Positions 1 to 64,000 of a DNA stretch of 64,000 nucleotides are shown one piece after another. Each line of letters starts with the position of its first letter. Position 1 is the stretch's first letter. The position numbers were made by a program, and so were the translations under genes. The stretch lies in contig NZ_JAFIQX010000005.1 in assembly GCF_017356035.1 (NCBI RefSeq), positions 1 through 64,000 on the forward strand. The letters are read 5' to 3'. This DNA is from Longitalea luteola. GTDB taxonomy: Bacteria; Bacteroidota; Bacteroidia; Chitinophagales; Chitinophagaceae. The notes below the pieces were generated by a model, which did not search any database, had not been told where the DNA came from, and saw only the letters and a list, made by a program, of their open reading frames with translations.

Positions 1-3
1 TCA

Positions 4-72
4 TGATTTGACAGCTTTTGGGATTACTTAATTGTGTAGTTACTTTAAAGTTAATCCCAAACTGTCAGATCA
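4..72. repeat. Imperfect inverted repeat at window edge
   Basis: The arm at 4-26 (TGATTTGACAG then TTTTGGGATTA) is the near reverse complement of 51-72 (TTAATCCCAAA then CTGTCAGATCA), with about 24 bases between. One mismatch and a small bulge interrupt about 20 paired bases. There is no T-tract, so it is not an obvious intrinsic terminator. It could be the end of a mobile element, since a transposase remnant follows, but only one end is visible. Confidence 0.5.
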
Positions 73-149
73 TATTGAAGCTATTTCATATGATCGTATA
101 GTTCATTTTTAGTGTACTGTTTTATCATTAGTATCGATACGCTTCTGAA

Positions 150-480
150 GCTAAGTACAATCTACGCCTTTGGAGATGCCAATGTTAAAAGTATCCTGGC
201 CCGGGGATGGTCGGTTTTTGTTTCGGCATACGCTTGTTTTTCCTCTTTTGCTCTTTCCAGGCCTATGATCTGATCTTCGGTATGAACTATGCCTTCCTGG
301 TTTAATTAACCTCTAAGGCAGCTTTTAGGCGTTGAACATCGTTTCCTTGTTATAACGTAAGCGAGACACATCTAACACCATCTGCAGATATAAAATGACT
401 TACTTTTCAATTCATAACTTGCTGGAAGTTGCCATAAGCAGGCTTTATAGTCGCCATAGCCAATAATTTCCTTCACCATA
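150..480 (-). pseudogene. Eroded IS481-like transposase remnant
   Basis: No intact frame exists, but reading the minus strand through several frames gives pieces in the order of the middle of IS481/IS3-type DDE transposases. These are SADGVRCVSL (like the family's GVRSIWLRH segment), NDVQRLKAALEVN (like the K-R-L-K-A-L-E helix), NQEGIVHTEDQIIGLERAKE followed by EKQAYAETKTDHP (about 308-190), and in another frame GQDTFNIGISKGVD (about 205-153), like the family's QDTFYVGTIKGVG just before the first catalytic Asp. Stops and frame changes separate the blocks, and the catalytic core beyond 150 is missing. The family comparison is from memory; the in-order blocks are seen directly. It is a dead fragment. 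Confidence 0.6.
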
Positions 481-812
481 TTCCTCTGTTGGATTCTTAG
501 TGTATGGTTTACGTCGGCTAACTTCTTGTAAGGCAGAATCACCTTCTTTGTCTTTGTAACGGTAGAAAGTGACTCGTTCTCTATTAGCAGTTGCTTCTCT
601 GCGGGAAGTCGACTACAAAATGGCTACAGTAACAAGCAGTATGGGGGTCTGGCAGTTTTATAGTCCTTATTCAGTAAACAGATGGCTCACAGTAAAGCCG
701 TATGGCTTTGACACAATCGTATGCAATAAATAAATATTGTCCCTTGTTAAGGGACAATATTTATTCAACGCCTTTACATTTAGTTATAAATGACGTCTGT
801 TTTTACTTTAGA

Positions 813-1109
813 TTATTGTCTTTTTATTGTAGTAGGAGCTTGGTTAAGGCAATTTGGATTTAGTCCATTCACTGTACAAGTTGGATTACCTTGATTATCA
901 ATGCTCGCGGTAACGGTGCAGAAAATAGTTGTTCCGCTGTTAGTGGTTGTTCTTGCAAAAGCTGTGTTTGGACACGCTAAGTTAACACATGCGTTATTTA
1001 CAGATGCCGCAGTACAATAATCTGCGCTATATCTTGCTTTAAATGCCAGTGCTGCACCTACAACAGCTAATAAACCTAAAGATAGCAACATGATTTTTAC
1101 TTTCTTCAT
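813..1109 (-). CDS. Small secreted DUF6520-like protein
   Basis: This 98-residue protein starts with a basic N-terminus (MKKVK) and a hydrophobic stretch ending at ALAFKA, a typical signal peptide or single-membrane anchor. The mature part is short, rich in Asn and Thr, and has six cysteines (near 32, 40, 45, 63, 77 and 86), which suggests disulphides outside the cytoplasm. The pattern MKKVK-LL-hydrophobic-ALAFKA-x-YC matches small Bacteroidota proteins catalogued as DUF6520, by my recollection. Its function is unknown. It stands alone in a decayed region. Confidence 0.65.
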   Translation of the reverse strand: MKKVKIMLLSLGLLAVVGAALAFKARYSADYCTAASVNNACVNLACPNTAFARTTTNSGTTIFCTVTASIDNQGNPTCTVNGLNPNCLNQAPTTIKRQ

Positions 1110-1420
1110 AAAATAAAATGCCTTTTACAATTGAAAAAGCTAAAGGTTGATTTTAAAAATAGCCTACTCGTTTATAGTGGTTTTCGGCTTCGCCACATGG
1201 TGATATTGTCGCTAGTGTTTTATAGCTTTTGCAATTCATCGAATTAATGAGCTTCGACTATAATACAAGGCGACCGGTGTTCAGAGAAACATCGAAAGAA
1301 CTATTTGAAAGTTAATTAGATGTTTTTTCGAACATTCCGCCAAAACCGTCCAGCAGCGGGCCCTGCCGCAGGTGGTATTAGCATCGTTTGCAATAAGGTA
1401 GTCGGACTTGCGCAATGTGT

Positions 1421-1912
1421 TTATTCTTCTGCCACTTTTTTCAATTGGTGGCTGTATATTTTTCCGATAAATGTTTTTTTCAATTTCTTGTTTTTGCCAT
1501 AAATCGCGAGGTAAGGAAATGCAGGAATTTCAAAATAGTCATTGACCGCATTCGCGCTATCCAACCCGACAATAATGTTAGGGTATTTTGATAATTTGTA
1601 TTCGTTATTAAACTCTTTCACAGCAGATAGAGGAAAATAGGAAATGAAATAAAAATTTATATTCTTTAAATTATCAATATTTTCTACAATGTTTTTAGTT
1701 TGCGCTTTGCAGAAAGAACAATATGGGCTGAAGTAGAAAAATATAGATGCTTTATCATTTGGAAACTTGGCACTTCGCAGCCAAGTTGTGCTATCTGTTA
1801 ATAAGATGCTGAATTCAGGCATGGACTGTCCTTCCTTACCGCTTTTTTGCGGTTCAGAACTAAAGCAACCGGCTAATGAACTAATAAGCACGAGCTGGAT
1901 GATATTTTTCAT
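1421..1912 (-). CDS. Thioredoxin-fold lipoprotein
   Basis: The protein has 163 residues. The N-terminus MKNIIQLVLISSLAGC is a lipoprotein signal with lipobox LAGC, so Cys16 would be lipidated and the protein anchored in an envelope membrane. A segment like the TlpA/AhpC start follows (MPEFSILLTDS), then a strand and the redox motif CSFC (Cys65, Cys68) after FFYFSPY. IPAFPYLAIYG near residue 135 fits the cis-proline loop of thioredoxins. The likely role is a periplasmic thiol-disulphide protein. The partner is unknown; the upstream neighbours are unrelated. Confidence 0.75.
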   Translation of the reverse strand: MKNIIQLVLISSLAGCFSSEPQKSGKEGQSMPEFSILLTDSTTWLRSAKFPNDKASIFFYFSPYCSFCKAQTKNIVENIDNLKNINFYFISYFPLSAVKEFNNEYKLSKYPNIIVGLDSANAVNDYFEIPAFPYLAIYGKNKKLKKTFIGKIYSHQLKKVAEE

Positions 1913-2092
1913 ATTCTTTCTATTTTATTGGAAATTTGGGTCTTTAATTTAATGGAAATAAGTTTGGTAGATGACTGATAAAATCCATATTACTGTAACC
2001 ATTTCAAAAGTGACTTTATAAATGCAAATTCTTTACGTTGACAAGCCCTTTTTATTACCGTTTTCCTAGTGGTGCATGGAAAGGATATGCAA

Positions 2093-3643
2093 CTATGCTA
2101 CAAATACGTTGCCTTCTTTTTCTTCTATTGTTACTTGACGTTTGTTCAGGTTCATACTGCGCAACAGTTGAGAAAGCCAATCTACCAAAAGAAGAGCGAT
2201 TATGGTAGTGAGTAAAATAGGGAATGTTTGAAATCTCAACGCTGCAGATGATGCGAAGATGGTAAAAAAGGCATTAAACATCCATACCGCGCCGCCTATT
2301 ATAATCGTTTTGTTAAAAACATCATTGATTCGCCAGCCTTTAAGTAACACGTAATATAATAATCCAAACAACATTAATATGTTTATGATACCGGTAACAA
2401 TAGGATAATATGCGAGTATCCAGATATGGGGATTATTTAATCTGCTTTTGACTTTTACACTTTTATAACCAAACCATACTTTGGCCTGATCGGTGACTGC
2501 ATCCCTGCCAGAATTGTAGTTTTCTAGAAACTCAACTGGTGGCGCAAAATATTTACGAGTGTTTGGCCATAAAAACCACTCAGCAAAATGATAGGGATAT
2601 TTTTTGATAATATACATGCCATAGCTTTTATAAAATGGTCCCATACTAGCCCACTTTTTAAATTCTCCAGCTTTCGGATCCTTTAATTTAAATATGCTAT
2701 CTCTGTACCTCATAAGTGGCATACTTGGAGTCCACATATAAAAAGTGCTGGCTAATGCTTTCTCCGAAGGAAATACATTTCCATTATTTGTTTTGGCATA
2801 AAAGTCCTTAATCATATTATCTAACGCCTGGTACTTTAATGGCACCGGCCCTCTATCGGCACTATCTACGGATCGGTAAGCATACATAGCATTGTTTGCC
2901 ATTTGCCATCCACTAAACGGACTATATTGCCAATAACCGGTAAATTGTTTGTACTTATACATTGTAAAGCATACAAATATTCCGCATAATATTATCCCAT
3001 AACTAGCACCCACTAATTTTGCACGGATTGGTAATTTTGATAATCCAAAAGCTATCATTGTAATAAATGGGTAGATTAAGGCATTGTAACGAAAAGTAAA
3101 TGCTAAAAACAGTATGACAGCATGCCACGCAATAGTTTTGGTGCTCGGTTGGTGAATGTTCCAGAGTAGCAAGGCAAACCAAATAAAGCTTAATCCAGCA
3201 AACATACAGTCGCTGCTTACAAGGTTTCCTAGGTGTAAGAACAATGGATTCAATACCATAAAACATAATAGTACATATTGTATAGGCCGGCCTGTTTTAT
3301 AGAAATAGAATATTGTAAATAAGAGGTACAAAGCGCTACATTGAATGAATAAGTATTGAAAAGCTGATAAAGTATAATCGGTTTTGTTGAATACACTAAA
3401 AAGCCTTAGAAATTTTGAGTAACCAATCATATATGTACTTATGCTTAGATTTTGATCGGCTGCTTCCAGGTATGAGAATGAATCGCCATGTATATAGCTT
3501 ACAAATGGATATAAGTATTTGAAGATGCCGAACTGAAGGACAATGGCCAGAGCGGCCAAATATAAGATAATCCTATTCCCGGACTTATTATACAAGAAAT
3601 CTTTAAAGGATTGCTCTTTTAGAGTATTATCTGAAGAAATCAT
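2093..3643 (-). CDS. Polytopic membrane protein, possible GT-C glycosyltransferase
   Basis: This 516-residue protein has roughly ten hydrophobic segments spread over its length and a charged cytoplasmic C-terminus (NLNKRQVTIEEKEGN). The first membrane helix (about 27-47) is followed by an outward loop with HGDSFSYLEAAD. An acidic residue at that position is usual in GT-C-fold, lipid-linked sugar transferases such as ArnT/PMT relatives, so a glycosyltransferase role is plausible but unproven. A large soluble segment at about 240-380 would be periplasmic. It lies 21 bp downstream of the broken AraC gene. Base composition is AT-richer than the region after 7 kb, in line with acquired DNA. Confidence 0.6.
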   Translation of the reverse strand: MISSDNTLKEQSFKDFLYNKSGNRIILYLAALAIVLQFGIFKYLYPFVSYIHGDSFSYLEAADQNLSISTYMIGYSKFLRLFSVFNKTDYTLSAFQYLFIQCSALYLLFTIFYFYKTGRPIQYVLLCFMVLNPLFLHLGNLVSSDCMFAGLSFIWFALLLWNIHQPSTKTIAWHAVILFLAFTFRYNALIYPFITMIAFGLSKLPIRAKLVGASYGIILCGIFVCFTMYKYKQFTGYWQYSPFSGWQMANNAMYAYRSVDSADRGPVPLKYQALDNMIKDFYAKTNNGNVFPSEKALASTFYMWTPSMPLMRYRDSIFKLKDPKAGEFKKWASMGPFYKSYGMYIIKKYPYHFAEWFLWPNTRKYFAPPVEFLENYNSGRDAVTDQAKVWFGYKSVKVKSRLNNPHIWILAYYPIVTGIINILMLFGLLYYVLLKGWRINDVFNKTIIIGGAVWMFNAFFTIFASSAALRFQTFPILLTTIIALLLVDWLSQLLRSMNLNKRQVTIEEKEGNVFVA

Positions 3644-3664
3644 AGATTGAGCGTTTTTTTAAAT

Positions 3665-4400
3665 TTATAACGGTATAACTTTTGCTTCAGAAGGCATTTT
3701 GTTCTGGTTCCGATATTGAAGGGGTGTAATTTTATATATCCGCAAAAACTGTCGATGAAAGTAAGTTATAGTATTGTAACCGCTTTCAAATCCAATATCT
3801 TTTACCGGCTTATTTGTTTGCAGCAATTGTTCGCAAGCATATCTTAACCGAACTTCGTTTAAATAATCAATATAAGTTTTCTGCATGCAACGTTTGAAAT
3901 AATGACAAAAAGCTGAAACACTCATACATGCCAGCGTAGCCACTTGATTCAAAGAAATCCGCTGGTGGAAAGAAGCTAAAGTAAATTCAATAATTATATT
4001 GATATTATATACTTTTTTATAGTTAGTTAAATTCGACATTTTGGAATTCAGAATGACGTATTCATTAGTGCTGGTCATTATTTCTAAACATTGCATAAAC
4101 GGTATTTTACAGTTAATTACTGAGGGTGTTTCTAACGCGTCAACAAGTGATTTGATATTAAGGTTGATGTTGCCATTAAGTTTTAATCCATTCTTGATAA
4201 TAACAGTATTTGTTTATTTCGCTACATTCAGGCATGTTGATAAAATGATTGCCCCGGCTGTTGTCACGAAAATGTATTACGAAGCAGATTACTTACTGTA
4301 ATAAATGTCGCCTGTTTCGTCCTCTATGCAGTCGTCTATATACAATACCTGCTCCTTGAGTAAATAAAATAAGTTCATTTTCTATATGTTCATGTGGGTC
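3665..4400 (-). pseudogene. AraC-family regulator with shattered sensor domain
   Basis: The open part (3665-4096, 143 codons) is a good AraC/XylS DNA-binding domain: two helix-turn-helix units, with SLNQVATLACMSVSAFCHYF and then PVKDIGFESGYNTITYFHRQF, ending YKITPLQYRNQ. Such proteins normally have about 280 residues with an N-terminal cupin. Upstream on the same strand the lost half can still be read in pieces: DPHEHIENELILFTQGAG (about 4400-4345), then YIDDCIEDETGD in another frame, then FINMPECSEINK (about 4243-4208), then NGLKLNGNINLNIKSL, which runs in frame into the open part. At least two frame changes and a TAA separate these. The gene therefore looks inactivated, though a DNA-binding-only product from an internal start cannot be excluded. 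Confidence 0.75.
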
Positions 4401-4534
4401 ATTTAAAAAGAAAAGAAGTATTGATTTTTTCTATACTAAAGGAAGTGCTTTCTGGAGGCGTTAGTTTTTGTCGCAACGGTTTCATGTTTTTTTTTGAAAC
4501 AAATGTTATAACGATCAATTAATAAATAGAAAAT

Positions 4535-5419
4535 TTAGTTCTTCACTTTCTGTTTGATTAATGATTTTGTTGTGATCGATGCATACTTTAGTATGCAGTA
4601 AATTGCCCTAAACCCATCTCTCCACCCAATCTTCTTCCCCTCAGCAAACGTTCTCCCATAGTAGCTAATACCCACCTCATAGATCCGTATACTTGGCACT
4701 TGTGCAATCTTCGCAGTGACTTCAGGTTCGAACCCAAATCGCTTTTCATCAAGCGAAATCCGTTGAATGATATCCGTCCTAAACATTTTATACCCTGTTT
4801 CCATATCCGTCAAATTCAAATTGGTGAACATGTTACTTAAGAACGTGAGAAACTTATTGCCGATCGAATGCCAGAAGAACAGGATGCGGTGAGGATTGCC
4901 GCCCATAAAACGAGAGCCGTATACCACATCTGCCGAGCCAAGTACAATGGGTTTCAAGAGTGTGTTGTACTCGCCCGGATCATATTCAAGGTCAGCATCC
5001 TGTACCAACAGGTATTCGCCGGTTGCCTGGGCAATGCCTGTATGGATAGCCGCACCCTTTCCCTGGTTTACATCGTGTTTTATATATTTGAAGTAATTGA
5101 TCGTGAGATTCTGTGTATTGGCAATATAATTTTGTATAGCAGCCTCCGTATTATCCTTCGAACAATCATTCACAATGATCACCTCCTTCTCAATATTGCG
5201 GATCAACTTCACCTCATTGATCCGGTCCAGGATCAACCCAATGGTCTTTTCCTCATTATAAGCTGGTATTATTATAGATAGCCGGTTAATGCCAATGGCT
5301 TTTTCCTGTGCAGTTTGTGAAAGTCCTGTACTTTGATTATCCTGCTCCACTGCTGCGGGCAGCGTCTCAGGCACCGGCTGCACGATCAAACTATTGCTTG
5401 AATGAATTGTATCAGGCAT
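4535..5419 (-). CDS. Family 2 glycosyltransferase (DPM1-like)
   Basis: This 294-residue protein has an unstructured first 45 residues and then a GT-A fold: LSIIIPAYNEEKTI (about 47-60), the nucleotide-binding NDCSKDNT, and QDADLEYDPGEY with the DxD-type metal site, then VVYGSRFMGG and the acceptor-side TDMETGYKMFRTD. This is the signature of polyprenyl-phosphate mannose or glucose synthases and similar GT2 enzymes, which transfer sugar from a nucleotide donor to a lipid carrier at the inner face of the membrane. No C-terminal membrane helices are seen. It is 19 bp upstream-overlapped by no gene, and follows the MauE-like gene on the same strand, so the two probably share a transcript. Confidence 0.85.
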   Translation of the reverse strand: MPDTIHSSNSLIVQPVPETLPAAVEQDNQSTGLSQTAQEKAIGINRLSIIIPAYNEEKTIGLILDRINEVKLIRNIEKEVIIVNDCSKDNTEAAIQNYIANTQNLTINYFKYIKHDVNQGKGAAIHTGIAQATGEYLLVQDADLEYDPGEYNTLLKPIVLGSADVVYGSRFMGGNPHRILFFWHSIGNKFLTFLSNMFTNLNLTDMETGYKMFRTDIIQRISLDEKRFGFEPEVTAKIAQVPSIRIYEVGISYYGRTFAEGKKIGWRDGFRAIYCILKYASITTKSLIKQKVKN

Positions 5420-5438
5420 AAGGTTAATTTTTCAAGGT

Positions 5439-5945
5439 TTACAATTGAATCCTGTTCCAGTCTGCTTTGGCTGCTCTTCTCAGCTGCCTTTCCAGCCGTA
5501 CACCAATGAAGGCCAGTAGAATAAAGATGCTGTTGAATAGTAGATGGCCATTCCAGGATAGCAACGAGATAATACCGCCACAGCTGCAGGGCAACTCTTT
5601 AAAGAAGGTCATTACTGCTCCTATATATATGGTAAAGGCTATCATTAAGAACAGCGAAGCATATAACCCCTTCAACCGCCAACGCGGTATCATTAACATA
5701 AGGGATACAATGAATTCTGTTATCGGTAATGCCCAGGCTATGAAAGAAGAAACAGGCTTTAAGATAGGTGATTCGGCTATTTGCTCTTTAAATACACTAT
5801 ACTCCATTAATTTACTGATACCAGTATATAGGAAGAGTATGATAAACAGTATAGCTATAGTTTCTACAATAGTAGATTTTGATAGCCAGGTGAAGGAGAT
5901 GATCTTTGCAAATGGTTTCCGGTTTTGAATAACAGGACCTTCCAT
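5439..5945 (-). CDS. MauE/DoxX-like four-helix membrane protein
   Basis: This 168-residue protein has four predicted membrane helices: about 28-46 (VETIAILFIILFLYTGISK), 67-85, 92-112 and 125-147. The start of helix one (Y-T-G-I-S-K-L) and the helix-two motif WALPITEFIVSLMLM match the MauE/DoxX-like family of Bacteroidota. A conserved-looking cysteine pair, LPCSCGG, lies between helices three and four. MauE relatives are linked to disulphide handling of exported proteins, so a thiol role is possible. It is 19 bp from the downstream glycosyltransferase gene. Substrate and partner are unknown. Confidence 0.7.
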   Translation of the reverse strand: MEGPVIQNRKPFAKIISFTWLSKSTIVETIAILFIILFLYTGISKLMEYSVFKEQIAESPILKPVSSFIAWALPITEFIVSLMLMIPRWRLKGLYASLFLMIAFTIYIGAVMTFFKELPCSCGGIISLLSWNGHLLFNSIFILLAFIGVRLERQLRRAAKADWNRIQL

Positions 5946-6359
5946 GGTATATGGTTGATAATGTTTAATGGTATTCCCGTTCGACTTCCGCCAGCAGTGG
6001 AGACGAGTTGGGTCGTTTTAAAATGTACGTTGTAACAGCTAGTAGTGAAAGGGGTCGATAGAATGATAGTACATTCCCTTTGATCTTGGCTTGCCGTATT
6101 GGCTGTGTTTAGAAAAACACGGCGTACCGGCGGAAACCTTATCCATTAAGGATAGTTCAGTAATGACAGTACAATAGATTGGTAAGTCCGGATCTTGTAT
6201 CCGGGTGCGATTATTTAATAAGATGAAACAATTTGAATTTACATTGCCTGAAGTGGGAAGGTGAAACAACTACAAATGGCCTGTAACCGATCTCCTGATT
6301 CCTTCCGGCGGCAATCACCGGAGCTTCATTCATTCTGTATGCAAGTTACATGCGTGAAC

Positions 6360-6415
6360 TTTATCTTTTTGCATGATTGTTTTATCTTTTTGCAGTAACT
6401 GTTTATCTTTTTGCA
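6360..6415 (-). repeat. Three 21-bp repeats at the end of an AraC gene
   Basis: The minus-strand word TGCAAAAAGATAAA occurs three times with starts exactly 21 bp apart (6402-6415, 6381-6394, 6360-6373). The first copy contains the stop codon of the AraC-family gene ending at 6403. In another frame the three copies would encode a QKDK motif spaced by about seven residues. The period preserves reading frame, so a former or alternative C-terminal repeat extension is possible. Confidence 0.8.
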
Positions 6416-6831
6416 TCACTGAGGGCGGCCATGTGCTCCTGGAAGGCTTTTTCCCACTCAGTAGGTGACATGCCGAACTCTTTTTTAAAGGCCGTACAGA
6501 ACGCACTGGAAGATCCATAATAGCATTTTTTGGCGATCTGCTTTTTAGACATCCCTTCCTTTAAAAGGAACTTCGACAGGTACAGGCGTTGCTTTACCTG
6601 GTACTCTTTAATGCGCGTGCCGTATAGGGCTTTAAACGCTTTTTCAACCGAATTGCGATGGGGCGTACTTAAATGATCGAGTAATTCAGCGGCTGTCCGG
6701 TAATGAAAAGGATCCGTATCAATGTGCTTTTTAATGGAAGTTACCGCCGCTAGCACATAATTTGAATAAGGTTTCGTGTCGAGCATGGCAGAACGATTTA
6801 TCATGTTAAGGAAAATTGATCGCATTCTCAT
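6403..6831 (-). CDS. Short AraC-family DNA-binding protein
   Basis: This 142-residue protein consists almost only of an AraC-type helix-turn-helix domain, about residues 40-135: a first weak unit (FHYRTAAELLDHLSTPHRN), the linker YQVKQRLYLSKFLLKEG, and a second unit (SKKQIAKKCYYGSSSAF) followed by the family signature CTAFKKEFGMSPTEWEKAF. No cupin or other sensor domain is present. The first ATGs are close together (positions 1, 3 and 10), so the exact start is uncertain. HTH-only AraC proteins of this type may be controlled by partner proteins or by expression level. A similar short protein lies at 13963-14304. Confidence 0.8.
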   Translation of the reverse strand: MRMRSIFLNMINRSAMLDTKPYSNYVLAAVTSIKKHIDTDPFHYRTAAELLDHLSTPHRNSVEKAFKALYGTRIKEYQVKQRLYLSKFLLKEGMSKKQIAKKCYYGSSSAFCTAFKKEFGMSPTEWEKAFQEHMAALSDAKR

Positions 6832-6991
6832 CGTTCTACATTTCGTATAAGGTTTAATAAAAGTTTAATCCTTATCAAAAATACAGCTAAACAATTACCG
6901 CGCTTAAAAAATCAATTCATGTTTTGCCCAATGATGTCATAGTTTGCACCATTAGCACCGGTTTTACAACAATTGGCACGGCCCCGAACAT

Positions 6992-7033
6992 AAAAAGGGC
7001 AAAAGAGCGCCGCTTAAAAGCGCTCCCTTGCCC
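6992..7033 (-). terminator. Intrinsic terminator after the 7086-7916 gene
   Basis: Read on the minus strand, GGGCAAGGGAGCGC pairs with GCGCTCTTTTGCCC across a 9-base loop, with a two-base internal mismatch, and is followed at once by TTTTTA. It lies about 50 bp after the stop of the lipoprotein gene and fits its transcription end. Confidence 0.85.
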
Positions 7034-7085
7034 GGTCAGATTAGTTCCTGTTTATATATCATACAACGGCCGGCGCCGCCATAAC

Positions 7086-7916
7086 TTAATGGTAGCTGTA
7101 CACCGCATCCAGGTGCGCAGTATAATCCGGCATCTGCGGGTAAGTGGTTGTCGATTGCACCTTCTCGATGCGGTAATTGCTGACCGTAAAAATGTGCTCC
7201 TCTATTTTATCAACATACGCCGGATCAGCGCCTGTTTTCACTACCCGGGTTACCTTGGCCGGCAGCTTGTTGGCCTTTTGCAGTTGCATCATCACCGCCA
7301 GGTTGTAAATGGGATAGTTCTCCATCAGCGTGCTTTCTATATAATGGCCGGCCACAAAACTCACCGGTGGCGACCACGCATCGATCGTATGCGTAATTTC
7401 ATTAACGCCCTGGCGGGTGATCACTTTTGCCAGCTCACCGTGTTGATTGTATTCGTAGATGCTCAGACCTCTTAACTGGGTGCCGGCTTCATTGGTGATG
7501 GAATACTTCAGGGTATCAATTCTATTAGCGCCATTATAAATAAATTGAAACTGGTAGTGCCGGTCGGAGCTGGGCGTCTTCTCCTGGTTTTTCATTTTTA
7601 CTACTTTCCCCGAGGCGTCATACTCAAATACATTCTTGTACATGGAGCGGTCATCGTATAACTCAGTCAATTTATTACCCGCCCAACCGAAGACGGTACT
7701 GCCGCCTACATTCTGGTAGGTATAATCAATACGCTGCAGGCTGCTGTCGGGATGGTATACAAAGTTGCCGGTGAGCCCATTGCTCCAGGTGATGGTCTTT
7801 AAATAGTATTGCGGTACATCGATCCCGGGTTCGTCAATTTTGTCGTCTTTGTCACAGGCGGTAAAAAGCTTAACCAGGGTGGTGAGTAGTAACAGTGGTA
7901 ATAATGGTTTGGTCAT
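7086..7916 (-). CDS. Hypothetical lipoprotein with YD-like beta repeats
   Basis: This 276-residue protein has a lipoprotein signal peptide ending LFTAC, with Cys21 as the lipid site, and a charged spacer (DKDDKIDEPG). The rest is beta-rich with repeated short motifs of Tyr, Asp and Gly (VFEYDASGKVVKMKN, IYEYNQHGELAKV) that resemble YD-type or DUF4595-like repeats of Bacteroidota surface lipoproteins. No catalytic motif is seen. It has its own terminator and is divergent from the PhoX-like gene, with 213 bp between that likely contain both promoters. Confidence 0.75.
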   Translation of the reverse strand: MTKPLLPLLLLTTLVKLFTACDKDDKIDEPGIDVPQYYLKTITWSNGLTGNFVYHPDSSLQRIDYTYQNVGGSTVFGWAGNKLTELYDDRSMYKNVFEYDASGKVVKMKNQEKTPSSDRHYQFQFIYNGANRIDTLKYSITNEAGTQLRGLSIYEYNQHGELAKVITRQGVNEITHTIDAWSPPVSFVAGHYIESTLMENYPIYNLAVMMQLQKANKLPAKVTRVVKTGADPAYVDKIEEHIFTVSNYRIEKVQSTTTYPQMPDYTAHLDAVYSYH

Positions 7917-8129
7917 AACGGCTATAATTTCCTATATGACCGCAAATGTAACCTTACCGTGGCATTGGTCATAACGGGTAAATGACAGTTCATCCCGGTT
8001 TTTCAACAGTTCATACAGGCGTTCCAATTATTAGTGCCACTACATATTATAATCTAAAACATTTCGGTAACGCTGGGGTAACGTTTTGGTAACAGGAAGG
8101 GCCTTATTTGCGGCCTTAAATCTCCACGC

Positions 8130-9554
8130 ATGAAAAAATTACTGACTGCTCTGGCGCTTCCTTTGGTATTCCTCGGTTGCGATAAGAACGACGACAACGA
8201 CAATACCGAAAAGCCCGAGTTCAGGAACAGGTCCAATGCCGAGGCATTGATGACCATCGATCCGGCCTTCGCTTCTTCCGTTACTGCCTACACCCTCATC
8301 AGCAGCAGCGACACCATCCCCGGCCATCCCAACTTCGTATACGGCGGCGCCCCCGACGGCCAGGGCTTCCTGAAGAATCCCGACGGCTCCGGTTATATCA
8401 TGGTCACCAACCACGAAAATACCTTCGCCATCTCGCGCGTATACCTCGATAAAAAACTCAATCCCGTTAAAGGGGAATATATTGTAAATACCGATGGTGG
8501 TATGTTCCGCTTGTGCTCGGGCTCTCTCGCTACACCTGAAGAACATGGTTTCCCCAAAACCGTATTCCTCAGCACCGGCGAAAGCAACCCCAACGCCATG
8601 ACCCATGCCATCGATCCCATTGGCGCTGCCAACCCCGCCGACAACTCGCGCGTGAAAAAAGCCCTCGGCAAATTCAGCGGTGAAAATGCCGTTCCCCTCG
8701 CGAAAGATGCTTACCATGGCAAAACCGTCATCATCCTCGGCGAAGACGCCTCCAACGGCCAGGTATACCTGTATGTGTCCAACACGCCCGGCGATCTCGA
8801 CAATGGTAAACTCTATGTACTGCGCCGCACCGATCTGAACCAGATTGAAACGGCTATGACCAAAGGCAATACCTACGATGTGGAATTTGTGGAAGTGCCC
8901 GATGCCGCTAACCTCTCCGGCGCCGATATCGAGAACCTGAACAGCTCCCTGAAATCGATCCAGTTCGCCCGTGTAGAAGACCTCGACTACCAGAAAGGCG
9001 GCGGCGCTAAAAGCCGGGAACTGTATTTCGTTGCTACCGGTGTGGCCACTACACCGGAGAAAACGCACTGGGGCCGCGTATACCACCTTACGATGAATGC
9101 CAATGATCCGCTGAAAGGAAAACTGTCGATCATTGAAGACGGCGACCTCAATGGTGGCAAGGATATCATCAATCCCGATAACCTGTGTGTAACCGAAAAT
9201 TATGTGTACATCCAGGAAGACGGCGATTCTTACTGGACCGGCGCTACCCATAACTCCCTCGTATGGCAGCACGATATCGCTTCCGGCACCAAAAAGGTAT
9301 TCATCGACCTGAAGAACAAAACCCTGGGCGGCACCAAATACAATCCGGCCAACGACCAGCGTTTTGGTCAATGGGAATTCGGCGCCATGATCGATATCTC
9401 GAAAGACATCGATGTAACCGGCACCTTCCTCATCAATATCCATTCGCATAGCTGGGTGGAAGGCACGCGTTTCCTGAATCCCAGTAAAGCCACTTCCGTG
9501 CAGCCAAACGCGGAGGGCGGACAAACCCTGATCTTAACCGGTGTACCGAGATAA
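8130..9554 (+). CDS. PhoX-family (DUF839) lipoprotein
   Basis: The protein has 474 residues. The N-terminus MKKLLTALALPLVFLGC is a lipoprotein signal (Cys17) followed by an Asp-rich linker. The body shows PhoX/DUF839 beta-propeller landmarks: GSGYIMVTNHEN near residue 90, NTDGGMFRLCSGSLATPEEH, TVFLSTGE, and the late PDNLCVTENYVYIQEDGD. PhoX proteins are calcium-dependent phosphatases of the envelope, but many DUF839 members are untested, so phosphatase activity is inferred. Start choice is clear. A terminator follows, so the next gene is probably a separate unit. Codon use is GC-rich, unlike the first 6 kb. Confidence 0.85.
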   Translation: MKKLLTALALPLVFLGCDKNDDNDNTEKPEFRNRSNAEALMTIDPAFASSVTAYTLISSSDTIPGHPNFVYGGAPDGQGFLKNPDGSGYIMVTNHENTFAISRVYLDKKLNPVKGEYIVNTDGGMFRLCSGSLATPEEHGFPKTVFLSTGESNPNAMTHAIDPIGAANPADNSRVKKALGKFSGENAVPLAKDAYHGKTVIILGEDASNGQVYLYVSNTPGDLDNGKLYVLRRTDLNQIETAMTKGNTYDVEFVEVPDAANLSGADIENLNSSLKSIQFARVEDLDYQKGGGAKSRELYFVATGVATTPEKTHWGRVYHLTMNANDPLKGKLSIIEDGDLNGGKDIINPDNLCVTENYVYIQEDGDSYWTGATHNSLVWQHDIASGTKKVFIDLKNKTLGGTKYNPANDQRFGQWEFGAMIDISKDIDVTGTFLINIHSHSWVEGTRFLNPSKATSVQPNAEGGQTLILTGVPR

Positions 9555-9566
9555 CAAATAATAAAT

Positions 9567-9612
9567 GACCTGTAAGGGGAGCATTGGTTGCTGCCACCTT
9601 ACAGGTCTTTAT
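9567..9612 (+). terminator. Terminator after the PhoX-like gene
   Basis: GACCTGTAAGG at 567-577 of this kilobase pairs perfectly with CCTTACAGGTC (9597-9607) and is followed by TTTATCTTT. The 11-bp stem sits between the PhoX-like stop and the next start. Confidence 0.8.
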
Positions 9613-9623
9613 CTTTCCACAAC

Positions 9624-11426
9624 ATGAAACCTGCTGCCCGGCTTATTACTGCTGTTTTTATTCTGTTGATCTGTTTTTCTGCCTGTTTTAATAAAGAAGA
9701 AGCAGCCACCGGCGAACCCGCTGCCAAAGCGCTGTTCAATGCGCAAATGGACAGCCTCATCACCTCCTTGCTTAAATTAGACACGCTGATAAAACAGGGC
9801 GCTGATACACCGGTGTTACGACCGGCCTTTGTAACCAGCCGTCATATCTACAAAAGAGCAGAAGCGATTACCGAATACTATTTCCAGGGCCTCACGCGAA
9901 GAATTAACGGTCCGGCCCTGCCTGACATTAAAACAGAAGACGGCCAGGTATGGCCGCCTCACGGTTTCCAGGTGATTGAACAATATTTGTATGGCAGCTT
10001 CCACGATTCCCTGCGCCCCACCGTATCCAATGAAGTGAACCTGCTGATCACCGACCTGCGTTTTGTAAAAGCCAATATGCCGCACCACGCGATCTTACCG
10101 CGCCATGCGCGCGAGCTGGTGCAGCACCAGTTGATCCGCATTGCTACCTTGGGTATTACCGGTTTCGATGCGCCGGTCAGTTTTCAATCGCTGCCCGAAT
10201 CGGCTGAAGCACTGAAGGGAATTCAGTTGTTTTGCCGCTCGTATATTGGTGCGCAGCTTTTGAACGACAGTGTGCCTGATCGGTTTGACAACAGTATAAA
10301 TTACCTGTTAAACCATCGTGATTTTAATTCCTTCGACCGGCTGGTTTTTATTACGGATCACCTGATGCCCTTAAGCAGGTTACTGGATCAACGGATGGCG
10401 GTCGCGGCCGGCAAGGATACGCTTGCTTTATCAAAACCTTTTTATGGCACGTTTGCCGACCTCATGGAAGGCAGGGCCTGGAACCCCGACTTCTATGCCG
10501 GGTATGCGAAAGCGGTGGCTACCAAAGAAAAAATAGCGTTGGGTAAACAATTGTTTGCCGATCCCCGGCTCTCTGCTTCCGGCGCCATCAGTTGCGCCAG
10601 TTGTCACAAAGAGAAGCTGGCTTTTACCGATGGCTTGCCTAAAGCCGGTAACCTGGTGCATGGAGGCTCCTTACCGCGTAATACGCCCACCTTATATTAT
10701 GCCGCCCTGCAGGCCGCGCAGTTCTATGACCTGCGCTCCACTTCCCTTGAAGACCAGGTGAATGAAGTGATGTCTAACACCAATGAATTTGCACTCGATG
10801 CAAGGGCTACGGCGGAAAAGCTGCTGGCCGATCCCGCGTACCGGTCACAGTTGTCGGCGATCTATGGTGCTGATAAAAAGATCGGCGGATATGAGATCCG
10901 CAATGCCATTGCAGCCTATGTGCGTTCGCTGAATCCTTTTGCTTCGCGCTTCGATGACTATCTGCGCGGGCAGCAGCAACAACTAACAACACAGGAGATC
11001 CACGGCTTCAACCTCTTCATGGGCAAAGCCAAATGCGGCACCTGCCATTTTATGCCTTTGTTCAACGGCACTATACCGCCGTGGTTCACCAAATCAGAAT
11101 CGGAGATCATTGGCGTGCCTGCCAAACCGCTGTGGCAACAGGCGCGCATTGATGGCGACTCGGGCCGCTATGCGATCAATCAGATCCCTGAATTATTGTA
11201 TTCACTGAAAACACCCGGCATTCGTAATAGCTCCCGCACCGCGCCCTATATGCATAATGGCGTATATACCTCCCTGAACGAAGTGGTGCAGTTTTATAAC
11301 AAGGGTGGGGGCAGCGGCATAGGCATCGAGCTGCCGCACCAGTCATTGCCTTTCGATTCCTTATCGCTCACAACTGCCGAACAGGAAGCGATCGTGGCCT
11401 TTCTGGGCGCCTTAACCGACAACTAA
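9624..11426 (+). CDS. Di-haem cytochrome c peroxidase with N-terminal helical domain
   Basis: I choose ATG 9624 because it gives a clean lipoprotein signal (MKPAARLITAVFILLICFSAC, Cys21); the earlier in-frame ATG at 9588 lies within the terminator of the gene before. The product has about 600 residues. Residues 35-260 are helical and resemble imelysin-like domains found fused to Bacteroidota peroxidases. From about 300 comes a MauG/CcpA-type domain with two haem c sites, CASCH (Cys324, Cys327, His328) and CGTCH, plus RNTPTLYYAALQAAQFYDLR and the late TPGIRNSSRTAPYMHNGVY. Its likely role is periplasmic hydrogen peroxide reduction or oxidation of a protein or iron partner. The neighbouring lipoprotein and oxidoreductase genes suit an envelope redox set. 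Confidence 0.85.
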   Translation: MKPAARLITAVFILLICFSACFNKEEAATGEPAAKALFNAQMDSLITSLLKLDTLIKQGADTPVLRPAFVTSRHIYKRAEAITEYYFQGLTRRINGPALPDIKTEDGQVWPPHGFQVIEQYLYGSFHDSLRPTVSNEVNLLITDLRFVKANMPHHAILPRHARELVQHQLIRIATLGITGFDAPVSFQSLPESAEALKGIQLFCRSYIGAQLLNDSVPDRFDNSINYLLNHRDFNSFDRLVFITDHLMPLSRLLDQRMAVAAGKDTLALSKPFYGTFADLMEGRAWNPDFYAGYAKAVATKEKIALGKQLFADPRLSASGAISCASCHKEKLAFTDGLPKAGNLVHGGSLPRNTPTLYYAALQAAQFYDLRSTSLEDQVNEVMSNTNEFALDARATAEKLLADPAYRSQLSAIYGADKKIGGYEIRNAIAAYVRSLNPFASRFDDYLRGQQQQLTTQEIHGFNLFMGKAKCGTCHFMPLFNGTIPPWFTKSESEIIGVPAKPLWQQARIDGDSGRYAINQIPELLYSLKTPGIRNSSRTAPYMHNGVYTSLNEVVQFYNKGGGSGIGIELPHQSLPFDSLSLTTAEQEAIVAFLGALTDN

Positions 11427-11577
11427 TAAGCAGAACACTTCTTTCATCTTTTCCTTTATGCGCTTATAAAAAAGATTTCCCTGATCGAGTAACAGGCTGC
11501 TATATATGGTTAAAAAAACTATGCTGCCGGTGGAATCGCTTTATCGATACCTTTGATCAACTAATGCTGATTGCTAT

Positions 11578-11871
11578 ATGGACGCTTATCCAGACAATAA
11601 TGGGCGGCCTGCCAAACATCCCATCTTTATTCACGCGGTGATCGAAGCGAAAGGGTTTATCATTAAAGCGTATGAGAAAAGAATGCGCAAACTCGATAAA
11701 TACCTGAAGGAAGGTCTCATTACCGAAGAACAATACAAGGCCTTACGCCACGAATTCGCTACCAATGCCGATAAGCTGCTGCGTTTTGAAGTGAAGACAA
11801 AACAGGATTACTCCGACATCAGATTGAAGGCCGTGTTCGATACCGCAGATGCACACGAATTCAGATTATAA
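11578..11871 (+). CDS. Small hypothetical protein
   Basis: This 97-residue soluble protein has no signal peptide. The middle is a charged helix (AYEKRMRKLDKYLKEGLI) followed by TEEQYKALRHEF, a helix pair like the short C-terminal SHOCT-type motif that ends many membrane or scaffold proteins, though this match is weak. A heptamer-type repeat element begins 50 bp after the stop. I do not recognise the family. Confidence 0.6.
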   Translation: MDAYPDNNGRPAKHPIFIHAVIEAKGFIIKAYEKRMRKLDKYLKEGLITEEQYKALRHEFATNADKLLRFEVKTKQDYSDIRLKAVFDTADAHEFRL

Positions 11872-11920
11872 CTATCTATATGAATGCCCCTGTTGTAAAC
11901 GGGCCACCGACCAGAAGAAA

Positions 11921-12070
11921 GCGTTACAGGTTACAAGTTACAAGTTGCAGGGAAAACCATTGTTGTGTTGTTACAAGTTACAGGTTACAGGTTACAGGTT
12001 GCAGGGAAAACATCTACGCCTTGAACGTGAAACCGGTAACCGGCAACTGGTAACCGGTAACCGTTCAACA
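11921..12070. repeat. Short-word repeat element, GTTACAG type
   Basis: The left part is built of 7-base words related to GTTACAG, AGTTACA and GGTTGCA in tandem, in two clusters. The right part is built of the partly inverted words GGTAACC and CAACTGG. The words drift by one or two bases from copy to copy. No open frame of note is present. Confidence 0.85.
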
Positions 12071-12140
12071 AAAAATTATCGTCGAATTGACATTAATCCC
12101 TCTAAATCCAGTATATTGAACCATCAACCAAACTTTTGCT

Positions 12141-13871
12141 ATGCCGGGGGATACACTGCATGTCAACAGCAAAGCTGTTATTCAACACACGTATGACGCT
12201 ATTGTAATAGGTTCCGGTATCAGCGGCGGCTGGGCCGCCAAAGAACTCACCGAAAAAGGCCTCAAGGTCCTGATGCTCGAAAGAGGCCGTAATGTGGAAC
12301 ATATCAAAGATTACACTTCTGCTACCTACGACCCGTGGCAATTTACCCACCGCGGGAAACATACCCAACAACATAAACAGGCGCTGCCCGTGGCCACCCG
12401 CGACTGGGCCGGCGGCACCATCGTTCATGAAGAGAACGTCGGCTACTGGACGAACGAAAAGGATTGTCCGTACGTAGAGAAAAAACCATTCACCTGGTGG
12501 CGCAGTTACCAGGTAGGCGGCCGCTCGCTCTTATGGGGCCGGCAAAGCTACCGCTGGAGTGAATTCGATTTTGAGGCCAATGCCAAAGACGGGGTAGGGG
12601 TCGACTGGCCCATCCGCTATAAAGACCTTGCGCCCTGGTACGATCATGTAGAACGGTTCGCCGGCATCAGCGGTTCCAAAGAAGGCCTGCCGCAACTGCC
12701 CGACGGGCAGTTCCTGCCGCCGATGGACCTCAACTGTGTGGAGAAAGAAGTGGCCGCCCGCATCAAAGCCCATTATAAGAACCATCGTCATTTGTTCATC
12801 GGCCGTGTGGCCAATTTAACTGCCCCCATCGAAGGCCGCAGCCAATGCCAGTTCCGTAACCGCTGCTGGGAGGGTTGTCCGTTCGGCGGTTATTTCAGCA
12901 CACAGTCTTCTACCTTGCCGGCCGCTACCAAAACCGGTAACCTCACCTTACGGCCATGGTCCATCGTTACTAAGATCATTTATGACAAAGACGCCAAAAA
13001 AGCCAGAGGCGTGGAAGTGCTGGATGCTGAAACCAACAAGACCTACGAGTATTATGCCCGCATCGTTTTCGTGTGTGCCTCGGCTTTGAACTCTACCTGG
13101 GTGTTGATGAACTCGGCTACCGACATCTGGCCCGACGGCCTCGGCAGCAGCAGTGGCGAACTGGGGCATAACGTGATGGACCATCACTATATGCTGGGCG
13201 CCAAAGGTTATGTGGAAGGATTTGAAGACAAATATTATTATGGCCGCCGCGCCAATGGTTTTTATATTCCGCGTTTTGCCAACCTGTTTGGCGATAAACG
13301 CGATTTCCTGCGCGGTTATGGCTACCAGGGCGGCGCCAGCCGCGATAACTGGGCGCGTGATGTAGCAGAATTAGGCATTGGCGCTGAACTGAAAGAAGCG
13401 CTTACCGAACCGGGCGTATGGCATATCGGCGCCACGGGCTTCGGGGAAGTGTTGCCTTATCACGAAAATAAGATCTCGCTTGATCCCACGGTGAAGGACA
13501 AATGGGGTTTGCCTGTGTTGTCGATGGATGCCGAGCTGAAGGAGAATGAATTCAAAATGCGTAAAGACATTATAAAAGAGCTGGTGGCTATGTTTGAAGC
13601 GGCCGGGGTGAAGGATATTTCCACCTGGGATTCGGAGAACTATGCCATCGGGCAGGGCATTCATGAAATGGGTACGGCGCGCATGGGCCGCGATTCCAAA
13701 ACTTCGGTGCTGAATGGGCACAACCAGGTATGGGATGCGCCCAATGTCTTCGTCACCGATGGCGCCTGCATGACCTCCTCGGCCTGTCAGAACCCGTCAT
13801 TGACGTATATGGCGTTAACGGCCAGGGCGGCTGATTATGCCGTCGCTCAATTAAAAAATGGCAACCTTTAA
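12141..13871 (+). CDS. GMC-family FAD oxidoreductase
   Basis: This 576-residue flavoprotein starts with a Rossmann FAD site (AIVIGSGISGGWAAKEL, then VLMLERG) at about 20-45. The C-terminal GMC domain has GIHEMGTARMG with the catalytic-type His, and NPSLTYMALTARA with the second polar residue. It is closest to the gluconate 2-dehydrogenase or sugar dehydrogenase flavoprotein group rather than alcohol oxidases. A cysteine cluster, CQFRNRCWEGCPFGG, lies near residue 235. No Tat or Sec signal is seen. Members often work with a small subunit-3 protein and a cytochrome c; no subunit-3 gene is next to it here, but a di-haem cytochrome gene lies upstream. Confidence 0.85.
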   Translation: MPGDTLHVNSKAVIQHTYDAIVIGSGISGGWAAKELTEKGLKVLMLERGRNVEHIKDYTSATYDPWQFTHRGKHTQQHKQALPVATRDWAGGTIVHEENVGYWTNEKDCPYVEKKPFTWWRSYQVGGRSLLWGRQSYRWSEFDFEANAKDGVGVDWPIRYKDLAPWYDHVERFAGISGSKEGLPQLPDGQFLPPMDLNCVEKEVAARIKAHYKNHRHLFIGRVANLTAPIEGRSQCQFRNRCWEGCPFGGYFSTQSSTLPAATKTGNLTLRPWSIVTKIIYDKDAKKARGVEVLDAETNKTYEYYARIVFVCASALNSTWVLMNSATDIWPDGLGSSSGELGHNVMDHHYMLGAKGYVEGFEDKYYYGRRANGFYIPRFANLFGDKRDFLRGYGYQGGASRDNWARDVAELGIGAELKEALTEPGVWHIGATGFGEVLPYHENKISLDPTVKDKWGLPVLSMDAELKENEFKMRKDIIKELVAMFEAAGVKDISTWDSENYAIGQGIHEMGTARMGRDSKTSVLNGHNQVWDAPNVFVTDGACMTSSACQNPSLTYMALTARAADYAVAQLKNGNL

Positions 13872-13886
13872 TGGCGTTATTCCGTT

Positions 13887-13960
13887 GTTCAGTTATTGAG
13901 TTATCAGTTATCAAAAGATGCTGGTAACTGGTAACCGGTAACTGGCGACCGATAGCCGGA
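13887..13960. repeat. Short-word repeat element, GGTAACT type
   Basis: Words of 7-8 bases such as GTTATTGA and AACTGGT/AACCGGT follow each other in tandem with drift. The element fills the gap between the convergent GMC oxidoreductase and AraC-like genes, beginning 16 bp after one stop and ending 2 bp before the other. Confidence 0.75.
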
Positions 13961-13962
13961 AA

Positions 13963-14304
13963 TTAAACCTTCTTCTGTTTCCGCCATTCTGTTGGTGTTA
14001 AACCAAACTCTTTTTTAAATAAAGTGGTAAAATGCGTCACCTGGCTGTAGCCGATGAAATAGGTGATGTCGGTCACCGAGAGATCGGTGGTCAGCAGTAA
14101 TTCCTGCGCTTTCTCCAGCCGCAATTGCTGCAGGCAGGCATGGATGCTTTGCCCGAATAATTCCCTGAATCCCTCTTTAAGCTTAGCTTCATTGATACCG
14201 GTTTGCCGCGCTAACTGCGGTATCGTTATGTGCTTGTCGAAGTTTTCGGCAAGGATCGTTCTGGCCTGTTGGATATTCAAAATATCCTGATTACTTAAGG
14301 GCAT
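13963..14304 (-). CDS. Short AraC-family DNA-binding protein
   Basis: This 113-residue protein is a bare AraC/XylS domain: first helix-turn-helix TIPQLARQTGINEAKLKEGF, the linker QQLRLEKAQELLLTTD, second unit VTDITYFIGYSQVTHFTTLF, and the family signature KKEFGLTPTEWRKQ. No sensor domain is present; many pigment/siderophore-type AraC proteins (PchR-like) end in this form, but they are longer. It is convergent with the GMC gene, and the next gene on its strand is a siderophore-type acetyltransferase about 325 bp further, across a repeat element. Confidence 0.85.
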   Translation of the reverse strand: MPLSNQDILNIQQARTILAENFDKHITIPQLARQTGINEAKLKEGFRELFGQSIHACLQQLRLEKAQELLLTTDLSVTDITYFIGYSQVTHFTTLFKKEFGLTPTEWRKQKKV

Positions 14305-14400
14305 ACAATAAGGTTTAAACGCACTTGTCTGATCTACTGTAGAACGGTAATTAACATACGAAAATACGGAATCTAAATTATTTAAGGCCTCCTCCGAACT

Positions 14401-14622
14401 CCCTTGCCCGCCGAGGGCTTCCCCCCAACCCCCCTCCGGAAGGAGGGGAATCCGCGTTGAGCCTTCAGCAGCCTTCAGCCTTAGCCTTCCGCCTTAAGCC
14501 TTTAGCGTTGAGCCTTCAGCCTTTAGCCTTGCGCCTTTAGCCTTGTGCCTTCAGCCTTCAGCCTTGCGCCTTCAGCCTTTTGTATTTGCGTTTCGCGTTC
14601 GGCGTTAAGCGTTCGGCGTTTA
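14401..14622. repeat. GC palindromes and GCCTTCA/GCGTTCG word array
   Basis: The left part (14401-14450) is GC-rich with the palindrome CCCCTCC...GGAGGGG at 14431-14448. From 14456 the sequence is an array of 7-base words: GCCTTCA, GCCTTTA, GCCTTGC, GCCTTGT, then GCGTTCG and GCGTTAA. The right end nearly touches the 3' end of the acetyltransferase gene. The GCGTTAAGCGTT words are the inverse of the array on the other side of that gene. Confidence 0.85.
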
Positions 14623-14628
14623 TTTAAT

Positions 14629-15288
14629 TTACGTTTGTTTTTGTGCATATCTGGGATAGATGTCCGAAAGCAGCTGGTATTTTTCGCGTGAATACAGATA
14701 AACCTGTATGCCCTGCCAGCGGCGGCCGATAGATTTGTCAAACCCTACATGCTGCGCCAGCTGTAGTAATTGGCGGTCGCGCTCATGCAATTCCCACACC
14801 AGCCGTTGCACTTCGTTGAACGAAAAGAAATAATGCAGGCAGGTGAAGAGTGTATAATCACCGCCGTGACGTATATGCGTAATTGTAGGGGAAAGCAGCA
14901 GCCGGATGCTATGATCGCCGCTGATAAAATCATGCGGTCCTTCATCGAGCCCATTGCCCTGTTTTTCGCCATGGCAGATCTCGATGAGAAATGCAGGCTG
15001 CTCATTTATCAATCCCATCAGCGGTTGGGCAAAATCGCATTCCAGCATGATGCTATAAGTCTCGCGCAAATGTTTTTCGGGCAGGTGGCTGGTCATGGGC
15101 AGTTTGCGCGTTATTTCGCGCAGTAACCACCGCGAAATAAACGGCCAGTCTTCCGTGAGCTGTAAAGGACGCAGCGTGATGGTCACGTTTCCTTTGGCAA
15201 AGGATTGCCGGTACACAGGATCGTATTTATTACCGGGCACAAGTGGTGTGTATAAAGATAAGGTTGTATTCATGGCAATAGCATTCAT
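14629..15288 (-). CDS. GNAT acetyltransferase, siderophore-biosynthesis type
   Basis: This 219-residue protein matches the GNAT subgroup known from hydroxamate siderophore pathways (IucB/RhbD-like, Acetyltransf_8): the early TITLRPLQLTEDWPFISRW, a central acceptor segment FLIEICHGEK, a cofactor-side stretch HSIRLLLSP, and late ERDRQLLQLAQHVGFDKSIG. The first domain matches better than the last. The usual role is acetyl-CoA-dependent N-acylation of a hydroxylamine, but no siderophore synthetase or receptor gene lies nearby, so the role is open. The gene is flanked by inverted short-word arrays. Confidence 0.65.
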   Translation of the reverse strand: MNAIAMNTTLSLYTPLVPGNKYDPVYRQSFAKGNVTITLRPLQLTEDWPFISRWLLREITRKLPMTSHLPEKHLRETYSIMLECDFAQPLMGLINEQPAFLIEICHGEKQGNGLDEGPHDFISGDHSIRLLLSPTITHIRHGGDYTLFTCLHYFFSFNEVQRLVWELHERDRQLLQLAQHVGFDKSIGRRWQGIQVYLYSREKYQLLSDIYPRYAQKQT

Positions 15289-15293
15289 TTTAA

Positions 15294-15382
15294 TACGCTT
15301 AACGCCTAACGCTTAACGCTTAACGCAAAACCGAAACGCAAAACGCTCAACGCTTAACGCTCAACGCAAAAACACGGAACGC
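15294..15382. repeat. ACGCTTA word array upstream of the acetyltransferase
   Basis: Tandem 7-base words ACGCTTA, ACGCCTA, ACGCAAA and ACGCTCA fill this stretch. It is the inverse of the GCGTTAAGCG words at 14590-14622, so the acetyltransferase gene sits between inverted arrays. The remaining DNA to 15639 (about 255 bp) shows no gene and no clear motif. Confidence 0.85.
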
Positions 15383-15639
15383 ATGATCCGCCTGCGCCGG
15401 GCGTTCTGAAAAAATCAGATCCTGGTCGATAAAGGGAATAAGATCCCGGCGACCTGGTCAGGTAACTGCCGGAATAGAAGTAGTTTTAGGTGGCCGCCAT
15501 TGCACGCGACCCGGGCAATATAATTAACCGTTCGGTTTTTTGATTATGAAATCGGGAGAATATTTACCTGCTGAGAATTTCACAAATGCCTAAAGGATTT
15601 GGCAAACCACAATGCCGGGAATTTTAATACCTTGCCGCT

Positions 15640-16536
15640 ATGGTTATAAAGAGATGTCCCGCCCTGTGCGATGCGCGCTATTTGTGGTTACTTGGTTTTA
15701 TGGGTCTGATCGCCTGCAACCAGGCAAAGTCGAGCCAGAAAGCGACCGGCTTTGAAAAAAAGCCGCAGGAATATACCCTCACCAATGCCCGCCTGAATGA
15801 AGTGTCTGGTATTGCCGACAGCAAAGCAAACCCCGGTTATTTATGGGTGCAGCAGGACAGTGGTAATCCGCCTGAAATCGCCCTGGTAAAAAAGGATGGA
15901 ACGGATGGGAAGTCCATTCGCCTGCCGCACGTGATCAACCGCGATTGGGAAGACATCGTGTTGTCGTCAGGTCCCAAACCGGCTACCAATTACCTGTATA
16001 TTGCTGAAACAGGCGATAACCTGCTGGTATATGCCGATTATGCGATCTACCGCCTGGAAGAACCGCTGGCGGCTGCGGATACCGTGCAGCAGGTAGACAG
16101 GATCGCCTTCTTTTATCCGGATGGCAGTCATAATGCCGAAGCGATCCTCGTGGATCCGGCTACAAAAGATATCTATATCATCACGAAAACAGAGATCCGG
16201 TCAAAGGTCTTCCGGATGAAATATCCCTACAGCACCACCCACATGAACCGGGTAGAAGAAGTGGCTACGCTTGGTTTTAATTATGCGGTAAGTGCCGCTT
16301 TATCGCCCGGTGGAAACGAGATCGTGGTGAAGACCTACGATGCCATTTATCAATACCATCGTTCAGCCGGCGAAACGATCGTGCAGGCGCTGCATAAAGA
16401 ACCGGTTAAACTGCCCTATGTGCAGGAACCGCAGGGCGAGGCGATCGTATTCGATAATAGTGATTCGGGATACTTTACGCTAAGCGAGAAAGCTTTAGCC
16501 TCGAAAGTGAAGATTTACTTTTATAAAAGAAATTAA
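15640..16536 (+). CDS. Lipoprotein with beta-propeller-like body
   Basis: This 298-residue protein starts with a positively charged N-region and a hydrophobic stretch ending LIAC (Cys25), a lipoprotein signal. The body reads like a surface beta-propeller: NARLNEVSGIADSKANPGYL, WVQQDSGNPPEIALV, RDWEDIVLSSGP, LYIAETGDNL, VYADYAIYRLEEP, and a late PQGEAIVFDNSDSGYFTLSE. The repeat pattern resembles SdiA-regulated or esterase-like propeller proteins of Bacteroidota; no catalytic residue is evident. It stands alone, between repeat elements. Confidence 0.7.
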   Translation: MVIKRCPALCDARYLWLLGFMGLIACNQAKSSQKATGFEKKPQEYTLTNARLNEVSGIADSKANPGYLWVQQDSGNPPEIALVKKDGTDGKSIRLPHVINRDWEDIVLSSGPKPATNYLYIAETGDNLLVYADYAIYRLEEPLAAADTVQQVDRIAFFYPDGSHNAEAILVDPATKDIYIITKTEIRSKVFRMKYPYSTTHMNRVEEVATLGFNYAVSAALSPGGNEIVVKTYDAIYQYHRSAGETIVQALHKEPVKLPYVQEPQGEAIVFDNSDSGYFTLSEKALASKVKIYFYKRN

Positions 16537-16551
16537 CGTGGTTTAGCGAGC

Positions 16552-16776
16552 GTTACAGGTTCCAGGGTACAGGTTGCAGGGCTTTGTTCCGTTATGAAAG
16601 TAATTTGATCACAACAGGCCATCGCTGGGAAACAAGCATTACAAGCTCCAGGTTGCATGTTCCAGGGACTAATTTTCAAACCTCAAACTTATTCACCGGC
16701 AAAACTTTGCCCCCGCCCCTAAGCCCCCTGTAACCTGCAACATGTAACCTGTAACGGCATGATGGTATCCGGTAAC
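16552..16776. repeat. Short-word repeat element, GTTACAG type, inverted arms
   Basis: The left arm holds GTTACAGGTTCCAGGGTACAG-type 7-base words, repeated after a break at about 16640-16675. The right arm (16733-16757) holds the inverse words TAACCTGCAACATGTAACC. The element fills the gap between convergent genes and ends 6 bp before the outer-membrane protein stop. Confidence 0.85.
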
Positions 16777-16781
16777 CATCA

Positions 16782-18032
16782 CTAATCATATTTTCTTCCT
16801 TTACTATACAACACTTCCCTATACGACAAAGACAACGTAAACTGAAAGTAATTCTCCCGTATGAGATTATTCGTAAGCGTACCACGGCGGCCGGCCTCTA
16901 CGGCGAGGTTATACGCCAGGCCGCGGCTTAAATAACCACCATAACCAATAGTAGCGCCATAGCCCTCGATATGTTGTCCCTTTACCTGCAGGTACGATTT
17001 GTCGGAGAACAGACCGGCCGATAAATAACTTTTCTCCGCCACCATCCCAAACCGTTGTACCTGCTTCGAGAATTGAACACCTGCAGATATACGTTCATTG
17101 TTCACCATGGTCCAGGTACCGCCGCCGGGGTTCAGTTTGTTCCAGTCGCCATACGAATAGTCAACGGTGAAGGTCGTGCGGCCTTTGTTTACAAACGAGA
17201 TCCCGGCATCATACTGCCAGGGCAGGGTGAAGGTGCCATCGCTTAATTGTTTATCCTGTTCTACCACACTGCCGCCTTCGGTAACCGTGATGGTCTTGTT
17301 AGAGGTAAGATCGCTTTTGGTGGTCACTTTTCCACCTAAGGAAACCCGCCAGTCCTTGCTCAGTTTGGCGCCATAGATGGCGCCGCCTTCAAAGCGGAAC
17401 CCGCTGTAATAATCGGTGAGCTGTGTCACTACCGAAGAGTTGAGTCCGCCGCCGGCGAGGGTCTCTATCTGGTTAATAGAACCGAAGATGAAGGAAGAGC
17501 GTACGCCGAGGGCCAGGTTTTTGCCCAGGGCAAAACCGTTGGTCCAGAAGATATGTTTCAGGCCGCCATTCCCTTCGTACAGGCCGGTATAGGTGGTGGG
17601 CGCGCCTTCCACGGTCTTGGGGGCGTTGAATGAATAATTTACATAACTGAAAGGCATAAGGCCGATGCTGCTGGCCCAGTGGTTATTCAGTTTGGCCGAT
17701 AAAGAAATGCGTTTGATGGTAACATCGCGGGTAGAACTGTTGTCGCCATTGATCACGTTGCCTTTAAAAGAAACGATCTTGCCAACGATGCCGAGGTCAA
17801 TCTGGGCCAGGCTTCTTTCGAGGCCGATGATGGAAGCGGGGTTTTTGTTGAGGATAAAACCCGGGGTCGACAGTAACGAGACAGAAGTGTTGGCCATGCC
17901 ACTACTGCGATCGGGGTGTTGGGCCTGGATCTCCCCAACGCCATACACAGAATACGGTGAGCTCATATTCTGCCCGCTGGCTGCAGCTGCAAGCACCACA
18001 AAGAACCCGGTCAGTACAAATATTTTTCTCAT
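16782..18032 (-). CDS. Outer-membrane beta-barrel protein
   Basis: This 416-residue protein has a signal peptide (MRKIFVLTGFFVVLAAAASG, cleaved before QNMSSPYSVYGVGE). The mature part alternates polar and aromatic residues as in OmpP1/FadL-like barrels of Bacteroidota, with NPASIIGLERSLAQIDLGI near the start and a terminal aromatic stretch (YFQFTLSLSYREVLY). It lies 10 bp after the DUF4270 lipoprotein gene on the same strand, so the two are probably one operon. A partner role for the lipoprotein in the outer membrane is inferred from this pairing. Confidence 0.8.
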   Translation of the reverse strand: MRKIFVLTGFFVVLAAAASGQNMSSPYSVYGVGEIQAQHPDRSSGMANTSVSLLSTPGFILNKNPASIIGLERSLAQIDLGIVGKIVSFKGNVINGDNSSTRDVTIKRISLSAKLNNHWASSIGLMPFSYVNYSFNAPKTVEGAPTTYTGLYEGNGGLKHIFWTNGFALGKNLALGVRSSFIFGSINQIETLAGGGLNSSVVTQLTDYYSGFRFEGGAIYGAKLSKDWRVSLGGKVTTKSDLTSNKTITVTEGGSVVEQDKQLSDGTFTLPWQYDAGISFVNKGRTTFTVDYSYGDWNKLNPGGGTWTMVNNERISAGVQFSKQVQRFGMVAEKSYLSAGLFSDKSYLQVKGQHIEGYGATIGYGGYLSRGLAYNLAVEAGRRGTLTNNLIRENYFQFTLSLSYREVLYSKGRKYD

Positions 18033-18042
18033 TATATAGTGG

Positions 18043-19401
18043 TTATTCGATTGTCAAAAGATTTAAGATCAGTCTGGTTTGGTAGTTGGTGCCATTCAGA
18101 TAATTGCCGATAACGGCGCGGTTGATCTGTTTGGCCGCTGCCGGATCCTCTTCCAGGATGAACAGGCCGTTGTCTATACTGCCGGGGGTGTTCAGCAAGG
18201 CATTGATATAACTGGTTACATGGAACGTGTATTTGGTGGAGGCGCCATACAGGTAATCGATCTCCGGCCGCCTGATCATCGGCGTTCCGCCGCCGGTGGT
18301 ATCGGTGAGAATGCCGCCGGGTACATTGGTGATGTCAGTCGATTTCATGAATAAGGTGCCGGGCAGCTGGTTCACAAACATACTGTAGCTGCCTCTGATC
18401 GGTTTAATTTCCAGCCGGGCATCCATCAGCCGCACCACTTCATTGATCTTAAGCACATCGCGCAGGGAAGGGAACCTGGCTTTCAGGTATACCCCGGTGC
18501 CGCTTTGGGTAATGGCATAGGGGTGGGTATTGTTCGACACAAATTCCTGTTGATTGGCGAAAGTCTTTTCCAGCAGGGTGCCCTGCCGGTCGGTAAGAAT
18601 GCGGTTGAACTGCAGGCTGGAGTTGGTCATCACAAACTCCAGTACTTTATCCTGTTTATCGGGAACCGTCAGGTGGTAATGCAGGCGCATGCTGATGCTG
18701 CTGTCGCCCATATTGAACCCGTAAACGGCGCCGGCATTGTTGTTGGTAGGCTGCAGGCAAAGTCCCCGGAAATAATCCAGGAAATTGGTGCTGCTGGTAA
18801 ATTCGCTGGCCTTGTTCTGGATCTTCTGATAAAACTCCTCGCCCATGGCCTGTGGTAAACGCACGGTGATCGTATCTGTTTCGTTGCGCGGCCTGATCAG
18901 TCGCGAAAAGCTGGCCAGGGGAGCGCCTTTCAGGGCAAAACTGCTGCGATTGTAGATCTCCTGCTGTCCGTTCGAAAGGACCTTGGCAACGGGTTGTTCG
19001 GCCAGCTGGTAAATGGAAATAGCCAGCGGCTGCGTAGTATCGCCATAATAGTACCCGTTGGGTTTCAAAAACAGCACGAGGGAATCATATACGGCGCTTT
19101 TGGGCAGCAGGTCTTCCGCCAGCGTAGGCAAACCCAGTTGAAAAAAGGTGCTGGCATTGGTCTTACCGGTGTATGTATCGTGATAGTTGCCTATGAGAGC
19201 AAAAGAATTTCCATTGGTTGGAAAAGAATCGAGCACAAAACTCGATAGCAGTACCCCTACGGTGTCTACGGTAATAATGCGGGTATGGCTTTCTGCGAGT
19301 TCGCTACCTACCTGGATATCTTTTTTATAACAGGATGACAACAGGCCGGAGAACAGGAAGCAGAGCGTGAGAATGACAGGTACCCTTTTGTGTATATACA
19401 T
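18043..19401 (-). CDS. DUF4270 lipoprotein
   Basis: This 452-residue protein has the lipoprotein signal MYIHKRVPVILTLCFLF...LLSSC (Cys24) and the DUF4270 hallmarks: IQVGSELAESHTRIITVDTV, LDSFPTNGNSFALIGNYHD near residue 60, and YDSLVLFLKPNGYYYGDTT, where a Bacteroidota-type DSLVLxLxxxGYYYGD motif is clear. The mature part is beta-rich. The family is found in the outer envelope of Bacteroidota; its role is unknown. It is the first gene of a two-gene unit with the barrel protein downstream. Confidence 0.9.
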   Translation of the reverse strand: MYIHKRVPVILTLCFLFSGLLSSCYKKDIQVGSELAESHTRIITVDTVGVLLSSFVLDSFPTNGNSFALIGNYHDTYTGKTNASTFFQLGLPTLAEDLLPKSAVYDSLVLFLKPNGYYYGDTTQPLAISIYQLAEQPVAKVLSNGQQEIYNRSSFALKGAPLASFSRLIRPRNETDTITVRLPQAMGEEFYQKIQNKASEFTSSTNFLDYFRGLCLQPTNNNAGAVYGFNMGDSSISMRLHYHLTVPDKQDKVLEFVMTNSSLQFNRILTDRQGTLLEKTFANQQEFVSNNTHPYAITQSGTGVYLKARFPSLRDVLKINEVVRLMDARLEIKPIRGSYSMFVNQLPGTLFMKSTDITNVPGGILTDTTGGGTPMIRRPEIDYLYGASTKYTFHVTSYINALLNTPGSIDNGLFILEEDPAAAKQINRAVIGNYLNGTNYQTRLILNLLTIE

Positions 19402-20152
19402 ATTATGGTTAGTGAGTGATTGTTAAGCTGAATTAGTTCAAGGTTTACTGGTTAAATATTGGGCTCTCCTTCGCTAAAGCTTCGGCGAGCAAGGTGTAAA
19501 GTAATGGAATATAAGGTTTAAACTTTCTGCGCTGCGTTATATTTGTTTTCATTTTAACACCTCTTTGTGTTCAATTCCACCCGTCTTGATATAGCTTGCT
19601 GCGCGCCATTACGGGAACAAAGAGCAATTTATCAGGCCTTCAACACGAAATTTTGTTATTATATATGATGGCCGCCGGATAATCGACGAACCGTTTATTT
19701 TTGCCGGCGAAAACTAAATTTCTGATTGGCGACCGAAATTTTGCAAATTTGCAAATTTATAATAAGCCCGGAAATATTCCCGGCCTCTTTGAAACAAGTT
19801 GTGCAAAAGTGCATACAGGAAAATGATATGGGCCGCCGGATATGTTAATACTTGGTTAATCTTGTGGTTTACAATATTTAACCTATAAGTTGTTTGTGTA
19901 AGCTTGCAGCTTTTTACAAAAAAAAATTGTTTAGATGTTGACGCCGGCCAAAAAAATGGAAGATTTTTGCGCCGGATTCGTCGAGTCCAAAACCATATTG
20001 ATCTATTTTATAAACTTGTTTGGAATAGCCGGAAATATTTTTACCTGTCGAAATAATAGATTAACTAGCGAACGCATGTAACCATGCAGCCGCCCCGGCG
20101 TCGCCCGGATCCCGGCCAACTGCTAAAAAAACAAAACAGAAAATAAACAAAA
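19402..20152. other. Long divergent intergenic region without a gene
   Basis: About 750 bp separate the divergent DUF4270 and Kelch genes. I see no frame with coding character. The stretch holds short repeats: AAATTTGCAAATTTG near 19745, and twice CCGGAAATATT (about 19769 and 20031), plus many GCCGG pairs. It probably holds two promoters, but no complete TTG-19-TAnnTTTG pair is obvious. Confidence 0.6.
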
Positions 20153-21190
20153 ATGAAGAATGTTCTAGTTTACTCCCTGGCCCTTGTGATTGCTACCGCA
20201 CCACTTTTGATCATTCCAGCTTGTAGTAAAAGTTCTAATGATTCAACAAGCGACCTGGTGGGTAACTGGGCAATCAGCGATTTTTTTGATGGTCCGGCCC
20301 GCAGTGAAGCGGTATCATTCATTATCAACGATACCGTGTTCGTTGGCACTGGTTTCACCAACACCAATACAAGACGTTTTGAAGATTTCTGGAAATATTC
20401 CCTGGATAAAAGATACTGGACACAGATCGCCGACTTTAAAGGCGGCAAACGCAGCTCGGCCATTGGTTTTGCCGTAAATGGCAAAGGCTATGTGGGAACC
20501 GGCTACGACTTCGATGCCAACTACAAAAAAGACATGTGGCAATACAGCCCCGACAGCAATGGCTGGGCGCCCAGAAATGATTTTGGCGGTACTGCCCGTG
20601 CTGATGCGGTTGCTTTTGTGGTAGGCGGCAATGCTTATGTAGCTACCGGTTACGATGACAGCTACCTGAAAGACGTTTGGCAATACAATGCTGCTGCCGA
20701 CAGCTGGACCCAGAAAGCCGGCATCCTCGGCGCCAAAAGAAGCAAGGCCCAGGTATTTGTTATCAACGATAAGGCGTATTTGATCAGTGGTGAAAGCAAT
20801 GGCGCTGCACTGACCGATATGCAGGTATATGATCAGAATTCTGATAGCTGGACCAACCTCAGAAAGATCACCAACTCCAGCGATGAGAGCTACGATGATG
20901 AGTACACGACCATCGCCCGCTTCAATGGCGCTACGTTTGTGATCGATGGTAAAGGTTACCTCGTTACCGGGGAATCCGGAAGCCTGAACACCCGCACCTG
21001 GGAATATGATCCCGCTACTGATACCTGGGATGAAAAAACAACTTTCAGCGGCGCTGCCCGTACCGGCGCTATCGGTTTTACTTTGAAGAACCGTGGTTTC
21101 GTGGTAAGCGGCCGCAGCGGTACAGCTCCATTCGACAATATGTACGAACTGCAGCCTGGTGTTGAAGACGATGACAATGACAATCTCTAA
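20153..21190 (+). CDS. Kelch-repeat lipoprotein
   Basis: This 345-residue lipoprotein (signal ending IIPAC, Cys24) is made of about six Kelch-type blades. Each has the pattern FVVGGNAYVATGYDD-short loop-DVWQYNAAADSWTQ, with Gly pairs and the Y-W spacing typical of Kelch. It begins an operon with a DUF4907 protein, a LytS-type kinase and a LytTR regulator. Kelch propellers bind glycans or proteins; here a sensor or surface-display role is inferred from the kinase and regulator downstream. The stop overlaps the next frame. Confidence 0.9.
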   Translation: MKNVLVYSLALVIATAPLLIIPACSKSSNDSTSDLVGNWAISDFFDGPARSEAVSFIINDTVFVGTGFTNTNTRRFEDFWKYSLDKRYWTQIADFKGGKRSSAIGFAVNGKGYVGTGYDFDANYKKDMWQYSPDSNGWAPRNDFGGTARADAVAFVVGGNAYVATGYDDSYLKDVWQYNAAADSWTQKAGILGAKRSKAQVFVINDKAYLISGESNGAALTDMQVYDQNSDSWTNLRKITNSSDESYDDEYTTIARFNGATFVIDGKGYLVTGESGSLNTRTWEYDPATDTWDEKTTFSGAARTGAIGFTLKNRGFVVSGRSGTAPFDNMYELQPGVEDDDNDNL

Positions 21191-21521
21191 AAAACATAAA
21201 CTGGTACTGCTGGCGGCAATCCTTTTTGCAGCCGGCAGTACTTTTTTTATGCTGGTGATACAACCGGCATCTCCCAAAGGATTACACTACTCCTGTTTCA
21301 AAACAGCAAAGGGTTGGGGCTACGATGTGCTGTTCAACGACCGCATCATCATTCACCAGCCATTCATACCCGGTAAATCGGGCAGCGATGGTTTCGCTAC
21401 CGAACAGGAAGCGGCCACCCGCGCTAAAACTGTTATAGAAAGTATAAAATCAGGCAATGATCCCCTGTTTGGTCGAAAGCCGGAGCAACGTCCGGGCGTC
21501 TCAGCTGCTCAATCTGAGTAA
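21171..21521 (+). CDS. DUF4907 protein
   Basis: This protein has about 116 residues. A hydrophobic segment (LVLLAAILFAAGSTFFMLVI) anchors it, and the periplasmic part carries the DUF4907 pattern KGWGYDVLFNDRIIIHQPFIP and GFATEQEAATRAKTVIESI. I choose ATG 21171; 21177 also fits, and a GTG at 21159 opens the same frame. The start lies inside the Kelch gene, 20 bp before its stop, and the stop overlaps the kinase start by one base (TAATG), so translation is probably coupled. Small DUF4907 proteins recur beside Kelch and LytTR genes in this phylum, to my knowledge. Confidence 0.85.
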   Translation: MTMTISKKHKLVLLAAILFAAGSTFFMLVIQPASPKGLHYSCFKTAKGWGYDVLFNDRIIIHQPFIPGKSGSDGFATEQEAATRAKTVIESIKSGNDPLFGRKPEQRPGVSAAQSE

Positions 21522-22384
21522 TGACCAAAGAAAAGGTCCGGGATGCCCTGGCTTCCGTGCTGGGGTTTAAACCGGTAAAAAGGGTGCGGCACAAACTGCT
21601 GGTAATTAGCGTGCATGTTCTGCTATGGGGCCTGTTCCTCATACTGCCTGTGCTCTTATACCGGATGAATACCCCCGATACCGGTTTCTTCTACGGCGAA
21701 CTAATCAACAAGTCTTTCCTCATCGTTCTCTTCTTTATCAATTTCAAACTGGCCCATTCGCTGTACATCAGTGAGAAACAGAAAAAACTGCTGGAAAATG
21801 AGCGCCTCAATGCCGAGCTGAACTTCCTGAAGCTGCAGATCAATCCGCATTTCCTGTTCAATACCCTCAACAGCATTTATTCGCAGGCGCATTTGCGGTC
21901 AGACCAAACCGAACACAGCATCCTGAAGTTCTCGCGCATCATGCGGTATGTGTTATACGATTCGGCGGCCGGTAAAATTCCGCTGTCACAGGACCTGGAA
22001 TATATTAGTAATTATATTGATCTGCAGCAACTACGGCTGTCGAAAAATATTTCTGTTCATTATGACGTTTCAGGACCGGTAAACGGTTTATTCATTGCGC
22101 CGTTACTGCTCATCACCTTTATAGAGAACGCTTTTAAACACGGCATCAGTTACACAGCACCATCAGCTATCAACATATCCATTGCCGTTACCGGCAATAC
22201 GCTAGCGCTAACAGTGGGAAACGCCATAATCCGATCAAACAGGGGATCCACCGGCGGTGTGGGGCTCATCAATGCCCGCAGAAGGCTGGATGTACTTTAT
22301 CCCGGCCGGCACCTGCTGGATGTTATTGAGAACGATCACCTGTACATTGTTAATCTGAAAATTGAACTGGACCATGACCATTAA
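21521..22384 (+). CDS. LytS/YehU-type sensor histidine kinase
   Basis: This 287-residue kinase has two membrane helices (about 27-47 and 62-82). After a coiled stretch (SEKQKKLLENERLNAELNFL) comes the His_kinase (PF06580) box KLQINPHFLFNTLNSIYSQ with the phospho-accepting His, then PLSQDLEYISNYIDLQQLR. An ATP-binding domain follows with the N-box LLITFIENAFKHGI and the G-box GGVGLINARRRL. It should sense an envelope signal and phosphorylate the LytTR regulator encoded next. Start and stop overlap both neighbours, so the unit is one operon. Confidence 0.92.
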   Translation: MTKEKVRDALASVLGFKPVKRVRHKLLVISVHVLLWGLFLILPVLLYRMNTPDTGFFYGELINKSFLIVLFFINFKLAHSLYISEKQKKLLENERLNAELNFLKLQINPHFLFNTLNSIYSQAHLRSDQTEHSILKFSRIMRYVLYDSAAGKIPLSQDLEYISNYIDLQQLRLSKNISVHYDVSGPVNGLFIAPLLLITFIENAFKHGISYTAPSAINISIAVTGNTLALTVGNAIIRSNRGSTGGVGLINARRRLDVLYPGRHLLDVIENDHLYIVNLKIELDHDH

Positions 22385-23081
22385 TTGCATTATCATCGAC
22401 GATGAACCCTGGGCGCTTGACCTGCTGGAAGATTTTATCAGGAAGGTGCCTTACCTGAACCTGGTAGCCCGCTGCGAAGGAGCGGTATCGGCTTTTCCTT
22501 ATTTTGAAAAAGAAGAGATCGACCTGGTGCTGCTCGATATTCGCATGCCCGACCTCAGCGGTACGCAGTTCCTGAAAACCCTGAACAAGCGGCCGGCCGT
22601 GATCTTTGTAACCGCGCACAATGAGTTCGCCGTGGAAGGTTTCGAGCTCGATGCCATCGACTACCTGCTGAAACCCGTTCCGTTCGACCGGTTCATGTCG
22701 GCCGTGAACAAAGCGTATGAGTATATCAGCTATAGAAAGGCGAGGTCGTTGTTGAAAAAAGATGATTTTATGTTCATCAAAACATCGCACAAGATCCAGA
22801 AGATCTTTTACAGCGATATCCTGTACCTCGAAGGGTTGAAAGATTATACCAGGATCCACCTGGTCGACAGCAAGAAGCCGTTCATTACGCTGCAAAGCCT
22901 GAAGTATTTTGAGAACCGCCTGCCGCACGATGAGTTCATTCGCATTCACCGCTCGTATATTATCTCGCTGCGTAAGGTAGATACCGTTTCGCGCAAAGCC
23001 GTGCTGCTCGGCGAAACCGAATTGCCCTGCAGCGAGCATTACCGGAATGCCTTATACGCTGTTATTGGGGAGAAACTATAA
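22374..23081 (+). CDS. LytTR-type response regulator
   Basis: This protein has 235 residues from ATG 22374. That start is chosen over the longer frame at 22362 because it puts MTINCIIIDDEPWALDLL at the N-terminus. The receiver domain has the acidic pair DDE and the phosphorylation site LLDIRMPDLSG, with a T (FVTAHNE) and a K (LLKPVPFDR) at the usual places. The LytTR DNA-binding domain (about 135-235) has DILYLEGLKDYTRIHL and FIRIHRSYIISL. It overlaps the kinase gene by 11 bp. The expected target is its own operon or an envelope gene; I cannot name the binding site. Confidence 0.93.
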   Translation: MTINCIIIDDEPWALDLLEDFIRKVPYLNLVARCEGAVSAFPYFEKEEIDLVLLDIRMPDLSGTQFLKTLNKRPAVIFVTAHNEFAVEGFELDAIDYLLKPVPFDRFMSAVNKAYEYISYRKARSLLKKDDFMFIKTSHKIQKIFYSDILYLEGLKDYTRIHLVDSKKPFITLQSLKYFENRLPHDEFIRIHRSYIISLRKVDTVSRKAVLLGETELPCSEHYRNALYAVIGEKL

Positions 23082-23082
23082 G

Positions 23083-23305
23083 ACGCTGAACGCTAAACGC
23101 TGAACGCTGAACGCCTAACGCTGAACGCCTAACGCGCAACGCGCAACGCGGAACGCCTAATGCTAAACGCCTAATGCTAAACGCTAAAGGCAAAAGGCTG
23201 AGAGCTGAAGGCTGAAGGCTAATACAAACAAGGCTATTCAAGCCAATCGTTCAAATTAAGAGGAGCAAGCGTTCCGCCTTAAGCGTTTAGCGTTGAGCGT
23301 TTTCC
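23083..23305. repeat. ACGCTGA word array with inverted right arm
   Basis: From the LytTR stop codon onwards the sequence is tandem 7-base words: ACGCTGA, ACGCTAA, ACGCCTA, ACGCGCA, ATGCTAA, AGGCTGA. After about 23255 the inverse words follow (GCGTTCC, GCCTTAA, GCGTTTA, GCGTTGA, GCGTTTT). The arms could form a long imperfect hairpin. Confidence 0.88.
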
Positions 23306-23335
23306 TAAGAAAATTAGTAATTAAAAATAAATGTT

Positions 23336-23343
23336 TATATTTG
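23336..23343 (+). promoter_or_regulatory. Bacteroidetes -7 box before the Panacea gene
   Basis: TATATTTG matches TAnnTTTG and lies about 33 bp before the ATG of the Panacea-domain gene, just after the repeat element. A -33 TTG box at proper spacing is not clear. Confidence 0.55.
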
Positions 23344-23376
23344 GTGTGAAAGGAAAATCAAAAACCTGAATACCAA

Positions 23377-23850
23377 ATGGCCTATCCTGCATCACTGATC
23401 GCTTTTGCCTTTGTGAAAAAAGGCATCGATGAAGGGAAGTTTGTAACTCAAATGAAGTTGCAAAAACTGGTATACTTTGCCCAGGGCTATCACCTGGCCA
23501 AATACCATGAGCCCCTGATCAATGAAACCTTTCAGGCATGGATGTATGGTCCGGTCATTCCCGAGATCTACCAGGATTTTAAACTCTATGGCAGCCGCCC
23601 TATCACCGATACCGCCGAGGTCACTCCATCGGCCAGTTATAAGCCGCCGTTTCGCCTCGATGACCGGGCACTCGAATCCATCAATTATACCTGGGGCGTC
23701 CTGAAAGATTTCTCCGCCATGTCACTGTCGCATTGGACACACCAGCCCAACGGGCCCTGGTCAAAAGTCTATAACCCCGATGCCAAATCAACCCCCATTC
23801 ACAACGATGAAATACAACACTACTTCGAAAAATTGCTAATCAAAGCCTGA
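23377..23850 (+). CDS. Panacea-domain (DUF4065, SocA-like) putative antitoxin
   Basis: This 157-residue protein carries the full Panacea fold: LIAFAFVKKGIDEG at the start, then TQMKLQKLVYFAQGYHLAKY, FQAWMYGPVIPEIYQDFKLYG, and late SLSHWTHQPNGPWSKVYNPD. Panacea proteins include the SocA antitoxin of Caulobacter, a proteolytic adaptor, and the PanA antitoxins that pair with very different toxins. The next gene starts on the A of this stop codon (TGATG), the gene order common for antitoxin-toxin pairs. Its function here is inferred from family and context. Confidence 0.88.
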   Translation: MAYPASLIAFAFVKKGIDEGKFVTQMKLQKLVYFAQGYHLAKYHEPLINETFQAWMYGPVIPEIYQDFKLYGSRPITDTAEVTPSASYKPPFRLDDRALESINYTWGVLKDFSAMSLSHWTHQPNGPWSKVYNPDAKSTPIHNDEIQHYFEKLLIKA

Positions 23851-24245
23851 TGAAAACTCCGCCTCATCCCAGCGTAGCCTCGGAACACGAGGCGCAGAAC
23901 CTGTTGCATACCTTGTTGGAAAAGCCGGCAGATCCCAAAGTAAATGTCAAGGAGGCGAATGTAAATGAGGTGAAGGGGCTCGACATGGAAGAGGCATTCT
24001 CGCGGGCGCAACTGAAACGGCTGCTCGACGATAACCGGGCACGGAAGGTCTTCAGCATTATCATCTTTGCGATCACCGTACTGTGGATGTTCCTGGTATT
24101 GTTCATCGTGGTGCAGTGCAGCCGCAAAGTGTATGTCCTTTCCGACGGCGTACTGATCGCCCTTATTACCACCACCACCGCCAATGTGTTCGGTTTCTTC
24201 TACGTAGTGGTGAACTATCTCTTTAATAAGGATAAATCGACCTAG
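23850..24245 (+). CDS. Two-helix membrane protein paired with Panacea gene, candidate toxin
   Basis: This 131-residue protein has a soluble, charged N-terminal half (about 1-66, with RAQLKRLLDDNRARK) and two membrane helices at the C-terminal end: about 67-89 (VFSIIIFAITVLWMFLVLF) and 99-124. The end is short and charged (NKDKST). I do not recognise the family. The gene overlaps the Panacea gene by one base and has no own promoter that I see, so it should be co-translated. Panacea antitoxins are known to be coupled to membrane-acting toxins among others, so a small membrane toxin is a reasonable guess, not a demonstrated function. Confidence 0.7.
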   Translation: MKTPPHPSVASEHEAQNLLHTLLEKPADPKVNVKEANVNEVKGLDMEEAFSRAQLKRLLDDNRARKVFSIIIFAITVLWMFLVLFIVVQCSRKVYVLSDGVLIALITTTTANVFGFFYVVVNYLFNKDKST

Positions 24246-24285
24246 ATAGCTTTCATTAAAGTGGATGACTTTTCTCCTTAGCATG

Positions 24286-24362
24286 AGTTACAGGTTACAA
24301 GGTGGAGGTTACAGGGGCATGGTTACTAGAGACTGTTGCGTAACCGGTACCCGGTAACCCCT
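24286..24362. repeat. Short-word repeat element, GTTACAGG type, inverted arms
   Basis: GAGTTACAGGTTACAAGG and GGTTACAGGGG on the left, and the inverse GTAACCGGTACCCGGTAACC on the right, flank a short centre. The remaining bases up to 24577 (about 215 bp) show no gene or clear promoter. Confidence 0.75.
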
Positions 24363-24577
24363 AAAATTTATTCACATTTTCACTTAAACGGGGCTGTAAA
24401 AAAGTTAAAAACGGTTTAGTGATATACTTAATTCGTGGGTAATGCCGTTACCGGACTGATTATTGTTACTAAAAAGCGCTGTTTTTAGAAGTGCCCGGCA
24501 GTTTTCAGGGTAGCCGGGATAGCCGCTTAAGAGCAGCAATATTTCTGTACAACTATCTACAAAACGGGAACGGATCC

Positions 24578-25336
24578 ATGCGAAAACCATTAATCGTGAA
24601 ACCGGGAAAACGGCTGAACCTCGCCATTGTAGCAGGTTTGATCTTACTGTTATTCTCCCCCGCGCATGGGGAAGCGGGAACGGGTAAACGCCTGTTTTCC
24701 GACACCTCGGCCACCCCGGCCGCCGCGCCTTCTTTTTTTTCCATTAAGAACAAATTGAATGTGTACGACAGCCTTCATTTACAGGAAGCGGGCCTGTCGA
24801 AAAAAGTATTTACCATGGCCCTGAAGGGTATGGCCAAACTGGTGAAGACCCGGCATATCAAAGACAACCTGCTGGCGATCGTAGATTTTAGTCAGCCCAG
24901 CGTGAACAAGCGGTTATACGTGATCGACCTCAACTCGTACCAGCTGCTGTTCAATACCTGGGTGGCGCATGGCATGAAGACCGGTAAGGAAAAAGCGGTT
25001 TCTTTCAGTAATAAACCATCTTCTAATAAAAGCAGTCTGGGTTTTTATGTAACCGGTTATGCCTACCAGGGCAGTAATGGGTATTCGCTGAAGCTGAAGG
25101 GGATGGAGAAAGGCATCAATGACTACGCCATGCGGCGGGGCATTGTGATCCACGGGGCCGATTATGTGAACGAAGACCTGATCAACAGCCAGGGTTATAT
25201 CGGCCGCAGCTGGGGTTGCCCGGCCGTGGCGCCCGAACTATCGCAACAGCTGATCGACCTGCTGAAGGAAGGCTCCTGCCTGTTTATCTATCACCCCAGC
25301 ATTGCCTATATGGCCAAATCACAACTTGTAAAATGA
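24578..25336 (+). CDS. L,D-transpeptidase-family (YkuD_2) secreted protein
   Basis: I choose ATG 24578 (MRKPLIVKPGKRLNLAIVAG), which gives a signal peptide ending SPAHG; the upstream in-frame extension is unlike a protein. The product has 252 residues. The catalytic part shows VIVDFSQPSVNKRLYVIDL-type beta strands, then RRGIVIHGADYVNEDLI and GRSWGCPAV, with the His and catalytic Cys of the murein L,D-transpeptidase catalytic-domain family (PF13645). It should act on peptidoglycan stem peptides in the periplasm. The stop codon overlaps the start of a repeat element. Confidence 0.88.
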   Translation: MRKPLIVKPGKRLNLAIVAGLILLLFSPAHGEAGTGKRLFSDTSATPAAAPSFFSIKNKLNVYDSLHLQEAGLSKKVFTMALKGMAKLVKTRHIKDNLLAIVDFSQPSVNKRLYVIDLNSYQLLFNTWVAHGMKTGKEKAVSFSNKPSSNKSSLGFYVTGYAYQGSNGYSLKLKGMEKGINDYAMRRGIVIHGADYVNEDLINSQGYIGRSWGCPAVAPELSQQLIDLLKEGSCLFIYHPSIAYMAKSQLVK

Positions 25337-25493
25337 TTTCTGATTTTGAGATTTATGATTTCGGGATTTGATTTTGAGATTTTGAGATTTTGGGATTTGG
25401 GATTTGGAGATTTTGAGACCTGCCTGCCGCAGGCAGGTTTTGCGATTTTTGGATTTTAAATCTCAAAATCTAAAAATCTCGCAATCAGAAATC
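25335..25493. repeat. Inverted-repeat element of GATTTTGA words with central palindrome
   Basis: The left end GATTTCTGATTTTGAGATTT (25335-25354) is matched in inverse by the right end AAATCTCGCAATCAGAAATC (25474-25493). Between them are tandem 7-8-base words GATTTTGA, GATTTTGG and GATTTGG, a GC palindrome CCTGCCTGCCGCAGGCAGG at about 25420-25438, and then the inverse words. The element looks like a hairpin-forming unit of about 160 bp. Confidence 0.9.
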
Positions 25494-25566
25494 CTTCATG
25501 TAACTTATTAACATCCAGTGTAACTATTGGTTATAAAAAAGGTACGAAGCAAACTGTGCAAGCTGT

Positions 25567-25574
25567 TATCTTTG
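25567..25574 (+). promoter_or_regulatory. -7 promoter box upstream of the Gfo/Idh/MocA gene
   Basis: TATCTTTG matches TAnnTTTG and lies 17 bp before the ATG at 25591. No TTG box is seen at the expected distance upstream. Confidence 0.65.
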
Positions 25575-25590
25575 CGCCTTAATTGAACGT

Positions 25591-26565
25591 ATGCTAAAGA
25601 TCGGTGTATTCGGCGTAGGACATCTTGGGAAATTTCACCTTAATAACTGGAAGGAGATCAAAGGCGTAGAGTTGGTTGGTTTTTGTGATCCATCCGATGA
25701 TGCGGCCCAGGATGTGTCAGAAAAGTACCAGCTTCCCCGTTTCCTCGACGCAGAGCGGCTGATCGATGCCGTAGATGTGATTGACGTAATTGCCCCCACC
25801 AACTATCACTTCGAACTGGCCAAAATGGCCATCCGTAAAGGCAAACATGTGTTCCTGGAGAAACCCATGGCCCATACCATGCAGGAGGCGCGGGAGCTGG
25901 TGAACCTCGTAAAGGAAAGCCGCATTAAGCTGCAGGTAGGCCACGTAGAGCGGTTCAACCCCGCCTTCCTGGCCGTAAAAAATATGGAGCTGAACCCCAT
26001 GTTCATCGAAGTGCACCGCCTGGCGCAGTTCAATGTGCGGGGCACCGAGGTAAGCGTTATCCTCGACCTCATGATCCACGATATCGACATTATCTTAAGC
26101 CTGGTAAAAAGCGAGGTGAAGCAGATCTCCGCCAGCGGCGTGGCCGTAATGACCGATACCCCCGATATTGCCAACGTGCGCATCGAGTTCAATAATGGCT
26201 GTGTGGCCAATCTCACATCCAGCCGTATTTCCATGAAGAAAATGCGCAAAATGCGCTTGTTCCAGAAAGATGCCTATATTGGGATCGACTTTCTGGCAAA
26301 AACCTCCGAGATCATTAAATTAAAGTCACCCCAGGACATCGACGCTTTTTCCTTTGACCTGGATACGGTGCATGGCAAAAAGACCATTGCAGTAGTAAAT
26401 CCGCAGGTTCCCGAAGTAAATGCAATAAAAAAAGAGCTCGAATCGTTTCGAGATGCAATTGTGAACAATACGCCAACCCTGGTATCGGAAGTTGATGGTT
26501 ACCGGGCCATGGATGTAGCACACCAGATTTTACAAAAGATCAAAAGCAATAATATTATTGTGTAA
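25591..26565 (+). CDS. Gfo/Idh/MocA-family oxidoreductase
   Basis: This 324-residue protein has an N-terminal Rossmann fold ([16 protein letters not shown], then [10 protein letters not shown]) and the family motif [11 protein letters not shown] with the catalytic-type Lys near residue 95. The C-terminal part carries the sugar-acid domain ([25 protein letters not shown]). It is probably an NAD(P)-dependent dehydrogenase acting on a nucleotide sugar or similar. It lies 8 bp before the polyprenyl glycosylphosphotransferase gene, so a role in surface polysaccharide precursor supply is likely. Confidence 0.9.
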
Positions 26566-26573
26566 CCCTATAC

Positions 26574-27986
26574 ATGCCTTCTGTAAAACGCATCCATAGT
26601 ACCTGGTACCTGCTTGGGGACTACTTTGCGGCCATCCTGGCCTGGATCGTTTTGTACTTCTCGCGGCGATATTTGTTGAATGAACACATCTTTATAGAGA
26701 ACGAGCTGCTGCTCAACAACCGGTTCTGGTGGGGCATCAGCCTGATCCCCATTACCTGGATCATCTTTTACGCCCTGGTAGGGGCCTATCACTCCCTGTA
26801 CGGAAAATCGCGGCTAAATGAATTCGTATTAACAACCCTGTGTTGTATCGTTGGTTGCACCATCATCTTCTTCGCCATCGTGATCAATGACCCCCAAAAA
26901 GAATACACCTATTATTACAAGGCCCTGAGCACCTATATTGCCGCCCAACTGGTCTTTACCTGGATCGGCCGGGTCATATTATTAGATAAAGTAAAGCATC
27001 AGCTGCGCGAAGGCCATGTACGTTTCAATACCCTGTTGATCGGCGGCAACAGCATTGCCGAAAAGATCTACCTGGAAACCCGCGACGGACTGCGGCTCGC
27101 CGGCTATCATTATACCGGTTTTATTACCACCGGTGAACCCAACGGGCTGCGGAAACATATTCCCTGGTTTGGCCTGCTGCCTGAAATGGAAAAAGTCGTA
27201 CAGCGGCAACACATTCAGCTGGTGGTGATTGCACTGCAAAAAGAAGAAAAACACGAGGTAGAAAAGATCGTGAACCGGCTGAGCGAAATGGATGTGGAAG
27301 TGAAGATCGTGCCCGATATCCTGGATATACTATCGGGTTCGGTAAAGACCAGCAACCTGTTTGGCGCTGTGCTCACCGAAATTAAATCGGGCCTCATGCC
27401 CGAGTGGCAACAGAACATCAAACGGGTGATCGATGTTTCAGTGGCTATATTGGGATTGATCTTCCTGCTGCCCCTGATGTTGTATGCGGTCATCCGGGTT
27501 AAAATGGGTTCGCCCGGACCGGTCTTTTATTCGCAGGAGCGAATAGGGTATAAAGGCAGGAAATTCCGCATTTATAAATTCCGCTCAATGTACCATCCGG
27601 CGGAAAAGAACGGACCGCAGTTGTCGTCTGAAACCGATCCGCGGGTAACGCCCTGGGGGCGGGTTATGCGGAAATGGCGGCTCGACGAATTGCCCCAGCT
27701 GTGGAATATCATCAAAGGCGAGATGAGCCTGGTGGGCCCCCGGCCAGAGCGGGCTTATTATATTCACCATATCCATCAGAAAGTGCCTTATTATTCGTAC
27801 CTCCTGAAAGTAAAACCCGGTTTAACCTCCTGGGGCATGGTGCAGTTCGGTTATGCCGAGAACGTTGACGAAATGATCAGGCGCATGAAATACGACCTCA
27901 TCTATATCGAGAACATCTCCCTGGCCCTTGATTTTAAGATCATGGTGCATACCTTGAGGATCATATTTCTTGGAAAAGGACGCTAA
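26574..27986 (+). CDS. WcaJ-like polyprenyl glycosylphosphotransferase
   Basis: This 470-residue protein has four N-terminal membrane helices (about 10-120), a CoA-binding-like domain (about 145-255, [19 protein letters not shown]), a fifth helix at about 287-308, and the bacterial sugar transferase core: [47 protein letters not shown] and [10 protein letters not shown]. This initiates a glycan by moving a sugar phosphate from a nucleotide sugar onto undecaprenyl phosphate. It is co-transcribed with the Gfo/Idh/MocA gene. The sugar is unknown. Confidence 0.93.
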
Positions 27987-28030
27987 TTAATTAGCAAATT
28001 AGCTAATTAGCTAATTTGCTGATGTGCTAA
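27987..28030. repeat. 8-bp word array TTAGCTAA
   Basis: TTAGCAAA, TTAGCTAA, TTAGCTAA, TTTGCTGA and TGTGCTAA follow in tandem with an 8-base period directly after the stop codon of the glycosylphosphotransferase gene. The word is itself a palindrome. Confidence 0.8.
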
Positions 28031-28057
28031 TGGAATACAAAATACATAATTCGGAAA

Positions 28058-29638
28058 ATGAACTTAAAAAGAAAGATTGCCCCATTGTTGATAGCGGCTT
28101 TGCCATCTGTAGGTTTTTCGCAGGTTAACGATTACTGGCAGCAGGAAGTGAATTATAATATCCAGGTAGCGCTGAACGATAAACAGCATAGTTTAAAAGG
28201 CGACCTGTCGGTAGACTATATCAACCACTCACCCGATACGCTTACCTATATCTGGTTCCATTTATGGCCCAATGCGTATAAGAATAAGAACACCGCACTG
28301 GCCAGACAGCTGGCGGCCGATAAAAGCAGCGATAAGAAAGTTACTGAAACCGAACCCGGCTATATCGACAGCCTGCGGTTCACGATCAACGGACAAGCAG
28401 CCGTTACCCAAAGCGATTCCAATATCGATGTGGTGAAGGTGGTGTTGCCGCAGCCTTTATTGCCCGGCAAACAGGTGACCATTTCCACACCGTTCTATGT
28501 AAAACTGCCGAACTATTATTCCCGCTCAGGTTACAGCGGCCAGCAGTTCATGATCTGCCAGTGGTATCCCAAACCGGCGGTGTACGACCGCACGGGCTGG
28601 CATGCTTTCCCTTACCTCGACCAGGGAGAATTTTACAGTGAATACGGCAGCTTCAAGGTGAATATTACATTGCCCTCCGAGTATGTAGTAGGCGCCACCG
28701 GCACCCTGCAAACATTAAGCGAACTGAACAAATACAAACAGATCGGTATTGAAAATAACAAAGGGATTAAAACAGTACCTTATAAAACGGCTACGCCCGG
28801 AAAATTAAAGACCTTGCAATACACCGGCGATCGCATCCATGATTTTGCCTGGTTTGCCGGCAAGGATTTTATCATTCGCTACGATACCCTGCAGCTGACC
28901 GAACGGGATACGGTGAACGTATTTTCCTATGGGCAGTCGGCGGGTAATAAGACCTGGAAGAATAGTGTCAATTATATTAAGGACGCCGTACGCCATTATT
29001 CCAAATGGATCGGTCAGTATCCATATCCCGTGGTGCAGGCCGTGGAAGGACCGAAGAACCTGTCATCCGGCGGGATGGAATACCCGATGATCACGTTAAT
29101 TACCAGTCCGAACGCAAAAGAAGAAGAGATGGATGCCGTGATCACGCATGAAGTGGGCCACAACTGGTTCATGGGCATCCTGGGAACCAATGAACGCGAT
29201 TTTCCCTGGATGGATGAAGGCATCAATACCTATTTCCAGTTCAGGTATGAAGCAGAGAAATACCGTACCAACAGCCTGTTCGGATCGATGATCCCCAGGG
29301 ATGTGAAGGAGCTGGATGTGGCGGCCTTCCAGGCAAGGATCTACGAAGTGTTGAACTCCATTCCGGCCGATCAGCCGATCAGCACCGGATCAACCGGTTT
29401 TTCGAATAAAGATGAGTATGGGCTGGTTATTTATGTGAAGACAGCGGTATGGTTGTATATCCTGGAGAATGTGTTGGGCCGCGATGTGCTTGACAAAGGG
29501 TTGCAGGCCTATTTCGCCAACTGGCAGTACAAACATCCTACACCCGAAGATCTGAAGAAAGAACTGGAGAAAGTAAGCGGTAAGAATTTAGATGAATACT
29601 TTGCTTTGTTGAATAAAGAAGGCAAGCTGGTTAAATAG
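28058..29638 (+). CDS. M1-family metallopeptidase
   Basis: This 526-residue protein has a signal peptide (ends GFSQ). The gluzincin core has ITHEVGHNWFMGILG with the HExxH zinc site and the downstream Glu in PWMDEGINTYFQ; the substrate-binding motif is GGMEYP, not GAMEN, which is usual in this Bacteroidota group. It lacks the long C-terminal half of classical aminopeptidase N. The next gene is a longer paralog, so the pair arose by tandem duplication. Both proteins should act in the periplasm. Confidence 0.93.
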   Translation: MNLKRKIAPLLIAALPSVGFSQVNDYWQQEVNYNIQVALNDKQHSLKGDLSVDYINHSPDTLTYIWFHLWPNAYKNKNTALARQLAADKSSDKKVTETEPGYIDSLRFTINGQAAVTQSDSNIDVVKVVLPQPLLPGKQVTISTPFYVKLPNYYSRSGYSGQQFMICQWYPKPAVYDRTGWHAFPYLDQGEFYSEYGSFKVNITLPSEYVVGATGTLQTLSELNKYKQIGIENNKGIKTVPYKTATPGKLKTLQYTGDRIHDFAWFAGKDFIIRYDTLQLTERDTVNVFSYGQSAGNKTWKNSVNYIKDAVRHYSKWIGQYPYPVVQAVEGPKNLSSGGMEYPMITLITSPNAKEEEMDAVITHEVGHNWFMGILGTNERDFPWMDEGINTYFQFRYEAEKYRTNSLFGSMIPRDVKELDVAAFQARIYEVLNSIPADQPISTGSTGFSNKDEYGLVIYVKTAVWLYILENVLGRDVLDKGLQAYFANWQYKHPTPEDLKKELEKVSGKNLDEYFALLNKEGKLVK

Positions 29639-29780
29639 TTCAAAGTTCAAAGTTCAGAGTTCAAAGTTTATAGGGCAAGTTATTGAGTTATTAAGTTATT
29701 GAGTTGTATTTGCGTTCGGCGCCTGCCTGCCGGCAGGCAGGTTCAGCGTATTCACCATTGACCATTCACCATTCACCATG
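29638..29780. repeat. Repeat element of AGTTCAA and ACCATTC words with central palindrome
   Basis: From the stop of the first peptidase the words AGTTCAA and then GTTATTGA run in tandem, followed by the palindrome CCTGCCTGCCGGCAGGCAGG (about 29722-29741) and 7-base words ACCATTG/ACCATTC. The last word carries the ATG start codon of the next gene (ACCATGA). Confidence 0.88.
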
Positions 29781-32711
29781 AAAAAGCTTTACCTTCTTTT
29801 ACTAATAGCCATAGTCAGTGGAAAGGCCATCGGCCAATCGCCTTACTGGCAACAGGAAGTGCATTATACCATTGACGTATCCCTGAACGACCGGGAGCAT
29901 ACGCTGGAAGGTTTTTTAAAGCTGCGTTATATCAATCATTCCCCGGATACGCTGCATTTTATCTGGTTCCATTTATGGCCCAATGCCTTCAAGAACGACC
30001 GCACCGCATTCAGCGATCAGGCCCTTGGCAATGGCAAGACGGATTTTTATTTTTCTCCCCGCGAGAAAAGAGGCTATATCAACCGGCTCGATTTCAGGGT
30101 GGCCAATAATACGCTTAAAACAGAAGATCATCCGGTACACATCGATATTATAAAAGTAAACCTGCCGGCGCCTTTGTTACCCGGACAGGAAACCGAAATA
30201 ACCACACCCTTTCATGTACAGCTGCCGGCTAATTTTTCACGGGGCGGACATACCGGCCATTCCTATCAGGTAACCCAATGGTATCCCAAACCGGCGGTGT
30301 ATGACCGGGAAGGCTGGCATCCGATGCCTTACCTCGATCAGGGCGAATTCTACAGCGAGTTTGGCAGTTTTGATGTGCGCATCACCGTTCCCGATCAGTA
30401 TGTGGTGGCAGCTACCGGCGAATTACAAAATGAATCGGAAATCAATTGGTTGAAAACGAAATCGAAGCCGGCAGACGGCAAATCGATAGACAACCGGCAA
30501 CCGGCAAACGGCAAACGTGAAACGGCAAACGTTAAACGGCCCGCCTCCGCCAGGGCTTCGGCGGGCAAAGCTGCGAAACCAAAACCCACAAACCACAAAC
30601 CACAAACCACAAACCATAAACCACAAACGCCTCCATCGAAACGACCCGCCAACCTGATCCCACAAACCACCAAAACCCTGAGATACAAACAGGATAACGT
30701 CCATGATTTTGCCTGGTTTGCCGATTCCAGTTTCATCGTGTTACAGGATACCATCAAACTGGCATCGGGCAGGGTAGTGCAGGCCATGAGCTTTTACCGG
30801 TCGGCCGGCAGCGAAGCCTGGAAGAACAGCGTTCAATACATTAAAGATGCGGTGCATTTCAGGTCGAACCTCATTGGCGAGTACCCTTATAATGTAGTAA
30901 GCGTGGTAGAAGCGAAAATGGGATTTGACGGCGGTATGGAATATCCCACCATTACCAGTCTGTCGCCGGGCATGGATGCCAAACAGCTCGACATGACCAT
31001 TGAACATGAAGTGGGGCATAACTGGTTCTATGGCATCCTGGCCAGCAATGAACGCGCACATCCCTGGCTCGACGAAGGCGTGAACAGCTATTACGACACC
31101 CGGTATAAAGCGCGTAAATATGAGAAATCCAATCTGGTGGCCTGGGTGCAAAAAAGACTGCCTGAAAATGAAGGGGCCCTGTTCATAGATGCACTGGCAA
31201 AGATCAAAAAAGACCAGCCCGTTGCCACTCATTCTGCTGATTTCACTTTTTTGAATTACGCGGTCATGAGCTACACCAAGACGGCGATATTATTGCAGCG
31301 TTTGGAACAGGCCATGGGCACCCAACGCTTCGATAGTTGTATGAAGGCCTATTATCAGCAATGGCAGTTCAAACATCCTTCCCCGGCAGATTTCAAACAG
31401 CATTTTACCGTAGGTGATGGAAAAGCCGTGCAGCATTTGTTTGATTCATTAGATCAAAAAGGAGGCATTAATCCGGATAAAAGGCCCAAAAAATTACGGC
31501 CGGCTTTTATGTTCTCCTTTAAAGATTACGACCGCGTAAATTATCTCAACTGGATGCCGGCGGCCGGGTATAATGTATATGATAAGTTCATGGTGGGACT
31601 GGCGTTGCACAATTATACCTTACCGGCGCATAAACTGCAGTTCTTTGTGGCGCCCCTGTACGCAACCGGTACAAAAGAGTTGATGGGCCTGGGCCGCGTC
31701 GGTTATACCTGGCGGCCAGACGGGGCGTTTGAAAAAATTGATTTGTCGGTAAGCGGCGCCCGCTTTTCTACCCGTGAAGGGGTCGACAGCAACGGCCATA
31801 AAGTATATGCCGGCTTTCATAAGATCGCTCCGGCTTTGCGGTTCACCTTTAACAATAAAAATCCCCGAAGTAGTATTGAAAAGTGGCTGGAATGGCGCAG
31901 CTTTCTGATCTGGGAGGGCGGTTTCCGTTATGTTATGAAAAATGAGGATGGGGAATTCTATCCCACCGAAGGACCCACCAGCCATCGTTACCTGAACCAG
32001 CTTAGTTTCAATATCACCGATTACAGGGCTTTATATCCGTATGATGTGCAACTGCAGGTGCAGCAGGGCGAAGGTTTTTACCGTGCTTCCGCCACCGGCC
32101 ATTACTTCTTTAATTATGCGAATGCAGGTGGCTTGCAAATGCGGGTGTTCGCTGCCAAATTCGGTTACCTGGGTGAAAAAACAGTGCTGAAACAGGCCCG
32201 TACGTCGATCTACCAGCCTAAGTTAACCGCTGTGCGGGGTTATGAAGATTATACCTACAGCAATTATTTCATCGGCCGTAATGAACCGGATGGACTATCA
32301 AGCCAGCAGATCATGATGCGCGATGGCGGCCTCAAACTGCGTACCGATCTGTTCCAGGGACTGCAGGGCCGTTCAGATAACTGGATCGCCTCCATGAACC
32401 TGACCACGACCTTGCCGAAAGGAATGTTTCCGGTCCCATTACCGGTGAAGATCTTCCTCGATGCAGGTACGTATGCCGATGCGTGGAAAAAGAATGCCGC
32501 CACCAGCCGGTTCCTGTATGTAGCCGGTTTGCAGCTGACCCTGTTCAAAGACCTGGTGCACATTTATGCACCCGTGTTATACAGCAGGGAGTTCAGGGAT
32601 AATATGAAGACCGTACCGGAAGAAAATACATTCTTTAAAAAGATCTCCTTCAGCATAGACGTACACCGGTTTAATATCCGCAAGGCAACAGGTAATAAGA
32701 TCCCGTTTTAG
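29778..32711 (+). CDS. Long M1-family metallopeptidase with in-frame repeat insertion
   Basis: This 977-residue protein starts with the signal peptide MKKLYLLLLIAIVSGKAIG. The catalytic part matches the preceding paralog: IEHEVGHNWFYGILA (HExxH), HPWLDEGVNSYYD, and GGMEYP. Between ELQNESEINW and TLRYKQDNVHDFAWFA it carries about 50 extra residues rich in Lys, Pro, Asn and Thr, in which TNHKPQT recurs three times; these come from a short-word repeat array that is read in frame (see 30468-30671). A C-terminal half of about 400 residues (from 580) is beta-rich and may be an outer-membrane-type barrel (AYPYDVQ- and YTWRPDGAFEKIDLS-like strands). The stop is directly followed by the ATG of the next gene. 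Confidence 0.88.
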   Translation: MKKLYLLLLIAIVSGKAIGQSPYWQQEVHYTIDVSLNDREHTLEGFLKLRYINHSPDTLHFIWFHLWPNAFKNDRTAFSDQALGNGKTDFYFSPREKRGYINRLDFRVANNTLKTEDHPVHIDIIKVNLPAPLLPGQETEITTPFHVQLPANFSRGGHTGHSYQVTQWYPKPAVYDREGWHPMPYLDQGEFYSEFGSFDVRITVPDQYVVAATGELQNESEINWLKTKSKPADGKSIDNRQPANGKRETANVKRPASARASAGKAAKPKPTNHKPQTTNHKPQTPPSKRPANLIPQTTKTLRYKQDNVHDFAWFADSSFIVLQDTIKLASGRVVQAMSFYRSAGSEAWKNSVQYIKDAVHFRSNLIGEYPYNVVSVVEAKMGFDGGMEYPTITSLSPGMDAKQLDMTIEHEVGHNWFYGILASNERAHPWLDEGVNSYYDTRYKARKYEKSNLVAWVQKRLPENEGALFIDALAKIKKDQPVATHSADFTFLNYAVMSYTKTAILLQRLEQAMGTQRFDSCMKAYYQQWQFKHPSPADFKQHFTVGDGKAVQHLFDSLDQKGGINPDKRPKKLRPAFMFSFKDYDRVNYLNWMPAAGYNVYDKFMVGLALHNYTLPAHKLQFFVAPLYATGTKELMGLGRVGYTWRPDGAFEKIDLSVSGARFSTREGVDSNGHKVYAGFHKIAPALRFTFNNKNPRSSIEKWLEWRSFLIWEGGFRYVMKNEDGEFYPTEGPTSHRYLNQLSFNITDYRALYPYDVQLQVQQGEGFYRASATGHYFFNYANAGGLQMRVFAAKFGYLGEKTVLKQARTSIYQPKLTAVRGYEDYTYSNYFIGRNEPDGLSSQQIMMRDGGLKLRTDLFQGLQGRSDNWIASMNLTTTLPKGMFPVPLPVKIFLDAGTYADAWKKNAATSRFLYVAGLQLTLFKDLVHIYAPVLYSREFRDNMKTVPEENTFFKKISFSIDVHRFNIRKATGNKIPF
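30468..30671 (+). repeat. Short-word array inside the M1 peptidase gene
   Basis: This is part of the reading frame of the long M1 peptidase. Tandem words CGGCAAA, CGTGAAA and CGTTAAA (30498-30538) run into the GC palindrome at 30539-30566, then CCACAAA repeated about five times with one CCATAAA. The period of 7 nucleotides gives a protein repeat of 7 residues (TNHKPQT). The paralog at 28058 has an unrelated sequence at the same place. Confidence 0.92.
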
Positions 32712-33665
32712 ATGGCTTACCCCAACATACAATACCTGCAACGCCACCAGATCGATACCGGCAAATGGGATCGATGTATCAGCCATGCAGCGAATGGTTT
32801 GTTGTATGGGTATTCCTTTTACCTCGACTATATGGCCGATGCCTGGGATGCTTTGGTGCTGGGCGATTATGAAGCGGTGATGCCCCTGACGTGGCGAAAG
32901 AAGTATGGCATTAAGTATTTGTGCCAGCCCTTTACAACGGCGCACCTGGGTGTATTTTCAGGGCGGCCTGTTGATAAACAGCTGATGGAAACCTTCATCA
33001 GCAGCATACCTGGTATATTCAAACTCATTGATATTGACCTCAACGAAGGTAATAATGTGCTCGACGGACCAGCCATTACCCAACGACGGAACTATGTGTT
33101 GCCATTGAAGAGCCCGTATTCGACCTTATACGAAAACTATAACCGCCATGCCCGCCGCAAATTGCGTAAAGCAGCAGAAGCGGGTTTGCAGCCGGCAGAA
33201 GGAATAGCTATTGAGAAGATAACGGAGTTGTCGTACCAGATGATGGCGGAAAAAGATCATGTGCCTATGCAGGCGTATGAGAAATTCATCAGCTTATTTA
33301 AAAATATCAAACCGCATGTAGAAGCCTGTAATACGATGGCCGCGGTTGACAGGGCCGGCAACATCATTGCCAGCGATGCCTATATTGTTCATAAACAACG
33401 CGTGTATAGTCTGCTCGCCGGTAACAGGCCGGAGGCATACGAGTGTGGCGGCTTCTATTTTGTATTGGATAACCTCATTAAAAAATATGCCGGCAGCGGC
33501 TATCTGTTCGATTTTGAAGGGTCCGATGTGCCGGGCATTGCCTTTGTGTTCGAGTGTTTGGGCGGACAGTTGAACTGGTATCCGCACCTGGCCATTAATA
33601 AATTACCACCTGTAGTACGCTGGTTAAAGCGATCACCTTACGAGCGAAGAAGCGGAACGGAATAA
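32712..33665 (+). CDS. GNAT/FemAB-like acyltransferase
   Basis: This 317-residue soluble protein starts directly after the peptidase stop (TAGATG), which suggests coupling. The middle holds YNRHARRKLRKAAEAGLQP, a typical BcsL/CelD-type GNAT helix, and YIVHKQRVYSLLAGNRPEA followed by YFVLDNLIKKYAGSG and FDFEGSDVPGIAFVFEC, which are the cofactor and substrate regions of FemAB-type fold. A role in cell-wall or glycan modification is plausible. The acceptor is unknown. Confidence 0.75.
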   Translation: MAYPNIQYLQRHQIDTGKWDRCISHAANGLLYGYSFYLDYMADAWDALVLGDYEAVMPLTWRKKYGIKYLCQPFTTAHLGVFSGRPVDKQLMETFISSIPGIFKLIDIDLNEGNNVLDGPAITQRRNYVLPLKSPYSTLYENYNRHARRKLRKAAEAGLQPAEGIAIEKITELSYQMMAEKDHVPMQAYEKFISLFKNIKPHVEACNTMAAVDRAGNIIASDAYIVHKQRVYSLLAGNRPEAYECGGFYFVLDNLIKKYAGSGYLFDFEGSDVPGIAFVFECLGGQLNWYPHLAINKLPPVVRWLKRSPYERRSGTE

Positions 33666-33673
33666 GCACCCCA

Positions 33674-34351
33674 TCAGGAAGCACTGTTCGATGCGAGTAT
33701 TTTTTCCGCCAGCAGCAGATCGAGGGGGCGGGTTATTTTGATATTGGTCGATTCGCCTTCGATCAACTGAATGGGTATGCCGAGTTTTTCCACCACACTG
33801 GCTTCATCGGTAAAGGAGGGATCGTAAGGTTGTTGAAACGCTTTTTTGATGATGTCGCTGTAAAAGGTCTGGGGTGTTTGAATGATGCGCACCTTGTCGC
33901 GGTCGAGCAGCTGATTGCCGTCAGGCGTTGTTATCCGAAGTGTATCGATCGGTTGAATGGCGGGGATGGCATTTCCTTTTTCGAGGGTTGTATCATAACA
34001 GCGATGAATGAGATCGGTGGTGATCAAACAGCGCACGGCGTCATGTACAAAGACGATGGCGGGTTCGTTGATCAGTGAGAGGCCATTTTTTACAGAGTGA
34101 AAGCGGGTTTCGCCACCTACTGTGATCGTTATACGGGCCGGGTGGCTGGTGGTGTTCACGATGTCCTGGCCGACGGTAAGATGATCCTGTGGTAATACGA
34201 GAATGATCTCGAGGTCGGTCCAGGCAAGCAGGAAACTGTTGAGCGAATGCCATAGTACCGGCTTTCCACAGAGCGGCAGGAACTGTTTGGGGAGTGTAGT
34301 GCCCATCCGCGAACCGGATCCTCCGGCGACGATTATGGCGTATTTTTTCAA
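33674..34351 (-). CDS. ispD: IspD, 2-C-methyl-D-erythritol 4-phosphate cytidylyltransferase
   Basis: This 225-residue protein begins with the nucleotide-binding loop AIIVAGGSGSRMGTTLPKQF and has the signatures GKPVLWHSL, VFVHDAVRCLITTDLI, QTPQTF and SFTDEASVVEKLG. These define IspD, which makes CDP-methylerythritol in the non-mevalonate isoprenoid pathway. Length is normal. It is convergent with the GNAT gene, with 8 bp between stops. No other isoprenoid gene is near. Confidence 0.95.
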   Translation of the reverse strand: MKKYAIIVAGGSGSRMGTTLPKQFLPLCGKPVLWHSLNSFLLAWTDLEIILVLPQDHLTVGQDIVNTTSHPARITITVGGETRFHSVKNGLSLINEPAIVFVHDAVRCLITTDLIHRCYDTTLEKGNAIPAIQPIDTLRITTPDGNQLLDRDKVRIIQTPQTFYSDIIKKAFQQPYDPSFTDEASVVEKLGIPIQLIEGESTNIKITRPLDLLLAEKILASNSAS

Positions 34352-34406
34352 GTTTATGCGTTCTTTTATTGTCTGGGAATAAGATGATAGCTGTCTGATC
34401 TTAGTA

Positions 34407-34822
34407 TTGCGTTGCAGGTTCCAGGGTACAGGTTTCAGGAGCTACAGGTTCTTGGGTTACAAGTTCCAGGTTACAGGTTTCAGGTTTCAGGGGTTTCAAT
34501 GGTTACAGGTTCCAGGTTACAGGTTTCAGGGGGTACATGGGTTGCAGGTACCAGGGGTTACAGGTTATAGTAGACTGTATTTCCCTGTAACATGCAACTT
34601 GTAACCTGTAACTGCTTGCCGGCAGGCAAGCCTGTAACACCTTCCTACATAACAGGTCCTGAATATCACACGGGTTCCAGCTAAATTGTTTGTATTTCCC
34701 TGTAACATGCAACTTGTAACCTGTAACACCTTCCTACATAACAGGTCCTGAATATCACACGGGTTCCAGCTAAATTGTTTGTATTTCCCTGCAACATGCA
34801 ACTTGTAACCTGTAACATATCC
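34407..34822. repeat. Large GTTACAGG word element with inverted arms
   Basis: The left part is a dense array of 7-base words (GGTTCCA, GGTTACA, AGTTCCA, GGTTTCA). The right part holds inverse words (CATGCAACTTGTAACCTGTAAC) in three blocks with a central palindrome GCTTGCCGGCAGGCAAGC at about 34614-34631. It fills most of the 607 bp between ispD and the STAS gene; the rest shows no gene. Confidence 0.88.
34639..34816. repeat. 89-bp tandem duplication within the repeat element
   Basis: The 89 bases from 34639 (starting ACCTTCCTACATAACAGG) are repeated from 34728 almost unchanged; the only difference I see near the end is CTGTAAC versus CTGCAAC. The copy includes both unique sequence and repeat words, so it is a recent local duplication. 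Confidence 0.9.
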
Positions 34823-34958
34823 CTATATTTCCCGATCCCCCAAATTTTAACATATCAAATAAAGAAAGACTTTTGACAAATCCAGGTGACGAAACGGCGG
34901 TTCTAGTCATGGTCCGGTTTTTTGAGGTTGTAATGCCTGGTCACTTGCAAAATTCAAA

Positions 34959-35333
34959 CTACAGGGCGTCGCCCAGTTCGCGTTCGATCTCTTCCATATG
35001 AACGATGTCCCATGCTTCACTTTCGGTGGGGGCAACATTCAATAATTCGAGCAGCCCGGCATCGTCAAGGGCTTTTTCAACGGGCTTTTGAAGGCAGCAG
35101 ATCACGAACGATGCACTCTGCTCATAAAAGCTTTGCTGCAATTGCACAAGATGTTCACCGGCAGCGTTATCGATGTTTTGAATGTCTTGTAAAATAAGCA
35201 CCACGTTTTTAATATCCTGTTTCAAAAGCGGCTTTAAACAGGCATCCAATTCTCCTGTCATATTAGCAGATAAAACCGGTTCTTTGATCCTAATGGCATG
35301 GAATTTCTCACTGGTATCAATTTTGAACTGCAT
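34959..35333 (-). CDS. STAS-domain protein lacking the usual phospho-Ser
   Basis: This 124-residue protein has the STAS fold of anti-anti-sigma factors: KNVVLILQDIQNIDNAAGEH (about 42-60), then FVICCLQKPVEKALDDAGLL and a tail EIERELGDAL common in Bacteroidota STAS proteins. In SpoIIAA-type proteins the central motif is D-S-S-G and the first Ser is phosphorylated; here it reads D-N-A-A-G, so the phospho-site is missing. The role may be non-phosphorylated binding. It stands alone, divergent from clpC. Confidence 0.85.
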   Translation of the reverse strand: MQFKIDTSEKFHAIRIKEPVLSANMTGELDACLKPLLKQDIKNVVLILQDIQNIDNAAGEHLVQLQQSFYEQSASFVICCLQKPVEKALDDAGLLELLNVAPTESEAWDIVHMEEIERELGDAL

Positions 35334-35442
35334 ATAGACCTTTTAAGTACTTTAATTAGCTGGAATCCGTTAATAAAAGGGAACAACAGAATGTCAAAAA
35401 TATTCGTTATTATTGTATAACACACAACAAATTATAAATAAA

Positions 35443-37968
35443 ATGGACAACAATTTTTCAGCCCAGGTAAAGGAGATCATTTCTTTTAGCAGAGAGGAGG
35501 CTTTACGGCTTGGGAACGATTTTATCGGAACTGAACATTTGTTGCTGGGGTTGATCCGTGAAGGAGAGAACACTGCTGTCCGTATATTGAAAAGCTTTAA
35601 TGTGGATCTGTACGAATTGCGGAAAGAAGTAGAACTGGCAGTAAAAGACAAAACCGGTAAAAACATTGCTAACATAAACAGTTTGCCACTCACCAAGCAG
35701 GCCGAAAAGGTGATTCGCGTAACTGTGCTGGAAGCAAAAGCGCTAAAGAGTCCGACTGTAGAAACGGAACATTTAATGCTCTCCATTCTAAAGAATAAGG
35801 AAAACATAGCAACTCAAATCTTAAATCAGTTCGACGTGGATTACGATTTATTCAGAAACGAATTAGGCGTTGTAAAAAGCAACGACGTACGCAGTGAATA
35901 TGCCGACGAGAACGAAGACGATTTTGATGATGAAAAGAAATATTCGCAGCAGAAATCACGCTCTGCCGGAAATACAAAAAGTAAAACACCGGTACTGGAC
36001 AATTTTGGCCGCGACATTACACGTTTAGCCGAGAGCGGTGCCCTTGACCCGATCGTAGGACGTGAAGAAGAAATAGAAAGGGTATCACAAATCCTGTCGC
36101 GCCGTAAAAAGAACAACCCGATCCTGATCGGTGAGCCCGGTGTAGGTAAAACAGCAATCGTGGAAGGTTTGGCACTGCGGATCGTTCAACGTAAAGTATC
36201 GAGAGTATTATTTGATAAACGCGTTATTTCATTAGACCTCGCTGCCCTCGTAGCCGGTACAAAATACCGTGGTCAGTTTGAAGAGCGCATGAAAGCCATC
36301 ATGAATGAACTGGAGAAAAACAGGGATGTGATCCTGTTCATTGATGAAATTCATACCATAGTAGGAGCCGGTGGCGCCAGTGGTTCGCTGGATGCTTCCA
36401 ACATCTTCAAACCAGCCCTGGCCCGTGGCGAGCTCCAATGCATTGGCGCTTCTACCCTGGACGAGTACAGAATGTACATCGAAAAAGACGGCGCCCTCGA
36501 TCGTCGTTTCCAGAAAGTAATGGTAGAGCCACCAAGTGTTGATGAAACTGTTCAGATCCTGAACAATATCAAATCCAAATACGAGGATTATCACAACGTT
36601 ACTTACAGTGACGATGCGATCGACGCCTGCGTAAAATTAAGCGACCGTTACATTACCGACCGGCTGTTGCCCGACAAGGCAATTGACGTGATGGACGAAG
36701 TAGGCGCCCGTGTTCACCTGAAGAACATCAACGTGCCGAAAGAGATCCTCGATCTGGAAAAGAAGATCGAAGATGTAAAGGTGGAAAAGAATAAAGTCGT
36801 AAAGAGCCAGAAATTTGAAGAAGCAGCTTCTTTACGCGATACCGAAAAACGTTTGCAGGAAGAGCTGGAAAAAGCAAAAGCAAGCTGGGAAGAAGAAAGC
36901 AAACATAAACGCTATCCCATAGACGATGAAGCCATTGCCGAAGTAGTGAGCATGATGACCGGCATCCCGGTTAAGCGGATGGTGCAGGCAGAAAGCGAAA
37001 AACTGCGCCGCATGGCCGAAGATATGCGTGGTATGGTGATCGGTCAGGATGATGCGATCGAAAAAGTGGTGAAAGCAATCCAACGTAACCGCGTAGGTTT
37101 GAAAGATCCGAAAAAGCCGATCGGTACATTCATCTTCCTGGGACCTACCGGGGTTGGTAAAACCGAGCTGGCCCGTTCACTGGCCCGCTACATGTTCGAC
37201 TCTGAAGATGCGCTCATCCGCATCGACATGAGTGAATACATGGAGAAATTTACGGTTAGCCGTTTAATTGGTGCGCCTCCGGGATATGTAGGTTATGAAG
37301 AAGGTGGTCAGTTGACCGAGAAAGTCCGCCGCAAACCGTATTCGGTGATCCTGCTCGATGAGATTGAAAAGGCACACCCGGATATTTACAACATCCTGTT
37401 ACAGGTGCTCGATGATGGACAGCTTACAGACGGATTAGGCAGAAGAGTGGACTTCAAGAACACGACCATCATCATGACCTCGAACATTGGTGTACGTCAG
37501 TTGAAAGATTTCGGTGATGGTGTAGGTTTCGCAACCCAGGCACGTACGCAAAGCGCCAATGAAAATAACAAAGCCGTTATTGAAAAAGCGTTGAAGCGCA
37601 CTTTCTCGCCTGAGTTCCTGAACCGTATCGACGATGTGATCATCTTTAATTCACTGAATAAAGACCACATCTTCAGTATCATCGACATCCTGATGAAAGG
37701 GGTGATGAAACGCCTGGCTAACTTAGGATTTACCCTGGAGTTAACCACCGAAGCAAAACACTTCATCGCTGAAAAAGGATACGACCAGCAATTCGGCGCC
37801 CGTCCTTTACACCGGGCGATCCAGAAATACCTGGAAGACCCGCTTGCAGAAGAGATCCTGAGCCTGCACATTAAACAAGGCGACACCCTGGTGGCCGACC
37901 TTGATAAAGAGAACTCGAAGATCCAGTTCTCGCTGAAGGCGACCAAGGAAAGATCAGAAGCAAACTAA
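35443..37968 (+). CDS. clpC: ClpC ATP-dependent protease ATPase subunit
   Basis: This protein has 841 residues from ATG 35443; the longer frame begins with a TTG and reads as non-family sequence. It has an N-terminal Clp domain pair (about 1-150), AAA module 1 with Walker A GEPGVGKT, a UVR-type middle coil ([19 protein letters not shown]), and AAA module 2 with GPTGVGKT and VGF (the ClpP-contact loop type) at GDGVGFATQ. The full pattern is ClpC, an unfoldase that feeds proteins to ClpP. A terminator follows at once. Confidence 0.93.
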
Positions 37969-37991
37969 GCAGTCGATAAGAAATAATATAT

Positions 37992-38024
37992 AACCCTTCC
38001 CGGTGTACCGGGAGGGGTTTTTTT
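37992..38024 (+). terminator. Terminator after clpC
   Basis: AACCCTTCCCGG and CCGGGAGGGGTT pair with a TGTA loop (one G-T pair), followed by TTTTTT. It lies 23 bp after the clpC stop. Confidence 0.93.
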
Positions 38025-38260
38025 ATGCATTTTCCGGATTGTAAACAACTAATCAGCAGACCCAACGTTAATAGAACGTGTCCCTCGGTTTACATTATTC
38101 CCGGGTATTATGGGCATTATCGATGTGCCGGCATATTATTCGGGTTACCTCTAAGGTGGTGACTGCTAACCAGGTGACACAGCGTAGTGTGCCGATTTAG
38201 TCCCACTACAAAATGGATGTCGTCCCTGACCAGGGGCGACATTATTCTTAAAAGGCACGG

Positions 38261-38288
38261 GCCCGCCTTCGCCAGGGCTACGGCGGGC
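38261..38288. repeat. 28-bp GC palindromic element, second copy of the one in the M1 gene
   Basis: GCCCGCCT followed by CGCCAGGGCT and CGGCGGGC is the same 28-base element as at 30539-30566, with two differences. The ends GCCCGCC and GGCGGGC pair. The surrounding gap 38025-38364 shows no gene. Confidence 0.85.
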
Positions 38289-38364
38289 AAGGCATAAAGG
38301 CACTAGCTTAGAAATCAACGTTCTTGATGATGCTGAGACTGGTAAAAATCTAAAGGCCAGGGTC

Positions 38365-38394
38365 TTGGTTCTTATGTCTTGTGCTTTACTTTTG
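38365..38394 (+). promoter_or_regulatory. Full Bacteroidetes promoter of cmk
   Basis: TTGG at 38365-38368 and TACTTTTG at 38387-38394 match the -33 and TAnnTTTG boxes, with 19 bp between TTG and the -7 box. Transcription would start about 5 bases before the ATG at 38406, giving a very short leader. Confidence 0.8.
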
Positions 38395-38405
38395 CAACAA
38401 TACCT

Positions 38406-39095
38406 ATGCAACAAAAGATCATTATCACCATCGATGGATGGTCGTCCTGCGGAAAAAGTACACTGGCCAAACAGCTGGCCCGGGAGCTGGGATACCTGTA
38501 TATAGATAGTGGCGCCATGTACCGGGCAATCACCCTTTATTTTTTGCGTAATCACGTTGACTGGACCCATCTCGATGCGGTACATGAAGCTTTGCAGCAT
38601 ATAAAGCTTACGTTTATGTCGAACCATAAGACCGGCCAGAGCGAGATGTACCTGAATGGCGAGAACGTGGAATATGTGATCCGCGATCTGGTGGTGGCCG
38701 AAAAGGTGAGCGAGGTAGCTGCCATCCGGGAGGTGCGCGAATTTGCGGTGAAGCAGCAGCAGGATATGGGTAAAAATAAAGGTATTGTAATGGATGGCCG
38801 CGACATAGGAACTGTCGTATTTCCGCATGCAGAGCTGAAGATCTTCATGACAGCCGATAACGATATCAGGGTTAAGCGCCGCTTCCAGGAGTTGTATGAA
38901 AAGAACCCCAACGTGACCATGGAAGAAGTAAGGGCCAACCTGGAAATGCGCGATTATATTGATTCTCACCGCGAAGTAAGCCCGCTGCGCAAGGCCGACG
39001 ATGCCCTGGAGCTGGATAATTCCCATGTAACCATGAAAGAACAGCTTGATATTGCCAAGAAATGGGTGCAGGAACGTTTAACGCAAAACGCTTAA
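38406..39095 (+). CDS. cmk: Cytidylate kinase
   Basis: From ATG 38406 the protein has 229 residues and starts with KIIITIDGWSSCGKSTLAKQ, the P-loop of cytidylate kinases. It continues with YIDSGAMYRAITLYFL, the CMP-binding VMDGRDIGTVVFPHAELKIF and the lid region RRFQELYEKNPNVTMEEV. It phosphorylates CMP and dCMP. The end RLTQNA is encoded by short-word DNA (ACGCAAA, ACGCTTA), as if a repeat array forms the 3' end of the gene. Confidence 0.96.
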   Translation: MQQKIIITIDGWSSCGKSTLAKQLARELGYLYIDSGAMYRAITLYFLRNHVDWTHLDAVHEALQHIKLTFMSNHKTGQSEMYLNGENVEYVIRDLVVAEKVSEVAAIREVREFAVKQQQDMGKNKGIVMDGRDIGTVVFPHAELKIFMTADNDIRVKRRFQELYEKNPNVTMEEVRANLEMRDYIDSHREVSPLRKADDALELDNSHVTMKEQLDIAKKWVQERLTQNA

Positions 39096-39105
39096 CGCCA
39101 AACCC
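39076..39105. repeat. Short ACGCAAA words at the cmk stop
   Basis: ACGCAAA, ACGCTTA and ACGCCAA run in tandem through the last codons and stop of cmk. It is a minimal version of the arrays seen at 15294 and 23083. Confidence 0.65.
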
Positions 39106-39403
39106 TTATTATTTAAGATAAACTTGTTTCAAGTCAATTAAATATGGCCATCATTGCATATATGACAAACGCATTATACTTTTGATCTATCTCTATCCAA
39201 CGCTCCTACGTTCTCAAACCAATTTTACCTTCTATTGATCATTTGCATTCCTTAAAAATTTCATTCAGTATCCGCTGAACGGCTGTACCTGACCTTTTTT
39301 AACCGTTAAAAGAAAGTATGCACTGACTATTCTTCTGTGCATATACCTGCGGCTATTGCAGTCAGTCAGCCCATCATTTTATTTATCAGTAACACAGATT
39401 GTA

Positions 39404-39431
39404 TATCCTCCGGTAAACCGGAGTACAGGAT
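39404..39431. promoter_or_regulatory. Hairpin upstream of the type IX cargo gene
   Basis: ATCCTCCGGT and ACCGGAG...AGGAT pair around a short AA loop, about 92 bp before the ATG at 39523. It could be an operator or an mRNA leader hairpin. The rest of the gap 39106-39522 shows no gene. Confidence 0.4.
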
Positions 39432-39522
39432 ATTATTGCCTATACCCCTTGAAAAGAACAGAGACCAATATACCGCTGTAAACCACCCCTAACATCCCTT
39501 TTAACCACAAAATGTATTATTT

Positions 39523-41007
39523 ATGAAGCGGTATTTACTATCCGTTGTATTTGTAGCTATGACAGCTCTTGCCCATGCCCAGCTGGAAGAAGATTTTGAT
39601 CCGGCGCCTTCCGGTTGGATCTTATCACAAGGCGCCAACTTTAATGCTGTTAACAATAACGTTGTTATTCAAACGCCCGGTGTAGGAGGTAATAACCCCG
39701 CTAATATCGGAACGCCTCCGGTAAGCAAGACCTCCAACACCGTTAAGGTATGTTTTGACATTTATGCCTATAAAAAGGTAAATGGTAATGACCAGGCCGT
39801 TCCCTTCCCCTGTGATTCGTATGCAGACATTTTATTTGTCAAGTCAACAGTAGAAACATCGAACCAGGCAGAGGTGCCGGATAGTATTTATGCCCGGCAG
39901 GACAATTACCTGTTGCCCACCAATGGCGGTACAACCTGTTTTACATTTACTTTTCCTGCCGTTGTAACAGCGTCAGATTTCAAGGTGTTCATCTCTTTTA
40001 AAGCAGGATGTGGCCAGGGCAGCATTAAATATCATATCGACAATGTAAAGATCAGCGGGGTACAGGAATTATGCGCCGAAACGAATTGTGCGCCAGAAGC
40101 CCTCAACGATGTGTTTAATCGCGGCAATGGGCTGGAAACTTCTTTTAGTGGCGCTTTGTATGGTTCCAATTTAAATTACCCCGTAAGCAGTAACGTAGAC
40201 GCCGGTGGTACCGATAACGATCAGAATGATGCGTATACGGATCTGAAATGGGAGCTGGTAACGCCGCCGCTGGTTAGCAAAGGAAGCGTTATTATCAATA
40301 GTGATGGAACCTTTACTGTAACCCGTACTTCAACGACCGTAACGGAACTGAGCTTCACGTACCGGATGATGGATAACGGTCCGGACAATGACATCAATAC
40401 ATCGGCAGACAATATGTACGACGAAGCTACGGTGACCATTACCTGGCCTGCAGCTTCTACTTTACCTGTGGCGCTGGTTAATTTCAATGGCAGCCGTAAC
40501 GGCAACTATGTAACGCTGCAGTGGAGAACCAATATGGAAAGCAATAACAATGGATTTGAGATCCAGCGCAGCACCGGCAATGGCGTATATGAAAAAGTAG
40601 GCTTTGTAGCCAGCAAAGCGCCCGATGGCAACAGCAGCGTTCCCTTGTATTATCAGTTCAAAGAAACTAATATGGCGAAAGCGAATAGCTGGTACCGTAT
40701 TATGCAGATCGATAAAGATGGTAAAAGCACGGTGACACCGGTTAAAGGCGTACGCGGACTGGAAGAGATAAGTAAACTGACTGTATATCCGAATCCAGGC
40801 AAAGCGGGTAATATGAATGTGTTGTTTGGCAGCAGTGCAGTGCGGGATATTATCATTGCCGATCTTGGCGGCAGAACGATTAAGCAATGGAACAATTATA
40901 ATGAAGACAACATGGTGCTGAGTGGATTGAAGGCCGGGGTATATATGCTGATGGTGAATAACAGGGCCACCAGCGAAAGAATGGTGCAGAAGATTGTGGT
41001 TTTATAG
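39523..41007 (+). CDS. Type IX secretion cargo protein with C-terminal sorting domain
   Basis: This 494-residue protein has the signal peptide MKRYLLSVVFVAMTALAHA and a beta-sandwich-like first domain (about 20-185, EDFDPAPSGWILSQGANFNA). A middle Asp/Asn-rich cadherin-like segment follows (TDNDQNDAYTDLKWELV, GSVIINSDGTFTVTR, about 215-305). The C-terminus is a type A sorting domain: LTVYPNPGKAGNMNVLFGSS, then LSGLKAGVYMLMVN and QKIVVL. It should be exported across the outer membrane by the type IX system and attached to the surface. A terminator follows. Confidence 0.93.
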   Translation: MKRYLLSVVFVAMTALAHAQLEEDFDPAPSGWILSQGANFNAVNNNVVIQTPGVGGNNPANIGTPPVSKTSNTVKVCFDIYAYKKVNGNDQAVPFPCDSYADILFVKSTVETSNQAEVPDSIYARQDNYLLPTNGGTTCFTFTFPAVVTASDFKVFISFKAGCGQGSIKYHIDNVKISGVQELCAETNCAPEALNDVFNRGNGLETSFSGALYGSNLNYPVSSNVDAGGTDNDQNDAYTDLKWELVTPPLVSKGSVIINSDGTFTVTRTSTTVTELSFTYRMMDNGPDNDINTSADNMYDEATVTITWPAASTLPVALVNFNGSRNGNYVTLQWRTNMESNNNGFEIQRSTGNGVYEKVGFVASKAPDGNSSVPLYYQFKETNMAKANSWYRIMQIDKDGKSTVTPVKGVRGLEEISKLTVYPNPGKAGNMNVLFGSSAVRDIIIADLGGRTIKQWNNYNEDNMVLSGLKAGVYMLMVNNRATSERMVQKIVVL

Positions 41008-41031
41008 GGAAATAAGCCGAAAGGCGAACAC

Positions 41032-41058
41032 AAAAGCCCCGGCGTGCCGGGGCTTTTT
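41032..41058 (+). terminator. Terminator after the type IX cargo gene
   Basis: AAAAGCCCCGG and CCGGGGCTTTT form an 11-bp stem with a CGTG loop, ending in a T run. It would also work in reverse, for the small convergent gene at 41093. Confidence 0.93.
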
Positions 41059-41092
41059 GTTTTGGGTGAAAGGGTAATGAAGTAAATTGACC

Positions 41093-41284
41093 TTACCGGC
41101 AAACGCCGCAGGAACCGCCATTTTTGGCGCAGTGGCCGCAGGCCTTACAGTTCTTACACGCTGTGCAATAGCGCGAACCTTTGCAGGTAGCGTGATGATC
41201 TTTTACACTGAAATGATAACCGGAAAAAGCAGTAACAAAGGCGGCAGCAGCCACCAGGGCGGATACAGCAAACATTCGTTTCAT
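41093..41284 (-). CDS. Small secreted cysteine-rich protein
   Basis: This 63-residue protein has a signal-like N-terminus (MKRMFAVSALVAAAAFVTAF) and a mature part with eight cysteines in a CxxC-type series (YCTACKNCKACGHC, then CGVC). Such a density suggests metal binding or several disulphides outside the cytoplasm. It is too short for confident family assignment. It is convergent with the type IX cargo gene, sharing its terminator. Confidence 0.7.
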   Translation of the reverse strand: MKRMFAVSALVAAAAFVTAFSGYHFSVKDHHATCKGSRYCTACKNCKACGHCAKNGGSCGVCR

Positions 41285-41462
41285 AAAGTGTTGAATTAAT
41301 GGGTAATGATAGAAATTATGCGCGGGATGGCCTATTGACGAAGAACAAGTTCCGCTGGGATGAATATTATACCGGTGTATAACAGTTGATTATGAGCGCG
41401 GGGAGGGGAGATTTATTGACAGCGGTCAAGCCGTTAAGGTTATGCGGCACTTTATTTTTTTA

Positions 41463-41503
41463 AAAAGGCAATGCTTACCAGAGGTGGTTGAGCATTGCCT
41501 TTT
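41463..41503 (-). terminator. Terminator after the 41529-41960 gene
   Basis: AAAAGGCAATGCT and AGCATTGCCTTTT form a 13-bp stem with a 15-base loop; on the minus strand it ends in TTTTTAAAAAAA. It lies about 25 bp after the stop. Confidence 0.85.
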
Positions 41504-41528
41504 AAACGATCTTTATGGATATGTTATA

Positions 41529-41960
41529 TTACCAGTCGTACTCGTCATCATTTTTTACCGGCACGCCGAGTTCGATCTCAGTGACCTCATCGTATTCAAC
41601 GTTAAGCACGATCCAGTTATCTTCATTGACATAGGTTACAAAGAAATCGTAGTCTTCTTCTTCCCACTCTTCGATAAACTTTCCAAACACTTCGCTCTTT
41701 ACTTTATCGATGGGAGTATTCATGACGGGTTTTCCCTGGAAAGTGAGGTTAGGATTGGCCGATCTGATATAGCCTAATTTACCGTCATGGTCCTGGTAAA
41801 AAGTGAGCCGGAGTTTATGTTTGTTATATTGATAGAGCAATTGGTTTTCATCATCTTCGTCCTGGTACGTTTTATCGGGTTTGCCGAGTTTAGCAACTAC
41901 CTGGTCAGCTTTCATGCCGAAGGTGAATTCTCCGATGCCTTTTTTCGGTTTTATTTCCAT
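41529..41960 (-). CDS. Acidic hypothetical protein
   Basis: This 143-residue soluble, strongly acidic protein (ends VPVKNDDEYDW) has no signal peptide. The N-terminal GIGEFTFGMKADQVVAKLGKPDK resembles the strand-helix start of BamE/SmpA-like folds and of some cytoplasmic immunity proteins, where G-x-x-x-x-V-x-x-x-L-G-x-P-D is typical. The rest (YQYNKHKLRLTFYQDHDGKL) is beta-rich. I do not recognise the family and cannot name a partner. It has its own terminator. Confidence 0.65.
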   Translation of the reverse strand: MEIKPKKGIGEFTFGMKADQVVAKLGKPDKTYQDEDDENQLLYQYNKHKLRLTFYQDHDGKLGYIRSANPNLTFQGKPVMNTPIDKVKSEVFGKFIEEWEEEDYDFFVTYVNEDNWIVLNVEYDEVTEIELGVPVKNDDEYDW

Positions 41961-42173
41961 GAGAATGGTTTTAGGGGGTGAAATTAGGGAAAATGTATAT
42001 TCAACATGGGTTTGTTTGAAATTATTATGAAGTTTGGATCAGGCGGTATTGCAGACGTGCTGAAGCTGCATTGGGATTTATTTCGGATTATTCAGTACAT
42101 TGAGCTGAACGATAAGTCAAAACGGAGGCTACCTTTAGCCGGCATTGATCCTGAATTATATTAATGAATAGCA

Positions 42174-42590
42174 ATGGCTTCAAGTATAAGTACACGAATC
42201 ATTTTGGTTCTTTTATTAATCTTAAGCATATCAAGAACTAGCGCACAACAGCAGGAGGCTAATCAAGATATGATGGTGCGGATTGCTGAGATAGAGATCT
42301 TTCCTGAATATCTCAATGACTATAAAGATATACTTAGAGAGGAGGCGGCCGCGTCTGTAAAAAAGGAAGCGGGCGTAATTGCCATATTTCCGATGTTTAA
42401 GCAAGGTGAGCCTAATCAGATCAGGATTGTCGAAATTTATGCGAATAAGGACGCGTATGAATCCCATTTAAGAACGCCTCATTTCAAACATTACAAAACG
42501 TCTACCCAGAAGATGGTCAAGGCATTAAAGCTGGTTGATATGGAGCCCTTAGATAAACTGACCATGTTGGAAATGTTTAAGAAGTTGTAG
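42174..42590 (+). CDS. Exported antibiotic-biosynthesis-monooxygenase-fold protein
   Basis: This 138-residue protein has a signal peptide (SISTRIILVLLLILSISRTSA, cleaved before QQQEANQ). The mature part is an ABM/YgiN-like ferredoxin fold: MVRIAEIEIFPEYLNDYKDI, VIAIFPMFKQGEPNQIRIVE and AYESHLRTPHFKHYK. These enzymes or folds oxidise or bind small aromatic compounds; the exported version is common in Bacteroidota. The stop lies 19 bp before the first repeat of the CRISPR array. Confidence 0.8.
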   Translation: MASSISTRIILVLLLILSISRTSAQQQEANQDMMVRIAEIEIFPEYLNDYKDILREEAAASVKKEAGVIAIFPMFKQGEPNQIRIVEIYANKDAYESHLRTPHFKHYKTSTQKMVKALKLVDMEPLDKLTMLEMFKKL

Positions 42591-42609
42591 TGGGGTTTTG
42601 GGGCAGCGG

Positions 42610-45600
42610 GCTGTGATTTACTTTCAAAATATTCTGTACATTGGATCAGCGACAGCGGGTTGGTCTCGCTTAATTATGCCTTGGCCCGTTGTGAATTGCT
42701 TGCAAATATTCTGTAGATTAGATCAGCGACAGCCTTGTCTCGATATACAGGACCTCCCCACATGTTGTGATTTACTTTCAAATTATTCTGTACATTGGAT
42801 CAGCGACAGCTTTAGGCTATGGAACATACCGTTTACTGCTGTTGTGATTTACTTTCAAATTATTCTGTACATTGGATCAGCGACAGCCCTGATTTAAAAT
42901 CAATTAAAAATATCGCAGTTGTGATTTACTTTCAAATTATTCTGTACATTGGATCAGCGACAGCGAGGACTACATTGACCTGAAGCCCATACTAGTTGTG
43001 ATTTACTTTCAAATTATTCTGTACATTGGATCAGCGACAGCTCATATTGTTTCTTATCTAACAATAATTTGGTTGTGATTTACTTTCAAATTATTCTGTA
43101 CATTGGATCAGCGACAGCGATGGACGATAGGTATTAATGTCTGAACGAGTTGTGATTTACTTTCAAATTATTCTGTACATTGGATCAGCGACAGCTTTTC
43201 AAACAATAAGATTATGCGTTGCACGTTGTGATTTACTTTCAAATTATTCTGTACATTGGATCAGCGACAGCGAGATCCTTCTGATCCTTGCGCTTCGGTG
43301 TGTTGTGATTTACTTTCAAATTATTCTGTACATTGGATCAGCGACAGCAGCCAGGATTTACCCCCGCCAGCTCCGCCAGTTGTGATTTACTTTCAAATTA
43401 TTCTGTACATTGGATCAGCGACAGCTGTATAATCGATTACCGTCCAGTCAGGACAGTTGTGATTTACTTTCAAATTATTCTGTACATTGGATCAGCGACA
43501 GCTACCCGTCCAGCCTGTCGCGTTCGTGTTTTGTTGTGATTTACTTTCAAATTATTCTGTACATTGGATCAGCGACAGCTGTATCCGTAGAAAAGCTCTT
43601 GAAGCCATAGTTGTGATTTACTTTCAAATTATTCTGTACATTGGATCAGCGACAGCAGTCTGTGATCTCGCATCGGCCTCGCTTTGGTTGTGATTTACTT
43701 TCAAATTATTCTGTACATTGGATCAGCGACAGCTTTGGCGGCACTTGCTCAAATCTCCTTCTCGTTGTGATTTACTTTCAAATTATTCTGTACATTGGAT
43801 CAGCGACAGCTGATAGAACGGTTGGTAAAACAATTGAAGTGTTGTGATTTACTTTCAAATTATTCTGTACATTGGATCAGCGACAGCTCGGACGCGGTAC
43901 CATACACACCAACGTTTAGTTGTGATTTACTTTCAAATTATTCTGTACATTGGATCAGCGACAGCAAACTGAAACATTGGAATTATGATCGACAGTTGTG
44001 ATTTACTTTCAAATTATTCTGTACATTGGATCAGCGACAGCGGCTGTAAAAATCAATATAAGGGGTTATAGTTGTGATTTACTTTCAAATTATTCTGTAC
44101 ATTGGATCAGCGACAGCTACAGATTATATAACTTAACAATTCCCAATGTTGTGATTTACTTTCAAATTATTCTGTACATTGGATCAGCGACAGCAGCAAT
44201 TAAGAGACAGAATAAAAGAACATAGTTGTGATTTACTTTCAAATTATTCTGTACATTGGATCAGCGACAGCTATTTTTTCATGTAAGATTGTAATGGTTC
44301 CGTTGTGATTTACTTTCAAATTATTCTGTACATTGGATCAGCGACAGCAATAACCGCTGTCGATTATGATGGCCTCCTGGTTGTGATTTACTTTCAAATT
44401 ATTCTGTACATTGGATCAGCGACAGCCTGGGAAGGTTCAAAGTATATCGTTTCAGTGTTGTGATTTACTTTCAAATTATTCTGTACATTGGATCAGCGAC
44501 AGCGAAACACCTTACCGGTTGCTTTCGTGATTGGTTGTGATTTACTTTCAAATTATTCTGTACATTGGATCAGCGACAGCAACTTTCTGAAAAGGCGATG
44601 GACTATAACAGTTGTGATTTACTTTCAAATTATTCTGTACATTGGATCAGCGACAGCTCAGCAGGGTGAAAATCGCCTGCATCATCTGTTGTGATTTACT
44701 TTCAAATTATTCTGTACATTGGATCAGCGACAGCTGTCTACAAGACAGTTCAAAAGTCTTTTAAGTTGTGATTTACTTTCAAATTATTCTGTACATTGGA
44801 TCAGCGACAGCAGGATTTATAAGTATCTTACGAAAAGCCCTGTTGTGATTTACTTTCAAATTATTCTGTACATTGGATCAGCGACAGCAACAACACCCTC
44901 AACACCATCATACCCTTCGTTGTGATTTACTTTCAAATTATTCTGTACATTGGATCAGCGACAGCTGATTACGTAATAAACGCATCGGCAATTGCGTTGT
45001 GATTTACTTTCAAATTATTCTGTACATTGGATCAGCGACAGCGTATAATCTTTCTTTTCAATAACCTTTGGGTTGTGATTTACTTTCAAATTATTCTGTA
45101 CATTGGATCAGCGACAGCATAAATCAGTGTATCCTTGCTATCATGTTGGTTGTGATTTACTTTCAAATTATTCTGTACATTGGATCAGCGACAGCTTTCT
45201 ACTACCGGTAAACTATAACAATGCGGTTGTGATTTACTTTCAAATTATTCTGTACATTGGATCAGCGACAGCCTATTCGTCTGGATATTCAGCGGCTTTC
45301 TTGTTGTGATTTACTTTCAAATTATTCTGTACATTGGATCAGCGACAGCTACAATAAGAAATGTATTCCTTTCATCCTTGTTGTGATTTACTTTCAAATT
45401 ATTCTGTACATTGGATCAGCGACAGCCTTCATCGGACGTACCTATAGCGCGGCCCGGTTGTGATTTACTTTCAAATTATTCTGTACATTGGATCAGCGAC
45501 AGCAGTTTCAAGGGACGATTTATACCAATGGTGGTTGTGATTTACTTTCAAATTATTCTGTACATTGGATCAGCGACAGCGATATTTTCATCGACTTAAT

Positions 45601-46426
45601 GTGCATGTCAGTTGTGATTTACTTTCAAATTATTCTGTACATTGGATCAGCGACAGCCGCACCCAAGCTAGGCACATTTGGCATGGGGTTGTGATTTACT
45701 TTCAAATTATTCTGTACATTGGATCAGCGACAGCTAAACGATTTTGTATTAATCGACGGCAGCAGTTGTGATTTACTTTCAAATTATTCTGTACATTGGA
45801 TCAGCGACAGCATCCGATACGCGTAAACCTAAGTAGCAATCGTTGTGATTTACTTTCAAATTATTCTGTACATTGGATCAGCGACAGCATAAGGCTAATG
45901 GCATGAGGTTCCAGTTCAGTTGTGATTTACTTTCAAATTATTCTGTACATTGGATCAGCGACAGCCTGCACTCACCTTTAAGCATAACATATTCGTTGTG
46001 ATTTACTTTCAAATTATTCTGTACATTGGATCAGCGACAGCCTCCTTTGCATACTTCCCCGTCAACCGGCTGTTGTGATTTACTTTCAAATTATTCTGTA
46101 CATTGGATCAGCGACAGCCTTCTTTAAACGTCTTCGGTATTACTCACCGTTGTGATTTACTTTCAAATTATTCTGTACATTGGATCAGCGACAGCTTGAT
46201 TTGTATTTCATATTCGTTTATTGCTGTTGTGATTTACTTTCAAATTATTCTGTACATTGGATCAGCGACAGCCATTAGGAATCGGCATGAATATGTCTCA
46301 AAGTTGTGATTTACTTTCAAATTATTCTGTACATTGGATCAGCGACAGCCGGACCTACCAGCAACACCACCAGCAGTAGGTTGTGATTTACTTTCAAATT
46401 ATTCTGTACATTGGATCAGCGACAGC
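42610..46426 (+). CRISPR. Type II-C CRISPR array, 50 repeats and 49 spacers
   Basis: The 47-base repeat begins GTTGTGATTTACTTTCAAAT and ends GATCAGCGACAGC. Spacers are 29-31 bases, mostly 30, so the period is near 77. I count 50 repeats, the last at 46380-46426. The first (42610-42656) has two changes and the second (42688-42733) about eight plus a deletion, so the oldest end is at 42.6 kb. The newest end is next to cas2. Bases 28-35 of each repeat, TACATTGG, resemble the -7 box TAnnTTTG in plus orientation, so crRNAs are probably made on the plus strand, each starting inside the previous repeat, toward the cas genes. The length and start of the repeat match the II-C repeats of Bacteroides and Capnocytophaga. 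Confidence 0.98.
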
Positions 46427-46525
46427 AGAATTGGCTAAAACCCAGTCCTGTTCTGCGTTCTGGCTGTTTTTTAGAATGAAAAATTGACGGAAAAATGGCT
46501 TTTTTCAATCCTGGGAAACGGATTT
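46427..46525. other. CRISPR leader between array and cas2
   Basis: About 99 AT-rich bases lie between the last repeat and the cas2 stop. They carry T runs (CTGTTTTTTAG, GGCTTTTTTCAATC) and no gene. As new spacers appear to enter at this end, it should hold the integration signal. Confidence 0.65.
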
Positions 46526-47808
<1,283 letters not shown>

Positions 47809-47929
47809 GAGGGTTGGAGTTATTTAACTGTAACGGGCAGAATATTGCTATTATTTTCCAGGAGCATGCATTGACATCAATTATTGATTATTGACAAGTT
47901 TTGAACCACATTCTCCAATAGCTTAAACT

Positions 47930-50900
47930 TTACAATTCCAAAACATTCCCCAACTTGTCTACCTTCAATTTGATACAGCATTTTTTGATCATTATTTCGT
48001 CCAGCGATTTTTCTTGTTTGTTTAATGATCCTAATTCTACTTTTTCTATTACCGTTTTGGAATAATTATGTGGAACAAAGAAACATTGTGGTCCTGTGAA
48101 GCTGGCTACTCTGTAGATTCTTTTCGAGATCTTTTCCCTTTCAGTTGACCAATTGATCATTTTGGTATTTTCCCCCTCCTCCGGTACATACACAAGATCA
48201 TTTGGTGAAAGTATAAAGTGCTTAAAGCCTTCTCTGGCCTCTACCAACGGCCATCCATTGGCTTTTGCTATGATCACCTCATCTAACCGTAACGTTTCAT
48301 ATTCCCTTTCTCCTGTCTGTATATTCTCGTAGATAACAAAGAAAAGGTTGGTGCCTTTTGCAGCTTCAACAAACTGCCCTTTCCTTATCTCAAATTTTCC
48401 TTTTGAATCTTCATAGATGGTGACTTTCGTGATTGGTTTGCCAGCTGTTTTCGTCAGGGCTTCCATTCCTTCGCCTGTAAAAGCGGCTTTAGGGTCGTTA
48501 TTCCATTTGGCCAGATGTGTCAATAGAATGTTTTTTAAACCATTTTTACTTTCTGTATTGTAGGTCGCTATTTTTTCCTTTATTTTTTCTGCAGTAAAAG
48601 TTTCATCGAGATTTACCCTGTTGCCATAGTATTCTTTCATGTACCACATCGTTACCTTATCTATCGGATTGCTATTGCTGTCAAAAGCCGGATTTTCTCT
48701 AAGTGCTTTTTTGATCTTTTTTTCATCCGGTCCTAACTGCTGTATGAGGTATAATAAATGTGCTTTTACTTTTCTGTCTGCGATTTTTTCGGGCTGTTTA
48801 ATAGCATCTCCAATGCTGCCTGATTTATATCTTCTGAACTGCAGTTTCCCTGAGACCGTTTCCTTATGCAATGGTTGCCTTACAGACCATAGTTCTCCTT
48901 TTGTTTGTGATACAAAATCCTTAACCCAGTGTCCATCTATTTCTATATACTTAAGATGTTTATTGACACCTTTGTTTAAAATGCGGTGACGGTTTTTAAA
49001 TGAAACGATGATCTGTTCCAACGCTTTTTCGGCGGCAGGAATAAAATAATGCCACGGTTCCTTAAAGTCTCTTGTCTTTTTGCTTTTGAGCAGTTTTAGA
49101 TATTTATATTTTTCGTTTTCGTCCTTTGTTTGTGCCTCGAGCGTATTTATATATTGAATATGTTCATGTAATGTACAGGCTGTAACAAGGGCATCAACTG
49201 CATGGTGTCGATGATCAATACGCTTTTCATAACCTTGCAGGTGGAGGCGGCGTTTGCCGTCCTCATCAGTAACATATTCAACTTTCCTGTCTCCTGTGAG
49301 TTTTTCCAGCCTTTCAAACCGTTCAATCAGCAAACGTTTCATCATGTCGTTCAGTCCCCACTTATATTTTAATTCGTCGGTTATTTGCCCAATGGTTGTT
49401 TTTACTTTTTTGCTTTCAACGACCTGAGACAGCAGTTCTACAACTTTTTTTGTAATGTACCTGGTGTCATTCAATTGGCGTTGAATAAAACCTTCTGGAA
49501 TTTCATCACTTAGCAAGAGGCGGCGTTTTTTCTGACGGAAGACTCTGTTAACGTGAGCAGAGAAATCTTCCACAGAGAGCAGGTCTCCTTTTGAGCTTCT
49601 CCTCCGGATATATTGCATGGCAGTGAGGTTATCCTTTTCTGCATTTGCCCAGGTTTCTACAATTACCTTATTGGCCATGGAATCATCATAATATCTTGAC
49701 CGCGGTATTATGTGATCTACATCATAATCCCGTGTAAATAGACGTGACAGTTGAATAGGTTTGCCGGTATAAGGAGAAATACAATTTTGCTCGACCCATA
49801 ACCTGTATTTTTCGATCTCGGCACCGGTTGGCTCAGATGCTTTTTTAAAGAACTTTAAATAATTAGCCTGCGCTGCGTAGTTGCCATTTTCTTCCAATAT
49901 GCGCATTCTGTCAATGTCAGCTAATGATTCAGGATCGCCCAGTTTCAGTTCCCGCAGAATTGCTTTTATCCGGCGTTTGTCTTCCTGGTTTTTAAAATTA
50001 ACTGCAGACAATTCCTTTCTTTCGTCAGCGGTTTTTTTGAGGTCTCTCGCTAACTCAATCCTAATTTCATCTGGTCTGCCATATTGCTTCCATACTGCTT
50101 TCACAACCTGGATCGTTTCATTCACAACCTGTTTCACGATTGGGTTGGCTGGGCCCTTGCCTTCCCAGCCTTTCATCAAGTCTGGATTATCAACCGGTTC
50201 ACCTGTCTTCTCGCTGTGTTTGCCATAAATTACATAGGTAGCCAGGTGTTCGGGAAGCCCTTGAAATTGATCAAGGCTCGTACAATGAGTCAGCAGCCCT
50301 CTTATTCTATCATCAATACTTTCATCAAATTCACCGGTTAATATCTTTTCAATCTTTCCGAGCGTATCAGTATCGATAGCTGCTGCAGTCCATTGTTTAC
50401 CACATCGCATTAAAGGCAACATTTTATTAAGCGCCTTGCTGCTATAAGCGCCATATTGCGATGGGTACGCAGGTAGATTAGCTACAGCTTTTGCAACGTT
50501 TTCAGGGAATTGCCATTTTTTTCGCTTTAAAGCATTTTCAATGGCTGAGCTGTCGTCTATAGAATATACCAGATGCCATAAGCTGTTCATTTTGTCTGCG
50601 TCCAGCATAAGGTTAATGCCCGCTTCAAATTTCAACCGGTTAAATAATTTCCGGAACTGGGACTTTGTTGTATTACCCTTAAATCTGGTGTTGTCAGGAT
50701 AATTGATGTAGTGCGTTTCGGATGATAACTTCAGAAATTTTAAAATATCTTTTAATTCAACTTCTTCGCGGTTGTCGAAGAAATAGAATAAGGATTCTTT
50801 CACGGCTGATGTTAGATAGATCGCAGTCTCATCTACGTCCGTTTTCAACTCACCATTGATCTTCTTTTCTTTGACGAATATTTTTAAAGTGTGAATGGTT

Positions 50901-52132
50901 TTCCATATTCTGAACTCCTGGAAAAGGGGAGCACTGGCCGGAATAACTTTTAACGCAGGTTGAACGTCATTACCTTTTGCATCTTTTAACCAGACTGATT
51001 TTTTTTCAAAACGGCAATCGCCAATGGTGCTTATTTTTGATTTCAACGGACGTTGATAATAAATGATATCGTGAAGAAGCACATGTAGGAGGTCGTTTGC
51101 CTGGATCTCTTTCCTTTTTTCCTGGTTGTGAGTATAAAGCGCATCTGCGATCTCATTGTTTTTATTTAGAGCCGATAGCTCAGGATGAAATTGTTTTTGT
51201 GTATCCCAAATAGCCGTTAGCTCTGCAATGAACAGGGAACGATCGACGATCCTTTCTCTGACCCTGTAGTTCCTGTTCTTTAACATCTCATTAAGCACGT
51301 ATTCCCCGATATGCAATCCAGCTGCAGAAATGTCCTTTTGCAGTGCTTCTTTCATTTTTTGCCAGTCGCTTTTATTTGGCATGGCAAATTCGTATCGGGG
51401 CGTTGGATCTTTTTTGCTTCTGATCGTTCTGATCTCCAGTTCCATTTCTTTTCCTTCCCAATCCGGGGGAGTATCTCTACTAATCGTTCCTCTAATGCCA
51501 TTTGCTAAAGTGATCTCAAATACTTTTTTTCCGCGGGTAATTTCACCCGTATCTTTTACGGCTGTTATAGAAACTACTTCTATTTTGTTTTCCCTGGCTG
51601 GCAGTTGATCTTCTTGTTCACTATTGTTATCTGCCGGAGCTTCATTGTTGGCCTTGCGGTTGCTTTTAAAACCACGGCGTTGGTTCATGTGCAGTAATAT
51701 TCTGGCTAATTCGGTTAATTCTATTTTTTCGGTTAATGCTTTTTTGCGTAGATAATACACCAGCCAGTCCTGGGTTATTTGGGTGGTGCCGAACAGTGTG
51801 TGCATTTCAGCCAGTCTTTCTGGTAATACCGGTAGTATATGGCCTGGGGTGAAATTATCCGGGAGCCATCCAAGAACCTTTAGAACAGCAATCAGCCTTT
51901 TTCTTCTCAGTTTATACCGGTCTTTGAGTCGCCGGCTTCCCCGGGCCTGGCGTCGGTTAGCGGTTTGAGAAACAGAAACACCTGCTTCATAGTTGCCAAG
52001 CATTTCCCCATCCATGGGAATAATGCGGCAACCCATGCCAAGGATCTTACTGTCGTTATTTCCAAATTCATAATCAACCAGCGCCCAACCAATGCTGTTG
52101 GTGCCAATGTCTAAACCAAGGATTTTTTGCAT
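47930..52132 (-). CDS. cas9: Cas9 nuclease, type II-C
   Basis: This protein has 1,400 residues, near the larger end of II-C Cas9. RuvC-I is at the start (KILGLDIGTNSIGWAL, Asp8). The Arg-rich bridge helix is at about 55-84 (NRRQARGSRRLKDRYKLRRK). RuvC-II is at 690-698 (IRIELARDL, Glu693). The HNH domain is at about 785-825 with DYDVDHIIPRSRYYDD (His807) and MANKVIV (Asn821). RuvC-III is at 971-981 (RIDHRHHAVDAL, His977, Asp980). All catalytic residues are present, so it should cut. A low-complexity acidic stretch at about 160-185 (NNEAPADNNSEQEDQ) lies early in the recognition lobe. No csn2 or cas4 is present. The PAM cannot be read from sequence. Confidence 0.98.
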   Translation of the reverse strand: MQKILGLDIGTNSIGWALVDYEFGNNDSKILGMGCRIIPMDGEMLGNYEAGVSVSQTANRRQARGSRRLKDRYKLRRKRLIAVLKVLGWLPDNFTPGHILPVLPERLAEMHTLFGTTQITQDWLVYYLRKKALTEKIELTELARILLHMNQRRGFKSNRKANNEAPADNNSEQEDQLPARENKIEVVSITAVKDTGEITRGKKVFEITLANGIRGTISRDTPPDWEGKEMELEIRTIRSKKDPTPRYEFAMPNKSDWQKMKEALQKDISAAGLHIGEYVLNEMLKNRNYRVRERIVDRSLFIAELTAIWDTQKQFHPELSALNKNNEIADALYTHNQEKRKEIQANDLLHVLLHDIIYYQRPLKSKISTIGDCRFEKKSVWLKDAKGNDVQPALKVIPASAPLFQEFRIWKTIHTLKIFVKEKKINGELKTDVDETAIYLTSAVKESLFYFFDNREEVELKDILKFLKLSSETHYINYPDNTRFKGNTTKSQFRKLFNRLKFEAGINLMLDADKMNSLWHLVYSIDDSSAIENALKRKKWQFPENVAKAVANLPAYPSQYGAYSSKALNKMLPLMRCGKQWTAAAIDTDTLGKIEKILTGEFDESIDDRIRGLLTHCTSLDQFQGLPEHLATYVIYGKHSEKTGEPVDNPDLMKGWEGKGPANPIVKQVVNETIQVVKAVWKQYGRPDEIRIELARDLKKTADERKELSAVNFKNQEDKRRIKAILRELKLGDPESLADIDRMRILEENGNYAAQANYLKFFKKASEPTGAEIEKYRLWVEQNCISPYTGKPIQLSRLFTRDYDVDHIIPRSRYYDDSMANKVIVETWANAEKDNLTAMQYIRRRSSKGDLLSVEDFSAHVNRVFRQKKRRLLLSDEIPEGFIQRQLNDTRYITKKVVELLSQVVESKKVKTTIGQITDELKYKWGLNDMMKRLLIERFERLEKLTGDRKVEYVTDEDGKRRLHLQGYEKRIDHRHHAVDALVTACTLHEHIQYINTLEAQTKDENEKYKYLKLLKSKKTRDFKEPWHYFIPAAEKALEQIIVSFKNRHRILNKGVNKHLKYIEIDGHWVKDFVSQTKGELWSVRQPLHKETVSGKLQFRRYKSGSIGDAIKQPEKIADRKVKAHLLYLIQQLGPDEKKIKKALRENPAFDSNSNPIDKVTMWYMKEYYGNRVNLDETFTAEKIKEKIATYNTESKNGLKNILLTHLAKWNNDPKAAFTGEGMEALTKTAGKPITKVTIYEDSKGKFEIRKGQFVEAAKGTNLFFVIYENIQTGEREYETLRLDEVIIAKANGWPLVEAREGFKHFILSPNDLVYVPEEGENTKMINWSTEREKISKRIYRVASFTGPQCFFVPHNYSKTVIEKVELGSLNKQEKSLDEIMIKKCCIKLKVDKLGNVLEL

Positions 52133-52151
52133 AGCAATCGTTTCGATTATA

Positions 52152-52219
52152 AATAATTAAAGTAAATCACAACTAGTACTATTTAATACAATTTTGTTGT
52201 ATCTTAAATACTAAATGTA
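52152..52219 (-). other. Repeat-like element in the cas9 leader, candidate crRNA-like RNA
   Basis: On the minus strand, 52173-52152 reads GTTGTGATTTACTTT followed by AATTATT, which is 22 of the first 24 bases of the CRISPR repeat with CA deleted. It lies 19 bp before the cas9 ATG. Upstream of it are 30-38 bases unlike the repeat. TACATTTA at 52219-52212 is one base off TAnnTTTG and is placed about where the -7-like box sits before a spacer in the array (38 bases to the repeat here, 42 there). A transcript from it would look like one spacer plus a repeat. The last 10 bases before the repeat, AATAGTACTA, recur on the plus strand at 52304-52313. A simple cas9 leader with an old repeat fragment is the alternative. 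Confidence 0.5.
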
Positions 52220-52397
52220 TGTGTGGGATCGACGAAGACGTTAGGCCATATGTGCCTGACATAAAATTCTAACTCGCTCTTCTATATAAACAGAAAATGA
52301 TCGAATAGTACTATAAAATGGAAAATAAATTTTTTACTTTTATTATTTAGTTGACTTGAGTCAATACCGAAAACTGAAACTTATTGAATCATTTATA

Positions 52398-52405
52398 TAT
52401 CTTTG
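52398..52405 (+). promoter_or_regulatory. tracrRNA promoter -7 box
   Basis: TATCTTTG is an exact TAnnTTTG box. The anti-repeat of the tracrRNA begins 3-5 bases later, as in Bacteroides-type II-C loci. A clear TTG at -33 is lacking. Confidence 0.75.
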
Positions 52406-52490
52406 CTTTGAAGTAAATCACAATAAGGATTATTCCGCAGTGAAAACTTTTACAGTAGTCCCGCCAACAGGCGGGATTGGTGTTTTATAT
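52406..52490 (+). ncRNA. tracrRNA
   Basis: TTTGAAGTAAATCACAAT (52107-relative: bases 52407-52424) pairs with the first 19 bases of the CRISPR repeat on the plus strand, with one bulge. It is followed by TAAGGATTATTCCG, a small stem-loop placed where other Bacteroidota II-C tracrRNAs have one. A terminator hairpin follows, TCCCGCC-AACA-GGCGGGA at 52459-52476, then ATTGGTGTTTTAT. It is transcribed away from cas9. Its mature job is to pair with crRNA and load it into Cas9. The 5' end is estimated from the promoter box and may be off by a few bases. Confidence 0.85.
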
Positions 52491-52514
52491 ACACTCACCG
52501 GCCTCACACAACCA

Positions 52515-52982
52515 TCATCCTTTCTTCCCCACCATCCCCATCACCTCCTCCACAAATCCCACCTGCGCCGGCAGTAATTTCAATTTTGCGGTCCCGGCAT
52601 CAAACCATTCAAATTTGTCAAGCTCAGGCACATCGATCATTTTGCCCGACTTCGGCGGCCATTCCAATGAAAAGGTATTGCTTCGAATATTATCGATTGG
52701 AAAATCAGTTTCAATGGCCCATACATGCACCAGCTTGCCGCTCTTTTGCCTGCGTGGTGTCAATGGTATAAACCTGCCATCGATCTCAATATTCGTTTCC
52801 TCTTTAAATTCCCTGATGGCTGCAGCCAGCGGTTCCTCCCCTTCGTCCATTTCGCCTTTTACAATACTCCAATAGCCATTGTCCTTCTTGCGGTAAAACG
52901 GACCGCCCGGATGCGCTATAAAGAAGTACAGCTGCTTCTTCACAAATTTGTATGGCAAAATGCCGGCACTTTGCTTTTTCAT
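52515..52982 (-). CDS. NUDIX hydrolase
   Basis: This 155-residue protein has the NUDIX box: GEMDEGEEPLAAAIREF followed by KEETNIEIDG, matching Gx5Ex7REUxEExGU, at about 43-67. The start SAGILPYKF and FFIAHPGGPFY are like MutT/NUDIX proteins of the diadenosine tetraphosphate type. Its substrate is a nucleoside diphosphate linked to another group; which one is unknown. It is convergent with the tracrRNA, and the terminator hairpin lies between them. Confidence 0.92.
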   Translation of the reverse strand: MKKQSAGILPYKFVKKQLYFFIAHPGGPFYRKKDNGYWSIVKGEMDEGEEPLAAAIREFKEETNIEIDGRFIPLTPRRQKSGKLVHVWAIETDFPIDNIRSNTFSLEWPPKSGKMIDVPELDKFEWFDAGTAKLKLLPAQVGFVEEVMGMVGKKG

Positions 52983-54109
52983 ACCAGTAAGTTACCGCAC
53001 TTTTCCATGTTTTGATCTTTCATTTTTCAAGCTGAGTGCTTCATTTCCGGGATTGATATTCCTGTTTATTGTTTTTGATCACCAATTTGGAGGTTTTAAT
53101 ACTTCATAAGTGAAATTGAAGATCACTTTTGTTGAATGATGCACATAGTTTATAGTTTTGATATATACTTTTAGCAAATTGAGTTTCTCTTTTGTTTATT
53201 TGTTACGCCATTTCGCTAAAAGCAGTGCGTCTTTTGTTTTATTGTTCATACAGTTTGTCAAATGGTTATCCCTATTCGGAAAAAGTTGTGCTCCATTCGC
53301 TCATGTGTGTACCTGATCTTGAAATTTATTTACATCATTCAATAAAAGATTTATAAAATCCTGCCATTGATTTATTGAAGTAAGAAAATGCACTATTCAA
53401 TTCAACTAAAGATTTATAGTATTGATTAAAAGAATAACAGGATTTAACAAAAGGACGATCGAATTCAGAAAAAGCATGGGTGAATCAGAAAAAAGATAAA
53501 GCGCAAGCGGCTGGTCGTCGTTAACAGGCAACGTTGGCATCTTGACTTTTGCTTTTTGCATGCATTGTGAAGTGAATTTTGCCGCTGGTAATTGAACGTA
53601 CTCAGGTGTGTGCCTTCAAACGATATCGCCGGTATAGTAATGACTGGATTATAATACCGGGGTATGGTTAATGCCCGGCGAAATCCTGCTGCCATGATCA
53701 GTTTTGCTTGTGTTAAACAGTACACAAAGGGTGTCAATACCCGTCAATACCCGTCAGAACCCGCCATTTTGGGAGCCGTTATTTGGAAATCGCATAACAG
53801 CCACCGTATATTTGTTATGAACAATGACACCTGGATGAATAACCGAAGTTGTTGTTACCGGTAGAAGGAATCCGACAGTGACAGCGGTAATACAGCCAGG
53901 TGATTATGATCCTCCCGTATTGGCCAATACGTACTCCATCCAAGCCTCAATTCATAACGTTCAATAACTGTGTGTTACTTCTTTAGCAATGGTGCTAAAG
54001 CGATATTACCGGAACAGGGTGATGTACAGGCATTGTCATGGATAATTGGTACGGCTGTGAAACGTAGCGTAAGCGTAAACACTTTTATTAACTTTTTAAA
54101 TTATTTTTT
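52983..54109. other. 1.1-kb gap without a recognisable gene
   Basis: AT-rich, with no frame that looks coding. A -7-like TAGTTTTG lies at 53153-53160. Short CCCGTCA/CCCGCCA words occur near 53738-53765. A remnant of lost genes is possible but I cannot identify one. Confidence 0.6.
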
Positions 54110-54724
54110 ATGTCAGTCAGAATAAGCACCAAATACAGAACCAGCAGTGATCCAAAACTGCTGAAACATGGTTACCAGGTATCGGATACTATGAAGGATA
54201 ATCCGATCTATGCCAATTCACCGTTGCTCCAATCCGTTCTGCAGGCAGCCTGTGACGATTTCAGGTTGGCAGGCTCTATGGCCGGAAGAAAAGACAGGGC
54301 TCTTTTATCAGCTAAGAACGATAAAAAAGCGGTTTTGATCGGCCACCTGGATGTCCTGAACGATTACCTTACAGCTACCTGCAAGGGCGATAAAACCCTG
54401 TTGTTGCAAAGTGGTTTTGAAATTGCGGGGTTAAAGAATGAATCCCAGGAATTGCCGCCTATCAGAGAAATTGTGGTCGGAAGTGATTCACCTGGTATTG
54501 TAACCATTCGCCTGAAAAGGGTAACGGGCGCAAGATCGTATGTTTTTCAGTATACGACTGACCCGCTCCTGTCTGATAGCGTATGGGTAAGCGAAACTTC
54601 CCTGAACCGGGAGCATACGTTCAGTAATCTGAACTCTGTTACCCGCTATTGGTTCCGCGTATATGCCATCGGCAAGGGTAACCAGACCGTGTATTCGCCG
54701 CCCGTCGCCAGGGTCATTCAGTAA
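54110..54724 (+). CDS. Fibronectin type III-like protein
   Basis: This 204-residue protein has no signal peptide. Residues 1-110 are helical and uncharacterised (LLQSVLQAACDDFRLAGSM, VLIGHLDVLNDYLTATCKGD). From about 118 an FN3-like sandwich follows (PGIVTIRLKRVTGARSYVFQ, then TFSNLNSVTRYWFRVYAIGK). Similar two-part proteins occur in Bacteroidota; their role is not known to me. It has its own bidirectional terminator after it. Confidence 0.75.
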   Translation: MSVRISTKYRTSSDPKLLKHGYQVSDTMKDNPIYANSPLLQSVLQAACDDFRLAGSMAGRKDRALLSAKNDKKAVLIGHLDVLNDYLTATCKGDKTLLLQSGFEIAGLKNESQELPPIREIVVGSDSPGIVTIRLKRVTGARSYVFQYTTDPLLSDSVWVSETSLNREHTFSNLNSVTRYWFRVYAIGKGNQTVYSPPVARVIQ

Positions 54725-54793
54725 CTTTTAGTGCGGCGGCACGCTTTGAGAAGTCATTACCTGATTTCATCAGTCTTAACTTCTGAAAGTAAT

Positions 54794-54826
54794 AAAGGCA
54801 TGTTATCTGATGGTAACATGCCTTTT
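54794..54826 (+). terminator. Terminator after the FN3 protein gene
   Basis: AAAGGCATGTTA and TAACATGCCTTT form a perfect 12-bp stem with an 8-base loop, then TTATTTTG. It lies 70 bp after the stop. Beyond it, up to 55036, are GC palindromes (CTCCCCCTTTACGGGGCGGGG at about 54890-54910, CCCCTCTACCGGAGAGGGG at about 55008-55026) but no gene. Confidence 0.93.
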
Positions 54827-55036
54827 ATTTTGACTCCGGCTATGGCAGCCTGCAGAATTTTTCTATGCTTTGCAAGGTGCGGTAGCACTCCCCCTTTACG
54901 GGGCGGGGGGTAAAAGAAGAACCCCGTCCTTATTCAGAACAGGGCTCTTGCTTGTCATGTCAGTATACCTTCTTGTAATATAGTAATGCCAGATCCTCTT
55001 CTTTATCCCCTCTACCGGAGAGGGGTGGGAAGCGGC

Positions 55037-57229
55037 TTAGCGCAAGAACAGCATCTCACGGTATTTCGGTAACAGCCAGTACTCATCACCTACCAGCAGT
55101 TCCAGCTTGTCGGCATGGTAACGGATCTGATCGAAATACGCTTCTTTGATAGTATCGCAATAAGCAATGGCTTTCTCGCGGGTATCAGTGATCGCATTGG
55201 CCTTTTTGCGGGCCTGGATCATCTTTTCAACCAGCTCAGACATTTTGCTTACATGCTCAGATACTTTGGTCAGGATCTGTTTCTGGTTAGCGTAGCTTTC
55301 TTCTTTCAGACCGATCTCTTTCAAACCTTTAATGTTTGCGATCAGTTCGTTCTGATATTTGATAGCAGCCGGTAAAATGTGGCTGGTAGCCAGCTCACCC
55401 ATTACACGGGCTTCAATTTGTACTTTCTTGATGTATTTTTCAAGCTCGATCTCATGGCGGGCTTCCAGCTCTACATGCGTTAACACGTTGTTGCTTTCGA
55501 ACAGGTGTTTTGATTTTTCGCTAACCATCGCATCCAGCGCTTTTGGCGTAGTGCGTACGTTCGGTAAGCCGCGTTTTTCAGCTTCCTGGTGCCACTCATC
55601 GCTGTAACCGTCGCCTTCGAACAATACTTTTTCGCTGGCTACGATGTACTCGCGAATAACGTGCATGATAGCGATCTCTTTCTTCTCGCCTTTTTCGATC
55701 AGTGTATCTACGTCTTTTTTGAATTTCTTCAGCGTTTCAGCCATGATCGTGTTCAGGGTGGTCATGGGGTTGGCGCAGTTGGCGGTAGAACCTACAGCGC
55801 GGAACTCGAATTTGTTACCAGTGAACGCGAACGGTGAAGTACGGTTACGGTCTGTATTATCGAGTAACAGCTCAGGAATGCTTCTGTGCAGGTCTAATTT
55901 CAGGATAGCTTCATCCTGCTCATCGAATTTACCACCTACTCTTTCTTTTACATCGTTCAATACTTTGTACAGGTACTGGCCAATGAATACTGAGATGATC
56001 GCAGGAGGAGCTTCGTTGGCGCCAAGGCGGTGATCGTTACCGGCAGATGCGATAGACGCACGCAGGATCTCAGAATAATCATATACCGCTTTGATGGTGT
56101 TCACGAAGAAAGTAAGGAACATCAGGTTGGTCTTTGGTGTTTTACCAGGAGCCAGCAGGTTGATGCCGGTATCGGTAGCCATTGACCAGTTGTTGTGTTT
56201 ACCACTTCCGTTAATGCCGGCGAATGGTTTCTCATGCAACAACGCACGTAATTTATGACGGCGGGCAACGCGGTCCATAACATCCATCAGCAGGGTGTTA
56301 TGATCAACGGCCACGCTAACTTCTTCGAAGATAGGAGCGCACTCGAACTGTGCAGGCGCTACCTCGTTGTGACGGGTTCTTAAAGGAATACCCAGTTTGT
56401 AAGATTCCTGCTCGAAATCGCGCATGAAAGCGTAGATCCTGTCAGGAATGGCACCAAAATAATGGTCTTCCAGCTGCTGGCCTTTGGCAGGTGAGTGTCC
56501 GAATACGGTACGTCCGCCCAATACCAGGTCAGGACGGGCATTGAAGAATGCTTCGTCAATTACGAAGTACTCCTGCTCCCATCCGAGGGTAGCGTTTACT
56601 TTGGTTACATTCTTGTCGAAATAATGGCACACTTCAACGGCAGCTTTGTTCAAAGCTTCCAGTGACTTCAACAGAGGTGCTTTATAGTCGAGTGTTTCGC
56701 CGGTATAAGAAACGAAGATGGTAGGGATACACAGTGTTTTACCCTGGCCGATCTCCATAATGAAACAAGGAGAAGAAGGATCCCATGCAGTATAACCACG
56801 GGCTTCGAAAGTGGCACGGATACCACCGCTGGGGAAAGAAGAAGCATCAGGCTCTTGCTGGATCAGCGCATCGCCGTCGAACGTTTCGAGCGCAGTACCG
56901 TCGCCTTTCAATGTGAAGAAAGAATCGTGTTTTTCTGCAGTAGTACCTGTCAGTGGCTGGAACCAGTGTGTATAGTGTGTTACACCTTTTGTTTCTGCCC
57001 ATTGGCGAAGTCCGGCCGCAATTTGATTTGCCATAGCGCGGTCAATCTTCTTACCACCTTTAATAGAGGCGTTAAGACTCTTGTACGCTTCATCACTTAA
57101 AAACTCACGGGCAGTTTTTAATGTAAATACATTCTCACCGAATATGCCGGTAATTTTGGTAGAACCCTCTACATCCAGGCCGTTCTGGCTAGTCAGGTCG
57201 TTGATTGCTTTAAAACGTAATGATTCCAT
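55037..57229 (-). CDS. glnN: Type III glutamine synthetase
   Basis: From ATG 57229 (MESLRFKAINDLTSQ) the protein has 730 residues, the length of the GSIII group typical of Bacteroidota. The upstream in-frame extension (MIPYLSF) is not family sequence. The core holds the GS signatures TRHNEVAPAQFECAPIFE, KPFAGINGSGKHNNWSMATD and VGSTANCANPMTTLNTIMAE. It makes glutamine from glutamate and ammonia with ATP. The gene is alone, with no PII or GlnA gene beside it. Confidence 0.96.
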   Translation of the reverse strand: MESLRFKAINDLTSQNGLDVEGSTKITGIFGENVFTLKTAREFLSDEAYKSLNASIKGGKKIDRAMANQIAAGLRQWAETKGVTHYTHWFQPLTGTTAEKHDSFFTLKGDGTALETFDGDALIQQEPDASSFPSGGIRATFEARGYTAWDPSSPCFIMEIGQGKTLCIPTIFVSYTGETLDYKAPLLKSLEALNKAAVEVCHYFDKNVTKVNATLGWEQEYFVIDEAFFNARPDLVLGGRTVFGHSPAKGQQLEDHYFGAIPDRIYAFMRDFEQESYKLGIPLRTRHNEVAPAQFECAPIFEEVSVAVDHNTLLMDVMDRVARRHKLRALLHEKPFAGINGSGKHNNWSMATDTGINLLAPGKTPKTNLMFLTFFVNTIKAVYDYSEILRASIASAGNDHRLGANEAPPAIISVFIGQYLYKVLNDVKERVGGKFDEQDEAILKLDLHRSIPELLLDNTDRNRTSPFAFTGNKFEFRAVGSTANCANPMTTLNTIMAETLKKFKKDVDTLIEKGEKKEIAIMHVIREYIVASEKVLFEGDGYSDEWHQEAEKRGLPNVRTTPKALDAMVSEKSKHLFESNNVLTHVELEARHEIELEKYIKKVQIEARVMGELATSHILPAAIKYQNELIANIKGLKEIGLKEESYANQKQILTKVSEHVSKMSELVEKMIQARKKANAITDTREKAIAYCDTIKEAYFDQIRYHADKLELLVGDEYWLLPKYREMLFLR

Positions 57230-57380
57230 CACTAAAATTTTTGCTTTTGTGCAAATAAACGACAAATACGGTATCAAAAAAAAATTTTGAATTTATGAGC
57301 CGTTTTTTTTGATAAAACACAGAAAAAACGAGGTCAAATCTGCCTTTTAAATTAAAATGATGGGTAAAAATGCGATTTTT

Positions 57381-58658
57381 TTAAATATATATTTTTTTGC
57401 TAATCTGGCGCCGGAGGGTCCAGTTGGTGCAAACGATCGGAACAGTAAGCAATAAAAGCCCGGGAATGGCTTTGTACCGTACAATAGCCCCCGGAAATGG
57501 AATGGTATATCCTATAAATAAATATAATGTGATGCCGAAACAAAGGCAGAACAGGGGCAGGGGTTTCTTCAACAGCTGCCGCCAGTGTTTTTCTCTTTTT
57601 ACGATCGCTACCAGTACCAGCAGCCAGCAAATGATGATCTCCGCTGCCGTCATCAGCTGTAAAGCTCCCCTGGCTTCCCACAGATAGGGCCGCAGAAATG
57701 TATGGCTCACCGCCTCTGGCAGTACTTTGGCAAAACTGCTTACCGATGGCTGCAGGCTGTCCAGCTGGAACCGCGTACCCTGTAAGGCCATATAGGACTG
57801 CTGTTTCTGCACCACCACCAAAGGCAGGTTCTTCGAAGGCGAGATCCAGGCGGAAACAAAAAATAACAGACAACCTATACCCAATACGAATAAAAAAGTG
57901 AGAACACTGCTTCGGTTAAATTTTACCGATATATACCAGGCGGTCAGGGCGGGAACCAATAATAATAATACCTGGCTCCGGAAAATAAGAATGCCAAGGG
58001 CTGCCAGGCAACCCCACACCAATGACCCGGCTTTGTGTTCATACAACCACCTTCGAAAATGTACCAGGGTTAGGGCCAGGAAGAATAAGATCAGTCCATC
58101 GCCGCGGATGCCGCTGAGCCAGAAAACCAGGGGTGGAAAGAAAAAGAACAGCAACAGCAAGGGTTTTCTCTTGTCGGGAAATTCCTGCACAAACAGGCTG
58201 AACAACCAGTAGTGTCCCCAGAACAGTATGAAGTTGAAGAAAATGACGTTTATATAATAATTACCACCGCTGAACAGGTTGGCAATACTCAGGATCTTGC
58301 CGATACCATCGTTTTCAAGCGTATGGAGATAGGCGCTGATGCCATCCCAGAAGCCGCCACCGGCCCACGCAAATGATCCGGCGGGAAGGAATTCAGTAAA
58401 ATACTGCAGCGTATTATGTTTCAGTTTTTCCAGGTTCTCCAAACCATAGCCGTGGTACATCCAGGTATCGTCGCCATCATAAAACTTCAGAAAGATATAT
58501 CCATATAAACAGCCCATGGCTACTTTGAACAGAAAGGCGGCTGCCAGTTCGGGCACTGATAAAGGTATTTTCTTACGCGTAAGTCGGTACAGCAAGTATA
58601 TGAATATGGTACAATATAATAGAAAGATGAAAATTTGCATGTTGCTTATACTTGGCAT
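57381..58658 (-). CDS. Polytopic membrane protein, possibly polysaccharide-related
   Basis: This 425-residue protein has about nine to eleven membrane helices, the first at 8-25 (FLLYCTIFIYLLYRLTRK). A loop near 60-70 has FYDGDDTWMYHGYGLENL, with acidic residues similar to GT-C-like or EpsG-like sugar polymer proteins. The fit is weak. Two Met starts are close (residues 1 and 7). It is divergent from the glycosyltransferase at 58845, and both may serve surface glycan assembly. Confidence 0.6.
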   Translation of the reverse strand: MPSISNMQIFIFLLYCTIFIYLLYRLTRKKIPLSVPELAAAFLFKVAMGCLYGYIFLKFYDGDDTWMYHGYGLENLEKLKHNTLQYFTEFLPAGSFAWAGGGFWDGISAYLHTLENDGIGKILSIANLFSGGNYYINVIFFNFILFWGHYWLFSLFVQEFPDKRKPLLLLFFFFPPLVFWLSGIRGDGLILFFLALTLVHFRRWLYEHKAGSLVWGCLAALGILIFRSQVLLLLVPALTAWYISVKFNRSSVLTFLFVLGIGCLLFFVSAWISPSKNLPLVVVQKQQSYMALQGTRFQLDSLQPSVSSFAKVLPEAVSHTFLRPYLWEARGALQLMTAAEIIICWLLVLVAIVKREKHWRQLLKKPLPLFCLCFGITLYLFIGYTIPFPGAIVRYKAIPGLLLLTVPIVCTNWTLRRQISKKIYI

Positions 58659-58844
58659 TGAAACCAGTTGGCAAAGAAAACCAATTTGGCCATAGGCAAT
58701 TGGTAAAAAAACAACCGCTAAGTAATTATATATAAGAAATCAACGCTGCCGAGCGTTTGTGTATTGTCCATCGGTTATTCTCTATTGTTCATTGCCTGTT
58801 GAATATAACAGTCAAATGTATAAATTTGAACCTAATATCTGCTG

Positions 58845-59990
58845 ATGTTTAGCAAGGTCGGAGCCCATAAGTTGATCGCCTTTGTGTCAAACAGCGCGTG
58901 GTCTGTCTACAATTTCCGGTTAGATGTGATCCGTTATCTAATTGACCAGGGGTTTGCCGTGTTGGTACTGGCCCCCGAAGATGAGTATGCTGAATACCTG
59001 TTGAAGGCTGGTTGCCAGTTCATTCCGCTCCATTTCAACAACAAGACCGAAAGCCCGGTGGCTGATCTTGCCTTTTACCGGCAGCTGAATGCACTCTACC
59101 GCGAACATCGCCCCGATTTTATTTTTCATTACGTAGCCAAACCGAATATTTACGGGTCACTGGCCGCTGCTGCGGTCGGTATACCGTCCGTGGCCGTCAT
59201 TACCGGACTCGGCTACCCGTTTGCCAAACGCAACTGGCTGTATCATGTTGTAAAATTATTGTATAAAAGAGCGCTGCGTAAAACCCGTGAGGTATGGTTC
59301 CTGAATAATGAAGACGCCAAGATATTCATCAACGAACATATCGTAAATATTGAAAAGGTGAAGGTGCTGCCGGGCGAAGGCGTTGATACCGATTATTTCT
59401 CCTTTCCGCAACGGAGCGCAAAAAAGAAAAACGGACCTTTTATTTTTTTAATGAGCACCCGCCTGCTCAAGAGCAAGGGTATCAGTCTGTACGCCGATGC
59501 CGCCCGCATATTAAAAAAGAAACATTACGACGTACGGTTTGAACTGATCGGCTTTTTTGAACAACATCATCCTGATTCTATCCTGCGCGAAGACCTTGAA
59601 CGCTGGCAAAAGGAAGGACTGATCCACTACGGCGGCTTTGCCAAGGATGTGCGGCCTTTCCTGCAGCGGGCCGATTGTTTTGTATTTCCCTCTTTTTATA
59701 ATGAAGGTGTACCGCGCTGCCTGATGGAGGCGGCCAGTATGGAATTACCGGTGATCACCAGCAATAACCGGGGCTGTAAGGAAGTGGTGATCAACAACAG
59801 CACCGGCTTCCTGTGTCATGTGCACGACCCGTTCGACCTGGCCGATAAAATGGAAAAAATCATCAACCTGCCTGCTGAAGACCGGCAGCGCCTTGGCCGC
59901 AATGGCCGCGCCCTCGTCATTAAAAAGTTTGATATCAGGCATGTTATTGATGAGTATGTTTCAACCTTAAATGCGGATTGGGCGGACTAA
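58845..59990 (+). CDS. Family 4 glycosyltransferase
   Basis: This 381-residue protein has the GT-B fold: an N-terminal domain with LIAFVSNSAWSVYNFRLDVI and HYVAKPNIYGSLAAAAVGIP, VITGLGYPFAKR, then the C-terminal domain with FIFLMSTRLLKSKGI and the EPR-type donor region FPSFYNEGVPRCLMEAASM. It matches the PglA/CapM-like glycosyltransferases of exopolysaccharide and O-antigen clusters. Donor sugar unknown. The stop is 3 bp before a repeat element. Confidence 0.9.
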   Translation: MFSKVGAHKLIAFVSNSAWSVYNFRLDVIRYLIDQGFAVLVLAPEDEYAEYLLKAGCQFIPLHFNNKTESPVADLAFYRQLNALYREHRPDFIFHYVAKPNIYGSLAAAAVGIPSVAVITGLGYPFAKRNWLYHVVKLLYKRALRKTREVWFLNNEDAKIFINEHIVNIEKVKVLPGEGVDTDYFSFPQRSAKKKNGPFIFLMSTRLLKSKGISLYADAARILKKKHYDVRFELIGFFEQHHPDSILREDLERWQKEGLIHYGGFAKDVRPFLQRADCFVFPSFYNEGVPRCLMEAASMELPVITSNNRGCKEVVINNSTGFLCHVHDPFDLADKMEKIINLPAEDRQRLGRNGRALVIKKFDIRHVIDEYVSTLNADWAD

Positions 59991-59992
59991 TA

Positions 59993-60271
59993 CCCCCAGC
60001 TGCGCCTCAACTGCGTCCCAGCTGCGCCCCAACTGGCCCCCCAGCCCCTCTGAAGGGGGAGTACCCAGGCGCTGGCTGCCCTTTGCAATCGTTAGTGGCT
60101 GGTGGTAAATGGCTAGTGGGCTTTTACCCAGTCATTCCTACTGTAGCATTTCGCCGTACATTGCTGCCTTTCCTAGTCGTCCTACTCGCCACTAGCCACT
60201 TGCTACTCGCCCGCCAACTTTAAACTTTAAACTATAAACTGTGAACTGTGAACTTTAAACTGAAAACTTTA
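59993..60271. repeat. Compound repeat element: 11-bp, GGCTAGTGG and TTTAAAC words
   Basis: 59995-60055 holds an array of about 11-base words (ACTGCGTCCC-like) rich in C. 60092-60120 has GGCTGGTGG/GGCTAGTGG with the inverse CCACTAGCC at about 60189. 60212-60271 holds 7-base words TTTAAAC, TATAAAC and TGTGAAC. This end overlaps the last codons of the glycosyltransferase-like gene at 60255. Confidence 0.8.
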
Positions 60272-61178
60272 AACCGGGAAACTTCGATTCCAGGAATGTT
60301 AGTACTCCGCAACTGCGGATCTGCTTCTCCCATGTCCAGCTGCTGAGATCAGGTTGCGCATAACTGAAGTTGTTGATCTTCTCCCAGGTGAAATTTTTCA
60401 GGTCGGGCTGCAGGTAGAAATAGCTGCCGCCATAGTTGTTTTGAAACTGGCGCACCCAGGCATAATCGGTAGTTACAACAGGCATCCGGCAGGCTGCATA
60501 GTCGAGGAATTTGGCCGATGTCTGTTGATTGTAGGGAACGATATCAGGCATATAATTGATACCATACTTCGCCTGCTGTATATGGGTATATACTTCATGG
60601 TATGGAACAGGTCCTTTAAACGTAATATTGGCAGTTCCAGCATAAGCAGCGCTCAATGCGTTATAAGCGCGCGACAGCACCAGCAGGCTGCGCTCCTTTA
60701 ATGCGCCCTTAGTAAAACAATTGAACAGTAATTCCAGATTTCTACCCTTGTCAACAGTACCCACATATACAAAATCATATTGTTTCTGTATGCCCGGTAA
60801 CAGGTGATCAGTACCCGGAGGAATGCCATAATTGCGAATGCCAAAAGGAATGGCATCGTTCCATTGAAACTGATGCTGTACATAATCGTTATTGAATATG
60901 CGGTAATCCGGTCTTGTATTGATCAGTTTCTTGATCCGGTCTTTTAAGGTACTGAGCGGCGGCACCGATGCCGATGCATATTCATGTATGGTGATCACCG
61001 CTTTATTCCGCCGGCTATGCTGCCCCAAAAAATGCCATTCCACCTCGCAGGCGCTGTTGTGTACTTCCGCCCGACTAACCACCTCTGTGTTGATCCCATG
61101 GGCTGTAAAAAAATCAACGTACGCTATTATCTCGGGTAGAAATGCCTTGTGGGGGTGAATGAAACGGATCGTCATCAT
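60255..61178 (-). CDS. Glycosyltransferase-like protein (first of a paralog pair)
   Basis: This 307-residue soluble protein shows VYVGTVDKGRNLELLFNCFT and a later YGINYMPDIVPYNQQTSAKF then ACRMPVVTTDYAWVRQF, which are the donor-binding C-terminal features of GT-B glycosyltransferases; the N-terminal domain is divergent. The last residues GLKFSV and the stop are encoded by repeat words (GTTTAAA). The paralog at 61392-62324 shares start (FIHPHKAFLPE vs FVHNGKAFLPE) and end (GVLTFLESKFP). They are probably recent duplicates with related substrates. Confidence 0.8.
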   Translation of the reverse strand: MMTIRFIHPHKAFLPEIIAYVDFFTAHGINTEVVSRAEVHNSACEVEWHFLGQHSRRNKAVITIHEYASASVPPLSTLKDRIKKLINTRPDYRIFNNDYVQHQFQWNDAIPFGIRNYGIPPGTDHLLPGIQKQYDFVYVGTVDKGRNLELLFNCFTKGALKERSLLVLSRAYNALSAAYAGTANITFKGPVPYHEVYTHIQQAKYGINYMPDIVPYNQQTSAKFLDYAACRMPVVTTDYAWVRQFQNNYGGSYFYLQPDLKNFTWEKINNFSYAQPDLSSWTWEKQIRSCGVLTFLESKFPGLKFSV

Positions 61179-61182
61179 TAAT

Positions 61183-61312
61183 TATTGAGTTCAAAGTTCA
61201 AAGTTTAAAGTTCAAAGTTCAAAGTTCACAGTTCAAAGTTCATAGTTCAAAGTTCACAGTTCACAGTTCAAAGTTCATAGTTCATAGTTCAAAGTTCACA
61301 GTTCTAAGTTCC
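61183..61312. repeat. AGTTCAA word array upstream of the first glycosyltransferase
   Basis: About eighteen 7-base words AGTTCAA, AGTTTAA, AGTTCAC and AGTTCAT in tandem. They are the inverse type of the TTTAAAC/TGTGAAC words at the far end of the gene 60255-61178, so the gene is flanked by inverted arrays. Confidence 0.9.
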
Positions 61313-61391
61313 TAAGTTATTCAGATTGTGGTTTGACATCTTAACAAGTTTACCGGAAGCCGGCGGCTGGTAACCGGTAACAGCTCCCCCT

Positions 61392-62324
61392 TCAGGGGCG
61401 GGGGGTAAACTGTAATTCCGGGAACTTGCTTTCAAGAAAGGTCAAAACGCCTGACTTTCGTATCTGCTGATCCCAGGTCAGGGTTTCCATCGCTGGTCTG
61501 GCATAGGGAAAATTACTGACCGCTTCCCAGGTGAAATTCGACAGGTCGGGTTCCAGGTAAAAGAATTCGCCGCCATATTGTCGCTGAAACTGTTCTACCC
61601 AGGCATAGCGGGTGGAAATAATGGGCAGTCCCAGGGCTGCGTACTCCAGCAATTTCACAGAGGTTTGATGGCTGAAAGGTTCCATATCGACGGTATAATT
61701 GATGCCGAAGCGGGCTCTTAATATATAAAAATCCAGCAGGTGATGAGGCAGCGGGCCCATAAATATGATATTGCGGTAAGAAGCGTAGGCTTCCTGCAGG
61801 TGTTCATAGTCTCTCCCGATGATCAACAGGGTTTTGCCTTTCATGGCCCCGGTACTGAAGCATTTCAGCAGGGCTTCGGGCCGGCGTATGGGCGACAGGT
61901 CGCCGGTATACACAAAATCATAGTCGCGTTCATGTAAAAAAGGATCCGTCTGCAGCCAGTGTTCAGGCACCCCCATATCGCGGTAACCGAAGGGGATGTG
62001 ATCGTGGAAATTGAAGGCTTTTTGTACATATTCATTCAAAAACAGCCGGAAATCGGGCTGGGCATTGAAAAAACTTTTCCACCAGTTCTTCCACCAGCGC
62101 CAGGGCGGCAGGGAAGAGGAGCCATATTCATGGATCTTATAGATGCCTTCTTTGGGTTTGGTGAGGTCAACGCCCATCATCCACCACTCCACATGCCGGT
62201 GCAGCAGCCCCAGCTCGTTCCTGTTCACGACCTCACAGGTTATCTGGCAGGCCGAAAAGAAACGGGTATAGGCGTCCATTTCGGGCAAAAATGCTTTTCC
62301 ATTATGAACAAAAGCGATGATCAT
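61392..62324 (-). CDS. Glycosyltransferase-like protein (second of the pair)
   Basis: This 310-residue protein resembles the one at 60255 over its length: DFVYTGDLSPIRRPEALLKC, FGINYTVDMEPFSHQTSVKL then GLPIISTRYAWVEQFQRQYG. The same GT-B-like donor half is present. The charged N-terminal domain is again unlike named families. The gap to the first paralog (213 bp) is filled mostly by the repeat array, so the pair may not share one transcript. Confidence 0.8.
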   Translation of the reverse strand: MIIAFVHNGKAFLPEMDAYTRFFSACQITCEVVNRNELGLLHRHVEWWMMGVDLTKPKEGIYKIHEYGSSSLPPWRWWKNWWKSFFNAQPDFRLFLNEYVQKAFNFHDHIPFGYRDMGVPEHWLQTDPFLHERDYDFVYTGDLSPIRRPEALLKCFSTGAMKGKTLLIIGRDYEHLQEAYASYRNIIFMGPLPHHLLDFYILRARFGINYTVDMEPFSHQTSVKLLEYAALGLPIISTRYAWVEQFQRQYGGEFFYLEPDLSNFTWEAVSNFPYARPAMETLTWDQQIRKSGVLTFLESKFPELQFTPRP

Positions 62325-62372
62325 GAGCTGGTAAATCGGGATAAATTTATCAATTAGATGACATACTGTTTG

Positions 62373-62380
62373 TACTTTTG
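62373..62380 (+). promoter_or_regulatory. -7 promoter box upstream of purL
   Basis: TACTTTTG is an exact TAnnTTTG box, 131 bp before the purL ATG. Between the two lies the repeat element 62394-62505, so the purL leader would contain it. Confidence 0.65.
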
Positions 62381-62393
62381 CGCTTTCTTTAAA

Positions 62394-62505
62394 TAGGCTA
62401 GTGGTAAATGCCCGCCCGACTGAACGTCGTTCGGGCGGGGCTGGTGGCTAACAGGCATTTAAAACGCCTCCAGCCTACCTGCATTTGCCGCTCGCTACTT
62501 ACATC
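62394..62505. repeat. GGCTAGTGG words with GC palindrome in the purL leader
   Basis: GGCTAGTGGTAAATGC at the left is matched in loose inverse by GCATTTGCCGCTCGCTAC at the right. A palindrome CGCCCGACTGAACG and CGTTCGGGCGG (about 62411-62436) lies between. Same word family as part of the element at 59993. Confidence 0.8.
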
Positions 62506-62510
62506 ATATT

Positions 62511-64000
62511 ATGGAAGTAACAGTAAAAACGGCTAAACAATTACGACTTACCGAAGAAGAATTCGAATTGATAAAACAAAAACTTGGCCGTACGCCCAAT
62601 TTTACCGAATTGTGTGCCTTCAGCGGTATGTGGAGTGAACATTGCAGTTACAAGAACTCGATCAAATGGTTGAAAACCCTGCCCCGCGAAGGCAAAAAAA
62701 TGCTGGTAAAGGCAGGTGAGGAAAATGCGGGTCTGATGGATATTGGCGACGGCTTCGGCGTAGTATTTAAAATAGAATCTCATAATCACCCCTCCGCTAT
62801 CGAACCCTTCCAGGGGGCCGCTACCGGGGTAGGGGGTATTCACCGCGATATATTTACCATGGGCGCCCGGCCTATTGCCTCGCTCAATTCCCTTCGTTTC
62901 GGCAACCTGAAAGAAGCTAAAACGCAGCACCTCCTGGCGGGGGTGGTACATGGGATCGGCCACTACGGCAACTGCTTCGGCGTTCCAACCGTAGGCGGCG
63001 AAATCTATTTTGAACAATGTTATCATACCAACCCCCTCGTGAACGCCATGAGCGTTGGTATTGTAAAGAACGGGGAGACCATTTCTGCTACTGCCAAAGG
63101 CATTGGCAACCCGGTCTTCTTTGTGGGTTCTGCCACCGGTAAAGACGGTATCGGCGGTGCTTCTTTTGCTTCTGCCGATATCACTGCAGAAAGTGCCGAA
63201 GAATTACCTGCCGTACAGGTGGGCGACCCCTTCCAGGAAAAGAAACTGCTCGAAGCCTGCCTGGAAGTGATCAGGACCGGCGCTGTTGTAGGTATGCAGG
63301 ATATGGGTGCTGCCGGTATTATCTGTTCTACCGCGGAAATGAGCGCCAAGGGCGAAGTAGGCATGCGCATCGACCTCGAAAAAGTGCCTACCCGCCAGAA
63401 GAATATGAAAGCCTGGGAACTGCTGCTGAGCGAAAGCCAGGAGCGGATGTTGATGGTAGTGGAAAAAGGCCGTGAAGCGGAAGTACAACGTGTGTTCGAT
63501 AAATGGGACCTGCCCTGCTCAGAGATCGGGGAAGTGACCAATGATGGCATCCTGCGTTTTTACATGCATGGCGAGCTGGAAGCTGAAATCCCTGCCAATG
63601 ACCTGGTATTGGGGGGCGGCGCGCCGCAATATACCCGCGAGTATAAAGAACCTGCCTATTTCGAAAAAATAAAAGCTTTCAACGCCGACAGCATTGATGT
63701 ACCGGCCGATCTGAAAGCCGTTGCTGAACAGTTGATCACCATCCCCAACATTGCCAACAAACGTTGGGTGTATGTGCAGTACGACAGCATGGTGGGTGCA
63801 GGTACGGCAACTACCAATACACCGTCTGATGCTGCGGTAGTAATAGCCAAACCAACCAACAAGGGACTGGCCCTTACTACAGATTGCAACAGCCGTTACG
63901 TATATGCCGAACCGTTCACCGGAGGTATGATCGCGGTGGCAGAAGCTGCCCGCAACATCGTTTGCAGTGGCGGTCAACCATTGGGCATCACCAACTGTTT
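62511..64000 (+). CDS. purL: Phosphoribosylformylglycinamidine synthase subunit PurL (5' part)
   Basis: The frame opens at ATG 62511 and runs past the window end with about 496 codons seen. Landmarks are CAFSGMWSEHCSYKNS near residue 38, the ATP/metal region ESHNHPSAIEPFQGAATG near 90, GGIHRDIFTMGARPIASL, and a later VGMQDMGAAGIICSTAEM. This is the small PurL form of about 740 residues, which needs PurS and PurQ and makes FGAM in purine synthesis. The 3' third is outside the window. Confidence 0.97.
   Translation, partial: MEVTVKTAKQLRLTEEEFELIKQKLGRTPNFTELCAFSGMWSEHCSYKNSIKWLKTLPREGKKMLVKAGEENAGLMDIGDGFGVVFKIESHNHPSAIEPFQGAATGVGGIHRDIFTMGARPIASLNSLRFGNLKEAKTQHLLAGVVHGIGHYGNCFGVPTVGGEIYFEQCYHTNPLVNAMSVGIVKNGETISATAKGIGNPVFFVGSATGKDGIGGASFASADITAESAEELPAVQVGDPFQEKKLLEACLEVIRTGAVVGMQDMGAAGIICSTAEMSAKGEVGMRIDLEKVPTRQKNMKAWELLLSESQERMLMVVEKGREAEVQRVFDKWDLPCSEIGEVTNDGILRFYMHGELEAEIPANDLVLGGGAPQYTREYKEPAYFEKIKAFNADSIDVPADLKAVAEQLITIPNIANKRWVYVQYDSMVGAGTATTNTPSDAAVVIAKPTNKGLALTTDCNSRYVYAEPFTGGMIAVAEAARNIVCSGGQPLGITNC

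Follow-up and report, generated by a model that had tools for sequence, protein, structure and literature searches.

Why should the leader of a cas9 gene carry half a CRISPR repeat, far from the array, beside a spacer-like sequence that matches DNA farther upstream of the same gene? The question is raised by the window, the whole stretch of 64,000 nucleotides analysed here from Longitalea luteola, which contains a three-gene cas9-cas1-cas2 CRISPR locus (Table 1). By gene content the locus is of type II-C, the subtype defined by cas9, cas1 and cas2 with no fourth cas gene. Because the GLDIGTNSIGW and DVDHIIP motifs are present, its Cas9 is likely, judged from the protein sequence, to be an active nuclease. 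The two degenerate repeats of the array sit at its 5' end in the crRNA sense, opposite to cas2, so that the growing end is probably the one adjoining cas2. The tracrRNA gene is encoded upstream of cas9, on the other strand, with the solitary half-repeat between them; beyond the tracrRNA gene, and convergent with it, is a NUDIX-domain gene (52515-52982, minus strand). An Rfam search of 43500-54000 returned no family reaching its gathering score.

Table 1. Features of the cas9 locus and its upstream region in the window
Feature	Position	Strand	Remarks
CRISPR array	42612..46426	+	48 perfect 47-nt repeats from 42764, plus two degenerate repeats at 42612-42733
cas2	46526..46915	-	
cas1	46912..47808	-	
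cas9	47930..52132	-	1400 aa; GLDIGTNSIGW and DVDHIIP motifs
Stand-alone 5' half of CRISPR repeat, cas9 leader	52152..52173	-	Predicted to pair with the tracrRNA anti-repeat
Spacer-like guide part	52174..52203	-	Seed AATAGTACTA at 52183-52174
-7-like box TACATTTA	52212..52219	-	Candidate promoter of guide and cas9 leader; putative role
Guide-seed target (protospacer-like), 10 nt	52304..52313	+	
PAM-like flank TAAAAT (NNAART)	52314..52319	+	
-7-like box TATCTTTG of the tracrRNA gene	52398..52405	+	Putative promoter role
tracrRNA	52411..52480	+	Anti-repeat and core 52411-52438; terminator stem 52460-52475; 3' end approximate

An earlier note on this DNA had drawn attention to the half-repeat, to a -7 box ahead of it and to the recurrence of the adjoining seed, and all three observations were borne out. 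Read on the minus strand from 52173 to 52152, the half-repeat is GTTGTGATTTACTTT--AATTATT, in which 22 of the first 24 repeat bases are present if a 2-base deletion is allowed, 15 of them exact and consecutive; its distance to the cas9 ATG is 19 bp, and that to the end of the array (46426) about 5.7 kb. The box TACATTTA lies 38 bases upstream of the half-repeat, close to the spacing in the array, where TACATTGG precedes the next repeat by 42 bases, and AATAGTACTA does recur on the plus strand at its target. To these we add the TAAAAT flank of the target. The guide unit lies on the strand opposite to the tracrRNA, about 240 bp from the tracrRNA core. When the seed followed by NNAA was sought in the organism's own genome, three sites were found including the local one, against one for the reversed control; the other two are flanked by ATAAGC and CCAATG, and the best PAM-flanked target of the seed is the local one, upstream of cas9.

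We consider it probable that a crRNA-like RNA, together with the tracrRNA, holds Cas9 upstream of its own gene without cutting, as negative feedback. The guide and target elements themselves are well supported; from them we infer that the guide is transcribed, loaded into Cas9, directs binding without cleavage and represses. In such a scheme the cas9 leader would encode a crRNA-like guide consisting of a spacer of about 30 nt followed by the 5' half of a repeat; the RNA would pair with the ordinary tracrRNA transcribed from the opposite strand and load Cas9, and the 10-nt seed would bring Cas9 to 52304-52313 beside the TAAAAT PAM. Because the match would be too short for cutting, Cas9 would remain bound and lower transcription of the guide and the cas9 leader; by analogy with tracr-L and scaRNA, a match of 10-14 nt may permit binding but not cleavage. 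More free Cas9 would strengthen repression, and array crRNAs or inhibitors occupying Cas9 would relieve it.

Conservation of the repeat fragment and the seed match in relatives had been proposed in the earlier note as a check, and both are kept, through paired change, in the two nearest relatives: Longitalea arenae (L009), whose Cas9 is 91% identical to that of the window, and Niastella yeongjuensis (L010, genome G365), at 83% identity, both Chitinophagaceae of the Bacteroidota. The unit occupies the same position in both as in the window, -41 from the cas9 start. In the order window, L009 and L010, the units GTTGTG, GCTGTG and GGTATG track the anti-repeats CACAAT, CACAGT and CATACT, so that unit:anti-repeat pairing is preserved at two varying positions. 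The array repeat of L009 likewise starts GCTGTG; no array was found by pattern in the G365 assembly, and the L010 repeat thus stands without array confirmation. In a 3 x 3 table of predicted duplex energies the cognate pair was best in every row and column (-18.6, -20.2 and -18.7 kcal/mol, against -11.9 to -16.8 kcal/mol for non-cognate duplexes). In a 12 x 12 table, for which the window and L055 anti-repeats were mis-picked by the script, the cognate was not always best, the L046 unit preferring the L009 anti-repeat. As a side observation, the L010 tracrRNA (about 280-370 nt before cas9) has the reverse orientation to those of the window and L009, being encoded on the cas9 strand.

The seeds vary in concert with their targets as well. 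Seeds AATAGTACTA, AAATATTATCTA and AATATTACTA (window, L009 and L010) have uninterrupted matches of 10, 12 and 10 nt to their own targets, and non-cognate matches within the trio run to 3 to 5 consecutive nt; since the window and L010 seeds differ by one substitution, their cross-matches still cover 9 and 10 of 12 positions. The base inserted in L009 is present in seed and target alike, as is the substitution between the window and L010, and the targets are flanked by TAAAAT, CAAAAT and CAAAAT, PAM-like throughout. The caution in the earlier note that TAGTACTA is a palindrome applies to the window, but not to the two relatives, whose seeds are not full palindromes and match nevertheless. When the three sequences were aligned, the target-PAM block and the guide block were conserved and the intervening sequence was more diverged; at the place matching the window box, TACTTATT (L009) and TACTATTC (L010) were read by eye as candidate promoter boxes.

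Cas9 searches were carried out over 394 family, 396 order and 395 phylum genomes in overlapping samples, and loci were drawn among the matches listed; 141 loci with a cas9 start, 140 of them with at least 150 nt upstream, were hand-chosen among those matches, cas9-start loci first. L079 and L080 were excluded as copies of L009 and L010, and L137 and L139, which are identical upstream, were both counted. Beyond the trio, at least nine Bacteroidota cas9 loci carry a guide unit with an upstream target, with seeds of 9-14 nt: L043, L046, L048, L055, L056, L148, L156 and L264 (11-14 nt), and L107 (9 nt). The guide is directed away from cas9, with the target between the two, in L043, L046, L048, L055, L056, L156 and L107; L148, L264 and the trio have a guide on the cas9 strand with the target upstream of it. 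The spacer and half-repeat of L156, 353 nt before cas9, directly precede the tracrRNA and share its strand; guide and tracrRNA can fold together there, resembling a natural single-guide RNA, and a motif scan revealed no promoter for this guide. A further locus, L267, has two stand-alone repeats, 370 and 37 nt before cas9, and the spacer of the farther one matches, by eye, a site about 167 nt before cas9, with about 20 of 22 bases in agreement, a bulge and an 8-nt seed. In L148 a tRNA-like gene with an odd anticodon (ARAGORN, 1802-1873) lies between target and guide, so that the guide may be part of a transcript led by the tRNA. No closer unit-bearing pair emerged from genus searches around G175 and G015. 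The paired changes in the relatives and these nine further loci support the crRNA-like self-guide put forward in the earlier note, which would be expressed, loaded into Cas9 and repressive.

Because unit loci are scattered over a tree of 109 Cas9s, gain or loss of the unit probably happened repeatedly. A pattern search of the 700 nt ahead of cas9 detected a tracr-type anti-repeat in 120 of the 140 loci. Measured in 8 of the 12 unit loci (not L010, L048, L107 and L156), the gap between it and cas9 spans 281-400 nt, against a median of 61 nt in 112 other loci, five of which (L104, L256, L267, L269 and L282) exceed 150 nt; on inspection by eye of the first four, L104, L256 and L269 were without a unit, and L267 has the one described above. 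L269 has, 200 nt before cas9, an apparent decayed partial copy of the cas9 start. The distance from cas9 to the array is 1.35-1.8 kb in the 10 of 12 unit loci that have an array in the stretch, leaving space for two genes such as cas1 and cas2; the genes themselves were identified in the window.

A PAM that is shared between foreign protospacers and the upstream targets was then sought. The array part 43995-46430 was searched against ten genus genomes, and two window spacers matched one stretch of G209 (L168), at 27 of 30 and 26 of 30 bases, the two sites being separated by about 220 bp; an open frame in this stretch matches a phage protein family of unknown function. The 3' flanks of the two protospacers, CAAAATCT and GTAAGTTC (starting CAAAAT and GTAAGT), both agree with NNAART, although the protospacers carry 3 and 4 mismatches and their flanks may have drifted. 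An 18-nt partial match of a third spacer in L187, flanked by GTGCAG, was treated as chance because its PAM-side bases do not match. Phage and plasmid records searched with the whole window array gave weak matches only, and the same protospacer search with the L009 array gave no usable protospacer. At the upstream targets, NNAAAT stands beside 7 of 12, three of the 7 being the close trio (5 of 10 with the trio counted once), against 1.7% of upstream positions, and the looser NNRA beside 11 of 12, against 18.9%. Departures from the PAM are seen in L264 and partly in L048 and L107. Fp2Cas9, the II-C enzyme of Flavobacterium psychrophilum, is described in the passage seen as preferring SNAAAG (PMC12609912) and is set beside the window Cas9 by PAM only.

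Guide and target are mutually inverted in all 13 pairs (12 unit loci and L267). Seed and target might then be the arms of an inverted repeat, serving as an invertible promoter site or as the looping operator of a DNA-binding protein, for which the inversion of every pair at a separation of about 120-210 bp would be expected. We regard this as very unlikely: the arms vary by clade, yet one of them adjoins a repeat that can pair with the tracrRNA and the other adjoins NNRA in 11 of 12 cases. Nor do the two arrangements seen appear to be two states of one switch, because inverting the inner segment would leave the repeat unmoved.

How often would such matches arise by chance? Of 500 Markov shuffles of the upstream region of the window's cas9, one attained the 10-nt match; the corresponding figure was 5 of 500 for L010 and 0 of 500 for each of six other loci. 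Array spacers, where arrays were found, matched 430 bp around their own cas9 start over at least 10 nt in 6 of 2078 cases, one of the six being a spacer of the window (10 nt, flank TCGGTATT, not PAM-like). The match length is therefore unusual but not unique, and the weight of the case comes from the relatives and the PAM. Nine unit spacers matched other loci over at least 10 nt in 3 of 894 tests, against 9 of 9 at their own locus, a figure that is descriptive and no fresh test, all nine matches having been seen beforehand. Among 120 tracr anti-repeats handled as units, one reached 10 nt.

Combining a repeat match of at least 12/15 with a seed of at least 10 nt gave 10 observed cases (nine units and one tracr anti-repeat, L231) against one for a reversed-repeat control. 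At 11/15, the level at which L010 and L043 pass, the two counts were equal at 2 and 2; L010 was kept because of homology and L043 because one inserted base explains its mismatches. A 10/15 match with a seed of at least 10 nt gave 16 against 7, many of them from the L149 array and the L135 tandem repeat, and none was used. L156, L264 and L107 were noticed via their seed match. In a set chosen without regard to the seed (stand-alone repeats matching at least 13/15, n = 17), 7 had a seed of at least 10 nt and 10 did not; the latter include likely chance and array-related matches, but also the real-looking L106, L161 and L267. Repeats of this kind, devoid of a target, could be left by the decay of a spacer-repeat unit or be functionless duplicates of the tracrRNA anti-repeat, and the window unit is indeed truncated and 81% similar to the tracrRNA region over 27 nt. 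We nevertheless find a functionless relic extremely unlikely, two kinds of paired change having persisted over three species despite the divergence of the sequence between them.

The repeat start is also found elsewhere in the genus. The 15-mer TTGTGATTTACTTTC, with which the CRISPR repeat begins, was located at 17 sites outside arrays among 10 genus genomes, its reversed control at none; an open frame begins 37-85 nt downstream of 11 of the 17 (only the same strand was scanned). Copies lie in the organism's own genome (G000:C39:86112, minus strand; G000:C38:513656, plus strand), in L041, L042 and L188-L208, and in G253 and G386, where no match to the window Cas9 was found (G386 is 61% complete). 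The motif may represent a promoter or leader element that the repeat has in common with these sites, or may mark a set of tracrRNA-pairing leaders. In G342, another genus member with no match to the window Cas9 found, a solitary full-length CRISPR-like repeat (GCTGTG...CACAGC) stands shortly before an ATG (L293, about 1483-1529, G342:C55). If the repeat fragment ahead of cas9 were simply a common promoter or leader element in this genus, and the 10-nt match a coincidence, one would expect copies such as the nine that were checked, none of which has a local seed match longer than 7 nt; the array spacer that also attains 10 nt would fit as well. Such a coincidence is quite improbable in view of L010, where the unit GTATGATTTACTTT follows its own tracrRNA although that genome has six copies of the motif, and of the concordance of seed, target and PAM in the relatives.

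The step from binding to repression was considered in the light of candidate promoters. In the window the target is flanked by two such boxes, the -7-like TACATTTA about 85 bp downstream of it and a weak -7-like TAAGTTTC about 70 bp upstream. A stricter promoter scan, using a generic consensus, found no cas9-strand promoter in the window or L010, and for this reason the step is weakest in these two. In the same scan, which had no chance control, a promoter beside the target was seen only in L009 and L055 and doubtfully in L056: the L055 target starts about 13 nt after the predicted start, the L009 target and PAM are at the predicted start, and in L056 a weak promoter with an odd start overlaps the target. 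The predicted start in L107 is 30 nt before its repeat. Terminator-like hairpins follow the L046, L056 and L107 units, and L048 has a long hairpin without a T-run, in a scan that gives the best hairpin for every unit and had no control.

Control might instead operate at the level of the leader only, the repeat in the cas9 leader pairing with the tracrRNA so that RNase III or Cas9 cuts or masks the message, with the DNA target incidental. The window unit, which precedes the cas9 start codon by 19 bp on the strand of the gene and has good predicted pairing to the tracrRNA, is placed as this would require. In L043, L046, L048, L055 and L056, however, the unit is on the other strand and hence outside the cas9 message, and such units equal the target strand and are not complementary to the message; the paired change of seed and target and the agreement of the PAM would also be left unexplained. 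Leader-level control as the sole mechanism is therefore improbable in our estimation, but it could act in addition to DNA targeting. Antisense pairing with the cas9 message at the target is excluded for the opposite-strand guides, because the guide sequence is that of the target strand, and the PAM points to DNA as the target of the self-guide.

A broader reading is advanced tentatively, as one that may well prove incorrect. Bacteroidota II-C-like systems would have evolved self-aimed guides repeatedly and independently, in three layouts, namely a divergent small-RNA gene, a cas9-leader unit and a tracrRNA fusion, and in the clade of the window the guide would be cut from the cas9 message to give feedback at two levels. 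Production of the guide would then process the cas9 message as well as repress its promoter, gauging free Cas9 and tracrRNA. On the main reading, for its part, the guide would compete with array crRNAs for tracrRNA and Cas9 and could therefore sense crRNA load and anti-CRISPR attack. A pair of guide and target also allows the PAM of a Cas9 to be read from its locus alone, and the patchy spread over the Cas9 tree permits asking what selects for the unit.

Self-guides have been described in other CRISPR subtypes. In the titles, abstract openings and passages seen of the literature on II-C, no stand-alone self-targeting guide was found; a separate self-guide in a II-C-like locus would be a novel form beside tracr-L and CreR, and an earlier report elsewhere is possible. 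Repeat-like scaRNAs were predicted in II-A and II-C loci by Guzina 2018, the II-C cases in the parts seen being Neisseria and Pasteurella, with targets not identified (PMC6199352); the strings 'bacteroid' and 'flavobacter' are absent from its main text. The II-C scaRNA of Neisseria meningitidis, which has repeat:anti-repeat-like parts and is bound by Cas9, is described as a post-transcriptional regulator of efeUOB (PMC13431127); like the window unit it is a II-C-associated small RNA, but in the passages seen it is not presented as a guide to cas9.

In Francisella novicida the degenerate repeat of scaRNA pairs with tracrRNA and, through a 15-bp match, Cas9 represses without cutting, according to the passages seen (PMC8730458, PMC9458426). 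A degenerate repeat is likewise predicted to pair with tracrRNA in the window, with paired change; the scaRNA targets are lipoprotein genes, whereas the best PAM-flanked target of the window seed is upstream of cas9 itself. CreR is a crRNA-like RNA that represses cas genes through a partial match to a cas promoter (PMC13131331, PMC12737573), and is attributed in the parts seen to types I-B, I-E and V-A (PMC13131331) or to type I and V-A (PMC12737573). The window shares with it a crRNA-like unit with a degenerate repeat outside the array, near the cas genes; the match upstream of cas9 is clear, and a motif-level promoter beside the target is seen only in L009, L055 and doubtfully L056. Unlike CreR, the window unit has one half-repeat after its spacer and would work through Cas9, dependent on tracrRNA, in a system that is not type I or V-A.

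A further close parallel is tracr-L of Streptococcus pyogenes, in which a short PAM-adjacent guide match holds Cas9 at the cas promoter without cutting; the match is given as 11 nt (PMC8616872) or 9 bp (PMC8730458) in the passages seen, and tracr-L is there a II-A element, not found in other subtypes (PMC8616872). The window too has a short PAM-flanked match upstream of cas9, of 10 nt beside TAAAAT. tracr-L is a long form of the tracrRNA itself, whereas in the window the guide unit is separate, crRNA-like and encoded on the strand opposite to the tracrRNA, and would need the ordinary tracrRNA, in a II-C-like locus; among the relatives only L156, with its guide ahead of the tracrRNA, has a tracr-L-like layout. 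If the reading proposed here is true, RNA-guided self-control of the effector extends to II-C-like Cas9.
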